A stretch of DNA of 64,000 bases. Source: Streptomyces sp. NBC_01210 (GTDB lineage Bacteria; Actinomycetota; Actinomycetes; Streptomycetales; Streptomycetaceae). The stretch is from assembly GCF_036010325.1 (NCBI RefSeq), contig NZ_CP108549.1, positions 2,356,001 through 2,420,000 of the forward strand. Reading direction: 5' to 3'. This document shows positions 1 through 64,000 of the stretch, one piece after another. Numbering within the stretch: the first letter of the stretch is position 1; every line of letters starts with the position of its first letter. The notes under the pieces are model-generated. The model was not told where the DNA came from. It did not search any database and saw only the letters and a program-made list of their open reading frames with translations. A program made the position numbers and the translations under genes.

Positions 1-9
1 AGCGCGGGA

Positions 10-2841
10 TCATGAGGGCCTCCGCAGGGAGACGAGGTCGGCCAGCTCACGATCGGTCAGTTCGGTCAGGGCCGCCTCTCCGGAGCCGAGGACCGCGTCC
101 GCCAACGCCCGCTTGGACGCCAGCATTTCGGCGATGCGGTCCTCCACCGTGCCCTCCGCGATCAGTCGGTGGACCTGCACCGGCTGTGTCTGGCCGATGC
201 GGTACGCCCGGTCCGTCGCCTGCTCCTCCACGGCAGGGTTCCACCAGCGGTCGAAGTGGATGACATGGCCGGCCCGGGTCAGATTCAGACCGGTGCCGGC
301 GGCCTTGAGGGAGAGGATGAAGACCGGGATCTCTCCCGACTGGAAGCGGTCCACCATGCGCTCGCGCTCGACCACGGGGGTGCCGCCGTGCAGGAGTTGG
401 GACGGGATCGCCAGGGACGTGAGGTGCGACGCGAGGATGCGGGCCATGGAGACGTACTGGGTGAAGATCAGGACCGAGCCGTCCTCGGAGAGGATCGTCT
501 CCACCAGTTCGTCGAGGAGAGCCAGTTTGCCGGAGCGGCCCGCCAGCCGGACGGTGCCGACGCCTGTCGCAGCGCCGTGCTCCTTCAGGCTGTGCTCTTT
601 CAAAAACTGCGCGGGATGGTTGCAGATCTGCTTCAGCCCGGTGAGCAGCTTCATCACCAGACCACGGCGCGCGATGCCCTCCGCGCCCTCGATCGCCGCC
701 ATCGTCTCCCGTACGACGGCTTCGTAGAGGGACGCCTGCTCGCGAGTGAGCGCGACGGGATGGTCGGACTCCGTCTTCGGCGGCAGTTCGGGCACGATGC
801 CCGGATCGGACTTCTTGCGGCGCAGGAGGAAGGGGCGCACGAGCCGCGACAGCCGCTCGACCGCGTCGTCGTCCTCACCGTTCTCGACGAGGCGCGCGTG
901 CCGGGAGCGGAAGGCCTTCAGCGGGCCGAGCAGTCCGGGAGTCGTCCAGTCCAGCAGCGCCCACAGCTCGGAGAGGTTGTTCTCGACGGGTGTGCCGGTC
1001 AGAGCGACGCGGGCCGGGGCCGGGATGGTGCGCAGGGCTTTGGCCGTCGCCGAGAACGGGTTCTTGACGTGCTGCGCCTCGTCGGCGACGACCATCCCCC
1101 AGGTGTGCGCGGCCAGCCGGTCCGCGCTCGTCCGCATCGTGCCGTACGTGGTGAGGACGAAGCCGCCGTCGAGCTCGGGCAGTGTGCGGTCGGCGCCGTG
1201 GAAGCGGCGCACCGGTACGCCGGGGGCGAAGCGGGCGATCTCCCGCTGCCAGTTGCCGAGCAGCGAGGCGGGGCAGACGACCAGCGTCGGGGCCGTCCGG
1301 GCACGATGGAGGTGGAGGGCGATCAACGTGACCGTCTTGCCGAGGCCCATGTCGTCCGCGAGGCAGCCGCCGAGCCCGAGCGAGGTCATCAGGTCCAGCC
1401 AGGCCAGGCCACGCAGCTGGTAGTCGCGGAGCGTGGCGGCAAGGCCGGCCGGAGGCGCGACAGGTGCGGAGGCCGCGGTGAGCCGGTCGCGAAGTGCCGC
1501 CAGCGCGCCCGTCGGCACCGCCTCCACCGTCTCGCCGTCCACCTCCGCCGTGCCGGTCAGTGCCACGGCCAGCGCGTCGACCGGCTCGAGCAGCCCCAAC
1601 TCCCGTTTGCGCGCCTTCCGTACGAGACCGGGGTCGACGACCACCCACTGGTCCCGCAACCGCACGATCGGACGGTGCGACTCGGCCAGCGCGTCCATCT
1701 CCCGCTCGGTCAGCGGATCGCCGTCCAGCGCCAACTGCCAGTTGAATTTGAGCAGTTCCTCGCTGTCGAAGAACGGTGTGCCGTCCGTCGCCGAGCCGGG
1801 CGCGGACCGTACGACCGCGGCGGCCGAGAGCGTACGCGCCAGCTCCTTCGGCCAGTGCACCGCTACCCCGGCCGCGGCCAGGCGTGCCGCGCCCGGTCCC
1901 AGCAGCTCGTACAGCTCGTCCTCTGTCAGCGGGAGCACATCGGGCACGTCCCGTTCCAGCAGCCGGGCGAGTGGCGGCCAGACCCGCGCCGCGCGGCGCA
2001 GCGCCAGCACCGCGTCGATCCTGGCGCGCGGCCCGAAGTCCTCGTCGCCGTCGCCCGCCCACAGCCGGGTCGCGTCGATGACGAGCGTCGGGTCGGCGAG
2101 GCTGTGCACCTGGACGAGGGCCGCGCCGGCATTGCGCTCCGCGCCGTCCTCCTCGGCGATGTCGAAGAGCTCGAACGCGGACAGGTCGAGGCGGAGCGAG
2201 ACCCGCACTCCCGCGTCCATGCCCGCCGCGGCCTCCGCCGCCCACTCCCGTGCGGCGGGCAGATGCTGCGCGGAAAGGGCCGCGAACGGCGCTCCCGCTG
2301 CATACGGCGCGGCAGGCGTACGCGGCAGGGTGTCGGCCACCGCGTCGAAGAACGACCGGACCAGCGACTCGGGCTCCGGCAGCCGCAACGGCCGCAGCTC
2401 ACCGACGGGAACGGCATGCGCCTCGTACGGCATGGCGGCTGCGATCGCCCGCAGCTGGGCGATGTCGTCGGCGTCCAGCGGGCCTGCCCGCCATGCGTCA
2501 TGGTCGGTCGCGGTCAAGCCGGGCAGCAGCCTGCCGCGCGCCACCAGATGGACCGCGTGCAGCGCGGCAGCGCCCCAGCAGGCCGCGGCGGGGTGCGCGG
2601 CCGGGTTCCGACGGGCCCGGGTCAGCAGCGGTACGGCTTCGGCGACCGGCAGCAGCACGGCGGGGACCGTGCGGCTGCGGACGCCGGTGCCGTGCCGGCG
2701 TACGACCGTGAGCTCGCCGCTCGCGTCCCGGAGCCGGTCGCCGTCCGGGTCCCAGAAAGCGACCCGCCCCTCGCGCGGCAGTGCGGCCGGCACAAAGACC
2801 GCAGCGCAGGTGTGCAGCAGCTGCCGCATGTCGGACGTCAT
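10..2841 (-). CDS. SNF2-family DEAD/DEAH-box helicase
   Basis: Large Swi2/Snf2-type ATPase of 943 aa, expected to translocate on double-stranded DNA and act in repair or remodelling of nucleoprotein. The N-terminal half (about 1-460) is the SNF2-associated region. The ATPase core starts near residue 465; Walker A DDMGLGKT lies near residue 498 and the DEAQH box near 587. The C-terminal helicase lobe begins near 770 and includes QATDRAYRIGQ near 880, the classic SNF2 motif VI. The ATG is preceded by GGGAGGTG. The length is usual for the actinobacterial family, whose partner is often a SWIM zinc-finger gene; that partner would lie off the left edge here. A PafBC-type damage promoter sits about 48 bp upstream (2889-2911), consistent with a role in DNA repair. 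Family assignment is firm; the exact role is inferred. Confidence 0.95.
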   Translation of the reverse strand: MTSDMRQLLHTCAAVFVPAALPREGRVAFWDPDGDRLRDASGELTVVRRHGTGVRSRTVPAVLLPVAEAVPLLTRARRNPAAHPAAACWGAAALHAVHLVARGRLLPGLTATDHDAWRAGPLDADDIAQLRAIAAAMPYEAHAVPVGELRPLRLPEPESLVRSFFDAVADTLPRTPAAPYAAGAPFAALSAQHLPAAREWAAEAAAGMDAGVRVSLRLDLSAFELFDIAEEDGAERNAGAALVQVHSLADPTLVIDATRLWAGDGDEDFGPRARIDAVLALRRAARVWPPLARLLERDVPDVLPLTEDELYELLGPGAARLAAAGVAVHWPKELARTLSAAAVVRSAPGSATDGTPFFDSEELLKFNWQLALDGDPLTEREMDALAESHRPIVRLRDQWVVVDPGLVRKARKRELGLLEPVDALAVALTGTAEVDGETVEAVPTGALAALRDRLTAASAPVAPPAGLAATLRDYQLRGLAWLDLMTSLGLGGCLADDMGLGKTVTLIALHLHRARTAPTLVVCPASLLGNWQREIARFAPGVPVRRFHGADRTLPELDGGFVLTTYGTMRTSADRLAAHTWGMVVADEAQHVKNPFSATAKALRTIPAPARVALTGTPVENNLSELWALLDWTTPGLLGPLKAFRSRHARLVENGEDDDAVERLSRLVRPFLLRRKKSDPGIVPELPPKTESDHPVALTREQASLYEAVVRETMAAIEGAEGIARRGLVMKLLTGLKQICNHPAQFLKEHSLKEHGAATGVGTVRLAGRSGKLALLDELVETILSEDGSVLIFTQYVSMARILASHLTSLAIPSQLLHGGTPVVERERMVDRFQSGEIPVFILSLKAAGTGLNLTRAGHVIHFDRWWNPAVEEQATDRAYRIGQTQPVQVHRLIAEGTVEDRIAEMLASKRALADAVLGSGEAALTELTDRELADLVSLRRPS

Positions 2842-2888
2842 CGGGTCACCTCCCTCTGCCGATCACGTACCGGAGTACTGGATCTACG

Positions 2889-2911
2889 ACCTTACGGGTG
2901 AGGTCTGACAA
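2889..2911 (-). promoter_or_regulatory. PafBC/RecA-NDp-type DNA-damage promoter of the SNF2 gene
   Basis: On the minus strand the site reads TTGTCAGAC, then 8 bases, then TAAGGT. This fits the RecA-independent damage promoter known from mycobacteria (TTGTCRGTG-N8-TAnnnT) in the -35 core, the spacing and the -10. The predicted transcript would start near 2882 and give a leader of about 40 nt. The 35 bp from 2879 to 2913 match 7031-7065 at 31 positions. The match is seen in the sequence; regulation by PafBC is inferred. Confidence 0.7.
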
Positions 2912-2946
2912 CGGGCTCCGACAGCCGGCCGGGACGGCTCGGCAGG

Positions 2947-2987
2947 CACCTCAGCACACCTCAGCAGGCACCTCAGCAGGCACCTCG
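2947..2987. repeat. Short tandem repeat, CACCTCAG core, four copies
   Basis: Four copies of a CACCTCAGCAGG-like unit begin at about 2947, 2957, 2969 and 2981, spaced 10-12 bp; the last one is diverged. The array lies directly upstream of the damage promoter of the SNF2 gene and overlaps the end of the doubtful small gene at 2973-3173. Confidence 0.75.
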
Positions 2988-3173
2988 CGGACGCCGCCGT
3001 CGCCCGCAGCTTCCGCTCGGCTGCACGTCCAGGCGCTCCGCCGGCACCAGAAACAGCCGGTACTCCTCGCGCTTGCTGCCCACGAGCAGCTCGACACCGC
3101 ACTCCGGCGCCGGAAGCCGCAGGCCGTCGGTCACCGGCTCGAAGGGCATCATGTTGAGCGCCGCCCACCCCAC
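2973..3173 (-). CDS. Small hypothetical protein (doubtful)
   Basis: A possible 66-aa product starts at GTG 3173; an alternative start is the ATG pair at about 3152. The middle part (NMMPFEPVTDGLRLP, then VELLVGSKREEYRLFLVP) has ordinary protein-like composition, which frames arising by chance in this GC-rich DNA usually lack. The frame stays open upstream of the GTG without a convincing start, so this may be the remnant of a longer gene. Its 3' end runs into a tandem repeat array, giving an Arg-rich tail. No family is recognised. The rest of 2842-3322 holds only the SNF2 promoter and the repeats; I see nothing else in it. Confidence 0.3.
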   Translation of the reverse strand: MGWAALNMMPFEPVTDGLRLPAPECGVELLVGSKREEYRLFLVPAERLDVQPSGSCGRRRRPRGAC

Positions 3174-3322
3174 AGCGCCGATCTCGGCCGAGGCAGGCGT
3201 CCGGTCGTCAGGGACGCCGGAACGTTTCCTACCCGGCCGGGCCCGCGCTCACCCGGCAGCGCGGCCGAGGCGGCGGAGCTCAGGCGGCGGAGCTTACGCG
3301 GCAAGACTTATGCCGCAGGGGC

Positions 3323-4249
3323 CTATGCGGCGGGAGGCACCGCGGGCGGCAACGGCGGCACGGGCTGGACCGGCTGAACCGGCGACGACTCCACCGGCGG
3401 ACTCTCCTGCGACGGTGACTCGGGCTGCGACTCCGGCTGCGCGGGATGCGACGGCAAGGCCTGCTGCGGCTCGGACGGGGACTGCGCGGGCTGCTGGGCC
3501 CGTTCCAGGAAGCGCAGCAGCTCCACCGGGAACGGCAGCACCAGGGTGGAGTTCTTCTCGGCCGCGACGGCGACGACTGTCTGCAGCAGCCTCAACTGAA
3601 GGGCAGCCGGCTGCTGGGACATCTCCTTGGCGGCCTCGGCCAGTTTCTTGGAGGCCTGGAGCTCGGCATCGGCGTTGATGACCCGGGCCCGGCGCTCACG
3701 GTCCGCCTCGGCCTGGCGCGCCATCGACCGCTTCATCGCCTCGGGCAGGGACACGTCCTTGATCTCGACCCGGTCGATCTGCACACCCCAGCCGATCGCC
3801 GGACTGTCGATCATCAACTCCAGTCCCTGGTTGAGCTTTTCGCGGTTGGAGAGCAGATCGTCCAGATCGCTCTTGCCGATGATCGACCGCAGTGATGTCT
3901 GCGCCATCTGCGAGACCGCGAAGCGATAGTCCTCGACCTGGACGATGGCATCGGGGGCGTCCACGACCTTGAAATAGATCACGGCGTCGACCCTGACCGT
4001 CACGTTGTCCCGCGTGATGCCGTCCTGCGCGGGCACCGGCATCGTCACGATCTGCATATTGACCTTACGCAGCCGGTCGATGAAGGGGACGATCATGGTG
4101 AAGCCCGGGGCCCTGACGTCGTCACGCAGCCGACCCAGGCGGAAGACCACGCCCCGCTCGTACTGCTTGACCACCCTCGCGCCCGCCATCGCGTACAGCA
4201 CACAAGCGGACGCGGCCGCCGCGCCCGCAGCCACCAGCTCCTCGACCAT
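3323..4249 (-). CDS. Slipin / SPFH (band 7) domain membrane protein
   Basis: Stomatin/slipin family member of 308 aa, thought to scaffold membrane microdomains and bind partner proteases or channels. Residues 1-22 form an N-terminal membrane segment (VEELVAAGAAAASACVLYAM). The SPFH domain follows at about 25-185, with the family signatures ERGVVFRLGR and PGFTMIVPFID and a central YFKVVDAPDAIVQVEDY stretch. A helical region (about 185-245) leads into a Pro/Gln/Ser-rich tail (about 250-308). It is transcribed alone, with a palindromic operator-like site about 45 bp upstream. No NfeD partner gene is adjacent, so its partner is unknown. Confidence 0.9.
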   Translation of the reverse strand: MVEELVAAGAAAASACVLYAMAGARVVKQYERGVVFRLGRLRDDVRAPGFTMIVPFIDRLRKVNMQIVTMPVPAQDGITRDNVTVRVDAVIYFKVVDAPDAIVQVEDYRFAVSQMAQTSLRSIIGKSDLDDLLSNREKLNQGLELMIDSPAIGWGVQIDRVEIKDVSLPEAMKRSMARQAEADRERRARVINADAELQASKKLAEAAKEMSQQPAALQLRLLQTVVAVAAEKNSTLVLPFPVELLRFLERAQQPAQSPSEPQQALPSHPAQPESQPESPSQESPPVESSPVQPVQPVPPLPPAVPPAA

Positions 4250-4291
4250 CAGGGCACCCCCTACCGTCCGAGCCGGATGTTAATTACCACG

Positions 4292-4306
4292 GTATGCCCG
4301 GTATAC
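4292..4306. promoter_or_regulatory. 15-bp palindrome upstream of the slipin gene
   Basis: The sequence has the form GTATnCCnGGnATAC, a perfect odd palindrome apart from the free positions, 43 bp upstream of the slipin ATG. It looks like a repressor operator, but I cannot assign the regulator. A chance palindrome is possible. Confidence 0.35.
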
Positions 4307-4355
4307 CCCCTCGGTCGAGCTCTCACCCGCCCCTACCGCCCCACCTCAGCAGGAA

Positions 4356-4381
4356 GGCCGCACCCCGGTGCGGGTGCGGCC
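4356..4381 (-). terminator. Hairpin terminator after doxX-like gene
   Basis: A 10-bp perfect stem, GGCCGCACCC with GGGTGCGGCC, and a 6-nt loop lie 12 bp past the stop codon of the DoxX gene. No U-tract follows, as is usual in Streptomyces. Confidence 0.7.
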
Positions 4382-4393
4382 CACGGGCGGCTT

Positions 4394-4843
4394 CTAGAGG
4401 CGCTTGCGCGCGAGGGCGACGAGCTCGGCCGTGTGATTGCGCCGCACCCAGGCGATCCCGCCGAAGATGACGAAGAGGATGACGGGCGTGATCGCGTACT
4501 GGCCGTCGAACACGGTCATCTGCGTGATGAAGGCGCCGATCATCAGACCCATGAAGGCGAGCGCCGAAAGACCGGAGAGGATCGGGATCACCAGCGCGAT
4601 CGCGCCGGCCAGCTCCAGACCGCCCGTCAGATGCATGAACCAGTCGCCGAAGCCGATCTTGTCGAAAGCCTCCGTCGCGGAGGAGTGGGCGACAAGCTTG
4701 GGCCCGGCGCTCGGGATCGCCATGAACACCGCGAGCACGATCTGGAGCGTGCGCACCGCGAGGTGCGAGCGGCGGCTCAGCGTCGTTCCGGTAGCGGTGG
4801 CGGCGACGGTGTTCGAGGTGGTGACGGGGGTTGCTGCGGACAT
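4394..4843 (-). CDS. DoxX family membrane protein
   Basis: 149-aa integral membrane protein with four hydrophobic segments (about 27-45, 75-97, 98-118 and 119-135), as in the DoxX/MauD-like family. Recognisable features are IPSAGPKLV after the first helix and the FGDWFMHLTGGLELAGAIALVIPI segment around helix 2. Members have been linked to redox and thiosulfate metabolism and to oxidative-stress membrane complexes, but no specific reaction can be assigned here. The gene is monocistronic, with its own terminator downstream. Confidence 0.85.
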   Translation of the reverse strand: MSAATPVTTSNTVAATATGTTLSRRSHLAVRTLQIVLAVFMAIPSAGPKLVAHSSATEAFDKIGFGDWFMHLTGGLELAGAIALVIPILSGLSALAFMGLMIGAFITQMTVFDGQYAITPVILFVIFGGIAWVRRNHTAELVALARKRL

Positions 4844-4995
4844 TGTGGTCTCCTCCGGTAAGCGTTCCGTAGTGCTTTCGGAGAGGTAGACCGGGAGGGG
4901 GCCCAGGACTCATCGCCGCCCCGGGCCCCAACTTCAAAATCTTCAACTGCGCCTGTCCGGCGCCTTGGGCCGCGCCCGGACCCGGCTTCGAGGGC

Positions 4996-5988
4996 TCATA
5001 TCGCGAACCAGCCGTGCCCGCCGTACCAGTGGCGGCCTGCTCGCAGATGGTCGCCGACGGCGCGCTCCACGCCCGTTCTGCGCGGCAGGGCGTCCCTCGG
5101 CAGTTCTGGATCGCCGAACACGAACGCGACCGGAGCGCCGTCGTCGGCTTCCTTCTCCACGTACGCGGTCCGGAAGCGGTCCTGGAAGCGGACGATGTTG
5201 GAGTCCTTCGGCAGATACTCGGCGAGCTGGGGGTCGAGCAGCCAGGAGTGGCAGGTGGCCACGCGGTAGGGCTCTTCGGGGAAGTGGCGGGCGAAGAACT
5301 CCCGGGCTCTCGCGAGGGAACGGTCGCACGCCTCGGGCGTGATCGGCCCGAGGAAGTCCGGGATATGCACATTCAGGGCGAGGTCACCCGGCTCGAACGG
5401 CAGCCCGGCCGCCCGCACGGCCTCACCGGTACGGCCGCCGAGCCGGGAACGCTGGAACTGCAGCCGCCCCAACTGGTAGATCTCGCCCCGGAAGTGCAGC
5501 CCGATCCAACCAGGAATCAACAGCCCGCCCGTGCCACGCCGCCGTCGGTGAACGGCGACATTGCGCCCGAGGTCGGCGAGCGTACGGCGGGAGACGTCGT
5601 CCGGGACGGACTGCTCCCGGTGGTACGCCCGTACGTACGGGAGCGCGGCGACGAAGACGTACACCGGGAGCCAGCGGCCGACCGCCCCTGACTTCTCGGG
5701 CAGCCGCGGCAGTTCCCCGCCACCGCCGATCCTTCCCATGTCCTGGACCAGCTCCCGCACGCCCGACTCCAGGAGCCGGCGCAGCCCGGGGTCCGACATC
5801 ATCCGGCCCCGCAGGGCGAGGAGTTCATTGATGTCCTCGTGCGGTACTGCCAGATCCACCAGCGCCTCGGCCAGGCCGTCCGCGTCCGGCAGCTCCACCA
5901 GCACGTTCGGCACCAGTGGCGCCTCCCCGGACTTCCGCGGATCCTGGCCCGGCGGACTGCCGTGCTCTGCCATGGGCTGCTTGTCCAC
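4996..5988 (-). CDS. Acyltransferase domain-containing protein (NAT_N / GNAT-like C-terminal type)
   Basis: 330-aa protein resembling the conserved actinobacterial acyltransferase-like family, with an N-terminal helical domain (about 30-140) and a GNAT-like C-terminal domain (about 150-330). Visible landmarks are GWIGLHFRGEIYQLGRLQFQR (about 160-180), LNVHIPDFLGPITPEACDRS (about 207-226), and CHSWLLDPQL plus LPKDSNIVRFQDRF in the C-terminal part. I recall proteins with these motifs annotated as acyltransferases from structural similarity; the substrate is unknown. The start at 5988 is preceded by AGGAGCTGAG. A later Met (residue 6) is also possible. Confidence 0.75.
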   Translation of the reverse strand: MDKQPMAEHGSPPGQDPRKSGEAPLVPNVLVELPDADGLAEALVDLAVPHEDINELLALRGRMMSDPGLRRLLESGVRELVQDMGRIGGGGELPRLPEKSGAVGRWLPVYVFVAALPYVRAYHREQSVPDDVSRRTLADLGRNVAVHRRRRGTGGLLIPGWIGLHFRGEIYQLGRLQFQRSRLGGRTGEAVRAAGLPFEPGDLALNVHIPDFLGPITPEACDRSLARAREFFARHFPEEPYRVATCHSWLLDPQLAEYLPKDSNIVRFQDRFRTAYVEKEADDGAPVAFVFGDPELPRDALPRRTGVERAVGDHLRAGRHWYGGHGWFAI

Positions 5989-6101
5989 TTCTCAGCTCCT
6001 CGACGTCGGACTGGGAGATGGGACCGGATGGAAAAGGGACCGGGTACGGACCGAACACTGACCTGATACTGGTGCATCCTGGAGTAGGAGATGCGAATGT
6101 C

Positions 6102-6383
6102 ATGCGCACTGGGAGTGAACCGACAACTGCACGCAGTCCCCTGCGGTTGCGGCTCTGGCTGACCGTATGGGGCCTGATCTGGGCCGCTGCGGGCACCGCG
6201 GCCTTCACGCTGGCCGGACGCCCCGGCTGGGCGGCGGCCTGCGGAGCGCTGCTGCTGATCGTCACGGTCGATCTCGCCATGGTTCTGCGCCATATCCACC
6301 AGGGTCCGCACTACCAGCCGGGTCGCGACATACCGCCGTACGAACCGGACCACGGCGGCCGCCGGCCCAGACCCGGTCAGTAG
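6102..6383 (+). CDS. Small two-helix membrane protein, DUF6343-like
   Basis: 93-aa protein starting at ATG 6102, with GGAGTAGGAG about 12 nt upstream. Two hydrophobic stretches (about 16-36 and 40-58) are followed by the tail HIHQGPHYQPGRDIPPYEPD, which I recognise as typical of the Streptomyces DUF6343 family. No function is known. Its last 7 bases overlap the 3' end of the convergent gene at 6377-7003. Confidence 0.7.
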   Translation: MRTGSEPTTARSPLRLRLWLTVWGLIWAAAGTAAFTLAGRPGWAAACGALLLIVTVDLAMVLRHIHQGPHYQPGRDIPPYEPDHGGRRPRPGQ

Positions 6384-7003
6384 ATGTGGACGTTGGCCCC
6401 GAACAGCCCAAGCCCAGTGGATGCGGCCTGCCGCCAGGCTCGCAAGGGCCCGTCCAGGACGGGCTCCTCGCCCTCGTGGTAGTCGAGCCAGACCTGGTCC
6501 TCGGCCGCGACCCGCTCCTGCGGGGTGAAGGTGAGGGCTTCCTCGACCGCCGGCAGCGTCCGCCGGACCTCGTCCGAGGTCAGCAGGAAGTCCCCGCACC
6601 ACCCCGGCAGCTGCGCGGCCCGCCGGGGACCTATCGCATGGAACAGCGCGCTGAGGGCGTAGTCCTTGGTGAAGACGGCGATGTACGGAGGCACTGCCTC
6701 GGCGAACGCCTCCCATATGTCGTAGAGGTGGAATCCGCAGTCGTCGCAGCAGTGCAGTTCGTTCAGGGGGATCTCGGACGTCAGCCGCAGGAAGGCATTG
6801 ACGGCCTCGCCCCGCTCGCTCCCCAACGGCAGGTCGCGCCAACTCCGGTGATCGGGCAGCGGATCGGCACACCATGCCTGCCAGGCCCGCTGCGCCTGTG
6901 GCGACTCCCGGTGCCGCTCGATCAGCGGCTGGACCCGCGGCACCAGGCTCGCGATGACGTCGTCCTCGTGCGCGGTGATCGACCACGCGGAAGTGATCCC
7001 CAT
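6377..7003 (-). CDS. Unrecognised protein, possibly DNA-damage induced
   Basis: 208-aa soluble protein beginning MGITSAWSITAHEDDVIA. I chose ATG 7003 because GGGGGAAGGG lies just upstream; the longer reading to 7063 would begin inside the promoter. There is a Cys-rich spot, HCCDDCGFHLYDIWE, near residues 84-98 that could bind a metal or be redox-active. Otherwise it is a mixed acidic protein with no signal peptide or membrane segment. I do not recognise the family. A damage-type promoter almost identical to that of the SNF2 helicase lies 38 bp upstream, so a role in the damage response is the only functional lead. Confidence 0.8.
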   Translation of the reverse strand: MGITSAWSITAHEDDVIASLVPRVQPLIERHRESPQAQRAWQAWCADPLPDHRSWRDLPLGSERGEAVNAFLRLTSEIPLNELHCCDDCGFHLYDIWEAFAEAVPPYIAVFTKDYALSALFHAIGPRRAAQLPGWCGDFLLTSDEVRRTLPAVEEALTFTPQERVAAEDQVWLDYHEGEEPVLDGPLRAWRQAASTGLGLFGANVHIY

Positions 7004-7040
7004 GGCAGTGCCCTTCCCCCGTCTCCACCGTGGATCTACG

Positions 7041-7063
7041 ACGTTACGGGCTGGGTCTGACAA
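7041..7063 (-). promoter_or_regulatory. PafBC/RecA-NDp-type DNA-damage promoter of the 6377-7003 gene
   Basis: The minus strand reads TTGTCAGAC, then 8 bases, then TAACGT, matching TTGTCRGTG-N8-TAnnnT in spacing and key bases. Transcription would begin near 7034, about 31 nt before the ATG. The downstream stretch GTCGTAGATCCA is identical to that of the SNF2 promoter. Confidence 0.7.
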
Positions 7064-7086
7064 CGGAGCGAAACAGCCTTCCCCAG

Positions 7087-7149
7087 GCCTCCGTCGGGCC
7101 TCCCCCGGGCCTCCATCAGGCTTCCGCCGGGCTTCCTCATGCCTCCGCG
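7087..7149. repeat. 11-bp tandem repeat array, GCCTCC core
   Basis: Five successive 10-11-bp units (GCCTCCGTCGG, GCCTCCCCCGG, GCCTCCATCAG, GCTTCCGCCGG, GCTTCCTCAT) start at 7087, 7098, 7109, 7120 and 7131, with a partial sixth at 7141. The array lies between the TPR gene's stop and the damage promoter at 7041-7063. Confidence 0.85.
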
Positions 7150-7505
7150 TCGAAGCGCGCAGCCTTCAGATACTCCGGCTTCGGGTCCAGCGCCGCCGCC
7201 AGCCGGAAGTGACGCTTCGCCTGCTCCGGGCGGCCGGCCCGCTCGAAGGTGCGGGCAAGTGCGAAGTGCGCGAAGGCATTGTCCGGCTCGCGCTCCAGGA
7301 CCAGCTCGAACTCGAGCTCGGCCGGACGCAGTTGGGCCGCGGCGAAAAAGGCGCGAGCCCTCAGCAGCCGCGCCGCGGTGTTCTCCGGGTGGGCCGCGAT
7401 CACCGAGTCCAGCAGCTTCACGGCCCCGCGCGGATCCCTCGCGGCCAGCAGATGCTCGGCCGCGCGGTAGTCGATTACGTGCGTATCCGGGTTGCTCTTG
7501 GGCAC
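7137..7505 (-). CDS. Tetratricopeptide repeat protein
   Basis: 122-aa protein made mostly of TPR units: residues about 12-45 (AEHLLAARDPRGAVKLLDSV), 46-79 (NTAARLLRARAFFAAAQL) and 80-113 (NAFAHFALARTFERAGRPEQAKRHF). TPR arrays mediate protein-protein contacts; the partner is unknown. It starts at GTG 7505 after GAGGGAAGGAT. It lies downstream of coaE on the same strand (176-bp gap), so coupling is uncertain. Confidence 0.85.
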   Translation of the reverse strand: MPKSNPDTHVIDYRAAEHLLAARDPRGAVKLLDSVIAAHPENTAARLLRARAFFAAAQLRPAELEFELVLEREPDNAFAHFALARTFERAGRPEQAKRHFRLAAALDPKPEYLKAARFDAEA

Positions 7506-7681
7506 GGTCGCATCCTTCCCTCAGCTGGACGGTTCCAACACCGGGTCCGGCAGCCATATTCCGAACAGAAGACAAACCAACAGCTCAGCCGGGCGGCCGG
7601 ACAGCTGAATCGAGTGCACGCTGCTCCCCGGAGCCGACAGGACACCCAGCGGCACGAGCGGGCCCCACGATCGACGGATGC

Positions 7682-8296
7682 CTAACGGGAACCGGACTCC
7701 GCGGCTGCTCGCTGGGTCAGCTCCGCCCAGACCTTCCGCACCTGCGGCTCCAGCTGTTCCAGCGGCCCGTCGTTGTCGATGACCAGATCCGCGATATCCC
7801 GCCGCTGCTCCCGTGTGGCCTGCGCGGCCATCCGCGCACGCGCCTCGGACTCGGCCATCCCACGCAGCCTTACGAGCCGGTCCAGCTGGGTCTCGGGCGA
7901 TGCGTCCACCACGATCACCAGGTCGTACAGCGTCGCCAGACTGTTCTCGGTGAGCAGCGGTACGTCATGGATCACGACCGCGTCCGGCCCAGCCGTGCCC
8001 TCCAGCTCCATCGAGCGCGCGCCGACCAGCGGATGGACGATCGCGTTGAGCGCCGCCAGGCGGTCGGGGTCGGAGAAGACGATCGAGCCGAGCCTCGGCC
8101 GGTCCAGGGTGCCGTCGGCAGCCAGGATCTCGGGGCCGAAGGCTTCGACGACGGCAGCGAGCCCGGGCGTTCCGGGCTCGACGACCTCGCGAGCGATCTT
8201 GTCGGCGTCGATCAGCACCGCTCCGTACGAGACGAGCAGACGGGAGACTTCGCTCTTGCCGGCTCCGATTCCGCCGGTCAGGCCCACCTTCAGCAT
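7682..8296 (-). CDS. coaE: Dephospho-CoA kinase
   Basis: Catalyses the last step of coenzyme A synthesis, ATP-dependent 3'-phosphorylation of dephospho-CoA in the cytosol. The 204-aa length is typical of the kinase-only form; some actinobacteria carry a C-terminal extension that is absent here. The P-loop [17 protein letters not shown] is at residues 6-22, [17 protein letters not shown] at about 34-50, and [11 protein letters not shown] at about 104-114 with the lid region following. The ATG at 8296 is close behind the PAC2 gene (8320-9258), so the two are probably co-transcribed. Confidence 0.95.
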
Positions 8297-8319
8297 GAGC
8301 CGCAGCCTACGCGAGCGCT

Positions 8320-9258
8320 CTACGCGTCACCCTCCCGCTCCGCGAGGAAGCGTTCGAATTCGAGGCCGATCTCGTCGGCGGACGGCAGGTCCACCGGCTC
8401 GGCGACCAGACTGCCCCTGGTCTCGGCACCCGCCACGGCGTCGTACTGGTGCTCAAGTCCCTGCACCAGCGCCACCAACTCCTCGTCGCCCTCGCCGATC
8501 TGCCGCTCTATCTCGGTCTGGGTGCGATGCGCCTCGGTGCGCAGCGAATGGGCTACGCCCGGCAGGACCAGGCCCGTCGCGGCCGTGATCGCCTCCAGGG
8601 CGGTCAGCGCGGCGTCCGGGTACGAAGAGCGGGCGACATAGTGCGGCACATGCGCGGCAACGCCCAGAACGTCGTGTCCGGACTCCATCAGGCGGTACTC
8701 GATCAGCGACTCCGCGCTGCCCGGCACCTGCGCCTCGTCGAAGGGGCTGCGGTGGCCCGGCATGAGGTCCGTGCGGTTGCCGTGCGGGGTGAGCCCGACG
8801 GGGCGGGTGTGCGGGACGCCCATCGGGATGCCGTGAAAGTTGACCGAGAGGCGCACTCCGAGCCGCTCGACGATCTGCGCGACGGCGGCCGCGAAGCGCT
8901 CCCACTCCACATCCGGCTCGGGTCCCGACAGCAGCAGGAACGGCGCGCCTGTGGCGTCCTGGACGAGCCGGACGTCGAGTGTCGGGGTCTCGTAACCGCT
9001 CCAGCGGTCGCGCCGGAAGGTCAGCAGCGGGCGGCGGGCCCGGTAGTCCACGAGCCTGTCGTGGTCGAAGCGGGCCACGACCTGGTGGGGAAGGGTGTCG
9101 AGGAGGTTGTCGACGATCTGCTCGCCGGTCTCTCCCGCGTCGATGTATCCGTCGAAGTGGTACAGCATGACCAGGCCGCCCGAGTCCTGTGCGAGCGCCA
9201 TGTCGACGACCGCGAGGCCCTTCGGCTCCCATTCGTACAAATCCTGCGGATCAAGCAC
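8320..9258 (-). CDS. PAC2 family protein
   Basis: 312-aa member of the PAC2 family, named after a proteasome-assembly chaperone; actinobacterial members are cytosolic and of unsettled function. The N-terminus [20 protein letters not shown], the [19 protein letters not shown] segment (about 27-45) and the [19 protein letters not shown] helix (about 210-228) are family features. I place the start at GTG 9258 because AGGAGGAG lies 8 nt upstream; a longer reading to 9324 has no such site. Probably leads an operon with coaE. Confidence 0.85.
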
Positions 9259-9390
9259 GGTTACCGCTCCTCCTCGTGTTCGTAGAGAAGAACGCGTGGT
9301 GACGTACGGGCATTCCCGCCTCACACGATGAACACCTCTGAGGGGAAGCCCAGTTCACGGCAACGGGTTCACACCGAACTGGTCCAGACC

Positions 9391-9419
9391 TTGACATGAC
9401 CATAACCCGTCCCTACGGT
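9391..9419 (+). promoter_or_regulatory. Housekeeping-type promoter of the truncated lyase
   Basis: TTGACA (9391-9396), a 17-bp spacer and TACGGT (9414-9419) form a near-ideal Streptomyces HrdB-type promoter about 65 bp before the ATG at 9483. Confidence 0.7.
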
Positions 9420-9482
9420 CACGGGCAGTCAGAGTTCACAAACTCGTCCGTCGTTCATATACAAGAACGGGAGGCGCCCCAC

Positions 9483-9767
9483 ATGCGTACCCGAAAACCG
9501 CTCCCCGCCTTACTGTCCTCCGCGCTCGCAACCGGCGGCCTGTCCTTGCTGGCCATCCCGGCACAAGCCGCCACAGTCATCGATGTGACCACCGCCGCCC
9601 AGCTGAAGTCCGCACTGTCCGCCGCCCGCCCGGGCGACACGATCCAGCTCGCCGACGGCACCTACAGCGGGAACCTCAAAGCGACGACGCCCGGCACCTC
9701 CGGCACCCGCAAGCGGAATGACGTAAGGCCCGCTCCCCCGGGGGGAGCGGGCCTTACTTTCAGCTAG
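9483..9767 (+). pseudogene. Truncated secreted beta-helix polysaccharide lyase
   Basis: The reading frame encodes a 94-aa product. A Sec signal peptide (about 1-29, with the IPAQAA cleavage region) is followed by the N-terminus of a right-handed beta-helix lyase (TAAQLKSALSAARPGDTIQL, then ADGTYSGNL). This resembles PL6 alginate lyase/chondroitinase B-like or related secreted lyases. Homology stops near residue 75 (TPGTSGT), where the frame runs into the rpsA terminator hairpin and ends at 9767. An intact lyase would be several hundred residues, so the gene has lost its catalytic part, probably by deletion. The promoter and the RBS GGGAGGC look intact, so a small secreted peptide could still be made. 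Confidence 0.75.
9723..9757 (-). terminator. rpsA terminator
   Basis: A 16-bp perfect stem, GTAAGGCCCGCTCCCC with its complement, and a 3-nt loop lie 31 bp past the rpsA stop codon. On the plus strand it is followed by TTT and lies inside the truncated lyase frame. Confidence 0.9.
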
Positions 9768-9787
9768 TCACCAGCTGGGGCAGAGCG

Positions 9788-11290
9788 TCAGCTCTGGCCG
9801 CCGGCCAGCTTCTCGCGCAGGGCAGCCAGGGCCTCGTCCGACGCCAGGGCGCCGGAGTTGTCGTCCGACTCCGAGGAGTACGAACCGCCCGAGACACCCG
9901 CCGGGGCACCGCCGGCCGGGGCAGCAGCACCCTCGGCGGCAGCGGCCTCGTCGGCCTCGCGGGACTTGATGACCTGGGCCTGGTGCTGCTCGAAGCGCTG
10001 CTGCGCCTCGGCGTACTGGGTCTCCCACGCCTCGCGCTGGGTCTCGAAGCCCGCCAGCCAGTCGTTGGTCTCCGGGTCGAAGCCCTCGGGGTAGATGTAG
10101 TTCCCCTGGTCGTCGTACGACGCGGCCATGCCGTACAGCGTCGGGTCGAACTCGACCGAGGCCGGGTCGGCACCGAAGGACTCGTTGGCCTGCTTCAGCG
10201 AGAGGCTGATGCGACGACGCTCGAGGTCGATGTCGATGACCTTGACGAAGATCTCGTCGTTGACCTGGACGACCTGCTCCGGGATCTCCACGTGGCGCTC
10301 GGCCAGCTCGGAGATGTGGACCAGGCCCTCGATGCCCTCGTCGACGCGGACGAACGCACCGAACGGAACGAGCTTGGTGACCTTACCCGGGACGACCTGA
10401 CCGATCTGGTGGGTCCGGGCGAACTGCTGCCACGGGTCTTCCTGCGTCGCCTTGAGCGACAGGGAGACGCGCTCGCGGTCCATGTCGACGTCGAGAACCT
10501 CGACGGTGACTTCCTGGCCGACCTCGACAACCTCGGAGGGGTGGTCGATGTGCTTCCAGGAGAGCTCGGAGACGTGGACGAGACCGTCGACGCCACCCAG
10601 GTCCACGAAGGCACCGAAGTTGACGATCGAGGAGACGACGCCGGAGCGGACCTGACCCTTCTGCAGGGTGGTGAGGAACGTCTGGCGAACCTCGGACTGG
10701 GTCTGCTCGAGCCAGGCGCGGCGGGACAGGACCACGTTGTTGCGGTTCTTGTCCAGCTCGATGATCTTCGCCTCGAGCTCCTTGCCCACGTAGGGCTGGA
10801 GGTCGCGGACGCGGCGCATCTCGACGAGAGAAGCCGGCAGGAAGCCACGGAGGCCGATGTCGAGGATGAGACCACCCTTGACGACCTCGATGACGGTACC
10901 GGTGACGATGCCGTCCTCTTCCTTGATCTTCTCGATGGTGCCCCAGGCACGCTCGTACTGAGCGCGCTTCTTCGAGAGGATCAGGCGGCCTTCCTTGTCC
11001 TCCTTCTGGAGAACCAGGGCCTCGATCTCGTCGCCGACCTTGACGACCTCGTTCGGGTCGACGTCGTGCTTGATCGAGAGCTCGCGGCTCGGGATGACAC
11101 CTTCGGTCTTGTAACCGATGTCGAGCAGGACCTCGTCCCGGTCGACCTTCACGATGACGCCGTCGACGATGTCGCCGTCGTTGAAGTACTTGATCGTCTC
11201 GTCGATCGCGGCGAGGAAGGCTTCCTCGTTACCGATGTCGTTGACCGCTACCTGCGGAGTGGTGGCGGTGGTCTCGGTGCTGCTCGTCAT
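9788..11290 (-). CDS. rpsA: 30S ribosomal protein S1
   Basis: S1 docks mRNA on the 30S subunit during initiation. The 500-aa protein contains four S1 RNA-binding domains at about 36-105, 122-188, 209-277 and 294-363. The repeats are visible as GDIVDGVIVKVDRDEVLLDIG, GIVTGTVIEVVKGGLILDIG, GQVRSGVVSSIVNFGAFVDLG and GQVVPGKVTKLVPFGAFVRV. An acidic, Ala-rich C-terminal tail follows (about 420-500). Four domains instead of the six of E. coli is normal for actinobacteria. Expression is from a strong promoter at 11491-11519 through a leader of about 190 nt. Confidence 0.98.
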   Translation of the reverse strand: MTSSTETTATTPQVAVNDIGNEEAFLAAIDETIKYFNDGDIVDGVIVKVDRDEVLLDIGYKTEGVIPSRELSIKHDVDPNEVVKVGDEIEALVLQKEDKEGRLILSKKRAQYERAWGTIEKIKEEDGIVTGTVIEVVKGGLILDIGLRGFLPASLVEMRRVRDLQPYVGKELEAKIIELDKNRNNVVLSRRAWLEQTQSEVRQTFLTTLQKGQVRSGVVSSIVNFGAFVDLGGVDGLVHVSELSWKHIDHPSEVVEVGQEVTVEVLDVDMDRERVSLSLKATQEDPWQQFARTHQIGQVVPGKVTKLVPFGAFVRVDEGIEGLVHISELAERHVEIPEQVVQVNDEIFVKVIDIDLERRRISLSLKQANESFGADPASVEFDPTLYGMAASYDDQGNYIYPEGFDPETNDWLAGFETQREAWETQYAEAQQRFEQHQAQVIKSREADEAAAAEGAAAPAGGAPAGVSGGSYSSESDDNSGALASDEALAALREKLAGGQS

Positions 11291-11484
11291 GTGGGTAAGG
11301 GCTCCGGTACGGACGGTGAGTCGTAGGTACTGCTACGCCGAGAGCCCGTATCGCAGCTGCAGAAGCCGGACAGCCTGGGAAGCGCCGACCCAAGAAACCC
11401 GGGCGGCGCCTCGTGAACCGAGGGGACATGCATACAGATGCGAGCGCGGCCTGCTCTGTCTGAGGCGCGCAGGCCCGCAGCGCA
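11291..11484 (-). other. rpsA 5' leader
   Basis: The distance from the predicted transcription start (near 11484) to the rpsA ATG is about 190 nt and holds no gene. A leader this long on a ribosomal protein gene could carry autoregulatory structure. I see GC-rich inverted segments but no single clear hairpin that I would name. Confidence 0.5.
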
Positions 11485-11490
11485 ACTTGT

Positions 11491-11519
11491 AGCATACGGG
11501 GGCAGCCGGGCACGGTCAA
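11491..11519 (-). promoter_or_regulatory. rpsA promoter
   Basis: The minus strand has TTGACC (11514-11519), a 17-bp spacer and TATGCT (11491-11496), a strong HrdB-type promoter as expected for a ribosomal gene. Confidence 0.8.
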
Positions 11520-11627
11520 TGCGCGAAGGCGCACACCCGGGGCGGAACGCCCCATACCCGGCACAACTAATGTTTGCCGAGGCCACGTGGCCGCCATCGG
11601 TCGCGCTGAACGCAAACTACAACGACG

Positions 11628-12446
11628 GTGACGATGTTCCAAGATTTTGAGCCGGAAGCCACCCGCCGTAACGCCGGGGACTCGGAGAGCAGCCACGCCA
11701 GCCGCGGCTGGTGGGACCGGAACGCCGACGAGTACCAGACCGAACACGGCGCGTTCCTGGGGGACGAGGGTTTCGTGTGGGGGCCGGAGGGTCTCGACGA
11801 GGCGGAGGCCGGTCTGCTGGGGCCCGCCGGGTCGCTGAAGGGACTCTCTGTTCTCGAGATCGGCGCGGGCGCGGCGCAGTGCTCACGCTGGCTGGCCGCA
11901 CAGGGCGCGCGCCCGGTGGCCCTGGACCTCTCCCACCGGCAGCTCCAGCACGCGCTTCGGATCGGCGACAGTGCCGGCCACGTACCGCTGGTGGAAGCGG
12001 ACGCGGGGGCGCTGCCGTTCCGGAACGGCTCCTTCGACCTGGCGTGCTCGGCCTACGGCGCGGTTCCGTTCGTGGCCGAGCCGGTGAAGGTCTTCCAGGA
12101 GGTACGGCGTGTACTGCGGCCGGGCGGGCGGTGGGTCTTCTCGGTGACGCACCCGATCCGCTGGGCCTTCCCCGACGAGCCGGGGCCCGAGGGGCTCTCC
12201 GTGGCCGCTTCGTACTTCGACCGCACTCCGTACGTCGAACAGGACGAACGGGGGCGCGCGGTATACGTCGAGCACCACAGGACGCTCGGCGACCGGGTCC
12301 GGGACGTGGTGGCGGGAGGCTTCCGGCTGGTGGACCTGGTCGAGCCGGAGTGGCCGGCCTGGAACAGCCAGGAGTGGGGTGGCTGGTCCCCGCTGCGCGG
12401 ACATCTGATCCCGGGGACTGCGATCTTCGTCTGCGAGCGCGACTGA
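11628..12446 (+). CDS. Class I SAM-dependent methyltransferase
   Basis: 272-aa methyltransferase of the UbiE/Methyltransf_11 type. The SAM-binding motif I VLEIGAGAAQCSRWLA is at about 73-88, the acidic VALDLS loop at about 97-102, ADAGALPFRNGSFDLACSAY at about 123-142, and RVLRPGGRWVFSVTHP near 166-181. The substrate is unknown. The start is GTG 11628 or ATG 11634; no clear ribosome-binding site is visible, so the mRNA may be leaderless. It is divergent from rpsA. Confidence 0.9.
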   Translation: MTMFQDFEPEATRRNAGDSESSHASRGWWDRNADEYQTEHGAFLGDEGFVWGPEGLDEAEAGLLGPAGSLKGLSVLEIGAGAAQCSRWLAAQGARPVALDLSHRQLQHALRIGDSAGHVPLVEADAGALPFRNGSFDLACSAYGAVPFVAEPVKVFQEVRRVLRPGGRWVFSVTHPIRWAFPDEPGPEGLSVAASYFDRTPYVEQDERGRAVYVEHHRTLGDRVRDVVAGGFRLVDLVEPEWPAWNSQEWGGWSPLRGHLIPGTAIFVCERD

Positions 12447-12470
12447 GGTCATCGGCCGAGCCTGTGGGAC

Positions 12471-12560
12471 GAGCTCGGGCAATGAGCTTTCGGAACGAGC
12501 TCGGGCAATGAGCTTGTGGAACGAGCTCGCGGAATGAGCTTGTGCACCGAGCTCGCGTCA
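12471..12560. repeat. 26-bp tandem repeat, three full copies plus a partial
   Basis: Units at 12471-12496, 12497-12522 and 12523-12548 share the pattern GAGCTC-N7-GAGCT-N8; a partial fourth unit runs to 12560 and a half-copy precedes the array. Each unit is itself two 13-bp halves starting GAGCT, and each contains the palindrome GAGCTC. It lies between the methyltransferase and hrpB, upstream of the hrpB start. Confidence 0.9.
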
Positions 12561-12618
12561 GGGCCTGCGCCAGGACCATCTGAATCAGCTCCCCCCGGCA
12601 TCTTGCGAGACTGGGGCG

Positions 12619-15174
12619 GTGATCCGCGAAGACGTCCTCGCCGGCCTGCCCGTACAGAGCGCCGTGCCCGCGCTCAGGCATGCGCTCGACACGCACGGCT
12701 GCGCGGTGCTGTGCGCGCCGCCCGGGACCGGCAAGACCACGCTCGTACCGCTGGTGCTGTCCGGGCTGGTGGGTGGCGGTCCTGTGCGGCGTGTGGTGGT
12801 CGCCGAGCCGCGGCGGATCGCGGCGCGGGCCGCGGCGCGGCGGATGGCGTGGCTGCTCGGCGAGCAGGTCGGCGGGAAGGTCGGTTTCACCGTGCGCGGG
12901 GAGCGGGTGGTGGGGCGCGGGACGGTGGTGGAGGTCGTGACCACCGGTGTGCTGCTGCAGCGGCTGCAGCGCGACCAGGAACTGGCCGGGGTCGATGCGG
13001 TGATCCTCGACGAGTGCCACGAGCGGCATCTGGACGCGGACACAGTGGCCGCGTTCCTGCTGGACGTACGGGCCGCGTTGCGGCCGGAGCTGCGGCTGGT
13101 CGCGGCCTCGGCGACCACGGACGCACAGGGCTGGGCGCGGCTGCTCGGCGATGCGCCGGTGGTGGAGGCGGCCGGGGTCGCGCATCCGGTGGAGGTGGTC
13201 TGGGCGCCGCCGGCGCGGCCCGTACGGCCGCCGCACGGGATGCGGGTCGATCCGGCGCTGCTGACCCATGTGGCCTCGGTGGTGCGGCGGGCGCTGGCCG
13301 AGCGCGCCGGCGATGTGCTGTGTTTTCTGCCCGGAGTGGGTGAAATCAGCCGGGTCGCGAGCCAGTTGGTCGATGTGGGCGCGGAGGTGCTCCAGGTCCA
13401 CGGGCGGGCGCCGGCCGCGGTGCAGGACGCGGTGCTCGCGGGCTCTTCAGGGGTACGGAGGGTGGTGCTGGCCACCTCGGTCGCGGAATCGAGCCTGACG
13501 GTGCCGGGCGTGCGGGTCGTCGTGGACGCGGGTCTGGCGCGCGAGCCGCGTACCGATCACGCGCGAGGCCTGAGCGCGCTGACCACGGTGCGGACCTCGC
13601 AGGCGGCGGCGCGGCAGCGGGCGGGGCGGGCCGGCCGCGAGGCTCCGGGCACGGTGTACCGCTGCTGGGCCGAGGCGGAGGACGCCCGGCTGACGCGGTT
13701 CCCGTCGCCCGAGATCAAGGTCGCCGACCTGGCTGCGTTTGCTCTGCAGGCGGCATGCTGGGGCGATCCGACGACTTCCGGCCTGGCGCTGCTCGACCCG
13801 CCTCCGGCCGGTGCGCTGGCCGCGGCGCGTTCGGTTCTTGCCGTGATCGGCGCGGTGGACACGGCAGGCCGGGCGACCGAACGGGGCGTACGGATGGCCC
13901 GGCTTGGCCTGCATCCGCGGCTGGCGCGGGCGCTGCTGGACGGCGCACAAGAGGTGGGCACGCGCCGGGCCGCGGAGGTGGTCGCACTGCTCAGCGAGGA
14001 GCCACCGCGGGAGTACGGCGACGACCTGGCCGCGGCCTGGCGCACGGCGCGCCGTGGCGGCGACGCGTATACGGGGCGCTGGAGGGCGGAGGCGGGGCGG
14101 CTGGAGTCGTCGCTGTCCGTTCGCCACCCCGCGTCGTCCCGCAACCGGGGCTCTGCCCCGCACCCCGAGCCGCAATCGCCGGCGGGGCCTGGTTCCGACG
14201 ACGCCGTCGCCGGGCTCGTCGCGGCGCTCGCGTTTCCCGAGCGGGTGGCCCGGGCCCGGGGCGAAGGAGCGTTTCTGATGGCCTCCGGGACCGGGGGCGA
14301 GCTCGTCGCCGGGTCGCGGCTGCGCAGCGCGCCCTGGCTCGCCGTCGCTGTCGCGGACCGCCCCGCGCATGCCGCCTCGGCACGGGTGCGGCTCGCCGCC
14401 GTCATCGACGAGGACACGGCGCGTACGGCCGCATCGCATCTGCTCGTCGCAGCCGAGGAGGTCCACTGGGAGCACGGCGATGTCGTCGCACGCGAGGTGG
14501 AGCGGCTCGGGGCCGTCGAGCTCTCCGCGCGCGCACTGAAGGACCCGAACCCCGCTCTCGTACGCGAAGCCCTGCTCGAGGGGCTACGGCGCGAGGGACT
14601 CGGGCTGCTGCGCTGGACGCGGGAGGCGGAGGGGCTGCGCGAGCGGCTCGCCTTTCTGCACCGGCAGCTGGACGCGCCCTGGCCGGATGTGTCGGACGCC
14701 GCGCTGCTGGACCGCACCGATGAGTGGCTGGAGCCGGAGCTGTCCAGGGCCCGGCGGCGGGCCGATCTCGGACGTATCCAGGCCGGCCAGGCGCTGCAGC
14801 GACTGCTGCCCTGGGCGAGCGGCGACGCGGCCCGGCTCGACGAGCTGGCGCCGGAGCGGATCGAGGTGCCGAGCGGCTCGCGGATCCGGGTGGAGTACGG
14901 CGGGGCCCAGCCGGTCCTGGCCGTGAAGCTCCAGGAGCTGTTCGGGCTGCGCGAGACGCCCACGGTCTCGGGCGTGCCGGTGCTGGTGCATCTGCTCTCC
15001 CCCGCCGGGCGGCCGGCGGCGGTCACCGCGGACCTGGCGTCCTTCTGGAAGGACGGATACCGGTCCGTACGGGCGGAGTTGCGCGGTCGCTATCCCAAGC
15101 ATCCCTGGCCCGAGGACCCGTCGACGGCCGAGCCGACCCGGCACACCAAGGCGCGGCTCAGCAGGGAAGCCTGA
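12619..15174 (+). CDS. hrpB: ATP-dependent helicase HrpB
   Basis: DEAH/RHA-type RNA helicase of 851 aa. The N-terminal RecA domain carries GTGKTTL near residue 37 and the LDECHERH box near 130, and RAGRAGREAPGTVYR near 335 is motif VI. Ratchet and HrpB-specific C-terminal regions follow, with YPKHPWPEDP near 826-835 as the usual HrpB ending. Its cellular role in actinobacteria is unsettled. It starts at GTG 12619. Residues about 505-524 are encoded by a copy of an interspersed hairpin element (14133-14190), an apparent in-frame insertion between the helicase body and the conserved SDDAVAGLVAALAFPERVAR segment. Tandem repeat arrays flank the gene on both sides. Confidence 0.95.
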   Translation: MIREDVLAGLPVQSAVPALRHALDTHGCAVLCAPPGTGKTTLVPLVLSGLVGGGPVRRVVVAEPRRIAARAAARRMAWLLGEQVGGKVGFTVRGERVVGRGTVVEVVTTGVLLQRLQRDQELAGVDAVILDECHERHLDADTVAAFLLDVRAALRPELRLVAASATTDAQGWARLLGDAPVVEAAGVAHPVEVVWAPPARPVRPPHGMRVDPALLTHVASVVRRALAERAGDVLCFLPGVGEISRVASQLVDVGAEVLQVHGRAPAAVQDAVLAGSSGVRRVVLATSVAESSLTVPGVRVVVDAGLAREPRTDHARGLSALTTVRTSQAAARQRAGRAGREAPGTVYRCWAEAEDARLTRFPSPEIKVADLAAFALQAACWGDPTTSGLALLDPPPAGALAAARSVLAVIGAVDTAGRATERGVRMARLGLHPRLARALLDGAQEVGTRRAAEVVALLSEEPPREYGDDLAAAWRTARRGGDAYTGRWRAEAGRLESSLSVRHPASSRNRGSAPHPEPQSPAGPGSDDAVAGLVAALAFPERVARARGEGAFLMASGTGGELVAGSRLRSAPWLAVAVADRPAHAASARVRLAAVIDEDTARTAASHLLVAAEEVHWEHGDVVAREVERLGAVELSARALKDPNPALVREALLEGLRREGLGLLRWTREAEGLRERLAFLHRQLDAPWPDVSDAALLDRTDEWLEPELSRARRRADLGRIQAGQALQRLLPWASGDAARLDELAPERIEVPSGSRIRVEYGGAQPVLAVKLQELFGLRETPTVSGVPVLVHLLSPAGRPAAVTADLASFWKDGYRSVRAELRGRYPKHPWPEDPSTAEPTRHTKARLSREA
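14133..14190 (-). repeat. Interspersed hairpin element inside hrpB
   Basis: Read on the minus strand, this stretch matches the element at 57523-57571 closely: GCCGGCGATTG, then GGGG-(T/G)-(T/G)CGGGGC, then AGAGCCCCG. It contributes about 19 residues (RHPASSRNRGSAPHPEPQSP region) to HrpB without breaking the frame. Confidence 0.7.
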
Positions 15175-15240
15175 AGCTGACCCGAAGCTCACCCGGAGCT
15201 GAGTCGGAGCTGATCCGAAGAGCATTCCTGAGCTGATTCG
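15174..15240. repeat. 11-bp tandem repeat array after hrpB
   Basis: Six units of 11-12 bp start at 15174, 15185, 15196, 15207, 15218 and 15230, with consensus RAGCTGANCCG. The array begins at the last base of the hrpB stop codon. Its GAGCTGA core resembles the GAGCT half-units of the array in front of hrpB. Confidence 0.85.
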
Positions 15241-15271
15241 GATGCCAGCGGGTCGGGGGCGCAGTGGGCCG

Positions 15272-16261
15272 TCAGGCAGGGACCGGCTCCGGCTCGCGCT
15301 CCGCTGCCGGGGCCTGCGGCCGGCGCCCGCGGGCTTCGAGGACCAGCGCGAGTGCCAGCAGTCCACCGCTCAGCACCAGGAAGCCCCATGGCAGGTACGA
15401 GGTCATCAGCAGTACCAACTGCCGCTGGGACTTGACCAGTTCGACGGTGGAGTCCACATAGTCCGGGCGCATCTTCACATGCCCGGCGAATGCGGTGACC
15501 TTGTCCCGGCCGCCCAGCAGCGTGCCGCCGCGCAGCTCCTCCCGGTGGATCTCCTCGCCGTTCACGGGACCGCCGGTGACCGGGTCGACCCAGAACATCC
15601 GCTTGGTGGTGTACCAGCGGGTGGTGCCGGTCTGCTTCTCCAGCGTGGTCGCGTCGATGCCGGGGATCGGCATCTTCTTCGGGTACGGCACCTTGGTCCA
15701 CGGGATGGTCTGCTCGAAGTAGTAGACGTCGAGCCCGCGGAACTTCTGCGTCCCTTTGTAATGAATGGGCGCGGACGCACGCGCCTGGGCGTCGAAATAC
15801 TGGTAATCCCGCTTCTCGGCGAGGAACGGCCATTTGAACTCGATGCCCTCGCGCCGCACCGCGTCGCCGTCGACCATTTCACCGGTGGCGTGCACGGGCG
15901 CCTGGCTGTGCGCGTCGAAGATGTAGCGCTCGGGGATCCGGGAGACCATCTTGCCGTCGGGGCCCTGGACGTAGGAGAGCGAGTCCCAGACGACGACGTC
16001 ACGACCGGCGCTGCGCTCGATCTTCTCGGACTCCTCCACATTGCCCTTGAGGGTCTGCACGATGGTGACCTTCTCGACCTGCTTCGCCCGCAGGGAGCCG
16101 TAGTCGAGCAGGGTCGCGGGCTTCGCCTCCAGCACCATCTCCTGGTACTGGCTGGGCGGGATCTTCACCAGCCTCGGGAAGGCGTACCAGCGCAGCAGCG
16201 GTGAGAGCGCGGCGAAGAAGACGGCGAAGGCGAGGAGTACGAGGCCGGCTCTGCGGCGCAT
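15272..16261 (-). CDS. DUF3068 membrane-anchored protein
   Basis: 329-aa protein with an N-terminal membrane segment (about 5-25), a large extracytoplasmic domain and a C-terminal membrane segment (about 284-306), the layout of the actinobacterial DUF3068 (PorA-like) family. Recognisable parts are VVVWDSLSYVQGPDG, PERYIFDAHSQAP and TTRWYTTKRMFWVDPVTG. No biochemical function is established that I know of. It lies 12 bp behind a 44-aa secreted or membrane peptide gene, so the two are probably one operon. Confidence 0.85.
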   Translation of the reverse strand: MRRRAGLVLLAFAVFFAALSPLLRWYAFPRLVKIPPSQYQEMVLEAKPATLLDYGSLRAKQVEKVTIVQTLKGNVEESEKIERSAGRDVVVWDSLSYVQGPDGKMVSRIPERYIFDAHSQAPVHATGEMVDGDAVRREGIEFKWPFLAEKRDYQYFDAQARASAPIHYKGTQKFRGLDVYYFEQTIPWTKVPYPKKMPIPGIDATTLEKQTGTTRWYTTKRMFWVDPVTGGPVNGEEIHREELRGGTLLGGRDKVTAFAGHVKMRPDYVDSTVELVKSQRQLVLLMTSYLPWGFLVLSGGLLALALVLEARGRRPQAPAAEREPEPVPA

Positions 16262-16273
16262 GGTCCGGACCTC

Positions 16274-16411
16274 CTACTTCTTGGGGCCGGGGACGGTGGT
16301 CAGCAGCGGCTCGGGCGAGGTCTCGCCGGGAGGTGCGCCGATCGCCGTGATGGTGAGGACGAGGGCGAAGGCGGCGGCCAGCCCGATGGCGGCGGCGACG
16401 ATGGCGCGCAT
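16274..16411 (-). CDS. Small membrane peptide, SPW_0924-like
   Basis: 44-aa peptide starting at ATG 16411: one hydrophobic helix (about 3-25) and an extracytoplasmic tail SPEPLLTTVPGPKK. From memory it matches the Streptomyces SPW_0924 family. A longer reading to 16519 adds a sequence without membrane or signal character, so I prefer the short start. It is followed at 12 bp by the DUF3068 gene. Confidence 0.65.
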   Translation of the reverse strand: MRAIVAAAIGLAAAFALVLTITAIGAPPGETSPEPLLTTVPGPKK

Positions 16412-16522
16412 GCTCGGCCTCCCGGGGAACTCGGATCCGTTCCGGATCTGATAGAGCGTCAGGGCGGGGGCACCGTAGCAATCCAGCCGTGAGATGAGAA
16501 CACGTTGCACCATCGACACATG

Positions 16523-16561
16523 GCACCGCCCCCCTGACCTGTGGCGGCAGAGGGGCGGTGC
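16523..16561 (-). terminator. Hairpin terminator after the transglycosylase
   Basis: A perfect 10-bp stem, GCACCGCCCC with GGGGCGGTGC, encloses a 19-nt loop. It lies 45 bp past the stop of the lytic transglycosylase gene and before the promoter of the SPW_0924-like gene. Confidence 0.6.
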
Positions 16562-16605
16562 GGAAGTACTGAATGGCTGGTCGGACGGCCGGTCGGGCCC
16601 TCCGG

Positions 16606-18300
16606 TCAGGCAGCCGGTGCGGCGACCTTGAGCTCGATGGTCACGGTCGCGCCGCCGGCGGTGGTGAGGCGGAGCAGGAAGGTGCCCGTCGCATCGTCCG
16701 CGTAGATCTTCGGGAGCTTCAGGACTCCGTCGGCGTCGGTCTTCAGCTCGGTGAGCGTGCGGACCGTCTTGCCGTCGGCGTCCTTGAAGTACGGACCCTT
16801 GTCGTTGACCACCGGCTTGTCCGCCGGGCTGTCCGCGGCAGTGATCATAGTGGCGGTCACCGCCACACCCGAGGCGATGGCGCCCTTGTAGGTGGCCTTG
16901 ACCTCGACGGCGTCTGCGAACTCGGTGCCGGGGGCCGCGGTCAGAACCTTGTCGTCGGTCCTGGCGATCGCGTCCGCGGCCCGCACAGTGACGGTCGCGG
17001 TGAAGTCGACGACGGGCACCTGCGGGCCCACCACCTTGGCCCGGACCGTGAACGGGCCGGTCTTCTCACCCGCCTGGAGAGTCGGTGCCGCGACCGTTCC
17101 GTCCGCGCCGGTGTGGAGGACGACACTCTTCTTCCCGCCGGCGAAAAGGGCATCCGTGTCGCCGACGATCTCGAAGCCCACGGCCTGCAGCGGGACGGTC
17201 CGGCCTGCGGCGTTCTTCACCCGCACCGTGGGCCGCGCCGTGAACTCGTGGCCGGCCATGGCGGCCAGCTCGGCGGTGCCCGCGTCCTCGAGTCGGGTGA
17301 CGGGCGACGGGCTCGGCGGCGGCGTCGGCTTCGGCGTGGGGGGCGGGGTCGGGCTCGGGGTCGGGCTGGGCTTTCCGCCCGTGCCGCCACCCGGCTTCGA
17401 CGGTGAGGGAGCCGGGGTCGGGCGGGTGCTGCCGGGAGTGGACGGGGTCGGCGTGGGGGTCGGAATGGGGCCCGAGCTGTCGGGAATGTTGCCGACCGGC
17501 AGCACACCGGTGCCGTCCGGAACCCCGTGGGTGCCGCGCTTGTAGAACTCGAACCAGGACAGGACCGTACTCAGATACTCCTGCGAGTGGTTGTAGCCGA
17601 GGATCGCGCGGTCGAGGTCGGCCTTGAGCGCCAGGTCGCGGCCGTCGGCGCAGAGATAGCGTCCCGCGGCGAGCGCGGCGTCGTAGATGTTGTTGGGGTC
17701 CCTGCGTCCGTCGCTGTTGGCATCCTCGCCCCACTTTTCCCAGGTGGAGGGAATGAACTGCATCGGGCCGACCGCGCGGTCGTGCGTCGCGTCGCCGTCG
17801 TAGGCGCCTTTGTCGGTGTCCGAGATGTTCGCGAAGCCGACGCCGTTGAGGACCGGCCCGAGGATCGGGGAGAACGTGGTGCCGTTGGCGTCGACCTTGC
17901 CGCCGCGCGCCTGTCCCGACTCCACCTTGCCGATCGCGGCGAGCAGCTGCCACGGGACGTGGCAGCCGGGGTCCGAGCCGGCGATGGTCCGCTCGGCCTG
18001 CTTGTACGCCGCGAGTACGGTGGCCGGAATGCCCGCTTCGGCTGTACCTGTCGCGGGCAGATCGATCGAAGTGGCTGGTTTGTCAGGCGTGTTCAGCGGC
18101 GGAAGGTCGGTGTAGTACGGGGAGTTGCCGGTGACCGGAGTGCCGGGGGGCGGGGTCGCATCGGACGCTTCCCGGCTGCCGCCCGCGGTGGCGTGCGTGG
18201 CGCCGGGCGCCCCGGAGGCGGAGAGCGCGGCCACGGCAACCGCGGCAACCGCGGTCGTCGTCGCTCCCTTGCGCAGTCGGCGGCCGAATTGCGCTGCCAT
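16606..18300 (-). CDS. Secreted lytic murein transglycosylase
   Basis: 564-aa exported enzyme predicted to cleave the peptidoglycan glycan backbone. A signal peptide (about 1-35) is followed by an SLT_2-type transglycosylase domain (about 95-270) with the Glu-containing IGKVESGQARGG, GPMQFIPSTWEKWG and NNIYDAALAAGRYLC. A long Pro/Thr/Ser linker (about 283-345) leads to a C-terminal Ig-like beta-rich region (about 345-560), with repeated VTVRA and VAVTAT strands, probably for wall or polymer binding. It is transcribed alone. Confidence 0.9.
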   Translation of the reverse strand: MAAQFGRRLRKGATTTAVAAVAVAALSASGAPGATHATAGGSREASDATPPPGTPVTGNSPYYTDLPPLNTPDKPATSIDLPATGTAEAGIPATVLAAYKQAERTIAGSDPGCHVPWQLLAAIGKVESGQARGGKVDANGTTFSPILGPVLNGVGFANISDTDKGAYDGDATHDRAVGPMQFIPSTWEKWGEDANSDGRRDPNNIYDAALAAGRYLCADGRDLALKADLDRAILGYNHSQEYLSTVLSWFEFYKRGTHGVPDGTGVLPVGNIPDSSGPIPTPTPTPSTPGSTRPTPAPSPSKPGGGTGGKPSPTPSPTPPPTPKPTPPPSPSPVTRLEDAGTAELAAMAGHEFTARPTVRVKNAAGRTVPLQAVGFEIVGDTDALFAGGKKSVVLHTGADGTVAAPTLQAGEKTGPFTVRAKVVGPQVPVVDFTATVTVRAADAIARTDDKVLTAAPGTEFADAVEVKATYKGAIASGVAVTATMITAADSPADKPVVNDKGPYFKDADGKTVRTLTELKTDADGVLKLPKIYADDATGTFLLRLTTAGGATVTIELKVAAPAA

Positions 18301-18498
18301 ACGTCTTTTTCCTCCCCGTCGGCGACTGTTCGCGCTCCCCAGCGCGCACTCACGTGACCCTACGACACCTACGGGCCCCGGAACACCGGACCTTGACCGT
18401 TTTTCACCCTTCCGCTACCTCCAGGTCGCCCGGGATTCCCGATCAGCAACTTCACGCATACTGGGCGCCATTGATCGACGACGGTCCAGGGGGACACC

Positions 18499-19356
18499 AT
18501 GCCGTTCACGCTGAGCCATGCCGCGGCGGTGTTGCCGGGCATCAGGAGAGACGGGACCGCGCGCGGACCGCTCGTCGCGTCCGCGCTCGTCGCCGGCTCG
18601 TTCGCCCCCGACATGACCTACTTTGCGGACACCGCGATCCCGGGCGCCATGGAGTTCGGCGAAGTGACGCACTCGGTGGCCGGAATCTTCACGGTGGACG
18701 CGCTGATCGCCGCGGCGCTGGCGGGCCTGTGGCTTCTGCTGCGCGAGCCGCTGCTTGCCCTGGTGCCGTACGCGTGGCGCGGCAGGGCCCACGCCTTCGT
18801 CCGGGGAGAGGACTGGCGTGGGCGTGGACTCCCGGCGCTCGCGGCCCTGTTCTATGTCTCGGCGGTCCTCGGATCGACCACCCATGTGGTGTGGGACAGC
18901 TTTACGCATCTGGATCGCTGGGGCATGAAGGTCTTCCCGTTGCTCGGCGAGATCGTCGCGGGCTTCCCGATGTATCTCTACTTCCAGTACGGCGGCTCCG
19001 CGCTCGCCCTGCTGGCCCTCGGCTGGTTCACCGGGTCCGCCCTGCGCCGGCAGTCCCGCTCGGAGGCGCCCGCCTCCCTCCCCGTACTGCACGGGCGGGA
19101 GCGATGGTGGGCCTGGGCGCTGCTGGCGGGGTGCGTGGCGGCCGGGGTCGTGCACCGGTGCCTGCGCTTTTACGCGTACTGGAGGGAGATCCGCACGCTG
19201 CTCGACATCATCCCGACGGCGTGCTTCGGGGCGGGCGCAGGGCTCGCCCTGGGGCTGGTGCTCTACGCCGTGGGGGTACGGCTGCGGCACCGCTCGCGCA
19301 CGGACACGCCCGGTTCCGTGCTGCCGCCGGTGCGTTCCGGCAGGGGATCGGGCTGA
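18499..19356 (+). CDS. DUF4184 family membrane protein
   Basis: 285-aa multi-pass membrane protein starting with the family signature MPFTLSHAAAVLPGIRR. A His/Asp-rich segment HVVWDSFTHLDRWGMKVFP (about 132-150) could bind metal. At least six hydrophobic segments are visible. No function is established. It is convergent with polA, sharing a large hairpin at the junction. Confidence 0.85.
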   Translation: MPFTLSHAAAVLPGIRRDGTARGPLVASALVAGSFAPDMTYFADTAIPGAMEFGEVTHSVAGIFTVDALIAAALAGLWLLLREPLLALVPYAWRGRAHAFVRGEDWRGRGLPALAALFYVSAVLGSTTHVVWDSFTHLDRWGMKVFPLLGEIVAGFPMYLYFQYGGSALALLALGWFTGSALRRQSRSEAPASLPVLHGRERWWAWALLAGCVAAGVVHRCLRFYAYWREIRTLLDIIPTACFGAGAGLALGLVLYAVGVRLRHRSRTDTPGSVLPPVRSGRGSG

Positions 19357-19374
19357 TCCCGCGCCGGAACGCAC
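19330..19374. terminator. Bidirectional hairpin between DUF4184 and polA
   Basis: A perfect 12-bp inverted repeat, GTGCGTTCCGGC (19330-19341) with its complement at 19363-19374, encloses a second stem, GGGATC with GATCCC, around a 5-nt loop. The hairpin includes the DUF4184 stop codon and ends 11 bp from the polA stop, so it can serve both genes. Confidence 0.8.
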
Positions 19375-19384
19375 ACGGTCCGGG

Positions 19385-22093
19385 TCAGTGCGCGGCGGAC
19401 TCCCAGTCGGGGCCGACGCCGACCGAGACATCCAGCGGTGCGCGCAGGGACACGGCCGAGGACATCTCCCGGCGGACCAGCTCTTCCACCCGGTCGCGCT
19501 CGCCCGGCGAGACCTCCAGGACGATTTCGTCGTGGACCTGGAGCAGCAGCCGGGAGGAGAGCTTCGCCTCGCTCAGCGCCCGGTCCACGTTCAGCATCGC
19601 GATCTTGACGATGTCCGCGGCCGTGCCCTGGATCGGGGCATTGAGCGCCATCCGCTCGGCGGCCTCGCGGCGCTGGCGGTTGTCGCTGTTGAGGTCCGGG
19701 AGATAGCGGCGCCGGCCGAGCATCGTCTCCGTGTATCCCGTGGCGCGTGCCTCGTCGACGGCGCGGCGCAGATAGTCGCGGACTCCGCCGAACCGCTCGA
19801 AGTAGGTGTCCATCAGGCCGCGCGCCTCGGCCGCCTCGATGTTCAGCTGCTGGGAGAGGCCGAACGCCGAGAGGCCGTACGCCAGTCCGTACGACATGGC
19901 CTTGATCTTGCGGCGCATCTCCGCGTCGACCGCGGACCGCTCCACGGCGAACACCTGGGAGGCGACGGTGGTGTGCAGATCCTCACCGGAGGCGAACGCC
20001 TCCAGCAGGCCTTCGTCCTCCGACAGATGCGCCATCACGCGCAGCTCGATCTGGCTGTAGTCGGCGGTCATCAGCGACTCGAAGCCCTCGCCGACGACAA
20101 AGCCGTGGCGGATGGCGCGGCCCTCGTCCGTACGCACCGGCACATTCTGCAGATTCGGGTCGGTGGAGGAGAGCCGGCCGGTCGCGGCCACGATCTGGCT
20201 GAAGCTGGTGTGGATACGGCCGTCGGCCGCGATCGTCTTGATCAGGCCCTCGACGGTGGAGCGCAGCCGCGCCTGTTCACGGTGGCGCAGCATGATGACC
20301 GGCAGCTCGTGCTCGGTCTGGCCGGCCAGCCAGGCCAGCGCGTCCGCGTCGGTGGTGTAACCGGTCTTGGTCTTCTTGGTCTTGGGGAGGTTCAGCTCAC
20401 CGAAGAAGACTTCCTGCAGCTGCTTGGGCGAGCCGAGGTTGAACTCGTGCCCGACGGCGGCGTGCGCCTCCTTCACGGCCTGCTGCACGGCGCCCGCGAA
20501 CTGCTGCTCCATGGCCTCCAGATGGGAGCGGTCGGCGGCGATGCCGTGCCGCTCCATGCGGGCCAGCAGCTCGGAAGTGGGCAGCTCGACGTCGTGCAGC
20601 AGGTCGGCCGCACCGACCTCGATCAGGCGCGCGGTGAACGCTTCACCGAGGTCGAGGACCGCGCGGGCCTGCGCCATCAGGGCGTCGGCCTCGGCCTGTT
20701 CGTCCGAGCCGAAGGCGAGCTGGCCGTCGGCGGCGGCCGGGGCGAGCTCACGGCCCAGATACTCGACGGCGAGCGCGTCCAGCGCGAAGGAGCGGCGGCC
20801 GGGCTTGACCAGATAGGCGGCGAGCGCGGTGTCCATGGTGACGCCGTCGACGCTCCAGCCGTGCTCGGGGAAGACCCGCATGGCGCCCTTGGCGTTGTGC
20901 ATGACCTTCGGCCGGCCGGCGTCCGCGAGCCAGTTGGCGAAGGCCCGCTCATCGGCCTCGTTCAGCTGGGTGGGGTCGAACCAGGCGGCAGGTCCCGCAG
21001 CCGTGGCGAGCGCGATCTCGGCGACGCTGCCGGTGCCCAGAGCCCAGGTGTCGACGGTGGCCACGCCGAGCGGCTGCCCGCCGTGCTGCTCGAGCCAGGG
21101 GGCGAGCTCGCCGGTGGAGAGCACCGTGCCGTCCAGCTCGACGGCGGCGGCGGGGGCCGGGGCCTCGTCCTCCTCGGCGCCCGGGTCTACCGCGAGGAGC
21201 CGCTCGCGCAGGCTCGGGTTGCGGATCTCCAGGACCTCCAGGAACCCCTTCAGCGCGGTCCTGTCGTACGGCGCGCGCTCGAGGTCGTCGACGGCCTTCG
21301 GCAGCTCCACGTCCCGCACCAGCTCGGTGAGGTGGCGGTTGAGCTTGACGGAGTCCAGGTGGTCGCGGAGGGCCTGTCCGACCTTGCCCTTGACCTCATC
21401 GGCGCGCTCCATCAGCTCCGCGAACGAACCGAACTGGCTGATCCACTTCGTGGCGGTCTTCTCACCGACACCCGGGATGCCCGGCAGGTTGTCCGAGGGG
21501 TCGCCCCGCAGGGCGGCGAAGTCCGGGTACTGCTGAGGCGTGAGGCCGTACTTCTCCTCGACCTTCTCCGGGGTGAAGCGGGTCAGCTCGGAGACGCCCT
21601 TGGTGGGGTAGAGCACAGTGGTGTGCTCGCTGACCAACTGGAAGGAGTCTCGGTCGCCGGTGACGATCAGCACTTCGAAGCCGGCGGCCTCGGCCTGGGT
21701 GGCGAGGGTGGCGATGATGTCGTCCGCCTCGAACCCGTCCACCGCGAACCGCACGGCGTTCATGGTGTCCAGGAGCTCACCGATCAGCTCGACCTGGCCC
21801 TTGAACTCGTCCGGGGTCTTGGAGCGGTTCGCCTTGTACTCGGGGAAGTCCTGCGAGCGCCATGTCTTGCGCGAGACGTCGAACGCCACCGCGAAATGCG
21901 TGGGCGACTCGTCGCGCAGCGTGTTCGCCAGCATCGACGCGAAGCCGTAGATGGCGTTGGTCGGCTGACCGGTCGCGGTCGTGAAATTCTCCGCGGGCAG
22001 CGCGAAGAACGCCCGGTACGCCAAGGAGTGCCCGTCCATGAGGAGCAGGCGCGGTCGGTTGTCTGGGGTCTTCTTCGATGCCGTCTCAGCCAC
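19385..22093 (-). CDS. polA: DNA polymerase I
   Basis: Repair and Okazaki-fragment polymerase of 902 aa. The 5' nuclease domain (about 1-300) holds LLLMDGHSLAYRAFFAL and GDRDSFQLV. The 3'-5' exonuclease-like domain (about 310-500) lacks the catalytic D-x-E (VATVDTWALG), so proofreading is probably absent, as is usual for actinobacteria. The polymerase domain (about 520-902) has the motif A region TADYSQIELRVMAHLS, the O-helix motif RRKIKAMSYGLAYGLS and motif C LQVHDEIVLEV. I chose GTG 22093 because a damage-type promoter ends 7 nt upstream, which would give a leaderless mRNA starting at that codon; longer readings extend through the promoter. Confidence 0.97.
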   Translation of the reverse strand: MAETASKKTPDNRPRLLLMDGHSLAYRAFFALPAENFTTATGQPTNAIYGFASMLANTLRDESPTHFAVAFDVSRKTWRSQDFPEYKANRSKTPDEFKGQVELIGELLDTMNAVRFAVDGFEADDIIATLATQAEAAGFEVLIVTGDRDSFQLVSEHTTVLYPTKGVSELTRFTPEKVEEKYGLTPQQYPDFAALRGDPSDNLPGIPGVGEKTATKWISQFGSFAELMERADEVKGKVGQALRDHLDSVKLNRHLTELVRDVELPKAVDDLERAPYDRTALKGFLEVLEIRNPSLRERLLAVDPGAEEDEAPAPAAAVELDGTVLSTGELAPWLEQHGGQPLGVATVDTWALGTGSVAEIALATAAGPAAWFDPTQLNEADERAFANWLADAGRPKVMHNAKGAMRVFPEHGWSVDGVTMDTALAAYLVKPGRRSFALDALAVEYLGRELAPAAADGQLAFGSDEQAEADALMAQARAVLDLGEAFTARLIEVGAADLLHDVELPTSELLARMERHGIAADRSHLEAMEQQFAGAVQQAVKEAHAAVGHEFNLGSPKQLQEVFFGELNLPKTKKTKTGYTTDADALAWLAGQTEHELPVIMLRHREQARLRSTVEGLIKTIAADGRIHTSFSQIVAATGRLSSTDPNLQNVPVRTDEGRAIRHGFVVGEGFESLMTADYSQIELRVMAHLSEDEGLLEAFASGEDLHTTVASQVFAVERSAVDAEMRRKIKAMSYGLAYGLSAFGLSQQLNIEAAEARGLMDTYFERFGGVRDYLRRAVDEARATGYTETMLGRRRYLPDLNSDNRQRREAAERMALNAPIQGTAADIVKIAMLNVDRALSEAKLSSRLLLQVHDEIVLEVSPGERDRVEELVRREMSSAVSLRAPLDVSVGVGPDWESAAH

Positions 22094-22098
22094 GGCCA

Positions 22099-22143
22099 CG
22101 ATCCTGCCACGTACCACTGACATTCCCGACCGTGGCAGGATCG
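22099..22143. repeat. 13-bp perfect inverted repeat in the polA / oxidoreductase divergent region
   Basis: CGATCCTGCCACG (22099-22111) and its exact complement (22131-22143) flank a 19-bp spacer. Each arm carries a CAGGAT hexamer facing outward, so each could be the -10 of one of the two divergent genes. The left arm is the -10 of polA. Confidence 0.8.
22101..22123 (-). promoter_or_regulatory. PafBC/RecA-NDp-type promoter of polA
   Basis: The minus strand reads ATGTCAGTG, then 8 bases, then CAGGAT, against the mycobacterial box TTGTCRGTG-N8-TAnnnT. The -35 matches 8 of 9; the -10 is less canonical but common in Streptomyces. The spacing predicts a transcript starting at or one base from GTG 22093. 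Confidence 0.55.
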
Positions 22144-22180
22144 GGGCACACAGCACGCCGCAGGCTCGAAGGAGAGCGCG

Positions 22181-24454
22181 ATGGCCAGCAAGCCTCCCAT
22201 TGGTGACCCGGTCCAGGACGCGCCGCAGGTCGCGGCCCCGCATCAGGCGGCGGCCGGTCTTCCCGCCATCGGGCACACCCTGCGCATCGCCCAGCAGCAG
22301 ATGGGAGTGCGCCGCACGGCGCAGACCCTGCTCAAGGTCAATCAGAAGGACGGCTTCGACTGTCCGGGCTGCGCCTGGCCCGAGGGCGACAAGCGGCACA
22401 TGGCGGAGTTCTGCGAGAACGGCGCGAAGGCGGTCGCCGAGGAGGCGACGCTGCGCCGGGTCACGCCGGACTTCTTCGCCGCGCATCCCGTCGCGGACCT
22501 CGCCTCGCGCAGCGGGTACTGGCTGGGGCAGCAGGGCCGTATCACGCAGCCGATGTACCTGCCGGAAGGCGCCGACCGCTACGAGGCGGTGACCTGGGAG
22601 CGAGCCTTCGGGATCATCGCGGAGGAGCTCACGGCGCTGGCATCGCCCGACGAGGCGCTCTTCTACACCTCGGGCCGCACCAGCAACGAAGCGGCGTTCC
22701 TGTTCCAGCTCTTCGCCCGCGAATTCGGCACCAACAATCTTCCCGACTGCTCCAACATGTGCCATGAGTCCTCCGGCTCGGCGCTCACCGAGACGATCGG
22801 CATCGGCAAGGGCAGCGTCTCGCTGGAAGACATCCATGAGGCGGACCTGATCATCGTCGCCGGGCAGAACCCCGGGACCAACCATCCCCGGATGCTCTCC
22901 GCCCTGGAGAAGGCCAAAACAGCGGGCGCAAAGATCATTTCGGTGAATCCGCTGCCCGAGGCCGGCCTCGGACGGTTCAAGAATCCGCAGACCCCGCGGG
23001 GCATGGTCAAGGGCGTCGCGGTCAACGACCTCTTCCTGCAGATCCGTATCGGCGGCGACCAGGCACTCTTCCGGCTGCTGAACAAGCTGATCCTCGAGAC
23101 GGACGGGGCCGTCGACGAGGCGTTCGTACGCGAACACACCCACGGCTACGAGGAGTTCGTAACCGCGGCCCGTGCCGCCGACTGGGACGAGACCCTCGTC
23201 GCGACCGGCCTCGAACGCGCCGTGATCGAGCAGACGCTCGCGATGGTCCTCGCGTCGAAGCGCACCATCGTCTGCTGGGCGATGGGCCTGACCCAGCACA
23301 AGCATGCCGTGCCGACCATCCGTGAGGTGGTCAACTTCCTTCTGCTGCGCGGCAACATCGGCCGCCCGGGCGCCGGCGTCTGCCCCGTGCGCGGGCACTC
23401 CAACGTCCAGGGCGACCGCACCATGGGCATCTTCGAGCGGCCCGCCCCGGCCTTCCTGGACGCCCTGGAGAAGGAGTTCGGCTTCGCTCCGCCGCGTCAC
23501 CACGGCTTCGACGTCGTACGGTCCATTCAGGCGCTGCGCGACGGGGAGGCGAAGGTCTTCTTCGCCATGGGCGGCAATTTCGTCGGCGCGACGCCGGACA
23601 CCGAGGTGACCGAGGCCGCGATGCGCAAGGCCCGACTCACGGTGCATGTGTCGACGAAGCTGAACCGCTCGCACGCCGTCACAGGCACCAGGGCGCTGAT
23701 CCTGCCCACCCTCGGCCGTACCGACAAGGACATACAGGCGGGGGGCAAACAGTTCGTGACCGTCGAGGACTCGATGGGCATGGTGCACGCCTCACGCGGC
23801 AATCTCCCCCCGGCGAGCCCCCATCTGCTGTCCGAGCCGGCCATCGTGGCCCGGATGGCGCGTGCCGTGCTCGGCCCCGGCTCGGTCACGCCCTGGGAGG
23901 ACTTCGAGAAGGACTACGGCTCCATCCGCGACCGCATCGCGCGCGTGGTGCCCGGCTTCGAGGACTTCAACGCCAGGATCGCCCGCCCCGGCGGCTTCAC
24001 GCTCCCCCACGCTCCGCGCGACGAACGCCGCTTCCCCACGGCCACCGGCAAGGCCAATTTCACCGCCGCGCCCGTTGAGTTTCCCGAGCTGCCCGCGGGT
24101 CGGCTGCTGCTGCAGACGCTGCGCTCGCACGACCAGTACAACACCACGATCTACGGCCTCGACGACCGCTACCGCGGTATCAAGGGCGGGCGCCGGGTCG
24201 TCATGGTGAACCCCGAGGACGCGCGGGAACTGGGCCTGACGGACGGCTCGTACACCGATCTCGTCAGCGAGTGGAAGGACGGCGTCGAACGACGTGCCCC
24301 CGGTTTCCGGGTGGTGCACTACCCCACCGCCCGTGGCTGCGCGGCCGCGTACTACCCGGAGACCAATGTGCTGGTGCCGCTGGACTCCACGGCGGACACC
24401 AGCAACACCCCGGCGAGCAAGTCCGTGGTGGTCCGGTTCGAGCGCGGGGCGTAA
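22181..24454 (+). CDS. FdhF/YdeP-type molybdopterin oxidoreductase
   Basis: 757-aa member of the bis-MGD oxidoreductase superfamily, FdhF/YdeP branch. The N-terminal Cys segment DGFDCPGCAWPEGDKRHMAEFC (about 50-71) replaces the usual 4Fe-4S motif. Molybdopterin-domain landmarks are FYTSGRTSNEAAF, DCSNMCHESSGSALTETIG (about 189-207), VAGQNPGTNHPRM, and a C-terminal dinucleotide-binding domain with LLQTLRSHDQYNTTIYG (about 644-660). The substrate is unknown; YdeP was linked to acid resistance in E. coli. The start ATG 22181 follows GAAGGAGAG. Divergent from polA. Confidence 0.9.
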   Translation: MASKPPIGDPVQDAPQVAAPHQAAAGLPAIGHTLRIAQQQMGVRRTAQTLLKVNQKDGFDCPGCAWPEGDKRHMAEFCENGAKAVAEEATLRRVTPDFFAAHPVADLASRSGYWLGQQGRITQPMYLPEGADRYEAVTWERAFGIIAEELTALASPDEALFYTSGRTSNEAAFLFQLFAREFGTNNLPDCSNMCHESSGSALTETIGIGKGSVSLEDIHEADLIIVAGQNPGTNHPRMLSALEKAKTAGAKIISVNPLPEAGLGRFKNPQTPRGMVKGVAVNDLFLQIRIGGDQALFRLLNKLILETDGAVDEAFVREHTHGYEEFVTAARAADWDETLVATGLERAVIEQTLAMVLASKRTIVCWAMGLTQHKHAVPTIREVVNFLLLRGNIGRPGAGVCPVRGHSNVQGDRTMGIFERPAPAFLDALEKEFGFAPPRHHGFDVVRSIQALRDGEAKVFFAMGGNFVGATPDTEVTEAAMRKARLTVHVSTKLNRSHAVTGTRALILPTLGRTDKDIQAGGKQFVTVEDSMGMVHASRGNLPPASPHLLSEPAIVARMARAVLGPGSVTPWEDFEKDYGSIRDRIARVVPGFEDFNARIARPGGFTLPHAPRDERRFPTATGKANFTAAPVEFPELPAGRLLLQTLRSHDQYNTTIYGLDDRYRGIKGGRRVVMVNPEDARELGLTDGSYTDLVSEWKDGVERRAPGFRVVHYPTARGCAAAYYPETNVLVPLDSTADTSNTPASKSVVVRFERGA

Positions 24455-24514
24455 AGCTCGACGGCTGAGGGACAGGGAACGACGGCTGAAGAGCGGGGAA
24501 TGAGGCATCCCGTC

Positions 24515-24528
24515 TAAGCGTTCGCTCA
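24515..24528. promoter_or_regulatory. TetR-type operator-like palindrome before the thioesterase
   Basis: TAAGCGTTCGCTCA matches the palindrome TAAGCG-NN-CGCTTA at all but one position, a shape common for TetR-family operators of acyl-CoA genes. It lies 60 bp upstream of the thioesterase ATG. Confidence 0.4.
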
Positions 24529-24587
24529 GGCATCTGATAAGACGGTGCACAGAGCACGCAACGTACTGACGATCGGAGCCGGGCCCC

Positions 24588-25064
24588 ATGGGCGAGCAGA
24601 CCAATGTGAAATTCCCGCAAGAGGTCATCGACGAATACGCCGCGCTCGGGGTCGATCTGCCCGCGCTCTTCTCCGCCGGCCATCTGGGCGAGCGCATGGG
24701 CGTGCAGATCGTCGAGGCCTCGGCCGACCGCGTCGTCGGCACGATGCCCGTCGAGGGCAACACCCAGCCCTACGGACTGCTGCACGGCGGCGCGTCCGCC
24801 GTGCTGGCCGAGACCCTCGGCTCGGTCGGCTCGATGCTGCACGGCGGGACCTCCAAGATCGCCGTCGGTGTGGACCTCAACTGCACCCACCACCGCGGCG
24901 TCCGCTCCGGCCTCGTCACCGGAGTCGCGACACCGGTGCATCGCGGCCGCTCCACCGCCACGTACGAGATCGTCATCACCGACGAGCAGGACAAGCGGGT
25001 CTGCACGGCCCGGCTGACCTGTCTGCTGCGCGACGCCGGCGGGCCGGCGGGGGCCGGCAGCTGA
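24588..25064 (+). CDS. PaaI-type hotdog-fold acyl-CoA thioesterase
   Basis: 158-aa single hotdog domain predicted to hydrolyse acyl-CoA thioesters in the cytosol. The family motif QPYGLLHGGASAVLAETLGS (about 62-81) contains the conserved HGG and Glu, and GVDLNCTHHRGVRSG follows at about 96-110. The chain length matches PaaI/YbgC-like proteins. Substrate unknown; no phenylacetate genes are adjacent. A TetR-operator-like site upstream suggests acyl-CoA or drug-responsive control. Confidence 0.85.
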   Translation: MGEQTNVKFPQEVIDEYAALGVDLPALFSAGHLGERMGVQIVEASADRVVGTMPVEGNTQPYGLLHGGASAVLAETLGSVGSMLHGGTSKIAVGVDLNCTHHRGVRSGLVTGVATPVHRGRSTATYEIVITDEQDKRVCTARLTCLLRDAGGPAGAGS

Positions 25065-25079
25065 TCCTCCGCAGGCTTG

Positions 25080-25108
25080 TTGTGTCACCGATCGTGACGG
25101 CTTAGCGT
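25080..25108 (+). promoter_or_regulatory. Promoter of the lipoprotein gene, probably leaderless
   Basis: TTGTGT (25080-25085), a 17-bp spacer and TAGCGT (25103-25108). The expected start falls on the A of ATG 25115, and no ribosome-binding site is present, so the mRNA is probably leaderless. Confidence 0.6.
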
Positions 25109-25114
25109 GCCCCC

Positions 25115-25537
25115 ATGGGGACCAAGCCGCACATCTCGGTCGGGTACGCCACCTACGCACTTCTGGTCACGCTTGCCGTCGCGGGCTGCACGGAATCCTC
25201 TTCGTCCGGGCAGCCCGCCACGTCAACACCTGTACCGCAGAAGTCCTCACCTGCCGATATATGCACAAGTCTCGTTTCCTACTGGGCGAAAGAGACACTC
25301 AAGGGCAGCAAGTGGTCAGGAATCGACTGGGAGCAGAAGGGGCTGTCCAACGAGCAGTACGCCATCCACGAGGAGATCGTCGCCGTGGCCCGTGCCGAGG
25401 AAAAGCGCCAAGGCCGTGCCGCGGCCCTCGCCTTGATCGATGTCCAGGCCCGGCAGAAGTGCGCTGCCCAGAACGGCGCGACCGGCAGCTCGGAGAACTG
25501 GCGTCCGCCGAAACCAGCGGCGTCATCGGACCGGTAG
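25115..25537 (+). CDS. Small lipoprotein
   Basis: 140-aa exported lipoprotein. The hydrophobic signal ends in the lipobox LAVAGC, with the lipidated Cys at about residue 25, and a Ser/Thr/Pro-rich spacer follows. The mature domain has two Cys residues (ICTSLVSYW and QKCAAQNG), which could form a disulfide. Family not recognised; function unknown. Transcribed from its own promoter. Confidence 0.75.
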   Translation: MGTKPHISVGYATYALLVTLAVAGCTESSSSGQPATSTPVPQKSSPADICTSLVSYWAKETLKGSKWSGIDWEQKGLSNEQYAIHEEIVAVARAEEKRQGRAAALALIDVQARQKCAAQNGATGSSENWRPPKPAASSDR

Positions 25538-26373
25538 ACCGTCCACCGGGGGTCCGCGCACCGAGTCCCCCGAGATCATGTGCAACGCCAACACCGATTA
25601 CCGGACGGCTCGTTGGCCTCGTCCCGCGCTCGCCGCCGCCGCGGCCACCGCCCCGGTCCTCGCCACGGCACAGCTCGTCCCGCACCGGCCCGAGCCGAAC
25701 CCGGCTCGCACCCGGACCCGCACCCGGGCTCGTCACGCGCATCGCGTACGAGGGGCCGATCGGCCAACCGGACGTCCGCGCCCGCGTCTTCACGCCGCAC
25801 TTTCGGCTCGCCATCGCCTGCGGATCACCGATCACCGATCATCGATCACCGATTACCGATTACACATCTGCCGGCCATGTCGCCACGACGCAGACCAGCG
25901 TCCGGCCGGCTCCACCCTTCGCCGTACGCCCTGGTACGACCCGCAACATCACTGTTCAGGCCACGGCGCGAAGCCGCACGGGGATCCCCCGCGACATGAA
26001 ACCGCCCCTCCGCGATGTAACGCTACGTAACAATGACGTAATCAAGATTCCGGGCTCCGTTCTCAACCGGGCCCGCACCGCCGATCTCGCCGGGGCTCTC
26101 CGCGCCCCCTCTCGGCCGTCGGCACCAAGATCAACTCAATCCCCTTAGCGGAACTGCACGTTCTCACCATGTGGTCAAAACTCCGGGACGCCGAAAGCCC
26201 GATCTGTCCACAGCCCCACCACGGAGCCTTGGCCTCGGCATAACAAGAACGTCACATCCTGTCGCCCTGCCTCCCTGACCCCGCCACCTCCGCTTAGAGT
26301 CACCGCCAGTCACCGCGCCGCCGGGCGCATCACAGCACGGCCGTGTACCCCCCAGTACGGCCCGGCGACCAAA
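25538..26373. other. Gene-poor stretch before livK
   Basis: About 840 bp without a gene I can support. Fragments in different frames have some coding character (for instance GLVTRIAYEGPIGQPDVRAR around 25720-25780), suggesting a decayed gene, but no single frame is convincing and codon use is poor. A 7-bp tandem array lies at 25823-25864. The stretch near 26015-26050 is AT-richer than its surroundings and may hold promoter elements of livK, but I cannot fix a -10/-35 pair. Confidence 0.5.
25823..25864. repeat. 7-bp tandem repeat, six copies
   Basis: Consecutive heptamers GATCACC, GATCACC, GATCATC, GATCACC, GATTACC and GATTACA. The array is unusually AT-rich for this chromosome and contains repeated GATC sites. 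Confidence 0.9.
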
Positions 26374-26395
26374 CGGCACCTCAGGAGAGGTGCCG
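26374..26395 (+). promoter_or_regulatory. Hairpin in the livK leader
   Basis: A perfect 9-bp stem, CGGCACCTC with GAGGTGCCG, closes a 4-nt loop (AGGA) 20 nt before the livK start codon. It may influence mRNA stability or translation of this abundant binding protein. Confidence 0.55.
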
Positions 26396-26415
26396 CGCCA
26401 GGGAAAGGATTTATC

Positions 26416-27645
26416 GTGCGAAAGCGTTCCTTGCTCATCCTCACCACCGTGGTCACCACGGGAGCACTCACACTCTCCGCCTGCGGCTCGCGCGACGACA
26501 GCAAGGGGACCGACAGCGGCAACAAGACCACTGTGGTCATCGGTGTCGACGCACCGCTGACAGGCTCGCTGTCCGCACTGGGCCAGGGGATCAAGAACTC
26601 CGTGGACCTTGCAGCCAAGACCGCGAACAAGAACAACGAAGTCCCCGGCATTGAATTCAAGGTCGAATCCTACGACGACCAGGCAGTTCCTGCCTCGGGC
26701 CAGGCCAATGCCACCAAGCTCGTAGGCAACAAGGACGTTCTGGGCGTAGTCGGCCCGCTGAACTCCGGCGTCTCGCAGTCGATGCAGGGCGTCTTCAACA
26801 CGGCGAACCTCACGCAGGTCTCTCCGGCCAACACCAACCCGTCGCTGACCCAGGGCGACAACTGGGGCAAGGGCGAGAAGAAGCGTCCGTTCAAGACGTA
26901 CTTCCGTACCGCCACCACGGACGTCATCCAGGGCAAGTTCGCCGCCCAGTACCTGTACAACGACGCCAAGAAGAAGAAGGTCTACGTCGTTGACGACAAG
27001 CAGACCTACGGCGCCGGCCTCGCCGCGATCTTCTCCGACGAGTTCAAGCGTCTCGGCGGCACCATCGCCGGCACCGACCACGTCACGGTGAAGGAGACCG
27101 ACTTCTCCAGCACCGCCGACAAGGTCAAGTCCTCCGGTGCCGACTCGGTCTACTTCGGTGGCCAGTACCCCGAGGGTGGTCTCCTCTCCGACCAGGTCAA
27201 GAAGGCCGGAGCGAAGATCCCCACCATGGGTGGCGACGGTATCTACGACCCCGCGTTCATCAAGGCCTCCGGTGAGGCGAACGACGGCGACCTCGCGACG
27301 TCCGTCGGCTACCCGGTCGAGAAGCTCCCGACCGCCAAGAAGTTCATCGACGACTACAAGGCGGGCGGCTACAAGGACCCGTACGCGGCGTACGGCGGCT
27401 ACTCGTACGACGCCGGCTGGGCCATCATCCAGGCCGTCAAGGCGGTCGTCGCCGCCAACGACGGCAAGGTGCCGGCCGACGCCCGCGCCAAGGTCACCGA
27501 GGCCATGTCCAAGGTCTCCTTCGACGGTGTGACCGGCAAGGTCGCCTTCGACGAGTTCGGTGACACCACGAACAAGCAGCTCACCGTCTACGCCGTCAAG
27601 GGCAGCAACTGGGCGGACGTCAAGAGCGCCACGTTCAAGGACTGA
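26416..27645 (+). CDS. livK: Branched-chain amino acid ABC transporter, substrate-binding lipoprotein
   Basis: 409-aa periplasmic-binding-protein-like lipoprotein that captures branched-chain amino acids outside the cell for LivHMGF. The lipoprotein signal ends at LTLSACGS (Cys about residue 22). The mature part is a type I ABC-binding fold with VVIGVDAPLTGSLSALGQGI (about 41-60), VGPLNSGVSQSMQGVFN, and VYVVDDKQTYGAGLAAIF. It starts at GTG 26416 after GGGAAAGGA. An attenuator-like hairpin follows, so more LivK than permease is likely made. Amino acid specificity is inferred from family and operon. Confidence 0.95.
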   Translation: MRKRSLLILTTVVTTGALTLSACGSRDDSKGTDSGNKTTVVIGVDAPLTGSLSALGQGIKNSVDLAAKTANKNNEVPGIEFKVESYDDQAVPASGQANATKLVGNKDVLGVVGPLNSGVSQSMQGVFNTANLTQVSPANTNPSLTQGDNWGKGEKKRPFKTYFRTATTDVIQGKFAAQYLYNDAKKKKVYVVDDKQTYGAGLAAIFSDEFKRLGGTIAGTDHVTVKETDFSSTADKVKSSGADSVYFGGQYPEGGLLSDQVKKAGAKIPTMGGDGIYDPAFIKASGEANDGDLATSVGYPVEKLPTAKKFIDDYKAGGYKDPYAAYGGYSYDAGWAIIQAVKAVVAANDGKVPADARAKVTEAMSKVSFDGVTGKVAFDEFGDTTNKQLTVYAVKGSNWADVKSATFKD

Positions 27646-27677
27646 TCCACCGCATTGCCCCGCACCAAATGAACCAG

Positions 27678-27712
27678 ACCGCGCGAGGGCGCAACAAGCG
27701 CCCTCGCGCGGT
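27678..27712 (+). terminator. Attenuating hairpin between livK and livH
   Basis: A 15-bp perfect stem (ACCGCGCGAGGGCGC and its complement) with loop AACAA lies 32 bp past the livK stop and 33 bp before livH. Hairpins at this position are known to lower permease expression relative to the binding protein. Confidence 0.85.
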
Positions 27713-27745
27713 GTCATATCCGACACGCTCATCGGAGGCCCTGCG

Positions 27746-28678
27746 GTGAACGAACTGCCGCAACAGCTGGCCAACGGCCTTGCCCTCGGTGCCCTTTATG
27801 GCCTCATCGCCATCGGGTACACCATGGTCTACGGCATCGTCCAGCTCATCAACTTCGCCCACGGCGAGATCTTCATGATCGGGGGCTTCGGCGCCCTCAC
27901 CACCTATACCTGGCTCCCCAGCGGAACCTCGCTCCTGGTGGCGATACCCCTCATGATCATCGGCGGCGCAATAGCCTCCGTCGCCGTCGCCACCGCCGCG
28001 GAACGCTTCGCCTACCGGCCGCTGCGCAGTGCGCCACGGCTTGCCCCGCTGATCACCGCGATCGGCCTTTCCATCGCCCTGCAGCAGCTTGTCTGGGGCT
28101 TCTACCCGGACGCCAAGAAGGCTGTGAGCTTCCCGGAGTTCACGGGTGAGTCCTTCAAGATCCTGGGCAACCTGTCGATCCAGCGCGCCGACGCCTTCGT
28201 CCTCGTCCTCGCCCCGCTGTGCATGCTCGGCCTCGGCTTCTTCGTCTCGAAGAGCCGCAGCGGCCGCGCCATGCAGGCCACCGCGCAGGACCCGGACACC
28301 GCGAAGCTGATGGGCATCAACACGGACCGCATCATCGTGATGGCCTTCGCCATCGGCGCCGCGTTCGCCGCGGTCGCGGCGGTCGCCTACGGCCTCGACA
28401 AGGGCCAGATCAACTTCGAGATGGGCTTCATCCTCGGACTGAAGGCGTTCACCGCGGCAGTCCTCGGAGGCATCGGCAACATCTACGGAGCCATGGTCGG
28501 CGGCATCGTCCTCGGCCTCGCGGAATCCCTGTCGATCGCCTACATCGAAGAGATCCCCGGCATGCAGCAGCTCGGCGGCGGCGCCTGGTCCAACGTCTGG
28601 GCTTTCGTACTTCTCATCGTCGTGCTTCTCGTCAGGCCACAGGGTCTGCTCGGTGAGCGCGTCGCGGATCGGGCGTGA
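27746..28678 (+). CDS. livH: Branched-chain amino acid ABC transporter permease LivH
   Basis: 310-aa inner-membrane permease with about eight hydrophobic segments. The family start LANGLALGALYGLIAIGYTM and VYGIVQLINFAHGEIFMIG are at about 8-43; the C-terminal GLKAFTAAVLGGIGNIYGAM contains the EAA-like contact loop for the ATPases. The start is GTG 27746 with GGAGG 8 nt upstream. Overlaps the livM region by GTGA. Confidence 0.95.
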   Translation: MNELPQQLANGLALGALYGLIAIGYTMVYGIVQLINFAHGEIFMIGGFGALTTYTWLPSGTSLLVAIPLMIIGGAIASVAVATAAERFAYRPLRSAPRLAPLITAIGLSIALQQLVWGFYPDAKKAVSFPEFTGESFKILGNLSIQRADAFVLVLAPLCMLGLGFFVSKSRSGRAMQATAQDPDTAKLMGINTDRIIVMAFAIGAAFAAVAAVAYGLDKGQINFEMGFILGLKAFTAAVLGGIGNIYGAMVGGIVLGLAESLSIAYIEEIPGMQQLGGGAWSNVWAFVLLIVVLLVRPQGLLGERVADRA

Positions 28679-28683
28679 GAACC

Positions 28684-30413
28684 ATGACTGACACCACCAA
28701 GACGGCCGAGGCCGCTCCGGCGGACAGCGCCTCCCGCGTCACCGCACTGCGCTGGCTCACCGCGGTCGGCGGCCTCGCCACCATCCTCAGCACCTTCCTG
28801 TCCTGGACGTACACCAGCAAGTTCCCCGGAGACCTCACCGTCTACGGCTACCCGGGCGGCCTGCAGGTCCTCACCCTCGTGATGGGCCTGGTCATCGTCC
28901 TGTACTCGCTGGCCTCGCTGGGCATCAAGGGACTGGGCTGGCTCGCGCCGGCCGGCACGACCAAGGCCCTGAAGCTGCTGGCCCTCGGCGCCTTCGGCAC
29001 CACCTGGTTCGCCGTGATCGCCATCGCCGTCGAGCTCGGCGGCGCGATCAACCTCGAACCCGGCGGCTATGTCGCCGCAGTGGCCTCCGCACTCCCCGTC
29101 GCCACGGCGTTCATGCTGCCGGACGACAGCCGTCCGGTCTCCCGGCCCAAGGCCCTCCCCTCCTGGGCCGAGATCCTGATCATCGTCGGCTCCTTCGCCG
29201 TCGGCATGTACGTGATCACCTACGGCATCGACACCGAGTACGCCGAACTGTTCACCGGCTACCTCATCGCCCTCGCCTTCGCCGCTGCCGCGCTCTTCAA
29301 GGCCGGCCTCGTCGGGCGGCTCTCGGCGGTCACCGCCAAGTACCGCCAGGTGACCCTCATCGCCGCCTTCGTCGCGGCCGCGGCGTTCCCGTTCACGCAG
29401 AACACCGACACGTACACGCTCATCGCGGTCAACATCCTCATCTTCGCGACCGTCGCCCTGGGCCTGAACATCGTCGTCGGTCTGGCGGGTCTCCTCGACC
29501 TCGGATACGTCGCCTTCCTCGGCGTCGGCGCGTACACCGCCGCCCTCGTCTCCGGGACAACGGCCTCCGCCTTCCACGTGCAGTTCCCCTTCTGGGCCGC
29601 CGTCCTCACCGGCGCCGCCGTCTCGCTGATCTTCGGCGTCGTCATCGGCGCTCCGACCCTGCGACTGCGCGGCGACTACCTCGCCATCGTCACCCTCGGC
29701 TTCGGTGAGATCTTCCGTATCACCGTGGGCAACCTCGACGGCGTATCGGGACCGCAGATCACCAACGGCCCGAACGGCATCCCGAACATCCCGGACCTCG
29801 TGTTCTTCGGGTTCAACTTCGGCGAGGCCCACACCATCGCGGGCTTCGAGCTCGGCAGCTACGCCAACTACTACCTGCTGATGCTGCTCGCGATGATCCT
29901 GGTCATCCTGGTCTTCAGCCGGGCGGGCAGCTCCCGTATCGGCCGGGCCTGGGTCGCCATCCGCGAGGACGAGACCGCCGCAACCGCCATGGGCATCAAC
30001 GGCTTCAGGGTCAAGCTCATCGCCTTCGCCCTCGGCGCCACCCTGGCCGGCCTCGCCGGCACCGTGCAGGCACACGTCCAGCACACCGTGGTCCCCGAGA
30101 TGTACCAGTTCGCAGGCCCGGTCCCGCCCAACTCCGCCTTCCTGCTGGCGGCCGTCATCCTCGGCGGCATGGGCACCATCAGCGGACCACTGGTCGGCGC
30201 CACGCTGCTCTACATGATCCCGGCGAAGCTGCAGTTCCTCCAGGAATACCAGCTCCTCGGCTTCGGCATCGCGCTGATCCTGCTGATGCGGTTCCGTCCC
30301 GAGGGCCTCATCGCCAACCGCCGCGCCCAGCTCGAATACCACGAGACCGACCAACTCGACGTACCGGACGTGGAACTGCCCGACTCCGGCGTCGGCATCG
30401 CGAAGGCGGGGGC

Positions 30414-30417
<4 letters not shown>
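28684..30417 (+). CDS. livM: Branched-chain amino acid ABC transporter permease LivM (extended)
   Basis: 577-aa permease, longer than E. coli LivM (425 aa). An N-terminal extension of about 240 residues with extra membrane segments precedes the conserved permease core (about 240-550). The core holds LGLNIVVGLAGLLDLGYVAF, LRLRGDYLAIVTLGFGEIFR and RIGRAWVAIREDETAATAMG. ATG 28684 is used; GTG 28675, which overlaps the livH stop as GTGA, is an equally possible start. It pairs with LivH to form the channel. Confidence 0.93.
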
Positions 30418-31291
<874 letters not shown>

Positions 31292-31295
<4 letters not shown>

Positions 31296-32008
31296 CCGCT
31301 CTGCTCGAGGTCGAAGACCTCAGGGTGGCCTACGGCAAGATCGAAGCCGTCAAGGGCATCTCCTTCAGCGTCGAGGCCGGCCAGGTCGTCACCCTCATCG
31401 GCACCAACGGTGCGGGCAAGACCACCACCCTGCGGACGCTGTCCGGGCTCCTCAAGCCCTCCGGCGGCCGGATCATCTTCGACGGCAAGCCGCTGAGCGG
31501 CGTTCCGGCCCACAAGATCGTCTCGCTGGGCCTGGCCCACTCGCCCGAGGGACGGCACATCTTCCCGCGGCTGACGATCGCCGAAAACCTCCAGCTCGGT
31601 GCCTTCCTGCGCACCGACAAGGCGGGCATCGAGAAGGACATCCAGCGCGCCTACGACCTCTTCCCGATCCTGGGAGAGCGCAGGAAGCAGGCGTCCGGCA
31701 CCCTCTCGGGCGGCGAGCAGCAGATGCTGGCGATGGGCCGTGCGCTCATGTCGCAGCCGAAGCTGCTGATGCTGGACGAGCCGTCGATGGGTCTCTCCCC
31801 GATCATGATGCAGAAGATCATGGAGACCATCGTCGAACTGAAGTCCCAGGGCACCACCATCCTGCTCGTCGAGCAGAACGCCCAGGCCGCCCTCTCGCTG
31901 GCCGACCACGGCCATGTGATGGAGGTCGGCGAGATCAAGCTGACGGGCACCGGCCAGGACCTGCTGCACGACGAGAACGTCCGCAAGACGTATCTCGGCG
32001 AGGACTGA
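31292..32008 (+). CDS. livF: Branched-chain amino acid ABC transporter ATPase LivF
   Basis: 238-aa ATPase subunit with Walker A GTNGAGKTT near residue 35, signature LSGGEQQMLAMGRAL near 137 and Walker B LLMLDEPSMGLSP near 158. GTG 31292 overlaps the livG stop. Last gene of livKHMGF; a perfect 52-bp palindrome follows as terminator. Confidence 0.96.
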
Positions 32009-32015
32009 GCCGTAC

Positions 32016-32067
32016 GCATACGGAGAGGCCCGCACCCCGAGCTCGGGGTGCGGGCCTCTCCGTATGC
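32016..32067. terminator. 52-bp perfect palindrome, bidirectional terminator
   Basis: Two exact 26-bp arms meet at CCCGAG/CTCGGG with no spacer. It lies 7 bp past livF and 10 bp past the ANTAR gene's stop on the other strand, so it can end both transcripts. Confidence 0.92.
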
Positions 32068-32077
32068 TCCGTATGCC

Positions 32078-32731
32078 CTACTCGCCCTTCGCGGCCTTCT
32101 TCTCCTCGGCGTCCTCGATGACCGCCTCGGCGACCTGCTGCATCGACAGCCGCCGGTCCATCGAGGTCTTCTGGATCCACCGGAACGCCGCGGGCTCCGT
32201 CAGCCCGTACTGCGTCTGCAGAATGCTCTTCGCGCGGTCGACCAGCTTCCGCGTCTCCAGCCGCATGGAGAGGTCCGCGACCTCCTGCTCCAGCGCCTTC
32301 AGCTCGGCGAACCGGGAGACGGCCATCTCGATCGCCGGCACGACGTCGCTCTTGCTGAACGGCTTCACCAGATACGCCATGGCTCCGGCGTCCCGGGCCC
32401 GCTCCACGAGATCGCGCTGCGAGAACGCGGTCAGCATCAGGACGGGGGCGATGGACTCCTCGGCGATCTTCTCGGCCGCGGAGATCCCGTCGAGGACGGG
32501 CATCTTCACATCGAGAATGACCAGATCGGGGCGGTGCTCCCGGGCGAGCTCGACGGCCCGCTGACCGTCACCGGCCTCGCCGACGACCGCGTAGCCCTCT
32601 TCCTCGAGCATCTCTTTGAGGTCGAGCCGGATGAGCGCCTCGTCCTCGGCGATCACGACGCGGGTCGTCAGCGGAGGGACGTGCGACTTGTCGTCATCGG
32701 CGACGGGCTGGGGCGAGTCGGGGGCGGTCAC
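32078..32731 (-). CDS. ANTAR-domain response regulator, PdtaR-like
   Basis: 217-aa antiterminator-type regulator. The receiver domain (about 22-140) has the acidic pair EDEA near 30 and phospho-acceptor Asp in LVILDVKMPVLDG near residue 75. The ANTAR RNA-binding domain (about 150-210) shows KALEQEVADLSMRLETRKLV and the conserved Ala/Trp region EPAAFRWIQKTSMD. Family members bind RNA hairpin pairs to prevent termination after phosphorylation by a histidine kinase; the kinase is not in this window. The best-known relative is Rv1626 (PdtaR). Confidence 0.93.
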   Translation of the reverse strand: MTAPDSPQPVADDDKSHVPPLTTRVVIAEDEALIRLDLKEMLEEEGYAVVGEAGDGQRAVELAREHRPDLVILDVKMPVLDGISAAEKIAEESIAPVLMLTAFSQRDLVERARDAGAMAYLVKPFSKSDVVPAIEMAVSRFAELKALEQEVADLSMRLETRKLVDRAKSILQTQYGLTEPAAFRWIQKTSMDRRLSMQQVAEAVIEDAEEKKAAKGE

Positions 32732-32829
32732 GGGACTCCTCGTTCAGGGCATGTGCAGCTCTCCATGAGCCTACCCAGCTACGGTAAGGTGGTGCTGCAG
32801 CAGGTCGGGGAAAACCTTTGATTCTGCGA

Positions 32830-32904
32830 GCCCCGGTAGCCCAATTGGCAGCAGGCAATGGATTCAAAACCCATACAGTGTCGGTTCGAGTCCGACCCGG
32901 GGCA
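32830..32904 (+). tRNA. Class-I tRNA with anticodon CAA (tRNA-Leu-like, atypical)
   Basis: Cloverleaf: acceptor 32830-32836 with 32897-32903 (7 bp), discriminator A 32904, a D-arm with a 3-bp stem, an anticodon arm 32858-32874 with loop TTCAAAA (anticodon CAA, 32865-32867), a 5-nt variable loop, and T-arm 32880-32896 (5 bp, loop TTCGAGT). The last anticodon-stem pair (A62/C70) is a mismatch. CAA reads the Leu codon UUG, yet tRNA-Leu normally has a long variable arm, absent here. The D-arm loop AATTGGCAGCA is like that of tRNA-Gln. CCA is not encoded, as usual in Streptomyces. Confidence 0.8.
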
Positions 32905-33013
32905 CCTTTTCTTCGATTCCAAGGTCACCTAACTTTTGGGGATCTTCACTCACGTCAGTGAACCTCGCTTCGATGCGACGTCTGCCCTCCGAGATCACGG
33001 CAGGGTCGGCCAC

Positions 33014-33799
33014 ATGTACGACCTTGATACGCGCAAGCGGACCCTCGCGCTCGTAGCCCAGGGGCGCAGCCTGAACTCCGTAAGCAAGCAGACGGGCATA
33101 TCGCGGGCCGCAATCCGCGAGTGGCAGACCCGGATCGAGCCACGTCCACGCATGCTCAGGCAGATCGACCGGTGCCCAAGATGCGCAGCCCGGCCGGGAA
33201 TACCGGCGAACCAGGCCGCGTACGCCTATCTACTGGGCCTCTACCTCGGCGACGGGTGCATCAGCCCCCATCCGCGCGGCAGCGGCTACTACCTGCGCGT
33301 CGCGTGCGCCGACGCCTGGCCGGGCCTGATCGACCAATGCCGCGCCGCCATCACGACCGTCCGTCCGGAGAGCCGGGTTTGCATCCTTCAGAAGCAGGGA
33401 TGTGTGGCGGTCACCAGCTACAGCCAGCACTGGCCATGTCTCTTCCCGCAGCATGGCCCCGGCAAGAAGCACGAGCGCTCCATCGTCCTCGAACCCTGGC
33501 AACAGGAGATCGTGGACGCGCACCCTTGGGAGTTCGTCCGCGGCCTCATCCACTCCGACGGATGCCGGAACATGAACTGGACCACTCGCCTCGTCGGCGG
33601 CGAGCGGAAGCGCTACGAATACCCCCGCTACTGGTTCACCAACGTCTCGGACGACATCCGACAGCTCTACACCGACACTCTCGACAAGCTCGGCATCGAG
33701 TGGAAGCACTGCACCCGCGCAGGAAAGCCGTACAACATCTCCGTCGCCAAGCGCGCGTCCGTCGCGCTGATGGACGCCCACATCGGGCCGAAGTACTGA
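33014..33799 (+). CDS. Free-standing LAGLIDADG homing endonuclease with N-terminal HTH
   Basis: 261-aa protein. A helix-turn-helix of the homeodomain/transposase type is at about 8-38 (VSKQTGISRAAIREWQ), and a CPRC knuckle at 54-57. Two LAGLIDADG-type motifs are visible: LLGLYLGDG at 73-81 and FVRGLIHSDG at 174-183, with the catalytic acids Asp80 and Asp182 present, about 100 residues apart as in single-chain enzymes. ATG 33014 is chosen; an upstream extension to 32936 would reach the tRNA 3' flank and lacks protein character. It is not inside an intron or intein; it lies 109 bp downstream of the tRNA gene. It may be an active or domesticated DNA-binding protein. Confidence 0.8.
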   Translation: MYDLDTRKRTLALVAQGRSLNSVSKQTGISRAAIREWQTRIEPRPRMLRQIDRCPRCAARPGIPANQAAYAYLLGLYLGDGCISPHPRGSGYYLRVACADAWPGLIDQCRAAITTVRPESRVCILQKQGCVAVTSYSQHWPCLFPQHGPGKKHERSIVLEPWQQEIVDAHPWEFVRGLIHSDGCRNMNWTTRLVGGERKRYEYPRYWFTNVSDDIRQLYTDTLDKLGIEWKHCTRAGKPYNISVAKRASVALMDAHIGPKY

Positions 33800-33829
33800 T
33801 CACCTCGGCCCGAGAGACGTACCCGCCAC

Positions 33830-35263
33830 CTACTTCGGGCTGTCGTCCTCGCCGATGTGGTGTACCCGTACGAGGTTCGTCGAGCCCGCTACCCCGGGCG
33901 GGGAGCCGGCCGTGATGACCACGATGTCGCCCTTTTCGCAGCGGCCGATCTTCAGCAGCTCCTCGTCGACCTGGGCCACCATGGCGTCGGTGGAGTCGAC
34001 GTGCGGACCGACAAAGGTCTCCACGCCCCAGGTGAGGTTGAGCTGGGAGCGGGTGGCCGCGTCCGGTGTGAAGGCCAGCAGCGGGATCGGCGAGCGGTAG
34101 CGGGACAGCCGCCTGACGGTGTCGCCGGACTGTGTGAAGGCGACCAGGAACTTCGCGCCCAGGAAGTCGCCCATCTCGGCTGCCGCTCGGGCCACCGCGC
34201 CGCCCTGTGTACGGGGCTTGTTGCGCTCTGTCAGCGGCGGCAGGCCCTTGGCGAGCACGTCCTCCTCGGCCGCCTCGACGATGCGGCTCATCGTCCTCAC
34301 CGTCTCGACGGGGTATTTCCCGACGCTCGTCTCGCCCGACAGCATCACGGCATCGGTGCCGTCGATGACGGCGTTGGCGACGTCGGACGCCTCCGCGCGC
34401 GTGGGGCGGGAGTTGTCGATCATCGAGTCGAGCATCTGGGTCGCGACGATAACCGGCTTGGCATTGCGCTTGGCGAGCTTGATGGCACGCTTCTGGACGA
34501 TCGGCACCTGCTCGAGGGGCATTTCCACGCCGAGATCGCCGCGGGCGACCATGATGCCGTCGAAAGCGGCCACGATGTCGTCGATGTTCTCGACGGCCTG
34601 GGGCTTCTCGATCTTGGCGATCACGGGAAGTCGGCGGCCCTCCTCCGCCATGATGCGGTGCACGTCGTCGACGTCGCGTCCGCTGCGTACGAAGGAGAGG
34701 GCGATGATGTCGGCGCCGATACGCAGGGCCCAGCGGAGGTCTTCGATGTCCTTCTCGGAGAGCGCGGGCACGGAGACGGCCACGCCGGGGAGGTTGAGGC
34801 CCTTGTGGTCGGAGACCATGCCGCCTTCGACGACGGTGGTGTGGACCCGGGGGCCGTCGACCGCGGTCACCAGGAGGGCGACCTTGCCGTCGTCGACGAG
34901 GATGCGCTCTCCGGTGGTGACATCGGCGGCGAGGCCCTGGTAGGTGGTGCCGCAGATTTCGCGGTCGCCTTCCGTCTCCTCGACCGTGATGGTGAATTCA
35001 TCGCCGCGTTCAAGCAGTACGGGTCCCTCGCGGAAGCGTCCGAGTCGGATCTTCGGACCTTGAAGGTCGGCGAGTACGCCGACACTGCGGCCCGATTCGT
35101 CGGAGGCTTTGCGTACGCGCTGGTAGCGCTCCTCGTGCTCGGCGTAGGTGCCGTGGCTGAGGTTGAAGCGGGCGATGTCCATTCCGGCTTCGACCAGTGC
35201 CTTGATCTGGTCGTATGTGTCGGTGGCGGGCCCAAGAGTACAGACGATCTTTGCTCGGCGCAT
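33830..35263 (-). CDS. pyk: Pyruvate kinase
   Basis: Final glycolytic step, phosphoenolpyruvate plus ADP to pyruvate plus ATP. 477 aa with the N-terminal RRAKIVCTLGPAT, substrate-site RFNLSHG near 34, PVIAKIEKPQAVENIDDI near 215-232, VARGDLGVEMP near 240-250, VIVATQMLDSMI near 274-285 and the MLSGETSVGKYP region near 311. Length and C-terminal allosteric domain are typical. Single gene, transcribed away from the SIMPL gene's terminator. Confidence 0.98.
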   Translation of the reverse strand: MRRAKIVCTLGPATDTYDQIKALVEAGMDIARFNLSHGTYAEHEERYQRVRKASDESGRSVGVLADLQGPKIRLGRFREGPVLLERGDEFTITVEETEGDREICGTTYQGLAADVTTGERILVDDGKVALLVTAVDGPRVHTTVVEGGMVSDHKGLNLPGVAVSVPALSEKDIEDLRWALRIGADIIALSFVRSGRDVDDVHRIMAEEGRRLPVIAKIEKPQAVENIDDIVAAFDGIMVARGDLGVEMPLEQVPIVQKRAIKLAKRNAKPVIVATQMLDSMIDNSRPTRAEASDVANAVIDGTDAVMLSGETSVGKYPVETVRTMSRIVEAAEEDVLAKGLPPLTERNKPRTQGGAVARAAAEMGDFLGAKFLVAFTQSGDTVRRLSRYRSPIPLLAFTPDAATRSQLNLTWGVETFVGPHVDSTDAMVAQVDEELLKIGRCEKGDIVVITAGSPPGVAGSTNLVRVHHIGEDDSPK

Positions 35264-35362
35264 GATTCGAGCGTAGGGCTTACCGGCCGGTAGAGAATTG
35301 GCCGCGCATGACTACTCAACAACCTTTACGTGAAGCCTTATTGACAAGTGTTGAATTGCGCG

Positions 35363-35407
35363 CGGGGGCGCTCCGATGAGCATTTCAGTCGCTGGAGCAC
35401 GCCCCCG
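35363..35407 (-). terminator. Hairpin after the SIMPL gene
   Basis: Outer arms CGGGGGCG (35363-35370) and CGCCCCCG (35400-35407) with an inner CTCC/GGAG pairing form an imperfect stem ending directly at the SIMPL stop codon. Confidence 0.5.
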
Positions 35408-36121
35408 TCACAGCTGCGGCGGCGTCATCGTAAAGCGGGCGTTGACCTGGGCGTAGACGGTCTGGCGCTGCGGCTCCAGATCGAGGGCCGGGGCCATCTC
35501 GGCGCTGTCGGTGCCGCCGTATGCGGCCATGCGCATGCCACCGGGCGTCGGAGGCAGTCCGTACGCGACGGCGTTCTCCGCGCCGAGATCGGCCAGCTCT
35601 ACCAGAGCGGCCAGCCGCGCACCCAGGGCCTCGGCGTACTCGCGGGCTCGCTGGACGGCCTCCTTCACCGCCTGGCGGCGGGCCTCGCCATGGGCCGGCG
35701 AGTCCGGGCGCAGGGCCCACCAGGGGCCGTCCACTCGGGTCAGCTCAAGATCCGCGAGGCGTGTGGTGAGCTCGCCGAGCGCGGTGAAGTCGCTGAGCTC
35801 GGCGGTGATGTGGACGCGGCCGTAGTAGGCGCGGACGCGTTCGCCGCGGCCGTGCCGCGTGAGCTCCGGAGTGATCGAGAAGGCGCCGGTCTCCAGCTTC
35901 TCCACCGATTCGCCGTAGGACTTGATCAGGTCAAGGACCGCGGAGTTGCGGCGGGTGAGGTCCTCCAGCGCGCTGCGCCGGTCCGTGCCGCGCGCGCTGA
36001 CCGCGACGCCGATCCTGGCGATCTCGGGGTCGAACTCCAGGCGCGCCTCGCCGCGCACGGCGACGCGCGGCGTCTCCGGTGTGCCGTACGGCGCGGCGGT
36101 GTTGGGTGCGTCGGTGGTCAC
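35408..36121 (-). CDS. SIMPL domain-containing protein
   Basis: 237-aa protein of the SIMPL (DUF541) family. Conserved parts are VAVRGEARLEFDPEIARIGVAV (about 20-41), RRNSAVLDLIKSYG (about 57-70), TGAFSITPEL (about 78-87) and QAVKEAVQRAREYAEALG (about 149-166). There is no signal peptide, unlike many exported SIMPL proteins, so a cytosolic location is likely. Function unknown; other members are linked to oxidative stress or to signalling complexes. Confidence 0.88.
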   Translation of the reverse strand: MTTDAPNTAAPYGTPETPRVAVRGEARLEFDPEIARIGVAVSARGTDRRSALEDLTRRNSAVLDLIKSYGESVEKLETGAFSITPELTRHGRGERVRAYYGRVHITAELSDFTALGELTTRLADLELTRVDGPWWALRPDSPAHGEARRQAVKEAVQRAREYAEALGARLAALVELADLGAENAVAYGLPPTPGGMRMAAYGGTDSAEMAPALDLEPQRQTVYAQVNARFTMTPPQL

Positions 36122-36289
36122 GGGAGGCTCCCTCGTACTTCGTGGTTGTGCCGGCGGACGTCATGGACACTCTCGCATCCCGGGCGGGACAACCGGCGGA
36201 CACCAGATCGAAACCCGCGAGGGGTGTTGCCGGATACTGCTCCTGCGTCAGAATCTACGCGCGTTGTGCACCGATACGAGGGAGACGAA

Positions 36290-38095
36290 ATGCCGCTGAA
36301 CCGTAGGACGTTCCTGGAGCGGTCGGCCGCCGCCGGGGCCGGTGTGGCCGTCGCGGGCGCCACCGCCCTGCCCGCCGGGGCGGCCGAGCAGGGCCACAGC
36401 CACGAGCGTCCGCCGAAGCGGTACTCCTTCACCGTCATGGGCACCACGGACCTGCACGGCAATGTCTTCAACTGGGACTACTTCACGGACAAGGAGTTCG
36501 ACGACAAGACCCACAACGACGTGGGCCTGGCGAAGATCTCGACGCTCGTGGAGAAGATCCGCAAGGAGAAGGGCCGGCGCAACACGCTCCTCATCGACGC
36601 CGGTGACACCATCCAGGGCACCCAGCTCTCGTACTACTACGCCAAGGTCGACCCGATCACGGCCAAGCGCGGTCCGGTGCACCCGATGGCGCAGGCCATG
36701 AACGCGATCGGCTATGACGCCGCGGCGCTCGGCAACCACGAGTTCAACTACGGCATTCCGGTGCTGCGCAAGTTCGAGGAGCAGTGCGACTTCCCGCTGC
36801 TCGGTGCGAACGCGCTGGACGCCAAGACGCTCCGGCCGGCCTTCCGCCCGTACAGCATGCACCGGCTGCGCACGCCCTGCGGCCGCGATGTGAAGCTCGC
36901 CGTCCTCGGCCTCACCAACCCCGGCATCGCCATCTGGGACAAGGCCAACGTCCAGGGGAAGATGACTTTCCCGGGTCTGGAGGAGCAGGCCGCGAAGTGG
37001 GTGCCGAAGCTGCGCTCCATGGGCGCGGACGTGGTGATTGTCTCCGCCCACTCGGGCTCCAGCGGCACGTCCTCCTACGGTGACCAGCTCCCGTACATCG
37101 AGAACGCCGCCGGTCTGGTGGCGGAGCAGGTGCCCGGTATCGACGCCATACTCGTCGGCCACGCACACACCGAGATCGCCGAGTACTTCGTCGCCAACAA
37201 GGAGACCGGCAAGAAGGTCGTGCTCTCCGAGCCGCTGAAGTGGGGCCAGCGGCTCACGCTGTTCGACTTCGACCTGGTGTGGGAGAAGGGCCGCTGGACG
37301 GTCGAGAAGGTCGGCGCGCAGGTCCTCAACTCCAACACGGCCGATGAGGACCCGAAGATCACCGGGCTGCTCGGCGACGAGCACAAGAAGGTCGTCGCGT
37401 ACGTCAATCAGGTCATCGGCACCTCCACCACCGCGATGACCACGGCCGACGCGCCGTGGAAGGACGAGCCGATCATCGATCTGATCAATCACGTCCAGGC
37501 GGAGACGGTGAAGGCGGCGCTGGCCGGCGGCCAGTACGCGACGCTGCCCGTCCTCTCGCAGGCGTCCTGTTTCTCGCGCACGGCGGCGATCCCGGCCGGC
37601 CAGGTGACCATCAGGGACGCGGCCGGGCTCTATGTCTTCGAGAACACCCTGGAGGCACGGCTGCTGACGGGCGGGCAGCTCAAGGACTATCTGGAGTTCT
37701 CGGCGCGGTACTACGTGCAGACGCCGGCCGGCGGTCCCGTCGACACCGCCAAGCTGACCAACGCCGACAACACTCCGGACTACAACTACGACGCGGTCTC
37801 GGGTCTGACGTACGAGATCGACATCGCCAAGCCGGCGGGTTCGCGGATCGTAAATCTGTCCTTCGACGGCAAGCCGATCGACGTGGCGGCGCAGTTCGTG
37901 CTGGCCGTCAACAACTACCGGGCGAGTGGCGGCGGGAATTTCCCGCATGTCGCCAAGTCCCAGCAGTTGTGGGCGAATTCGGAGGAGATCCGGAACACGA
38001 TCATCAACTGGGTGAAGGCGAAGGGCACGGTCGACCCCGCGCAGTTCGCGGCCGTGGGCTGGAAGCTGACCCGGGACGGCGCGCCCGTCTTCTAG
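36290..38095 (+). CDS. Tat-exported bifunctional metallophosphatase / 5'-nucleotidase
   Basis: 601-aa secreted nucleotidase expected to release phosphate and nucleosides outside the cell. The twin-arginine signal LNRRTFLERSAA lies at the N-terminus, followed by an Ala-rich h-region. The metallophosphatase domain (about 45-330) has the metal ligands in TTDLHGN, DAGDTIQG, GNHEFNYG and VGHAHTEI. The C-terminal 5'-nucleotidase domain (about 350-570) ends in NNYRASGGGNFP. The start ATG 36290 follows GGGAGA. The frame is open far upstream but without a signal, so this start is clear. Confidence 0.95.
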   Translation: MPLNRRTFLERSAAAGAGVAVAGATALPAGAAEQGHSHERPPKRYSFTVMGTTDLHGNVFNWDYFTDKEFDDKTHNDVGLAKISTLVEKIRKEKGRRNTLLIDAGDTIQGTQLSYYYAKVDPITAKRGPVHPMAQAMNAIGYDAAALGNHEFNYGIPVLRKFEEQCDFPLLGANALDAKTLRPAFRPYSMHRLRTPCGRDVKLAVLGLTNPGIAIWDKANVQGKMTFPGLEEQAAKWVPKLRSMGADVVIVSAHSGSSGTSSYGDQLPYIENAAGLVAEQVPGIDAILVGHAHTEIAEYFVANKETGKKVVLSEPLKWGQRLTLFDFDLVWEKGRWTVEKVGAQVLNSNTADEDPKITGLLGDEHKKVVAYVNQVIGTSTTAMTTADAPWKDEPIIDLINHVQAETVKAALAGGQYATLPVLSQASCFSRTAAIPAGQVTIRDAAGLYVFENTLEARLLTGGQLKDYLEFSARYYVQTPAGGPVDTAKLTNADNTPDYNYDAVSGLTYEIDIAKPAGSRIVNLSFDGKPIDVAAQFVLAVNNYRASGGGNFPHVAKSQQLWANSEEIRNTIINWVKAKGTVDPAQFAAVGWKLTRDGAPVF

Positions 38096-38114
38096 TGGTT
38101 TCGTCGCGAGGCGT

Positions 38115-39527
38115 TCAGTTTCCCCGGGCGAGGGGCGTCAGCTCCGGCGCCGGTGCGGGGATGCCGGGCGCCTCGCGTCGTTCCAGGCCGAAGCTGGTGA
38201 AGGCGGTGCGGCGCGGCAGCGGGTAGGGCTCCTTGCCGGTGAGGGAGTTGAGGATGCTCGCGCTGCGCCAGGCCGCGAGGCCGAGGTCGGGGGCGCCGAC
38301 GCCGTGCGTGTGCCGTTCGGCGTTCTGTACGTATACGGAGCCGGTGACCGAGCCGTCGAGGACGAGCCGGAAGTGGTCGTCGATGTGCGGTCGGCCTACC
38401 GCGTCGCGGCGCACATACGGGTCGATACCGGCGAGCATCCGGTCGAGCGGGCGCTCGCGGTAGCCGGTGGCGAGGACCACGGCGTCGGTGGTGAGGCGGG
38501 AGCGGGTGCCCTGCTGGGCGTGCTCGAGGTGGAGTTCGACCTTGGTGGTGGCGACGCGGCCCGCGGTGCGTACACAGACGCCGGGGGTGAGGACGGCGTC
38601 GGGCCAGCCGCCGTGCAGGGTGCGGCGGTAGAGCTCGGCGTGGATCGCGGCGATGGTGTCGGCGTCGATGCCCTTGTGGAGCTGCCACTGGCGCGGGACG
38701 AGCGCGTCGCGGGTCCGCTCGGGCAGGGCGTGGAAGTAGCGGGTGTAGTCGGGCGTGAAGTGCTCCAGGCCGAGTTTGGAGTACTCCATCGGCGCGAACG
38801 CCTCGGAACGGGCCAGCCAGTGGATCTTCTCGGCTCCTTCGGGCCGGGCGCGCAGCAGATCGAGAAAGACCTCTGCGCCCGACTGTCCCGAGCCGATGAT
38901 CGTGATGTGTTCGGCGGCCAGCAGCCGCTGCCGGTTGTCGAGATAGTCCGCGGCGTGGATGACCGGGACGGCGGGGGCTTCGGCGAGCGGTTTGAGCGGC
39001 TCGGGGATGTACGGCTCGGTGCCGACGCCGAGCGCGATGTGCCGGCTGTACGCGCGGCCCAGCGCCTCCGCCCCGCCGTCGGCGTCGAGCTGGGTGAAGT
39101 CCACCTCGAAGAGGGAGCGTTCGGGGTTCCAGCGGACGGCGTCGATCTGGTGGCCGAAGTACAGGCTCGGGAGATGGTCGCTGACCCAGCGGCAGTAGTC
39201 GTCGTACTCGGAGCGCTGGATGTGGAACCGCTCGGCGAAGTAGAAGGGGAAGAGCCGGTCCCGGGCGCGCAGGTAGTTGAGGAACGTCCAGGGGCTGGCC
39301 GGGTCGGCGAGGGTCACCAGATCGGCGAGGAAGGGGACTTGGAGCGTCGCGCCCTCGATCAGCAGGCCGGGGTGCCAGTGGAAGGCGGGCCGCTGCTCGT
39401 AGAAGGTGGCGGCGATACCGCCGGGGACGCGGTCGGCGAGCGCGGCGAGGGAGAGGTTGAACGGGCCGATACCGATGCCCACGAGGTCTTGGGGCTGGGC
39501 GCGTTCGGTCGGGGGCGTGCCGGTCAT
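38115..39527 (-). CDS. Lysine/ornithine/diamine N-hydroxylase (SidA/IucD/PvdA family)
   Basis: 470-aa FAD- and NADPH-dependent monooxygenase that N-hydroxylates a lysine-, ornithine- or diamine-type amine, the first committed step of hydroxamate siderophores. FAD motif GIGIGPFNLSLAAL is near 17-30, FLADLVTLADPASPWTFLNYL near 67-87, the NADPH motif IIGSGQSGAEVFLDLL near 209-224 and DAVVLATGYRERPLDR near 355-370. Its start overlaps the stop of the upstream decarboxylase by ATGA, so they are translationally coupled. By analogy with DesA/DesB the pair could make N-hydroxycadaverine or a related N-hydroxydiamine. No DesC or DesD homologue is in the window. Confidence 0.93.
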   Translation of the reverse strand: MTGTPPTERAQPQDLVGIGIGPFNLSLAALADRVPGGIAATFYEQRPAFHWHPGLLIEGATLQVPFLADLVTLADPASPWTFLNYLRARDRLFPFYFAERFHIQRSEYDDYCRWVSDHLPSLYFGHQIDAVRWNPERSLFEVDFTQLDADGGAEALGRAYSRHIALGVGTEPYIPEPLKPLAEAPAVPVIHAADYLDNRQRLLAAEHITIIGSGQSGAEVFLDLLRARPEGAEKIHWLARSEAFAPMEYSKLGLEHFTPDYTRYFHALPERTRDALVPRQWQLHKGIDADTIAAIHAELYRRTLHGGWPDAVLTPGVCVRTAGRVATTKVELHLEHAQQGTRSRLTTDAVVLATGYRERPLDRMLAGIDPYVRRDAVGRPHIDDHFRLVLDGSVTGSVYVQNAERHTHGVGAPDLGLAAWRSASILNSLTGKEPYPLPRRTAFTSFGLERREAPGIPAPAPELTPLARGN

Positions 39528-40924
39528 CGGGGGGTGCTGCCTTCCGCGAGTTCGATCAGGACTTCTTGGATCAGAGCTGCCAGGTCGCCGGGGGTGGCGT
39601 GGGGGTTGAGGAGGGTGGCCTTGAGCCAGAGGCGGTCGTCCACGCGTGCCCGGCCGAGGACCGCGCGGCCTTCGGCGAGGAGCGTGCGGCGGATGTCGGC
39701 GGTCTGTTCGTCGGTGGCTGTGACCGGTCGGAACAGGACAGTGGAGAGCGTGGGCCGCTGGTACAGCTCGAGGCCGGGGGTCTGCTCGATGAGGTCGGCG
39801 AAGTGGTGGGCGGCGGCGCAGGTGCGGTCGACGAGTGCGCCGAGGCCGGTGCGGCCCAGCGCTCTGAGGGTAACGGCGATCTTGAGGATGTCGGGGCGTC
39901 GGGTCGTACGCAGGGAGCGGCCCAGCAGGTCGGGCAGGCCGGCTTCGGTGTCGTCGTCGGCGTTGAGGTAGTCGGCGATGTGACCGAGTGGGGCGAGGCA
40001 GGCCCGGTCCGCTACGGCGAGCAGACCTGCGGCGACCGGCTGCCAGCCCATTTTGTGCAGATCGATGGTGACGGACTGGGCTCGGTCCAGGCCGTTCAGC
40101 AGGGAGCGGCGGGACGCGCTGAAGAGCAGCGGTCCGCCGTAGGCCGCGTCGACATGGAGCTCGGCGCCGTGCCGCTCGCAGAGGTCGGCGATCTCGGGCA
40201 GCGGATCGATTCGCCCGGTGTCGGTGGTCCCCGCGGTGGCGGCGACGAGGAGGGGGCCGTACAGATCGGTGAGGGCGTCGTCCAGGGCGGCGAGGTCGAT
40301 GGTGCCGGAGGGGGCGGGGACGGTGACCGGCTCGGGCAGGCCCAGCAGCCAGGCGGCGCGGTGTACGGAGTGGTGGGTGCCGGCTCCGCAGACGACCTGG
40401 ACGGCGCCGTGGCGTTCGCGGGCCAGCAGCAGGGCGAGCTGGTTGGACTCGGTGCCGCCGGTGGTGACCAGGGCGTCGGGGTCGGGCCCGCGCGGGTAGA
40501 CCTCGGCGGCGAGGGTGCGGGTGGCGGCGGCCTCCAGCTCGGAGGCGGCGGGGGCCTGGTCCCAGGAGTCCATGGAGGGGTTGAGCGCGGACGCGGCGAG
40601 ATCGGCGGCGACGGCGAGTGCGAGTGGCGGGGTGTGGAGATGGGCGGCGCACAGCGGGTCCGCCGGGTCGGCCGCGCCCTGCGCGACGGCGTGGACGAGG
40701 CTGCGGAGGGCCTCTTCGGCGCCGGTGCCGCGCTCGGGGAGCAGCGGCTCGGCGGCCTCGCGCAGCCGCGCGGCGACGGTCTCGGGGCCGCCTGCCGGGA
40801 GCGGCCCGCCGCGTTGCGCCGCGCCGTCGTGGAGTGCGTCGAGCACGACGGCGAGCAGCGGCCGCAGGGCGTCGGGTCCTGCGGTGCCTCCGGCGAGGGC
40901 CGGGCCAGGGGGCGGCGTACTCAT
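39524..40924 (-). CDS. PLP-dependent group II decarboxylase
   Basis: 466-aa pyridoxal-phosphate decarboxylase related to lysine/diaminobutyrate decarboxylases. Signatures are NPSMDSWDQAPAASELE (about 113-129), VTTGGTESNQLALLLARE (about 152-169), HVDAAYGGPLLFS (about 255-267) and TIDLHKMGWQP (about 285-295), whose Lys binds the cofactor. Expected product is a diamine such as cadaverine, which the coupled N-hydroxylase would oxidise. It differs clearly from the DesA sequence I remember, so it may be a second, specialised pair. The substrate is inferred. Confidence 0.9.
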   Translation of the reverse strand: MSTPPPGPALAGGTAGPDALRPLLAVVLDALHDGAAQRGGPLPAGGPETVAARLREAAEPLLPERGTGAEEALRSLVHAVAQGAADPADPLCAAHLHTPPLALAVAADLAASALNPSMDSWDQAPAASELEAAATRTLAAEVYPRGPDPDALVTTGGTESNQLALLLARERHGAVQVVCGAGTHHSVHRAAWLLGLPEPVTVPAPSGTIDLAALDDALTDLYGPLLVAATAGTTDTGRIDPLPEIADLCERHGAELHVDAAYGGPLLFSASRRSLLNGLDRAQSVTIDLHKMGWQPVAAGLLAVADRACLAPLGHIADYLNADDDTEAGLPDLLGRSLRTTRRPDILKIAVTLRALGRTGLGALVDRTCAAAHHFADLIEQTPGLELYQRPTLSTVLFRPVTATDEQTADIRRTLLAEGRAVLGRARVDDRLWLKATLLNPHATPGDLAALIQEVLIELAEGSTPR

Positions 40925-41152
40925 GCGGGGTCCTTCGGGGAGCGCGGAGGTGGCACAACCCCAGGGTGTACGGGTGATCCCGTGGGGTGTCCGCAGAGCT
41001 CAACGATCCGAACCCGAAAGTGGTACCGCGTGGGGGAAGGGGGGAGTTGGGGTGGGGGTCGCTGCTATGGCGGACGAGGTTCCGTTTCCCCGTCCCACCC
41101 CTTCCCACCGCGCTGATGTGCGGCTCCGCCGCGTGCCGGACGGGCTGGAATT

Positions 41153-41231
41153 CAGCCCGCCCGGCGATTGATGCAGCCCGCCCGGCGATTGAGGACACGC
41201 CCGAGGGGCGTCCGGGGGCGGCAGCCCCCGG
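41153..41231. repeat. Interspersed hairpin element between decarboxylase and pepN
   Basis: Two direct copies of a 19-bp unit containing CCCGGCGATTGA (41153-41171 and 41174-41192) are followed by the hairpin CCGGGGGC-GGCA-GCCCCCGG (41212-41231), which may end pepN transcription. The same CCGGCGATTGAGG motif occurs at 57410-57541 and, altered, inside hrpB. The remaining part of the 315-bp gap (40925-41239) shows no gene. Confidence 0.8.
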
Positions 41232-41239
41232 CCCACCGG

Positions 41240-43738
41240 CTACCCGCCGCGTACCGCCAACGCCCGGCGCAGATCGTCGAGTTGGTCGACGAGCTTGCGG
41301 CGCAGCGCCGGGATCATCTCCGCGTCGCGCAGACACTCCTCGCCCAGCCCCAGCGTCTCCGCGTCCACGGCGTGCAGCGGGAAGGCGTAGCGGCCCGCGG
41401 CATCCGCTATCGCGGGTCCGCGGCGGGCGGCGAGCGCGACCGAGTCCGGGTAGTAGCGGGGCACGTACTCGCGTACCAGATCGGCCTGTTCGGGCTGCCA
41501 GAAGCCCTGGGCTGTGGCGGTGAACAGGTAGTTGGAGAGGGTGTCGGAGGTGAAGAGGCGTTCCCAGGCGGCCGCCTTCGCCTCCGGAGTGGGCAGTGCG
41601 GCGCGGCAGCGGGCCGCGCCTTCCTGGCCGGTGGCGCTGGGGTCCCGGTCCAGTTCCGCGGCGATCGCCTTGTCGTCGGTCGCGCCGAGGACCGCGAGGC
41701 GGTACAGGATGCGCCAGCGCAGCTCCGGGTCGAGCTCCGGGCCGCCGGGCACGCTGCCGTCGCCGAGCCACTCCTGGAGCGTCTCCGGCTGCGCGGCGGC
41801 GTCGATGAAGTGGCGTACGGCGGTGAGGCGCAGGCCCTGGTCGCTGCCGTCCTCGGTACGGCGCAGCAGTGCGCGGCAGATGTCCCTGAGTGCGGCGAGG
41901 GCGGCGGGCCGGTCCTCGGCGGGGAGGTAGCGGTCGGCGAGCTGCGTCGCGGCGAAGGTGAGGATGCCCTGGACGACTGCGAGGTCCGACTCGCGCGGGA
42001 GGTGGGCGCGGGCCGCCTCCAGATAGGCGGTGGGGGCGAGCTCGCCGTCGCGGACCATGTCGCGTGCGGCGTTCCAGACGACGGCGCGGGTCAGCGGGTC
42101 CGGGATGCCGGAGAGGGAACGTACGGCCGTGTCCCAGGAGGCGGCGTCCAGCCGGACCTTGGCGTAGCTGAGGTCGCCGTCGTTCAGGACGACGAGGGCC
42201 GGGCGGCGGCCCGGGTGGGCGCCGTTCCGGCTCTGCGGGATGTCCAGTTCGATGCGGTCGCGCAGCACCAGCCGGCCCGCGTCCACCGGGTCGGCGTCGT
42301 ACGTGCCCACGGCGATGCGGTGCGGGCGGCTGCCGTCGTGCGCGACCGTCAGCGACCAACTGCCCTCGGACTCGGCGATCGCCGGGGTGAGGGTGTCGAC
42401 ACCTGTCGTACGCAGCCAGGACTCGGCCCAGCCGTGCACATCTCGGTCGGTGGCATGCGCGAGTGAGTCGATGAAGTCGGCGAGGGTGGCGTTGGAGAAC
42501 TTGTGCCGGGCGAAGTGGGTGTTGATACCGGCGAGGAAGTCCTTCTCGCCCAGCCAGGCCACCAGCTGGCGCAGCGCCGAGGCGCCCTTGGCGTAGGAGA
42601 TGCCGTCGAAGTTGAGCATCGCGGACGCGGTGTCGGGGACGGCTTCCGGGTCGGGGGCGACCGGGTGGGTGGAGGGCCGCTGGTCGGCGTCGTAACCCCA
42701 GGACTTGCGGCCGATGCCGAAGTCGACCCAGGTGTCGGTGAAGCGGGTGGCCTCGGTGAGGGTCTGGTAGCCCATGTACTCGGCGAAGGATTCGTTCAGC
42801 CAGATGTCGTCCCACCACTTGAGGGTGACGAGGTCGCCGAACCACATATGGGCCATCTCGTGGGCGATGACCATGGCGCGGGTCTGCCGCTCGGTGTCGG
42901 TGACGGCGGAGCGGTAGATGAACTCGTCGCGGAAGGTGACCAGGCCCGGGTTCTCCATCGCGCCGGCGTTGAACTCGGGCACGAAGGCCTGGTCGTACGA
43001 GTCGAAGGGGTACGGCTCCTCGAACTTCTCGTGGTACCGGTCGTAGCACTGGCGCGTGATCTCGAGGATCTCCTCGGCGTCCGCGTCGAGGTACGGCGCC
43101 AGCGAGCGGCGGCAGTGGATGCCGAAGGGCAGTCCGGCGTGCTCGCTGCGCACGGAGTGCCAGGGGCCGGCGGCGACGGCGACGAAGTAGGTGGCGAGCG
43201 GCGGCGTTTCCGCGCAGGTCCAGCGGCCTTCGCCGTTCGGGGTGGCGATGCCGTTGCCCAGCACGCTCCAGCCCTCGGGCGCGGTGACGGAGAGCTCGAA
43301 GACGGCCTTGAGGTCGGGCTGGTCGAAGGCGGCGAAGACGCGCTGGACGTCTTCCATGAAGAGCTGGGTGTAGACGTACGTCTCACCGTCGGTGGGGTCG
43401 GTGAAGCGGTGCATGCCTTCGCCGGTGCGGGAGTAGCGCATGTCCGCCTCGACGCGCAGCTCGTGCTCGCCGGCGGTGAGGCCGGTGAGCGCGAGCCGGT
43501 TCTCGGCCAGTTTCTCGGGGTCGAGCGGCTGCCCGTCGAGGGTGACGGAGCGCAGTACGGCGGGCTTGAGTTCGACGAAGGTGTCCCCGGCCGCACGTGC
43601 GGTGAACTGGATGACGGTTCGGGAGTCGAAGGTCTCCTCGCCGGTGGTGAGATCGAGGTCGATCGTGTACCGCTGGACGTCGAGGAGCTGGGCTCGGGTC
43701 TGCGCTTCGTCGCGCGTCAGTACGGGCATGGGGGCCAT
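41240..43738 (-). CDS. pepN: Aminopeptidase N (M1 family)
   Basis: Zinc metallopeptidase of 832 aa removing N-terminal residues from peptides in the cytosol. The exopeptidase motif NAGAMENPGL is near residue 258-267 and the zinc site HEMAHMWFGDLVT near 289-301, with the downstream Glu ligand in WLNESFAEYMGY. The ERAP1-like C-terminal helical domain fills about 520-820. The length is typical of actinobacterial PepN. The start codon is ATG 43738; a further in-frame Met two codons in is possible. Confidence 0.97.
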   Translation of the reverse strand: MAPMPVLTRDEAQTRAQLLDVQRYTIDLDLTTGEETFDSRTVIQFTARAAGDTFVELKPAVLRSVTLDGQPLDPEKLAENRLALTGLTAGEHELRVEADMRYSRTGEGMHRFTDPTDGETYVYTQLFMEDVQRVFAAFDQPDLKAVFELSVTAPEGWSVLGNGIATPNGEGRWTCAETPPLATYFVAVAAGPWHSVRSEHAGLPFGIHCRRSLAPYLDADAEEILEITRQCYDRYHEKFEEPYPFDSYDQAFVPEFNAGAMENPGLVTFRDEFIYRSAVTDTERQTRAMVIAHEMAHMWFGDLVTLKWWDDIWLNESFAEYMGYQTLTEATRFTDTWVDFGIGRKSWGYDADQRPSTHPVAPDPEAVPDTASAMLNFDGISYAKGASALRQLVAWLGEKDFLAGINTHFARHKFSNATLADFIDSLAHATDRDVHGWAESWLRTTGVDTLTPAIAESEGSWSLTVAHDGSRPHRIAVGTYDADPVDAGRLVLRDRIELDIPQSRNGAHPGRRPALVVLNDGDLSYAKVRLDAASWDTAVRSLSGIPDPLTRAVVWNAARDMVRDGELAPTAYLEAARAHLPRESDLAVVQGILTFAATQLADRYLPAEDRPAALAALRDICRALLRRTEDGSDQGLRLTAVRHFIDAAAQPETLQEWLGDGSVPGGPELDPELRWRILYRLAVLGATDDKAIAAELDRDPSATGQEGAARCRAALPTPEAKAAAWERLFTSDTLSNYLFTATAQGFWQPEQADLVREYVPRYYPDSVALAARRGPAIADAAGRYAFPLHAVDAETLGLGEECLRDAEMIPALRRKLVDQLDDLRRALAVRGG

Positions 43739-43799
43739 GCTGCCCGATGGGTCCTGCTCCGCACACGGGGTATTGATTGCGCTGTCAGCGCACGCGCTT

Positions 43800-44201
43800 C
43801 TACGCGCCGGGGGCCTCGACCGGCAGGTCCCGCTCAGTGGCCGCCGCGGCCAGCCGCTTGTCGTAGGTGACGAACGCGGTCAGCGCCTGTTCGAGGTGTT
43901 CGGCACACGCGAGGTGGATCGCGTCGAGGCTGCGCAAGTGGCGCTGCGGGAACTGGCCGGCTGCGCGCAGGATCGGGTCGGTGAGACGGATGCGCAGTAC
44001 GCGGTCGAGCATCTCCTCTGCGGCGTCCCCCACTTCGGGGTCCGCCCCTGCGCGTACGAGTGTGCGGGCCACCTCGGTTTGGGTAAGCGCTGCGGTGACA
44101 TGGCCTTCCGCGGCCCGTGCGGCCAGAAAGGTGCGCAGCGCGTCCGTCTCGGGCTCGGGGAGGAGCAGCTTCAGCAGCGCGCAGGAATCGAGGTAGATCA
44201 A
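43800..44201 (-). CDS. PIN-domain toxin, VapC-like
   Basis: 133-aa PIN-domain ribonuclease. The acidic catalytic residues are visible in MIYLDSCALLKLLL (Asp5), TQTEVARTL (Glu, about 42), SLDAIHLACA (Asp, about 92) and VTYDKRL (Asp, about 112). The start overlaps the stop of the antitoxin gene as ATGA, the usual arrangement. Expected to cleave RNA when freed from its antitoxin. Confidence 0.9.
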   Translation of the reverse strand: MIYLDSCALLKLLLPEPETDALRTFLAARAAEGHVTAALTQTEVARTLVRAGADPEVGDAAEEMLDRVLRIRLTDPILRAAGQFPQRHLRSLDAIHLACAEHLEQALTAFVTYDKRLAAAATERDLPVEAPGA

Positions 44202-44494
44202 CGGTCCTCTTCCTCTCGCATCGCCAGCAGGACCTCGGAGAGCCGGGCGGGCGGACCGGGACGGGCGGCCAGTGGCTGCCAGTCGCCGAGCCCGCGGGCG
44301 GATTCGGCGTTCTCCGGGTCGACGGTGCCCGTGCGGACGAGGTCCTCCATCACCCGCTGCTCCGGGTCCGGCGGGGCAAGCACCGCAACGAGCCTGCCGT
44401 TGCGCGTGATCTCCACGCGCTCCCCGGCCGCGACCCTCTCGATGAGTTCGCTCGCGTGCTGCTGAAGCTGGCGGATCGGCACTCTTGTGGTCAT
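44198..44494 (-). CDS. Phd/YefM-type antitoxin
   Basis: 98-aa antitoxin. The N-terminal DNA-binding part MTTRVPIRQLQQHASELIERV and GERVEITRNGRLVAVLAP (about 25-42) is the Phd/YefM (type II antitoxin) signature; the C-terminal part, which should wrap the toxin, is acidic. ATG 44494 is used because the TAGCGT -10 lies 7 nt upstream; the reading to 44524 would begin beyond that. It probably represses its own promoter through the palindrome at 44501-44518. Confidence 0.88.
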   Translation of the reverse strand: MTTRVPIRQLQQHASELIERVAAGERVEITRNGRLVAVLAPPDPEQRVMEDLVRTGTVDPENAESARGLGDWQPLAARPGPPARLSEVLLAMREEEDR

Positions 44495-44500
44495 AGCACC

Positions 44501-44518
44501 CACGCTACGAGTAGCGTG
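44501..44518. promoter_or_regulatory. Operator palindrome of the toxin-antitoxin operon
   Basis: CACGCTAC-GA-GTAGCGTG, a perfect 8-bp inverted repeat with a 2-bp centre, contains the predicted -10 TAGCGT and ends 7 bp from the antitoxin ATG. Binding here would block transcription. Two direct AGCGTGCGGC-(A/G)-CTTTC repeats (44513-44547) continue upstream. Confidence 0.75.
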
Positions 44519-44578
44519 CGGCACTTTCCAGCAGCGTGCGGCGCTTTCGCCCGTACGAAGTACGCAGGGGCGGTGCGG

Positions 44579-44908
44579 TCAGGAGCGGGCGATCGTCTCG
44601 TGGTGGCGGATGACCTCGGCGATGATGAAGTTCAGCAGCTTCTCGGCGAACGCCGGATCCAGTTTGGCGCTCTCCGCCAGCTGCCGCAGCCGCTCGATCT
44701 GGCGGGCCTCGCGGGCCGGGTCGGCGGGCGGCAGATGGTGTCGCGCCTTGAGGTGGCCGACCTGCTGGGTGCACTTGAAGCGCTCGGCGAGCATATGGAC
44801 GACCGCCGCGTCGATGTTGTCGATGCTCTCGCGCAGCCTGTTCAGTTCGGCGCGTACGGTCTCGTCGGTGTCCCTCGTGCTCATGGTCAGCGAGCTTACG
44901 TCGATCAC
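44579..44908 (-). CDS. Chorismate mutase, AroQ class
   Basis: 109-aa all-helical AroQ-type mutase converting chorismate to prephenate in Phe/Tyr synthesis. Features are RAELNRLRESIDNIDAAVVHML (about 19-40), an Arg/Lys-rich active-site helix with KCTQQVGHLKARHHLPPADPAREA, and the C-terminal NFIIAEVIRHHETIA. GTG 44908 overlaps the stop of the AraC gene as GTGA; ATG 44884 (MSTRDTDET) is a good alternative start. It may be expressed with, or independently of, the AraC gene. Confidence 0.92.
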   Translation of the reverse strand: MIDVSSLTMSTRDTDETVRAELNRLRESIDNIDAAVVHMLAERFKCTQQVGHLKARHHLPPADPAREARQIERLRQLAESAKLDPAFAEKLLNFIIAEVIRHHETIARS

Positions 44909-45783
44909 GTGGTGATCGTCGGGGGGTGTTCAGGGTCCGGGATCTGGTTGCTCCAGCCGCCGGGGACGGTGCGGCCCTGCTGCTCACGGAAGCGGATGGG
45001 CGCGATGCCGACACGGCGGGTGAACAGCCGGGAGAAGTAGGCCGGGTCTTCGTAGCCGATGCGGCGGGCGACGGCGGCGACGGGCAGTTCGGTGGCCGCG
45101 AGCAGTTCCTTCGCGCGGCCGAGGCGGATGCCGAGCAGGTAGTCCTTGGGGCTGCAGCCCGCGCCGCGGCGAACGGCGCTGCGCAGTTCGGCGGGGGTCA
45201 TTCCGTGCCGGGCCGCGTGTTCGGCGACGGACAGCGGCTGGAAGGCGTCGCGCGCGAGTGCGGTGAGCACCGGGTCGCCCTCGGTGTTGGTGTCGGCGCG
45301 GGCGCGGCGCAGGGCGACCAGGAGTTCATGGACGGCGGCGCCGGTCTCGACCTCCAGGAGCGGGTTGCCGCGGCGTGCGGCGCGGGCGATACGGCCGACG
45401 GCGGCGCGGGCCCCGGCGGCGTCGGAGAGCGGTACGACGGGCCGGTCCGGCTCGATGTAGCCGAGTTCGGTGTAGGTGGCGGTCGCGGGCCCGGTGAAGT
45501 CGACGAAACTCTCGTCCCAGCCGCCTGCCGGATCGGGACCGTAGTGGTGCGGAACGCCGGGCGTGAGCCAGATCAGAGCGGGGGCGGTCACGGTGGCGCG
45601 CCGTCCGTCGGGGCCACGGAACCAGCCGCGGCCGGCACTGATCACGACGGCGACATGGTGGTCGAGGGTGCGGGGTCCGACGGTGGGCAGGACACCGTGC
45701 TGGAGGCCGACGCCGAGACAGGCCAGACCGAGGCGGTGCTGGACGGGGCTCGGGGTGAAATAGCGCATCCAGGTGTGGTACAT
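44905..45783 (-). CDS. AraC-family transcriptional regulator
   Basis: 292-aa regulator with a cupin-like sensor domain (about 1-150; VVISAGRGWFRGPDGRR, APALIWLTPGVPHHYGPD) and a C-terminal pair of helix-turn-helices (about 190-280; LSVAEHAARHGMTPAELR and VAAVARRIGYEDPAYFSRLF). The sensor type usually binds sugars. It is divergent from the GH35 beta-galactosidase, so it probably controls that gene in response to a galactoside. Confidence 0.9.
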   Translation of the reverse strand: MYHTWMRYFTPSPVQHRLGLACLGVGLQHGVLPTVGPRTLDHHVAVVISAGRGWFRGPDGRRATVTAPALIWLTPGVPHHYGPDPAGGWDESFVDFTGPATATYTELGYIEPDRPVVPLSDAAGARAAVGRIARAARRGNPLLEVETGAAVHELLVALRRARADTNTEGDPVLTALARDAFQPLSVAEHAARHGMTPAELRSAVRRGAGCSPKDYLLGIRLGRAKELLAATELPVAAVARRIGYEDPAYFSRLFTRRVGIAPIRFREQQGRTVPGGWSNQIPDPEHPPTITT

Positions 45784-45939
45784 CCGCTTCCGTCCTCTCC
45801 CTGGGCGCCGGGTGCCGAACCTTGCGTCCGACGTTGCGTCCAAACAGCGCCGATCTTTGTCCATGGACCGGCTCGCCGCCAGGGGGCGATGGTGGGCGCG
45901 GGCGCCCGGAGGTGGACCGGGCGCGAAAGGGGGTGGACG

Positions 45940-47769
45940 GTGGCTGAGTTCACTGTGGGTGATACGGACTTCCTGGTGGACGGGCGGCCCGTGCGGCTGC
46001 TGTCGGGAGCGCTGCACTACTTCCGGGTGCACGAGGCACAGTGGGACCACCGGCTGGCGATGCTGCGGGCCATGGGCCTCAACTGCGTCGAGACGTACGT
46101 CCCGTGGAATCTGCATGAGCCGGAGCCCGGCCGGTACGCGGACGCCGACGCACTGGGCCGGTTCCTCGACGCCGCACAGGCGGCAGGACTGTCGGCGATC
46201 GTGCGGCCGGGGCCGTACATCTGCGCCGAGTGGGAGAACGGCGGGCTGCCGCACTGGCTGACCGGACGGCTCGGACGACGGGTGCGCACGGACGACGCCG
46301 AGTATCTGGGGCATGTGGAGCGGTGGTTCACCCGGCTGCTGCCACAGGTGGTGGAGCGGCAGATCGGGCTCGGCGGCCCGGTGATCATGGTGCAGGTCGA
46401 GAACGAGTACGGCAGCTACGGCTCCGACCAGGGCTATCTGCGCCATCTCGTGGATCTGCTGAGGGGCTGCGGGGTGACCGTGCCACTGTTCACCTCCGAC
46501 GGGCCCGAGGACCATATGCTCACCGGCGGCTCGGTGCCCGGGGTGCTGGCAACGGTGAACTTCGGGGCGGGGGCCCGTGAGAGCTTCCGGACGCTGCGCC
46601 GCCATCAGCCGCGGGGGCCGCTGATGTGCATGGAGTTCTGGTGCGGCTGGTTCGACCACTGGGGCGGGGAGCATGTCGTACGGGACCCGGCGGATGCCGC
46701 GGCAGCGCTGCGCGAGATCCTTGAGTGCGGCGCCTCGGTCAATGTCTATATGGCGCACGGCGGCACGAACTTCGCCGGCTGGGCGGGGGCCAACCGGGGT
46801 GGCGGCGCGCTGCACATGGGCGGGCTCCAGCCGGACGTCACGTCGTACGACTACGACGCGCCGATCGACGAGTACGGGCGGCCGACGGAGAAGTTCCGGC
46901 TGTTCCGGGACGTGCTCGCGCTGTTCCAGGCGGGTCCGCTGCCGGAGCTGCCGCCGGCGCCCGCCGCTCTGGGTGCGCCGGTGCGGGTGGAGCTCACCGA
47001 GTGGGCGCCGCTCGACGAGGTACTGGAGACGCTCGGCGGCGATGAGTCGGAGGGGCCTGTTCCGCCCACGTTCGAGGAGCTGGGCGTGGACCGTGGTCTG
47101 GTCCGCTACCGGGTCGGTGTTCCGGGCACGCGGCAGCCGTACCCGCTGGGCGTGTCCGGCCTGCGGGACCTGGCCGTCGTGTATGTCGACGGGGTGCGGG
47201 CCGGGGTGCTGAGCGGCGAGGACGCCGCGCTCGAGGAGCCCGTGGCCGGGCCCGCCGCGGTGGAGCTGTGGGTGGAGTCGCTGGGGCGCGTCAACTACGG
47301 GCCGCGGACGGGCGAGCCCAAGGGCATAGCGGGAGGTGTACTGCACGAGCGGCAGTATCTGCACGGCGTACGGGCTCGGGGGCTGCGGCTGGATGCCTTC
47401 GAGGAGGCGGACGCGGTCGCGAAGGTGCCGTTCCGCGCGCCGGCCGAGGAGGGGTCGACGGGCCTGTACCGCGCTTCGTTCGAGGTGAGCGAGCCCGGCG
47501 ACGCGTCGCTGGAACTGCCGGGCTGGACACGGGGTTTCGCCTGGGTGAACGGCTTCGACCTCGGCCGATACTGGTCGGCGGGCCCGCAGCACACGCTGTA
47601 CGTTCCCGGGCCGGTGCTGCGCGTGGGCACGAACGAGGTATGGGTGCTGGAGCTGGAGGCGGCGGGGACGTCCGTCCGTCTGTCTGGGGTGACCTTTTCC
47701 CCGGGGCTCCGCCCCGGACCCCGCGCACGGCCGCAGACCGTACGGAGGTCCGGGGCGAAGCCCCGGTAA
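45940..47769 (+). CDS. Beta-galactosidase, GH35
   Basis: 609-aa cytosolic glycoside hydrolase of family 35, predicted to remove terminal beta-galactose. Early signatures LSGALHYFRVHEAQWDHRL (about 21-39) and GLNCVETYVPWNLHEPEPG (about 46-64). Acid/base Glu is in VQVENEYGSYG (about 150) and the nucleophile Glu in MEFWCGWFDHWG (about 232). C-terminal beta-sandwich follows. GTG 45940 is chosen after AAAGGGGG. No signal peptide, so the substrate must be imported. The last 24 or so residues (from about 585) are encoded by an interspersed hairpin element and are probably not part of the ancestral enzyme. Confidence 0.93.
   Translation: MAEFTVGDTDFLVDGRPVRLLSGALHYFRVHEAQWDHRLAMLRAMGLNCVETYVPWNLHEPEPGRYADADALGRFLDAAQAAGLSAIVRPGPYICAEWENGGLPHWLTGRLGRRVRTDDAEYLGHVERWFTRLLPQVVERQIGLGGPVIMVQVENEYGSYGSDQGYLRHLVDLLRGCGVTVPLFTSDGPEDHMLTGGSVPGVLATVNFGAGARESFRTLRRHQPRGPLMCMEFWCGWFDHWGGEHVVRDPADAAAALREILECGASVNVYMAHGGTNFAGWAGANRGGGALHMGGLQPDVTSYDYDAPIDEYGRPTEKFRLFRDVLALFQAGPLPELPPAPAALGAPVRVELTEWAPLDEVLETLGGDESEGPVPPTFEELGVDRGLVRYRVGVPGTRQPYPLGVSGLRDLAVVYVDGVRAGVLSGEDAALEEPVAGPAAVELWVESLGRVNYGPRTGEPKGIAGGVLHERQYLHGVRARGLRLDAFEEADAVAKVPFRAPAEEGSTGLYRASFEVSEPGDASLELPGWTRGFAWVNGFDLGRYWSAGPQHTLYVPGPVLRVGTNEVWVLELEAAGTSVRLSGVTFSPGLRPGPRARPQTVRRSGAKPR
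47701..47766. repeat. Inverted pair of hairpin elements at the GH35 3' end
   Basis: Arms 47701-47720 and 47747-47766 are inverted copies of CCGGGGCTYCGCCCCGGACC (one difference), and each arm is itself a hairpin (7-bp stem, 3-nt loop). It overlaps the end of the GH35 frame and lies 21 bp from the convergent trypsin stop, so it probably terminates both. Confidence 0.85.
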
Positions 47770-47787
47770 CCAGCGAAGTCCCGGTAA

Positions 47788-48612
<825 letters not shown>

Positions 48613-48701
48613 TCAGCATCGCGCGCGCTGTCATGAGCCGGACAAGCGTGATCCGGATTATGAAGAGTGGATCACCACGCCACAAGGAGCAGTTTTCGGC
48701 C

Positions 48702-49679
48702 ATGTCACCAGCGAGGATTCGACCTCGCCTCCCCGTACAGTTGGATCGGGCCGACCGTCGTGCATGGGGGGTACGGGCAGTGGTGGCGAACGGCAACGAG
48801 GTCGTACACGGCTTTCCGCACCTCGACACCGTGCGGGCGGCAATCACCGCGCTCTACCGACGCCTCTCGCGGGAGACCGTGCTCTCCTACGCCCCGAGCG
48901 TCGTCCCGGCCGATGTGGCCTTCTCCGACCAGGACGATCTGCATCTCGGCGCGCAACGCGTCGCCCGCGCCCTGGTCCAGCATCTGCGGCTGCCGGACGC
49001 CCGGATGATTGTGAGTTTCCGCGAGATGGACCATGCCGCGAGCGTCGAACTGGCCGCGGGACCGGAGTACTTCATCGAGCTCAACGACCGCTTCCGCACT
49101 CATCGCAGGGACATCGGCGCGGCCCTCGCCCACGAGATCATGCATGTGCTGCTGCACCGGATCGACCTGTCCTTCCCCGGCACCCGCGACAACGAGATCC
49201 TCACCGACACCGCGACCACGTATCTCGGCGCGGGCTGGCTGCTCCTCGACGCGTTCCGGGAGGACAGCGTCTCCAGCCAGAAGCTCGGCTACCTCACCCC
49301 GGAGGAGTTCGGCTACGTCCTCGCCAAGCGGGCGATCGCCTTCGACGAGGACCCCTCCCCCTGGTTCACGAGCCCGCAGGGATACACCGCCTACACCAGT
49401 GGCCGCACCCAGGCACTGCGCGACACACAGCAGCCGCCGCTCAAGACCGCGGGCTGGACGGGCCACCTTCGCTACGCCAAGGACCGGCGCTACGCCCGGG
49501 AGCACCCGGGCCCCGCCCACGCTGCTGCCGCGTCCCCGTATGCCTTCGAGCGCGGGCCGGACGGGCTGCTCGTCTCCTTCTCGTGCCCCACCTGCCATCA
49601 GCGCATCCGGGTTCCCGTACGGGGACGGGTGCGGGTCCGCTGCGGGCTGTGCCGCACGATTCTGGAATGCGACACCTGA
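48702..49679 (+). CDS. Putative HExxH metalloprotein with C-terminal zinc ribbon
   Basis: 325-aa protein of no family I recognise. The zinc-peptidase motif HEIMHVLLH is near residue 143-151, with a downstream ENEILTDTATTYLGAG-like segment (NEILTDTATTYLGAG) whose Glu/Asp may be the third ligand. At the C-terminus, CPTCHQRIRVP and CGLCRTILECD form a zinc ribbon (about 293-323). No signal peptide, so a cytosolic peptidase or an ImmA/IrrE-like role is possible. ATG 48702 follows AAGGAG at 13 nt. Confidence 0.75.
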   Translation: MSPARIRPRLPVQLDRADRRAWGVRAVVANGNEVVHGFPHLDTVRAAITALYRRLSRETVLSYAPSVVPADVAFSDQDDLHLGAQRVARALVQHLRLPDARMIVSFREMDHAASVELAAGPEYFIELNDRFRTHRRDIGAALAHEIMHVLLHRIDLSFPGTRDNEILTDTATTYLGAGWLLLDAFREDSVSSQKLGYLTPEEFGYVLAKRAIAFDEDPSPWFTSPQGYTAYTSGRTQALRDTQQPPLKTAGWTGHLRYAKDRRYAREHPGPAHAAAASPYAFERGPDGLLVSFSCPTCHQRIRVPVRGRVRVRCGLCRTILECDT

Positions 49680-49702
49680 CCGATCTTCCGTAGTGTCGAA
49701 TC

Positions 49703-51289
49703 ATGACGAAAGAGCCGACAGCGGGCGCCCGCGAACTGTTCGAGGCGGTGCACGGCGGCGCGGAAGACGCTGTCGTAGGGCTGCTGAGGGCCGGGACCCC
49801 CGCCGATGTGACCGACGAGGACGGGCAGACGCCGCTCTATCTGGCGGCGGTGAGCGACGAGGTGGGCATCGTGCGGCTGCTGCTGGCCGCGGGAGCCGCG
49901 CCCGAGCGCGCGGGCGGCCCCGAGGCCGGGGACCTGCCGCTGTGCGGGGCCGCGGTCGGCGGACACACCGAGGTGGTACGGGCGCTGCTCGCCGCGGGCG
50001 CCAGGCCCGATCTTCCGGAGGCGTACGGCTTCACGGCCATGGTCTGGGCGGTGGGGCAGGGGCACGCCGGGACGGTGGAGGTGCTGCTGGAGTACGGTGC
50101 CGACCCCGATCTGCCGGGCCCGAGCGGCGAGCCGCCGCTGGTGCTCGCCGCCCGGCGCGGCTCTCCTTCGACGGTGCGGGCCCTGCTGCGGCACGGCGCC
50201 GGCGCGACGGAGGCGGCGCTGGCGGAGGCCGGGCAGTGGCTCGTACGGGATGTGGAGAGGGAGCTGCGGGAGGGACTGCTGCAGGCGTACGGGGTGCGGG
50301 ACGGCGAGGAGTACGAGACCTTCGCGCGCCGGGTCGAGGAGGACGGCGGGGTGACCGTCGTCGTCGAGCTGCTGCGGGACGGCAGGCCGCTGGCCGGCGC
50401 TGAGCAGCAGACCGGCCACGGTGCGATCGCGACGCTGCTGGAAGGCGAGCTGGGGATCCTGACTCCGTATGCGGAACTGGCCGAACGGGCCCTGCGCTGC
50501 GGGGATCCCGATCAGGACGACTGGGTCGAGTCGCTGACGGCGCTGTGGAGCCGGGGAGACGAGGAGACCTTCCAGGCGGCGGCCGCGTGGTGCGCGAGCG
50601 ACGATCCGTTGCGGCAGGCGTTCGCGGCGGATGTGCTGGCGCAACTGGGGTTCGTGGGTCCGGGGCCGGATGAGGACGCCGGGCGGGACGGGGCCGCCGG
50701 GCGGGATGCGGACGCCCGGCCCGACGGGTCCGGCCCGCGGCGGCCGTTCGCCGCGCGGGCGTTGCCGCTGCTGCGCGAGCTGTCCCGGGAGGCGCGGGAT
50801 CCAGAGCTGATCCAGGCGGTCGTCCTCGGTCTCGGGCACCACGGGGATCCGGCCGCGCTGCCCGAGATCCTGCGGCATGCCGGGCATCCGGACGCGGAGG
50901 TGCGCCACCGGGTGGCGCTGGCGCTGTGCGGGCTGGTTCCCGGTGGCCATGCGGAGGGCATCGAGGCGGTGATCGCGCTGAGCCGGGACGCGGACACCCA
51001 TGTCAGGGACTGGGCGACGATGGCGCTGGCGGGCGTTGAGGCCGATACGCACGAGATCCGCGAGGCACTGGCGGCACGGCTCAACGACCCGGACGCGGAC
51101 ACGGCCGCGGAGGCGGCCCGGGGCCTGGCGATGCGTCAGGATCCGCGTGCGGCTGCGGCGTTGGCCAGGATTCTCGCGGACGAGGATCCGGACGGGTATG
51201 CCCGGGACACGGCGGTGGACGCGGTGCGGCATCTGCAGGACGTACCGCTCAGGCGTCGGCTGGAACAGACGTCACCGCGCTGCCGCTGA
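49703..51289 (+). CDS. Ankyrin and HEAT repeat protein
   Basis: 528-aa protein with an N-terminal ankyrin region (about 8-180: DGQTPLYLAAVSDEVGIVRLLL, LPLCGAAVGGHTEVVRALLAAG, FTAMVWAVGQGHAGTVEVLL, EPPLVLAARRGSPSTVRALL), a linker, and a C-terminal HEAT/armadillo-like region (about 345-528: PLLRELSREARDPELIQAVV and repeats ALGLCGLVPGG-like, DTHVRDWATMALAG). Both repeat types mediate protein contacts; the partner is unknown. No signal peptide. Confidence 0.85.
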   Translation: MTKEPTAGARELFEAVHGGAEDAVVGLLRAGTPADVTDEDGQTPLYLAAVSDEVGIVRLLLAAGAAPERAGGPEAGDLPLCGAAVGGHTEVVRALLAAGARPDLPEAYGFTAMVWAVGQGHAGTVEVLLEYGADPDLPGPSGEPPLVLAARRGSPSTVRALLRHGAGATEAALAEAGQWLVRDVERELREGLLQAYGVRDGEEYETFARRVEEDGGVTVVVELLRDGRPLAGAEQQTGHGAIATLLEGELGILTPYAELAERALRCGDPDQDDWVESLTALWSRGDEETFQAAAAWCASDDPLRQAFAADVLAQLGFVGPGPDEDAGRDGAAGRDADARPDGSGPRRPFAARALPLLRELSREARDPELIQAVVLGLGHHGDPAALPEILRHAGHPDAEVRHRVALALCGLVPGGHAEGIEAVIALSRDADTHVRDWATMALAGVEADTHEIREALAARLNDPDADTAAEAARGLAMRQDPRAAAALARILADEDPDGYARDTAVDAVRHLQDVPLRRRLEQTSPRCR

Positions 51290-51295
51290 CCCGGT

Positions 51296-51682
51296 TCAGC
51301 GCAGCCGTAGTCCGCCGGGTACCCGCTCCTCGATGATCTGCGCCAGCCAGTCGAATACGGTCGCGCCACGACCGGCCTCCGCCTCTTCCAACTCCGCCTG
51401 GATGGCGGCCCTGTTCAGCGGATGGCCGCGCTCCAGCCGCAGCCGCAGCTGGCGTACGGTCTCGTCCCGCCCGAGCGCCCGGCGGGAGAGCTCGTGGTCG
51501 CGCCACTCGATGACGAAGTCGCCGTCGTCCGGCGTGCCGAAGCCGCCGCTGAGGCAGTCGGCGAAGGCGTCCAGATTCCGGCCGAAGTATCCGCCGGACC
51601 CGTTCACGGCTTCGCCGATCACCCGCCAGAAGCTCTCCAGGCCGGTGACCTCCGCCCCGTCGATCACATAGGTCTTCGTCAC
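51296..51682 (-). CDS. Barstar-type ribonuclease inhibitor
   Basis: 128-aa barstar family protein that would block the active site of barnase/RNase Sa-type enzymes in the cytosol. Conserved residues appear in YVIDGAEVTGLESFWRVIGEAVNG (about 5-28) and GYFGRNLDAFADCLSGGFG (about 31-49), the inhibitory helix and loop region. It lies 18 bp downstream of a secreted RNase Sa-like gene on the same strand, so the two form an enzyme-immunity operon. Confidence 0.9.
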   Translation of the reverse strand: MTKTYVIDGAEVTGLESFWRVIGEAVNGSGGYFGRNLDAFADCLSGGFGTPDDGDFVIEWRDHELSRRALGRDETVRQLRLRLERGHPLNRAAIQAELEEAEAGRGATVFDWLAQIIEERVPGGLRLR

Positions 51683-51700
51683 GGGGCGGAGGATACCGGC

Positions 51701-52117
51701 TCAGCAGCCGTAGTCGACGAGGTCGAACGAGGCGTAGTGGTCGGCGGTGTAGTAGTCCTCCTGGGCCGCGTTGCCCGTGACGATACGGCGGGCGCCGCGG
51801 GTGGAGGAGCCCGGCGTCTTGACGGTGTACTCGTGGTAGTAGCCGGACGAGTGTGACGGCAGGACGCCTTCGCGGTTCGAGAAGACTGTGCCGTCCTGGC
51901 TGTACGGGAACGGCCCGCCGGACTCGATCAGGTCGAGCGTGTCGTGCGCCTGGGAGGGGAGGTCGGAGTAGCAGATGTCACCGACCGTGGCCACGGTCGT
52001 GGGCGCGGCCGTGGCCTGTCCGCCGATGAGGAGGGTGGAGGCGAGGGCGGCGATGCCGCCGAGAGTGGCGATACGTGGGGGGGATTCGCATACCGACATC
52101 ATGACGCGCGTAGACAT
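51701..52117 (-). CDS. Secreted guanyl-specific ribonuclease (RNase Sa type)
   Basis: 138-aa exported RNase closely resembling S. aureofaciens RNase Sa. The signal peptide (about 1-37) ends ATAAP. The catalytic residues known for RNase Sa are present: Glu in GYYHEYTV, Arg in GARRIVTG and His in YTADHYASF. The two Cys (GDICYSDLP and the C-terminal YGC) match its single disulfide. ATG 52117 is used; ATG codons at 52102/52099 are alternatives. The barstar gene follows. Confidence 0.93.
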   Translation of the reverse strand: MSTRVMMSVCESPPRIATLGGIAALASTLLIGGQATAAPTTVATVGDICYSDLPSQAHDTLDLIESGGPFPYSQDGTVFSNREGVLPSHSSGYYHEYTVKTPGSSTRGARRIVTGNAAQEDYYTADHYASFDLVDYGC

Positions 52118-52257
52118 GAACGCGTCAACCCCAACGTCCTTGAGTTTTCTACAAGTTAACCTGGGTGGACTCCAGACTCCGGGGCTGTGAAGGACCTGGC
52201 GCCCGGCACGGCCGAGCCCCCGGGCCGGCGGCATCGTCACCGCTCCTGCCCGCGCCA

Positions 52258-53148
52258 TCACCGAGCCCCGTAGACCGGTTGCGGAGTCTCGGCGTCCGCC
52301 AGCAGCTTCAGCGCGGCCTGGCCCGCTTCGGAGGGAGTCCAGCGCGTTCCCTTGTCCGCGGTGGGTCCCGGCCGCCAGCCCTCCATGACAGTGATACGGC
52401 CCGCCTCGGCCTCGAAGACCCGGCCGGTCACACCCGTACCGGCGGCGGAGCCGAGCCAGACGACGAGCGGCGAGACATCCTCGGGCAGGGCGGAGAGGCC
52501 GGCGAAGGTCTCCTCGGTCATACGGGTACGGGCCGCCGGCGCGATGGCGTTGACCTGGACTCCGTACCGGCCCATCTCCGCCGAGGCGACCAGCGTCAGG
52601 CCGATGATCCCGGCCTTGGCGGCCGCATAGTTGCCCTGGCCGACACTGCCCAACAGCCCGGCTCCGGAGGTGGTGTTGACCACCCGGGCCGCCACCGGCC
52701 GACCCGCCTTGGCCTCGGAACGCCAGTACGCGGCGGCATGCTTGAGCGGCAGGAAGTGGCCCTTCACATGCACCCGCATGACGGCGTCCCAGTCGTCCTC
52801 GTCGAGGTTGACGAGCATCCGGTCGCGCAGAAACCCGGCGTTGTTGACGAGGGTGTCGAGGCGGCCGTACGACTCCAGCGCTGCGGCGACGAGAGAAGCG
52901 GCACCGTCAGTCGTGGCGATGTCGCCGCCGTGCGCCACCGCGGCACCGCCCGCCGCCGTGATCTCGTCGACGACCTGCCGGGCCGGGCCCGCGGAGGAGC
53001 CCGCCCCGTCCGGTCCGACGCCGAGGTCGTTGACGACGACCTTCGCCCCCTCGGCGGCGAAGGCGAGCGCATGGGCCCGTCCGAGACCGCGCCCGGCACC
53101 CGTGACGATGACGACGCGTCCTTCGCAGATTCCGGTTGTCCCAGTCAT
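52258..53148 (-). CDS. Short-chain dehydrogenase/reductase (Rv3548c-like)
   Basis: 296-aa SDR with the NAD-binding VIVTGAGRGLGRAHALAF (about 13-30), LVNNAG (about 109-114) and YAAAKAGIIGLT (about 182-193, catalytic Tyr and Lys). It sits 1 bp behind a second SDR in the same order as Rv3548c-Rv3549c of M. tuberculosis, part of the KstR2 regulon. It is likely to oxidise a hydroxyacyl-CoA of the steroid C/D-ring remnant. Substrate inferred from synteny. Confidence 0.88.
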   Translation of the reverse strand: MTGTTGICEGRVVIVTGAGRGLGRAHALAFAAEGAKVVVNDLGVGPDGAGSSAGPARQVVDEITAAGGAAVAHGGDIATTDGAASLVAAALESYGRLDTLVNNAGFLRDRMLVNLDEDDWDAVMRVHVKGHFLPLKHAAAYWRSEAKAGRPVAARVVNTTSGAGLLGSVGQGNYAAAKAGIIGLTLVASAEMGRYGVQVNAIAPAARTRMTEETFAGLSALPEDVSPLVVWLGSAAGTGVTGRVFEAEAGRITVMEGWRPGPTADKGTRWTPSEAGQAALKLLADAETPQPVYGAR

Positions 53149-53149
53149 C

Positions 53150-53902
53150 TCACGTCTCCTTGTTGACAGTTGCGGCATCGAGGAAGGCGGGGCGTTCCCC
53201 GCCCCCGTGCACCAGCAGCGAGGCTCCGCTCACATACGCCGCCCGCTCCGAGGCGAGGAAGACGGCCGCGTCACCGACCTCCGACGGCTCGGCCGGCCGC
53301 CCCAGCGGCACGGTGCGGCCGACCGCCGCGATGCCCTCCTCGTCCCCGTAGTGCAGATGGGAGAGTTCGGTACGCACCATCCCGAGGACAAGCGTGTTCA
53401 CGCGCACCTCGGGCGCCCACTCCACGGCCATGGACCGGGCCAGGTTCTCCAGTCCCGCCTTCGCCGCCCCGTACGCCGCCGTGCCCGGGGACGGCCGGCC
53501 GCCGCTGACGCTGCCGATCATGACGATCGATCCGCCGGCCGCCTTGAGATGTCCGTACGCGGCGAGCGAGGCGGTCAGTGGCGCGGTGAGATTGAGCTCG
53601 ATCACGCGGGCGTGGCGGGCCGCGTCGCCTTCGCCGAGCAGCCGGTACGGTGTCCCGCCCGCGTTGTTGACGAGAGTGTCGAGCCGGCCGTGCCGCGCCA
53701 CGACCGAGTCGAAGAACTCCCCCACCGCGGCGGGATCGCGCAGATCGAGCGCTACGAACTCGGCTCCGGCGACGGGGACTTCCGGGGGTCTGCGCGCACA
53801 GACCACCACCTCGGCGCCCGCCCGCAGAAAGGCCCGCGCGATGCCCGCGCCCACGCCCCGCGTGCCGCCGGTGACGACGGCGACCCTCCCGTCCAGCTCC
53901 AT
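53150..53902 (-). CDS. Short-chain dehydrogenase/reductase (Rv3549c-like)
   Basis: 250-aa SDR. AVVTGGTRGVGAGIARAF (about 8-25) is the cofactor site; LVNNAGG and YGAAKAGLENLARSM carry the usual catalytic Tyr/Lys. ATG 53902 is 17 bp from the shared operator (53919-53938), divergent from the enoyl-CoA hydratase. Co-transcribed with the SDR that follows. By position and length it matches Rv3549c. Confidence 0.88.
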   Translation of the reverse strand: MELDGRVAVVTGGTRGVGAGIARAFLRAGAEVVVCARRPPEVPVAGAEFVALDLRDPAAVGEFFDSVVARHGRLDTLVNNAGGTPYRLLGEGDAARHARVIELNLTAPLTASLAAYGHLKAAGGSIVMIGSVSGGRPSPGTAAYGAAKAGLENLARSMAVEWAPEVRVNTLVLGMVRTELSHLHYGDEEGIAAVGRTVPLGRPAEPSEVGDAAVFLASERAAYVSGASLLVHGGGERPAFLDAATVNKET

Positions 53903-53918
53903 CGGCTGCTACCTTTCT

Positions 53919-53938
53919 CACCTAACAAATGTTTGGTG
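53919..53938. promoter_or_regulatory. TetR operator of the steroid-ring regulon, site A
   Basis: A 20-bp imperfect palindrome (16 of 20 symmetric). In the other orientation it contains ACCAAACATTTGTTAGG, which differs from site B (62263-62280) at one of 17 positions. Flanks CTACCTTTC and GAAAGGTAG extend the symmetry over 53909-53947 with a 1-base bulge. It overlaps both divergent promoters. Confidence 0.8.
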
Positions 53939-53958
53939 GAAAGGTAGCTGATCCGCTC

Positions 53959-54723
53959 ATGGGTGTCTCCACCGCACGCCCCGAGAAGGGCATCTGTGTC
54001 GTCACGGCCGACTTCCCACCCGTCAACGCACTTCCCGTACAGGGCTGGTACGACCTCGCCGACGCCCTCCGCGCGGCCGGCCGCGACCCCGGGATCCGCT
54101 GTGTCGTCCTGGCCGCCGCGGGCCGCGGCTTCAACGCGGGCGTCGACATCAAGGAGATGCAGCGCGACACCGGACACACCGCGCTCGTCGGCGCCAACCG
54201 CGGCTGTTACGAGGCCTTCGCCGCCGTCTACGAGTGCGAGGTGCCGGTCGTCGCGGCGGTGAACGGCTTCTGCCTTGGCGGCGGTATCGGCCTTGTCGGC
54301 AACGCGGACGTGATCGTCGCCTCCGACGACGCCACCTTCGGCCTGCCGGAGCTGGACCGGGGCGCGCTCGGCGCGGCCACCCATCTCGCCCGTCTCGTCC
54401 CCCAGCATCTGATGCGCGCGCTCTACTACACCTCGCGCACCGCCACCGCGCGGGAGCTGCACGCCCACGGCTCGGTCTGGAAGGTCGTCCCGCGCGAGGA
54501 ACTGGCAGCCGCAGCCCTGGAGTTGGCGCGGGAGATCGCCCGGAAGGACGGTTGTCTGATCCGGCTGGCCAAGGCCGCCATCAACGGCATCGACCCCGTC
54601 GACGTACGCCGCAGCTACCGCTTCGAGCAGGGCTTCACCTTCGAGGCCAACCTCAGCGGTGTCGCCGACCGCGTCCGCGACGCCTTCGGCAAGGACACCT
54701 TCGGCGAGGAGGACCGAGCGTGA
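53959..54723 (+). CDS. echA20: Enoyl-CoA hydratase/isomerase family, EchA20-like
   Basis: 254-aa crotonase-fold enzyme. The oxyanion-hole segments RGFNAGVDIKEMQRD (about 56-70) and NGFCLGGGIGLVGNADVIVA (about 100-119) are present, and the ring-D-cleaving EchA20 of mycobacteria is the closest match by gene order. In the HIP pathway that enzyme opens steroid ring D. ATG 53959 is chosen because an ATG at 53929 lies inside the operator. First gene of echA20-ipdA-ipdB-ipdC, coupled by GTGA overlap. Confidence 0.88.
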   Translation: MGVSTARPEKGICVVTADFPPVNALPVQGWYDLADALRAAGRDPGIRCVVLAAAGRGFNAGVDIKEMQRDTGHTALVGANRGCYEAFAAVYECEVPVVAAVNGFCLGGGIGLVGNADVIVASDDATFGLPELDRGALGAATHLARLVPQHLMRALYYTSRTATARELHAHGSVWKVVPREELAAAALELAREIARKDGCLIRLAKAAINGIDPVDVRRSYRFEQGFTFEANLSGVADRVRDAFGKDTFGEEDRA

Positions 54724-55571
54724 CCGACAAGACCATGACGCCCGACGAGGCGGTGTCCGGGTTCCGCAGCGGAATGACGATCGGCATTGGCGGCTGGGGC
54801 TCGCGCCGCAAGCCGATGGCGCTGGTGCGGGCACTGCTCCGTACCGAGATCACTGATCTCACCGTCGTGTCCTACGGCGGCCCCGACATCGGCCTCCTCG
54901 CCGCCGCCGGCCGGATCCGCAGACTCGTCACGGCGTTCGTCACCCTCGACTCGATCCCGCTCGAACCGCATTTCCGCGCCGCCCGCGAGCGCGGCGACTT
55001 CGCGCTCACCGAGATCGACGAGGCGATGTTCATGTGGGGGCTGCAGGCGGCCGCCAACCGGCTGCCGTTCCTCCCGGTCCGGGCCGGTATCGGATCCGAT
55101 GTCATGCGGGTCAACCCCGGGCTGCGGACGGTCACTTCACCGTACGAGGACGGCGAGGAATTCGTCGCCGTACCGGCCCTGCGGATGGACGCGGCGCTCG
55201 TCCACCTCAATCGCGCCGACCGGCTCGGCAACGGCCAGTATCTGGGCCCCGATCCGTACTTCGACGATCTGTTCTGCGAGGCCGCCGACTCCGCGTGGGT
55301 CTGCTGCGAGCAGCTCGTCGAGACCGCCGAGCTCACCAAGGACGCCGTACCGCAGACCCTGCTGGTCGGACGTCACTCGGTCACCGGCGTGGTCGAGACA
55401 CCGAACGGCGCGCACTTCACCTCCTGCGACCCCGACTACGGCCGCGACGAGGCCTTCCAGAAGCTGTACGCGTCCACCCCCTGGCCGGAGTTCGCCGGGC
55501 GTTTCCTCTCCGGCACGACCGAGCATGACTACCAGTCCGCCGTCCGGACCTGGCACAAGGAGCAGCAGTGA
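54720..55571 (+). CDS. ipdA: IpdA-like CoA-transferase-fold subunit (ring C hydrolase, alpha)
   Basis: 283-aa alpha subunit of the CoA-transferase superfamily. The nucleotide-binding-like start GMTIGIGGWGSRRKPMALVRAL (about 18-39) and AGIGSDVMRVNPGLRTVTSPYEDGEE region are typical. IpdAB of mycobacteria acts as a hydrolase that opens the last steroid ring (ring C) rather than as a transferase. GTG 54720 overlaps the previous stop. Paired with ipdB. Confidence 0.88.
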   Translation: MTDKTMTPDEAVSGFRSGMTIGIGGWGSRRKPMALVRALLRTEITDLTVVSYGGPDIGLLAAAGRIRRLVTAFVTLDSIPLEPHFRAARERGDFALTEIDEAMFMWGLQAAANRLPFLPVRAGIGSDVMRVNPGLRTVTSPYEDGEEFVAVPALRMDAALVHLNRADRLGNGQYLGPDPYFDDLFCEAADSAWVCCEQLVETAELTKDAVPQTLLVGRHSVTGVVETPNGAHFTSCDPDYGRDEAFQKLYASTPWPEFAGRFLSGTTEHDYQSAVRTWHKEQQ

Positions 55572-56299
55572 CCGTCAGCCGTTCCGAGTACTGCGTCGTC
55601 GCCTGCGCCGAGGCCTGGCGGGAGAACGGCGAAGTACTGGCCGCCACCATGGCCCCCGTCTCCTCCTTCGGCGCCCGGCTGGCCAAGCGCACCTTCTCCC
55701 CCGACCTCCTTCTCACGGATGGCGAGGCGATGCTCGTCGACCTCGACGGCGCGACGGAGGGCTGGCTGCCGTACCGCCGGCACCTGGCCATGGTCACCGG
55801 CGGAAAACGGCACGTCATGATGGGCGCGAGCCAGATCGACCGCTTCGGCAACCAGAACATCTCCTGCATCGGCGACTGGGAGCGGCCCGCCCGCCAGCTG
55901 CTCGGCGTACGCGGGGGACCCGTCAACACCCTCAACAATCCGGTCAGTTACTGGGTGCCCAGGCACTCCGCCCGCGTCTTCGTCGAGCGCGTCGACATGG
56001 TCAGCGGCGTCGGTTACGACAACGCGGCCGCCGCGGGCCCGTCCGCGGCCCGCTACCACCGGATCCCGCGCGTCGTCTCCAATCTGGGCGTCTTCGACTT
56101 CGCGACCCCCGACCGCTCGATGCGGCTCGCGTCCCTGCACCCGGGTGTCACGGTCGAGCAGGTCCAGCAGGCGACCGGCTTCGCGGTCACGATCCCCGCC
56201 GACGTCCCCTACACCCGCGAGCCCACCGCTGCGGAGCTGCGGCTGATCCGCGAGGTGATCGACCCGAAGGGCACACGCGAGCGCGAGGTCCCGGCATAG
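55568..56299 (+). CDS. ipdB: IpdB-like CoA-transferase-fold subunit (ring C hydrolase, beta)
   Basis: 243-aa beta subunit. The first residues TVSRSEYCVVACAEAWRENGE and the later LLTDGEAMLVDLD and GASQIDRFGNQNIS stretches match the family. No canonical catalytic Ser-Glu-Asn-Gly motif of true transferases is evident, consistent with a hydrolase role. ATGA overlap with ipdA; 1-base overlap with ipdC. Confidence 0.88.
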   Translation: MTVSRSEYCVVACAEAWRENGEVLAATMAPVSSFGARLAKRTFSPDLLLTDGEAMLVDLDGATEGWLPYRRHLAMVTGGKRHVMMGASQIDRFGNQNISCIGDWERPARQLLGVRGGPVNTLNNPVSYWVPRHSARVFVERVDMVSGVGYDNAAAAGPSAARYHRIPRVVSNLGVFDFATPDRSMRLASLHPGVTVEQVQQATGFAVTIPADVPYTREPTAAELRLIREVIDPKGTREREVPA

Positions 56300-57369
56300 T
56301 GGAGACGGCCCTCACCGGACTCACCGGTGTCCGGCATCCCATCGTGCAGACCGGCATGGGCTGGGTCGCGGGGCCCCGCCTGGTCTCCGCCACCGCCAAC
56401 GCCGGCGCACTCGGCATCCTCGCCTCCGCGACGATGACCACCGACCAGCTGCGCCAGGCCGTCCGCGAGGTCATGTCCCGTACGGACGCGCCCTTCGGAG
56501 TCAATCTCCGCGCCGACGCCGGGGATGCCCGCGACCGGGTCCGGATCATCATCGACGAGGGCGTGAAAGTCGCCTCCTTCGCTCTCGCGCCGTCCCGCGA
56601 GCTGATCGCCGAGCTGAAGGACGCGGGCGTGGTCGTGATCCCGTCCATCGGGGCCCGCCGGCACGCGGAGAAGGTGGCGGCCTGGGGCGCGGACGCGGTG
56701 ATCGTCCAGGGCGGTGAGGGCGGCGGCCATACCGGCGATGTCGCAACGACCGTGCTGCTGCCGCAAGTTGTCGACGCGGTCGATATTCCGGTGATCGCGG
56801 CGGGCGGCTTCCACGACGGGCGGGGACTGGTCGCGGCGCTCGCCTACGGAGCGGCGGGCATCGCCATGGGCACCCGGTTCCTGCTCACCTCGGACTCGAC
56901 GGTGCCGGACGCGGTCAAGGCCCGCTACCTCGCAGCGACCGTCAAGGACATCAGGGTGACCACGGCCGTCGACGGGCTTCCGCACCGCATGCTCCGTACG
57001 GAGCTGGTCGACTCGCTCGAGGGGGCAGGCCGTACAAGAGCGCTGGCGCAGGCCGTACGCCGTGCCGCCGGCTTCAAGAAGCTCTCGGGTCTGTCCTGGT
57101 CGCAGATGATCCGCGACGGTCTGGCGATGAAGCACGGCAGGGAGCTCAGCTGGAGCCAGGTCCTGCTGGCCGCCAACACCCCGATGCTGCTGAAGGCTTC
57201 GATGGTCGACGGCCGCACGGACCTCGGTGTGATGGCATCGGGGCAGGTGGCGGGGCTGATCGAGGACCTTCCGAGCTGCGATGAGCTGGTCAGACGTGTG
57301 ATGACCGAGGCGGCGCGGGTACTCGACGCGCTGCCTCGGGCTGCTCCCCCACCCCGCCCGGTCCCGTGA
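56299..57369 (+). CDS. ipdC: IpdC-like nitronate monooxygenase-family flavoprotein
   Basis: 356-aa FMN-binding TIM-barrel protein of the 2-nitropropane dioxygenase fold, the family of IpdC, which acts on HIP-derived CoA thioesters. VQTGMGWVAGPRLVSATANAG (about 14-34), QGGEGGGHTG (about 135-144, FMN phosphate loop) and IPVIAAGGFHDGRGLVAALAYGA (about 161-183) are visible. GTG 56299 overlaps the ipdB stop. Last gene of the block; hairpins follow at once. Confidence 0.85.
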   Translation: METALTGLTGVRHPIVQTGMGWVAGPRLVSATANAGALGILASATMTTDQLRQAVREVMSRTDAPFGVNLRADAGDARDRVRIIIDEGVKVASFALAPSRELIAELKDAGVVVIPSIGARRHAEKVAAWGADAVIVQGGEGGGHTGDVATTVLLPQVVDAVDIPVIAAGGFHDGRGLVAALAYGAAGIAMGTRFLLTSDSTVPDAVKARYLAATVKDIRVTTAVDGLPHRMLRTELVDSLEGAGRTRALAQAVRRAAGFKKLSGLSWSQMIRDGLAMKHGRELSWSQVLLAANTPMLLKASMVDGRTDLGVMASGQVAGLIEDLPSCDELVRRVMTEAARVLDALPRAAPPPRPVP

Positions 57370-57571
57370 CTGGGGGCAAGCCCCCAGCCCCCGTACGGCC
57401 TTCGGCCGCGTCCTCAATCGCCGGACTGGCTGGGTTTCCCGCCCGTCCGGCGGGAAACCCAGCCTTGCCAGCGACAATAAGCCCCGCCGGCGGACATCCC
57501 AGCCCCTCCGGCGACAATCAGCCAGCCTCGCCGGCGATTGAGGCGCGGGGTTCGGGGCGGAGCCCCGACAA
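57370..57571. repeat. Cluster of interspersed hairpin elements after ipdC
   Basis: It contains hairpin CTGGGGGC-AA-GCCCCCAG (57370-57387) right after the ipdC stop, a 14-bp perfect stem CTGGGTTTCCCGCC with loop CGTCC (57430-57462), inverted and direct copies of CCGGCGATTGAGG (about 57408-57424 and 57530-57542) and the GGGGCGGAGCCCCG hairpin (57554-57567). Probably also terminates ipdC and the convergent helicase gene. Confidence 0.85.
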
Positions 57572-57579
57572 GGCCGGCG

Positions 57580-59157
57580 CTACGCCGCGGTGCGGCGACC
57601 GCCCTGACCGCCCCGCGCCGGACGACCGCCCTGACGAGCCTGTCCGCCCTGTCCGCCCTGAGCGCCCTGCCCGCCCTGTCCACCACGCCGGCCACGGCTG
57701 CGGCCACTTCCACTGCCACCGCCACTGCCACCGCCCTGCGCGGACCGGCCCCCCTGGCTCGGAACCTGCGCACGACGTCGCTGCGGCCGCTGCTGCTGCA
57801 CGACCGGCTGCGGCACCTCGATGGTGATGGCGACACCGGAGGGCTCGCGCGCCCCGGTGATGCGGCTGAGCTCCTCGTCGCTGGACTTGACCCTGGCGGT
57901 GCGCGGGCTGATGCCCGCGTCCGACATCAGCCGGGTCATCTCGCGGCGCTGCTCGGGCAGCACCAGCGTCACGACGCTGCCGGACTCTCCGGCCCGGGCG
58001 GTGCGCCCGCCGCGGTGCAGATAGTCCTTGTGGTCGACGGGCGGGTCGACGTTCACGACCAGGTCGAGATCGTCGACATGGATGCCGCGGGCCGCCACAT
58101 TGGTGGCGACCAGCGCGGTGACCTGCCCGTTCTTGAACTGGTCGAGGGTGCGGTTGCGCTGCGGCTGCGAACGACCGCCGTGCAGCGCCGCCGCCCGTAC
58201 ACCGCTGGACAGCAGCCGCTTGGCGAAACGGTCCGCCGCGCGCTTGGTGTCCACGAAGAGGATCACCCGGCCGTCACGGGCCGCGATACGCGTGGCCACG
58301 GCCTTCTTGTCGGTCTCGTCCGCGACGTGCAGCACATGGTGCTCCATCGTGGTGACCGCGCCCGCGGACGGGTCGACGGAGTGCACGACGGGGTCGGTCA
58401 GGAACATCCGTACGAGCCGGTCGATGTTCTTGTCCAGCGTCGCCGAGAAGAGCATCCGCTGACCGTCCGGCTCAACCTGCTTGAGCAGCGCCGTGACCTG
58501 CGGCATGAAGCCCATGTCGGCCATCTGGTCGGCCTCGTCGAGGACGGTGATCGACACCCGGTCGAGCGCGCAGTCGCCGCGCTCGATGAGGTCCTTGAGC
58601 CGCCCGGGCGTGGCCACGAGCACCTCGGCGCCACGCCGCAGCGTGCCCGCCTGCTTGCTTATCGACAGACCGCCGACGACCGTGGCCAGCCGCAGCTGCA
58701 CCGAGGTCGCGTACGGCGAGAGTGCGTCGGTGACCTGCTGCGCCAGCTCACGGGTCGGTACGAGAACGAGCGCGAGCGGTGCCCGCGGCTCGGCCCGCCG
58801 GCCCGCGGTGCGGGCGAGCAGCGCAAGCCCGAAGGCCAGGGTCTTGCCCGAGCCGGTGCGCCCGCGGCCGAGGATGTCGCGGCCGGCGAGAGAGTTCGGC
58901 AGCGTGGCGGCCTGGATCGGGAAGGGCTCGGTCACGCCCTGAGCCACGAGGGTCTTCAGCAGGGCGGCCGGCATGTCCAGCTCGTCGAACGCCTCGACGA
59001 CAGGCAGCGCGGGGGTGGTGGATTCCGGCAGCGTGAATTCCTGCGGGGCCGCCACCTTGCGGGCGGGAGCCTTGCCGGAGCCCTTGGCAGGGCCCTGGGC
59101 GCGAGAATTGACCGGGCGCTTTCGGGTCGGGCGGGCCGGGCGTTCGGAGCGAGTCAT
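57580..59157 (-). CDS. DEAD-box RNA helicase
   Basis: 525-aa DEAD-box helicase that unwinds RNA duplexes, probably in cold-stress or ribosome assembly. The Q-motif region EPFPIQAATLP (about 75-85), GRGRTGSGKTLAF (about 95-107), PTRELAQQV, VLDEADQMADMGF (about 200-212), and HRGGRTARAGESG are visible. A Gly/Arg-rich RGG-like tail (about 450-525) may bind RNA. ATG 59157 begins MTRSERPARP after a 51-bp upstream extension I reject. It lies behind a cold-shock gene, with a terminator between, and interrupts the steroid cluster. Confidence 0.95.
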   Translation of the reverse strand: MTRSERPARPTRKRPVNSRAQGPAKGSGKAPARKVAAPQEFTLPESTTPALPVVEAFDELDMPAALLKTLVAQGVTEPFPIQAATLPNSLAGRDILGRGRTGSGKTLAFGLALLARTAGRRAEPRAPLALVLVPTRELAQQVTDALSPYATSVQLRLATVVGGLSISKQAGTLRRGAEVLVATPGRLKDLIERGDCALDRVSITVLDEADQMADMGFMPQVTALLKQVEPDGQRMLFSATLDKNIDRLVRMFLTDPVVHSVDPSAGAVTTMEHHVLHVADETDKKAVATRIAARDGRVILFVDTKRAADRFAKRLLSSGVRAAALHGGRSQPQRNRTLDQFKNGQVTALVATNVAARGIHVDDLDLVVNVDPPVDHKDYLHRGGRTARAGESGSVVTLVLPEQRREMTRLMSDAGISPRTARVKSSDEELSRITGAREPSGVAITIEVPQPVVQQQRPQRRRAQVPSQGGRSAQGGGSGGGSGSGRSRGRRGGQGGQGAQGGQGGQARQGGRPARGGQGGRRTAA

Positions 59158-59193
59158 GCGGATATTGCCCTCCTGGGCATGTGAGACAGCACA

Positions 59194-59230
59194 AGCCGGG
59201 GCCCGCACCTTGACGGTGCGGGCCCCGGCT
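59194..59230 (-). terminator. Hairpin between the cold-shock gene and the helicase
   Basis: A 16-bp perfect stem, AGCCGGGGCCCGCACC and its complement, with loop TTGAC lies 20 bp past the cspA-like stop. Confidence 0.9.
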
Positions 59231-59250
59231 GCGAGGTTCGCGTCCGGATA

Positions 59251-59454
59251 TTAGGCCGGGACGATGTTCTCCGCCTGCGGGCCCTTCTGGCCCTGCGTGA
59301 CGTCGAAGGAAACCTTCTGGCCTTCCTGGAGCTCACGGAAGCCCGAGGTGGCGATGTTCGAGTAGTGGGCGAAGACGTCGGCGCCGCCGCCGTCCTGCTC
59401 AATGAAGCCGAAGCCCTTTTCCGAGTTGAACCACTTCACGGTTCCAGTAGCCAT
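59251..59454 (-). CDS. Cold-shock protein (CspA family)
   Basis: 67-aa single-strand RNA/DNA-binding chaperone: [18 protein letters not shown] holds RNP1 (GFGFI) and VFAHYSNI holds RNP2. Typical length and composition. A long leader with two perfect hairpins (59482-59582) precedes it. Confidence 0.97.
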
Positions 59455-59481
59455 GTCATTCTCCTAAAACAGGGGCAAGCC

Positions 59482-59582
59482 GGAAACTCACACCTCGTGA
59501 GTTTCCCGTCGCTGCATTGAGCCCCATCCGGAGATCCGGAAACAAAATGTGCGCCTGAGGAAGCATTCCCGTCAGGCGCACA
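59482..59582 (-). promoter_or_regulatory. Structured leader of the cold-shock gene
   Basis: Two perfect hairpins: a 10-bp stem GGAAACTCAC with loop of 5 (59482-59506) and an 11-bp stem TGTGCGCCTGA with loop of 13 (59548-59582). The stretch 59607-59628 contains TACGGT, a possible -10, so the leader would exceed 150 nt, as known for cold-shock mRNAs that sense temperature by structure. Confidence 0.7.
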
Positions 59583-59649
59583 CGAAGTTCATGGGTACCA
59601 AAACTGCAACGCCGCTACCGTAGCACGACCCGACCGGAAAGGCCCGTGA

Positions 59650-60807
59650 TCACAGCCGCTCGATGATCGTCACGTTCGCCTGACCTCCGCCTTCACACAT
59701 CGTCTGCAGTCCGTATCGCCCACCGGTGCGCTCGAGTTCATGCAGCAGCGTCGTCATCAGCTTCACGCCCGTCGCGCCCAGCGGATGCCCCAGCGCGATC
59801 GCTCCGCCGTTCACATTGACCTTGTCCGGGTCCGCGCCGGTCTCCTTCAGCCAGGCGAGCACCACGGGCGCGAAGGCCTCGTTGATCTCGACCAGGTCGA
59901 TGTCGCCGATCGACATGCCGGCCTTCTTCAGCGCGTACGCCGTCGCCGGGATCGGGGCCGACAGCATCCGGATCGGATCCTCGCCGCGCACCGAAAGGTG
60001 GTGGATACGCGCGCGCGGCACAAGGCCGTGCTCGGCGACGGCCCGTTCGCTCGCGATCAGCATCGCCGCCGCGCCGTCCGAGACCTGGGAGGAGCAGGCC
60101 GCCGTGATGGTGCCGCCCCCCATGACGGGCTTCAGACCCGCCATCTTCTCCAGCGATGTGTCGCGGCGCGGCCCTTCGTCCGCCGTGACCTCGCCGTACG
60201 CCACCAGCTCCCGTTCGAAGCGGCCCTCGTCGGCGGCGCGGACCGCCCGCCGGTGGGAACGGAGGGCGAACTCCTCCATGTCGCGCCGCGAGATCCCCCA
60301 CTTCTCGGCGATCAGCTGCGCGCCGTGGAACTGGTTGACCGGCAGGTCGCCGTAGCGGGCCCGCCAGCCCTCGCTGCCCGCGAAGGGACCCACCGTCAGC
60401 CCGAGCGCTTCGGCCGCCTGCCGGGACGCGAAGGCGATAGGGATCTGCGTCATGTTCTGGGTGCCGCCGGCGACCACCAGGTCCTGAGTGCCGGAGAGCA
60501 CTCCCTGTGCGGCGAAGTGGACCGCCTGCTGCGAGGAGCCGCACTGCCGGTCGACCGTCACGCCCGGCACCTCCTCCGGCAGACCGGCCGCCAGCCATGC
60601 CGTACGGGCGATGTCGCCGGCCTGCGGGCCCACCGTGTCCAGGCAGCCGAAGACGACGTCCTCGACCGCCGTGGGGTCCACACCGGTCCGTGCGACGAGG
60701 GCCCCCAGGACATGCGCGCCGAGGTCGGCCGGGTGGACACCGGCCAGTCCCCCTCCTCGCCTGCCCACCGGCGTGCGTACCGCTTCGACTATGTATGCCT
60801 CGGCCAT
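59650..60807 (-). CDS. fadA6: Acetyl-CoA acyltransferase, FadA6-like thiolase
   Basis: 385-aa thiolase cleaving a 3-ketoacyl-CoA. The active-site Cys is in VDRQCGSSQQAVHF (about 90), His in NGGAIALGHPLGATG (about 342), and the second Cys in LQTMCEGGGQANVTII. ATG 60807 begins MAEAYIVEAVRTPVGR. In the mycobacterial KstR2 regulon FadA6 performs a late thiolysis of the ring-C/D products. Same strand as the TetR gene. Confidence 0.92.
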   Translation of the reverse strand: MAEAYIVEAVRTPVGRRGGGLAGVHPADLGAHVLGALVARTGVDPTAVEDVVFGCLDTVGPQAGDIARTAWLAAGLPEEVPGVTVDRQCGSSQQAVHFAAQGVLSGTQDLVVAGGTQNMTQIPIAFASRQAAEALGLTVGPFAGSEGWRARYGDLPVNQFHGAQLIAEKWGISRRDMEEFALRSHRRAVRAADEGRFERELVAYGEVTADEGPRRDTSLEKMAGLKPVMGGGTITAACSSQVSDGAAAMLIASERAVAEHGLVPRARIHHLSVRGEDPIRMLSAPIPATAYALKKAGMSIGDIDLVEINEAFAPVVLAWLKETGADPDKVNVNGGAIALGHPLGATGVKLMTTLLHELERTGGRYGLQTMCEGGGQANVTIIERL

Positions 60808-60824
60808 GACGGCTCCTCGATCGG

Positions 60825-61442
60825 TCAGCTGCGTACGGCGATACCGTCCAGCACCATCGACAGGTACTGACGGGCGATCTCCTCCGGGCTGTGCTGCCCG
60901 CCCGGCCGGTACCAGGACGCCGCGACCCACACCGTGTCGCGGACGAACCGGTACGTGAGGCGGATGTCCAGGTCGGCGCGGAAGACCTGGCCCGCGACCC
61001 CGCGCTCCAGCGTCCCCAGCCACGCCTTCTCGAACTTCTGCTGCGAGTCCGTGAGGTAGTGGAAGCGCGGCTGAACCGCCAGATGCCTGGACTCCTTCTG
61101 GTAGATGGCGACGGCGGCGCGGTGCCGGTCGATCTCCCGGAAGGACTCGGTGACGAGCGCCTCGATGGTCTCCCTGGGCCCGAGCCCGGCGGCGAGCACG
61201 GCGTCGTAGCCCTGCCAGAGCTCGTCCAGGAAGGTGGAGAGGATCTCGTCGAGCATCGATTCCTTGGAATCGAAGTGGTAGTAGAGGCTGCCGGCGAGCA
61301 TTCCGGCCCGGTCCGCGATCTTGCGGACGGTGGTGGCGTTGTAACCCTGCGCGGCGAACACCTCGGCGGCGGTGTCGAGGAGCTCGCGGCGGCGCTCGGG
61401 CGTGGCGCTCACCTGGTTCTTCTTCTTGCTTCTTGTCGGCAC
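60825..61442 (-). CDS. kstR2: TetR-family regulator, KstR2-like
   Basis: 205-aa TetR repressor. The N-terminal HTH region (about 18-64) contains LLDTAAEVFAAQGYNATTVR, then IADRAGMLAGSLYYHF and DSKESMLDEI. The large C-terminal ligand domain would bind an acyl-CoA (HIP-CoA in KstR2). It is flanked by fadA6 and an SDR exactly as kstR2 in M. tuberculosis. It is the likely binder of the two near-identical operators at 53919-53938 and 62263-62280; the operator half-sites differ from the mycobacterial KstR2 box I remember. Confidence 0.85.
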   Translation of the reverse strand: MPTRSKKKNQVSATPERRRELLDTAAEVFAAQGYNATTVRKIADRAGMLAGSLYYHFDSKESMLDEILSTFLDELWQGYDAVLAAGLGPRETIEALVTESFREIDRHRAAVAIYQKESRHLAVQPRFHYLTDSQQKFEKAWLGTLERGVAGQVFRADLDIRLTYRFVRDTVWVAASWYRPGGQHSPEEIARQYLSMVLDGIAVRS

Positions 61443-61457
61443 GGGACCATTCTCGTC

Positions 61458-62246
61458 CTACGCATGCTGACTGCTGATGGAGACGACCTCGCCGGTGAGA
61501 TACGAGGAGTAGCCGCTGGCGAGGAAGACGATGGCGTTGGCGATCTCCCAGGGTTCGGCGTACCGCCCGAAGGCCTCCTTGGCGGTCAGCTCTGTCAGCA
61601 GCTCGGCCGAGGTGACCTTTACCAGGTGCGGGTGCATGGCGAGGCTGGGGGCGACGGCGTTGACGCGTACGCCGTACTCGGCCGCCTCGACCGCCGCGCA
61701 CCGGGTGAGCGCCATGACTCCGGCCTTGGCGGCGGCGTAGTGGGCCTGACCGGCCTGGGCGCGCCAGCCGACGACGGAGGAGTTGTTGACGATCACTCCG
61801 CCGCGTCCGGTTGTCCTGAAGGAGCGCAGGGCGGCGCGGGTGCAGCGGAAGGTGCCGTTCAGGGTGACGTCGAGGACCTTGCCCCACTGGTCGTCGCTCA
61901 TGTCGACGAGTGCCGCGGTGCCGCCCAGGCCGGCGTTGTTGACGACAATGTCGAGGCCGCCGTGCTGCCGTACGGCCGTGTCGAACAGCGCCTGGACCCG
62001 GGCCTCGTCGGTGACGTCGCAGGGCAGTGAGGTCACGGCCGCCGCGCCGAACTCCTCGGCGAGCGCCTCCTGCGACTCCTTCAGGCGGCAGGCGTGCGCG
62101 TCGCTGATGAGGATGCGCGCGCCCTCCTCCAGGAACTTCCGGGCGGTCGCTCCGCCGATCCCGGCTCCGGCCGCGGCGGTGATGACGGCGGTACGGCCCT
62201 TCAGAAGGCCATGGCCGGGTACGTACTGCGCCCTGTTGTTCGTCAC
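61458..62246 (-). CDS. ipdF: Short-chain dehydrogenase, IpdF-like
   Basis: 262-aa SDR. GRTAVITAAAGAGIGGATARKF (about 17-38) is the cofactor loop, LDIVVNNAGLGG and YAAAKAGVMALTRC carry conserved residues. Length and position match Rv3559c (IpdF), which oxidises 5-hydroxy-HIP-CoA. First gene of ipdF-kstR2-fadA6, divergent from the acyl-CoA dehydrogenases, with operator B between. Confidence 0.88.
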   Translation of the reverse strand: MTNNRAQYVPGHGLLKGRTAVITAAAGAGIGGATARKFLEEGARILISDAHACRLKESQEALAEEFGAAAVTSLPCDVTDEARVQALFDTAVRQHGGLDIVVNNAGLGGTAALVDMSDDQWGKVLDVTLNGTFRCTRAALRSFRTTGRGGVIVNNSSVVGWRAQAGQAHYAAAKAGVMALTRCAAVEAAEYGVRVNAVAPSLAMHPHLVKVTSAELLTELTAKEAFGRYAEPWEIANAIVFLASGYSSYLTGEVVSISSQHA

Positions 62247-62262
62247 AGCGGCACGTTAACCT

Positions 62263-62280
62263 ACCAAACACTTGTTAGGG
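62263..62280. promoter_or_regulatory. TetR operator of the steroid-ring regulon, site B
   Basis: ACCAAACACTTGTTAGGG lies between ipdF (start 62246) and the dehydrogenase gene (start 62293). It shares 16 of 17 bases with the core of site A (53919-53938). The same sequence at two divergent promoters 8 kb apart is strong evidence for one regulator. Confidence 0.8.
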
Positions 62281-62292
62281 AAGGATGCGCGA

Positions 62293-63552
62293 ATGGACCT
62301 GGACCACTCCGCCGACGAGGAAGCCTTCCGGGCCGAGGCCCGCGCCTGGCTCGCCGCGAACGTGCCCGCCGAGCCCCTGCCCTCCCTGGAGACCGAGGAG
62401 GGCTTCGCGGCCCACCGCGCGTGGGAGGCGCGGCTGTACGCGGACCGCTGGTCGGTCGTCTCCTGGCCGCGGGAGTACGGCGGGCGGGGCGCCGACATCT
62501 TCGGCTGGCTGGCCTTCGAGGAGGAGTACTACGCGGCGGGCGCGCCGGGACGGGTCTCGCAGAACGGCATCAACCTCCTCGCCCCGACGCTCTTCGACCA
62601 CGCCACCGAGGAGCAGCGCGCCCAGGTGCTGCCCGCGATGGCGAGCGGCGAGGTCGTCTGGGCACAGGCCTGGTCCGAGCCGGAGTCCGGCTCGGACCTC
62701 GCGTCGCTGACGTCGCGGGCCGTACGGACAAACGGCGGCTGGCTGCTCAGCGGCCAGAAGACCTGGTCCTCGCGGGCCGCGTTCGCCGACCGCGCGTTCG
62801 GCATCTTCCGCACCGGTTCGGAGGCGCGGGTCGCCGGTCCCGAGACACGGGTCGCCGGTCCGGGGGCGGAGGTCGCCGGTCCCGAGGCACGGGTCGCCGG
62901 TCCGGGGGCGGAGGTCGCCGGTCCAAAGGCGTCGCGGCCGCATCAGGGTCTGACGTATCTGATGTTCGACCTGTCGGCGCCGGGTGTGACGGTCCGGCCG
63001 ATCGGCAGGCTCGACGGCAAGCCCGCCTTCGCCGAGCTCTTCCTCGACGATGTCTTCGTCCCCGACGAGGACGTGATCGGCGAGCCGGGCCAGGGCTGGC
63101 GGATCGCGATGTCCACGACCGGCAACGAACGGGGGCTGACCCTGAGGTCGCCCGGCCGTTTCCTGGCTGCGGCGGAGCGTCTCGTACGGCAGTGGCACGC
63201 GTCGGCCGACCGGCCGGAAGGCCACGACACCGCGCTGCGCGACCGGGTGGCGGACGCGGTGATCGGCGCGCGTGCCTATCAGCTTTTCACCTACGCCAAC
63301 GCGTCGCGCTTCGCGGCGGGCGAGAGCATCGGCGCCGAGTCCAGCCTGAACAAGGTCTTCTGGTCCGAGTACGACATCGCGCTGCACGAGACCGCGCTCG
63401 ATCTGCTGGGCGCGGAGGGGGAGTTGGCCGACTCCGACTGGTCCGAGGGCTATGTCTTCTCGCTGGCGGGCCCCATCTATGCCGGTACGAACGAGATCCA
63501 GCGCGACATCATCGCCGAGCGTCTGCTCGGCCTCCCGAAGGGCCGCCGCTGA
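62293..63552 (+). CDS. Acyl-CoA dehydrogenase, FadE30-like
   Basis: 419-aa FAD acyl-CoA dehydrogenase. The FAD-binding WAQAWSEPESGSDLAS (about 128-143) and GPIYAGTNEIQRDIIAERLLG near the C-terminus are family signatures. ATG 62293 begins MDLDHSADEEAF after GGGAAGGA. By gene order it corresponds to FadE30 (desaturation of 5-hydroxy-HIP-CoA). A run of five VAGP heptads (residues about 180-211) is an in-frame tandem expansion in a loop. Overlaps the next gene by 1 base, so they may form a heteromeric enzyme. Confidence 0.9.
   Translation: MDLDHSADEEAFRAEARAWLAANVPAEPLPSLETEEGFAAHRAWEARLYADRWSVVSWPREYGGRGADIFGWLAFEEEYYAAGAPGRVSQNGINLLAPTLFDHATEEQRAQVLPAMASGEVVWAQAWSEPESGSDLASLTSRAVRTNGGWLLSGQKTWSSRAAFADRAFGIFRTGSEARVAGPETRVAGPGAEVAGPEARVAGPGAEVAGPKASRPHQGLTYLMFDLSAPGVTVRPIGRLDGKPAFAELFLDDVFVPDEDVIGEPGQGWRIAMSTTGNERGLTLRSPGRFLAAAERLVRQWHASADRPEGHDTALRDRVADAVIGARAYQLFTYANASRFAAGESIGAESSLNKVFWSEYDIALHETALDLLGAEGELADSDWSEGYVFSLAGPIYAGTNEIQRDIIAERLLGLPKGRR
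62830..62924 (+). repeat. 21-bp in-frame tandem repeat in the dehydrogenase gene
   Basis: GTCGCCGGTCC recurs at 62830, 62851, 62872, 62893 and 62914, exactly 21 bp apart, encoding VAGP plus three variable residues each time. Copies 2-3 and 4-5 alternate two unit types, so a 42-bp duplication is also visible. Confidence 0.92.
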
Positions 63553-64000
63553 TGCGTTTTCTGCTCACGGATGAGCAACAGGCGTTCGCGCGCTCGCTGG
63601 ACGCGATGCTCACCGCCGCGGACACACCGTCGGCGGTACGGGCGTGGTCGGCGGGCGACCACGCCCCGGGCCGGACGCTGTGGTCGCGCCTCGCGGAGGC
63701 GGGGGTCTTCGCGCTTGCGGCCCCGGAAGCGTACGAGGGCGTAGGGCTGCTACCGGTGGAACTGGCGGTAGCCTTCGTGGAGTTGGGCCGTCATGCGGTG
63801 CCGGGCCCGGTGGTCGAGACGGTCGCGACGGCGGCGCTGCTGACGCATCTGGCCGAGCACGGCGACGCGTCACCGGCGAAGCGGCTGCTGCCGGGCCTGG
63901 CGACGGGTGAGTCGACGGCGACGCTGGCGATGACGCTGCCACCGACGGGGTGCGGTCCGTACGCGCTGGACGCGGACGCGGCGACGGTGACTTTGGTGGT
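63552..64000 (+). CDS. Acyl-CoA dehydrogenase, N-terminal part (runs off window)
   Basis: Open to the right edge, 149 codons visible, beginning MRFLLTDEQQAFARSL. N-terminal helical domain signatures of acyl-CoA dehydrogenases are present (FALAAPEAYEGVGLLPVELAVAFVELGR). ATG 63552 overlaps the previous stop by 1 base. Likely the second subunit of a heteromeric steroid acyl-CoA dehydrogenase with the preceding gene. Confidence 0.85.
   Translation, partial: MRFLLTDEQQAFARSLDAMLTAADTPSAVRAWSAGDHAPGRTLWSRLAEAGVFALAAPEAYEGVGLLPVELAVAFVELGRHAVPGPVVETVATAALLTHLAEHGDASPAKRLLPGLATGESTATLAMTLPPTGCGPYALDADAATVTLV

What the first reader, a model, noticed from the sequence alone, without database searches (positions are those of the whole stretch)
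52258..64000. Split steroid C/D-ring regulon under one TetR operator
Gene order (two SDRs, echA20, ipdA, ipdB, ipdC; then fadA6, kstR2, ipdF, two acyl-CoA dehydrogenases) mirrors the KstR2 regulon of mycobacteria, but here a cold-shock gene and a DEAD-box helicase sit in the middle. Sites at 53919-53938 and 62263-62280 share 16 of 17 core bases. Steroid degradation of HIP by a Streptomyces-like host is implied; FadD3 should lie to the right.
Basis: partly seen in the sequence, partly recalled or inferred. Interest (0 to 1): 0.74.

Follow-up and report, generated by a model that had tools for sequence, protein, structure and literature searches.

The report
Streptomyces steroid-ring regulon, second control circuit
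The window holds the gene set and control sites that mycobacteria use to break the last two rings of steroids, here in a Streptomyces in which we found none of the usual key genes for the first two rings and which may feed these enzymes from a second, separately controlled gene cluster elsewhere in its chromosome.

Summary
In detail: echA20-ipdABC, two SDRs, fadA6-kstR2-ipdF and two acyl-CoA dehydrogenases form a KstR2 regulon with two near-identical operators, the only copies with at most 2 mismatches in the 9.2-Mb genome and conserved in the Streptomyces loci read (24 of 25 and 23 of 23 genomes). The predicted fadD3 is not in the 16 kb to the right. The dehydrogenases are FadE31/FadE32-like; fadD3, ipdE1 and ipdE2 are not in the locus. 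Relatives of them lie 1.7 Mb away in a conserved ~45-kb cluster with its own operator, ATCTGACGNNNCGTCAGAT. KshA and HsaC were not found in this genome. IpdA is in 136 of 199 genus genomes; 118 of the 136 lack a strong KshA. The clusters are tied by co-occurrence and by an uncultured family in which the second regulator and its operator sit at the ipd operon instead of KstR2 (2 of 2 ipd loci read). Reading: a KstR2 regulon detached from canonical A/B-ring catabolism and probably fed by a second regulon of unknown substrate (HIP or a relative). The cold-shock/helicase split is trivial.

The parts
52258..53178 (-). SDR, counterpart of Rv3548c by place and similarity
   Evidence: function not known
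53150..53902 (-). SDR, counterpart of Rv3549c by place and similarity
53921..53939 (+). KstR2-type operator 1, between the SDR pair and echA20
   Evidence: present in 24 of 25 Streptomyces genomes read
53929..54723 (+). echA20 (ring D hydrolase); the listed ATG lies inside the operator, an in-frame ATG at 53959 is the likelier start (inference from the sequence)
54720..55571 (+). ipdA (COCHEA-CoA hydrolase alpha subunit)
   Evidence: 6co6_A at 8.3e-98
55568..56299 (+). ipdB (beta subunit), with Gly where CoA transferases have the catalytic Glu
   Evidence: 6co6_B at 1e-82; Gly57 check; meaning from a passage of PMC5380842
56296..57369 (+). ipdC (flavin-dependent 5-OH HIC-CoA reductase type)
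57580..59208 (-). DEAD-box helicase, bystander
   Evidence: in part of the relatives only
59251..59454 (-). cold-shock protein gene, bystander
   Evidence: in part of the relatives only
59650..60825 (-). fadA6 (beta-keto thiolase)
60825..61442 (-). kstR2 (TetR-family repressor)
   Evidence: KstR2 structures 4w1u/4w97 at about 2.5e-56
61458..62246 (-). ipdF (SDR)
62261..62279 (-). KstR2-type operator 2, between ipdF and fadE31
   Evidence: present in 23 of 23 Streptomyces genomes read
62293..63552 (+). fadE31-type acyl-CoA dehydrogenase with a 21-bp repeat at 62813-62931; start at 62293 inferred
   Evidence: 60% to the L095 gene after fadD3; repeat
63549..64000 (+). fadE32-type acyl-CoA dehydrogenase; runs on to genome 2,421,171 (L009 5171)
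   Evidence: 57% and 46% over its two ends to L095 fadE32

Best explanation
The window is a KstR2 regulon for opening steroid rings D and C (EchA20, IpdAB, with IpdC, IpdF, FadA6 and FadE31-FadE32), repressed by KstR2 at two operators and, by inference, released by HIP-CoA or a relative. In this Streptomyces, as in most genus members that carry it, no canonical A/B-ring genes were found, and the HIP side-chain genes (fadD3, ipdE1, an extra echA, ipdE2) are not in the locus. Substrate activation and first dehydrogenation are proposed to come from a second regulon about 1.7 Mb away, which has a FadD3-family ligase, IpdE1- and IpdE2-like dehydrogenases, Ltp-type thiolases with ChsH2-like partners, a luciferase-like monooxygenase and a flavin reductase, under a different TetR protein (TetR_C_38) at ATCTGACGNNNCGTCAGAT. 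Shown by sequence: gene identities, both operator sets, co-occurrence, and the joined arrangement in other families. Inferred: that the two regulons make one pathway, and which protein binds which site. Unknown: the parent substrate (HIP released by other bacteria, or another hydrindane).
For: Regulon identity. No fadD3/ipdE2 in 16 of 16 KshA- Streptomyces loci read (20 kb each) and no ipdE1 trace in 14 of 16, against ipdE1 and the echA in 9 of 9 KshA+ genomes read. Remote homologues. Remote regulon: 10 sites with at most 2 mismatches within 4,116.8-4,160.0 kb and none in the rest of 128 kb; 248 sites in 80 named loci against 0 for the reversed pattern. Link: ipdA and the FadD3 family agree in 189 of 199 genomes, ipdA and IpdE1 in 191 of 199; in family f14 the TetR_C_38 homologue and second-type sites lie at SDR2|echA20-ipdABC in 2 of 2 loci read, and on ipdE1 and the monooxygenase in a third genome, with an identical recognition-helix stretch; in f18 second-type genes sit next to ipdABC in 2 of 6 genomes read. 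Trees.
Against: Nothing is measured. 15 of 18 KshA+ Streptomyces have two or more strong FadD3-family ligases, so the remote one may serve another acid; in the tree it groups with the f14 ligase and not with the mycobacterial locus FadD3, and second mycobacterial paralogues fall in the same wider clade. No KstR2-type site in the remote cluster and no second-type site in the window above chance. Two further f14 stretches with FadD3-family ligases (L245, L246) and four of six f18 genomes read show no second-type site. Of 8 KshA- f17 genomes none has a FadD3-family ligase over the cut-off. Co-occurrence is not corrected for phylogeny; 7 ipdA genomes lack the ligase and 3 have it alone.
Confidence: 0.65

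Rival explanations
1. HIP scavenger: the Streptomyces takes up HIP released by other steroid degraders and uses the KstR2 regulon with whatever ligase and dehydrogenases it has; the remote cluster serves an unrelated acid and co-occurs with ipdA only through clade history.
For: No KstR2-type site in the remote cluster; KshA+ strains mostly keep both ligase types; co-occurrence not corrected for phylogeny; a 1977 title reports HIP metabolism by a Streptomyces (reference seen).
Against: In f14 and f18 the two gene sets lie together or share the second operator, and the remote set holds relatives of just the missing enzymes.
Confidence: 0.23
2. Canonical steroid degrader with dispersed genes: A/B-ring enzymes are present but scattered or divergent, and fadD3 has merely moved.
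For: 18 of 199 genus genomes do carry KshA and ipdA, mostly with HsaC; in Saccharopolyspora hirsuta fadD3 lies outside the clusters (passage of PMC8708139).
Against: No PF19298 match at E<=0.001 and no HsaC match at E<=1e-60 in this genome.
Confidence: 0.08
3. Decaying relic of an ancestral steroid pathway, without present function.
For: Side-chain genes are broken in one relative, G038: echA in two pieces, ipdE1 partial with a stop.
Against: No stop inside any IpdA match listed for 136 genomes, though three matches are partial or split (G058, G152, G169); both operators are conserved.
Confidence: 0.04

Closest known systems
KstR2 regulon of M. tuberculosis, M. smegmatis and R. jostii RHA1 (Crowe et al. 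2017, PMC5380842; passages and Table 1 text)
   Same: Same core genes in the same order and directions (two SDRs, echA20-ipdABC, fadA6-kstR2-ipdF, fadE31-fadE32), KstR2 orthologue, operators of the same kind at matching places.
   Different: fadD3, ipdE1 (fadE30) and ipdE2 (fadE33) are not in the locus; KshA and HsaC not found in the genome; operator half-sites differ by a base.
Saccharopolyspora hirsuta steroid clusters (PMC8708139; passages)
   Same: C/D-ring genes with fadD3 outside the cluster.
   Different: A full cholesterol degrader; its fadE30 and fadE33 stay in the cluster.
HIP metabolism by Streptomyces rubescens (Hashimoto and Hayakawa 1977; seen only as a reference in PMC5380842)
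   Same: By its title, a Streptomyces forming metabolites from HIP.
   Different: Paper not read; genes and strain relation unknown.
KstR regulon (upper steroid pathway) as partner of KstR2 (passage of PMC8399759)
   Same: A second TetR regulon placed upstream of a KstR2 regulon.
   Different: The second regulator here is a TetR_C_38 protein with another operator and other genes.

Membership tests
KstR2 regulon | KstR2 orthologue | tested here: met
   4w1u/4w97 at about 2.5e-56, 47% to the L090 protein
KstR2 regulon | ipdA, ipdB, ipdC, echA20, fadA6, ipdF in the known order | tested here: met
KstR2 regulon | KstR2-type operators at the divergent promoters | tested here: met
   binding not tested
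KstR2 regulon | fadD3, ipdE1 and ipdE2 in the regulon | tested here: not met
   absent from the locus; relatives 1.7 Mb away without a KstR2-type site
KstR2 regulon | response to HIP-CoA | not testable with these tools
   needs protein and ligand
Complete 9,10-seco steroid degradation | KshA | tested here: not met
   0 matches to PF19298 at E<=0.001 in this genome
Complete 9,10-seco steroid degradation | HsaC | tested here: not met
   no match at E<=1e-60 in this genome; weaker matches not examined
Complete 9,10-seco steroid degradation | KstD and the KstR regulon | not tested
   no search made

The most novel reading that the evidence does not exclude
Most Streptomyces with ipdA, at least two genomes of family f18 (Frankia-like, name guessed) and an uncultured actinobacterial family (f14) share an undescribed upper pathway, run by a TetR_C_38 repressor at ATCTGACGNNNCGTCAGAT. 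It turns a substrate other than the KshA/HsaC-processed steroids into HIP-type CoA esters for the KstR2 ring-opening enzymes, and the two repressors have swapped control of the same genes between lineages.
Probability: 0.45. Interest if true: 0.75.

Novelty: new variant of a known kind. Interest (0 to 1): 0.6.

Why it matters
Bergstrand et al. 2016 (PMC4810484, passages) list 55 of 57 Streptomyces genomes as lacking a steroid pathway, yet 136 of 199 genus genomes here carry IpdA. In the class sample all 53 genomes with a KshA match at E<=1e-60 also have IpdA, while 54 of 107 IpdA carriers have no such KshA. The C/D-ring module thus seems to have a life apart from A/B-ring catabolism in one of the commonest soil genera, and the second regulon with its operator makes the unknown substrate findable.

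Tried and rejected
Side-chain module simply lost: my reading, overturned, which found FadD3-, IpdE1- and IpdE2-like genes together 1.7 Mb away.

KstR2 control of the remote cluster: not supported; best score 9.1 bits against 36-38 for the window's sites, with a matrix built partly from those same sites.

Second-type operator in the window: one hit with 3 mismatches at 16446, 0.52 expected.

A palindrome at genome 4121034 was considered as an operator; it was not listed for the other three remote clusters.

csp/DEAD insertion as a meaningful split: rejected (convergent gap, 12 of 25 genomes).

'Strong' KshA is my own line (E below 1e-70). In one search, 59 of 199 genomes had a PF19298 match at E<=0.001 and 57 passed the Pfam cut-off; scores fall from 8.5e-78 straight to 4.3e-28, and I counted only the 18 genomes above that gap. 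Likewise for HsaC: 36 of 199 at E<=1e-60, none over the curated cut-off, 17 at 333 bits or more and the next at 289.

f14's IpdA matches proteins mostly without organism names, a few named Mycobacteriales, Frankiales or Frankiaceae bacterium. Frankia for f18, and 'mycobacterial' (G446, G376), 'Rhodococcus-like' (G549) and similar labels, are guesses from gene content and genome size.

Prior reports: searches returned listings; no title or abstract listed is about a Streptomyces KstR2 regulon. Passages only were read in PMC5380842, PMC4810484, PMC3388012, PMC8708139 and PMC8399759. Most subscription journals are not held, so whether this is in print is open.
Full report
1. What is in the window. 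ORFs, family profiles and solved-structure matches confirm two SDRs (-), echA20-ipdA-ipdB-ipdC (+), fadA6-kstR2-ipdF (-) and two acyl-CoA dehydrogenases (+). KstR2 matches 4w97 at 2.6e-56; IpdA and IpdB match 6co6 at 8.3e-98 and 1e-82. Every organism name shown among the 120 listed KstR2 relatives (of 3866) is Streptomyces.

2. The operators. CCTAACAAATGTTTGGTGG (53921-53939) and, on the other strand, CCTAACAAGTGTTTGGTAG (62261-62279). No shuffle of the window gives a match; in the genome only these two have at most 2 mismatches, two more have 3. In Streptomyces genomes for which I held the stretch, a site lies near the echA20 start in 24 of 25 and within 2.2 kb upstream of ipdF in 23 of 23, at up to 2 mismatches. 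The exception, G091, is rearranged and has a site in front of ipdA. Mycobacterial and Rhodococcus-like loci have CAAAGCAAGTGCTTGGTAGG and the like at matching places.

3. The split. Each half has its own operator and the csp/DEAD pair lies between the convergent ends of ipdC and fadA6. It occurs in 12 of 25 Streptomyces genomes read. In the mycobacterial loci other DNA lies there.

4. No fadD3 to the right. In the 16 kb beyond the window come unrelated genes, among them gltD- and gltB-like ones (labels recalled). Against a Rhodococcus-like reference locus (L095; its FadD3 and HsaA, B, C, D pass their curated cut-offs) the window's dehydrogenases are FadE31 (60%) and FadE32 (57% and 46% over its two ends), not IpdE1 or IpdE2. 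IpdE1 (FadE30) and IpdE2 (FadE33) dehydrogenate 5-OH-HIP-CoA (PMC8708139 passage).

5. Where the side-chain genes are. Of nine KshA+ Streptomyces genomes read, 9 of 9 have ipdE1 and the extra echA at the locus, and 7 of 9 show fadD3 and ipdE2 in the stretches held (not G074 and G195). Of 16 KshA- loci read (20 kb each), none shows fadD3 or ipdE2; ipdE1 is whole in G015 and broken in G038; the echA is whole in G137 and G035 and in two pieces in G038. IpdE1 at 600 bits or more is in 30 of 199 genus genomes: 17 of 18 KshA+ and 13 of 118 IpdA+ KshA-. The window's genome instead has a FadD3-family ligase (821 bits, cut-off 657), an IpdE1-like dehydrogenase (61%) and an IpdE2-like one (38% to the reference; 212 bits, under the 450 cut-off) within 29 kb of each other, 1.7 Mb from the window.

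6. The remote cluster looks like a regulon. It also holds two Ltp-type thiolases with ChsH2-like partners, a luciferase-like monooxygenase, an HsaB-like flavin reductase (198 bits, cut-off 230), an ADP-forming CoA ligase, an enoyl-CoA hydratase, SDRs, a cyclase, amidohydrolases, an aldehyde dehydrogenase and a TetR_C_38 protein, much of it conserved in three other genomes. A 19-bp palindrome ATCTGACGNNNCGTCAGAT recurs: in 128 kb, 15 hits with up to 3 mismatches, all between 4,116.8 and 4,160.1 kb, 10 with at most 2; one of the 15 (4147118) is inside a gene and probably chance. G066, G009 and G098 have 10, 12 and 12 hits in 60 kb each. Expectation is 0.10-0.11 per 20 kb against 7 and 5 found. 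In 80 named loci (1.5 Mb; 79 Streptomyces) there are 248 hits at up to 2 mismatches against 0 for the reversed pattern, and 79 of 80 monooxygenase promoters hold one at up to 3 mismatches (shuffled control 2 of 1600). These loci are related and not independent. In 31 other loci (583 kb) five hits were found, three of them at related genes.

7. Linking the two. (a) In 199 genus genomes: ipdA with the FadD3 family 129, ipdA alone 7, ligase alone 3, neither 60; ipdA with IpdE1 132, alone 4, IpdE1 alone 4, neither 59 (Fisher p 6e-39 and 1.5e-40, not corrected for phylogeny). (b) Family f14 has IpdA and no KshA at E<=1e-60 in 7 of 7. Both ipd loci read (L235, L236) have the TetR_C_38 homologue (49%) beside SDR2-echA20-ipdABC and a second-type site (1 mismatch) in the SDR2|echA20 gap, where Streptomyces has KstR2's. 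A third genome (L146) has perfect sites on ipdE1 and the monooxygenase and a weak one (3 mismatches) at fadE31|fadA6. No KstR2-type site was seen in these. The recognition-helix stretch GTSPATFYQYF is identical. Two other f14 stretches with FadD3-family ligases (L245, L246) have no such site. (c) In f18, a KstR2-type site is in front of ipdA in 4 of 5 loci of genus g64 read (not L102); in two of six f18 genomes (G303, G322) second-type sites (1-3 mismatches) lie at the neighbouring monooxygenase, aldehyde dehydrogenase and amidohydrolase genes. (d) In f17 genome G420 a KstR2-type site lies between flavin-reductase and Ltp genes of a ligase cluster. (e) Trees: IpdE1-like groups with IpdE1 (99/99) and IpdE2-like with IpdE2 (100/100); FadD3-like groups with the f14 ligase (99/96), not with mycobacterial locus FadD3, and the wider clade holds paralogues of unknown role. 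Several long branches are flagged.

8. No canonical upper pathway found. KshA: none in own genome; strong in 18 of 199, all with IpdA. HsaC: none at E<=1e-60 in own genome; 333 bits or more in 17, all KshA+; G181, the 18th, has only a weak one. Class sample of 394: IpdA 107, KshA at E<=1e-60 53, all 53 with IpdA. KshA+ of IpdA+ by family: f4 33 of 33, f26 12 of 12, f35 1 of 1, f46 1 of 1, f17 5 of 13, the window's genus 1 of 29, f18 0 of 10, f14 0 of 7, f12 0 of 1. FadD3-family ligase over the cut-off: f18 10 of 10, f14 7 of 7, f17 KshA+ 5 of 5, f17 KshA- 0 of 8, f12 0 of 1, genomes without IpdA 0 of 9 (55 chosen genomes).

9. Against this reading. Nothing is measured. 15 of 18 KshA+ Streptomyces have two or more strong FadD3-family ligases, so the remote one may have another substrate. 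Co-occurrence may follow clade history. The site-to-protein pairing is inferred.

10. Verdict. What remains is a ring-opening module detached from its usual supply and probably tied to a second regulon of unknown substrate. On checking I lowered the novel reading from 0.50 to 0.45, because the f14 and f18 negatives and the FadD3 tree had been left out.

Noticed in passing
62813-62931, and L009 4017-4550 (genome 2420017-2420550, past the window end): In-frame minisatellites inside the two dehydrogenase genes: a 21/42-bp repeat in fadE31 and a 132-bp unit x4 in fadE32, which is 540 codons long against 354 in the L095 relative.
   Followed up: partly
L009 15824-16305 (genome 2431824-2432305): Another long in-frame tandem repeat (177-bp unit) in a gene to the right of the window.
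   Followed up: no
L082 (G137): A Streptomyces ipd locus with both operators in which no kstR2 was found between ipdF and fadA6.
   Followed up: no
L069 5164-6478 (G038): echA in two pieces and a partial ipdE1 with a stop: side-chain genes decaying at an ipd locus.
   Followed up: partly
genome 4121034-4121052: Palindrome CTATACATCGTATGTATAG in front of a remote-cluster amidohydrolase gene; not listed in the three other remote clusters.
   Followed up: no
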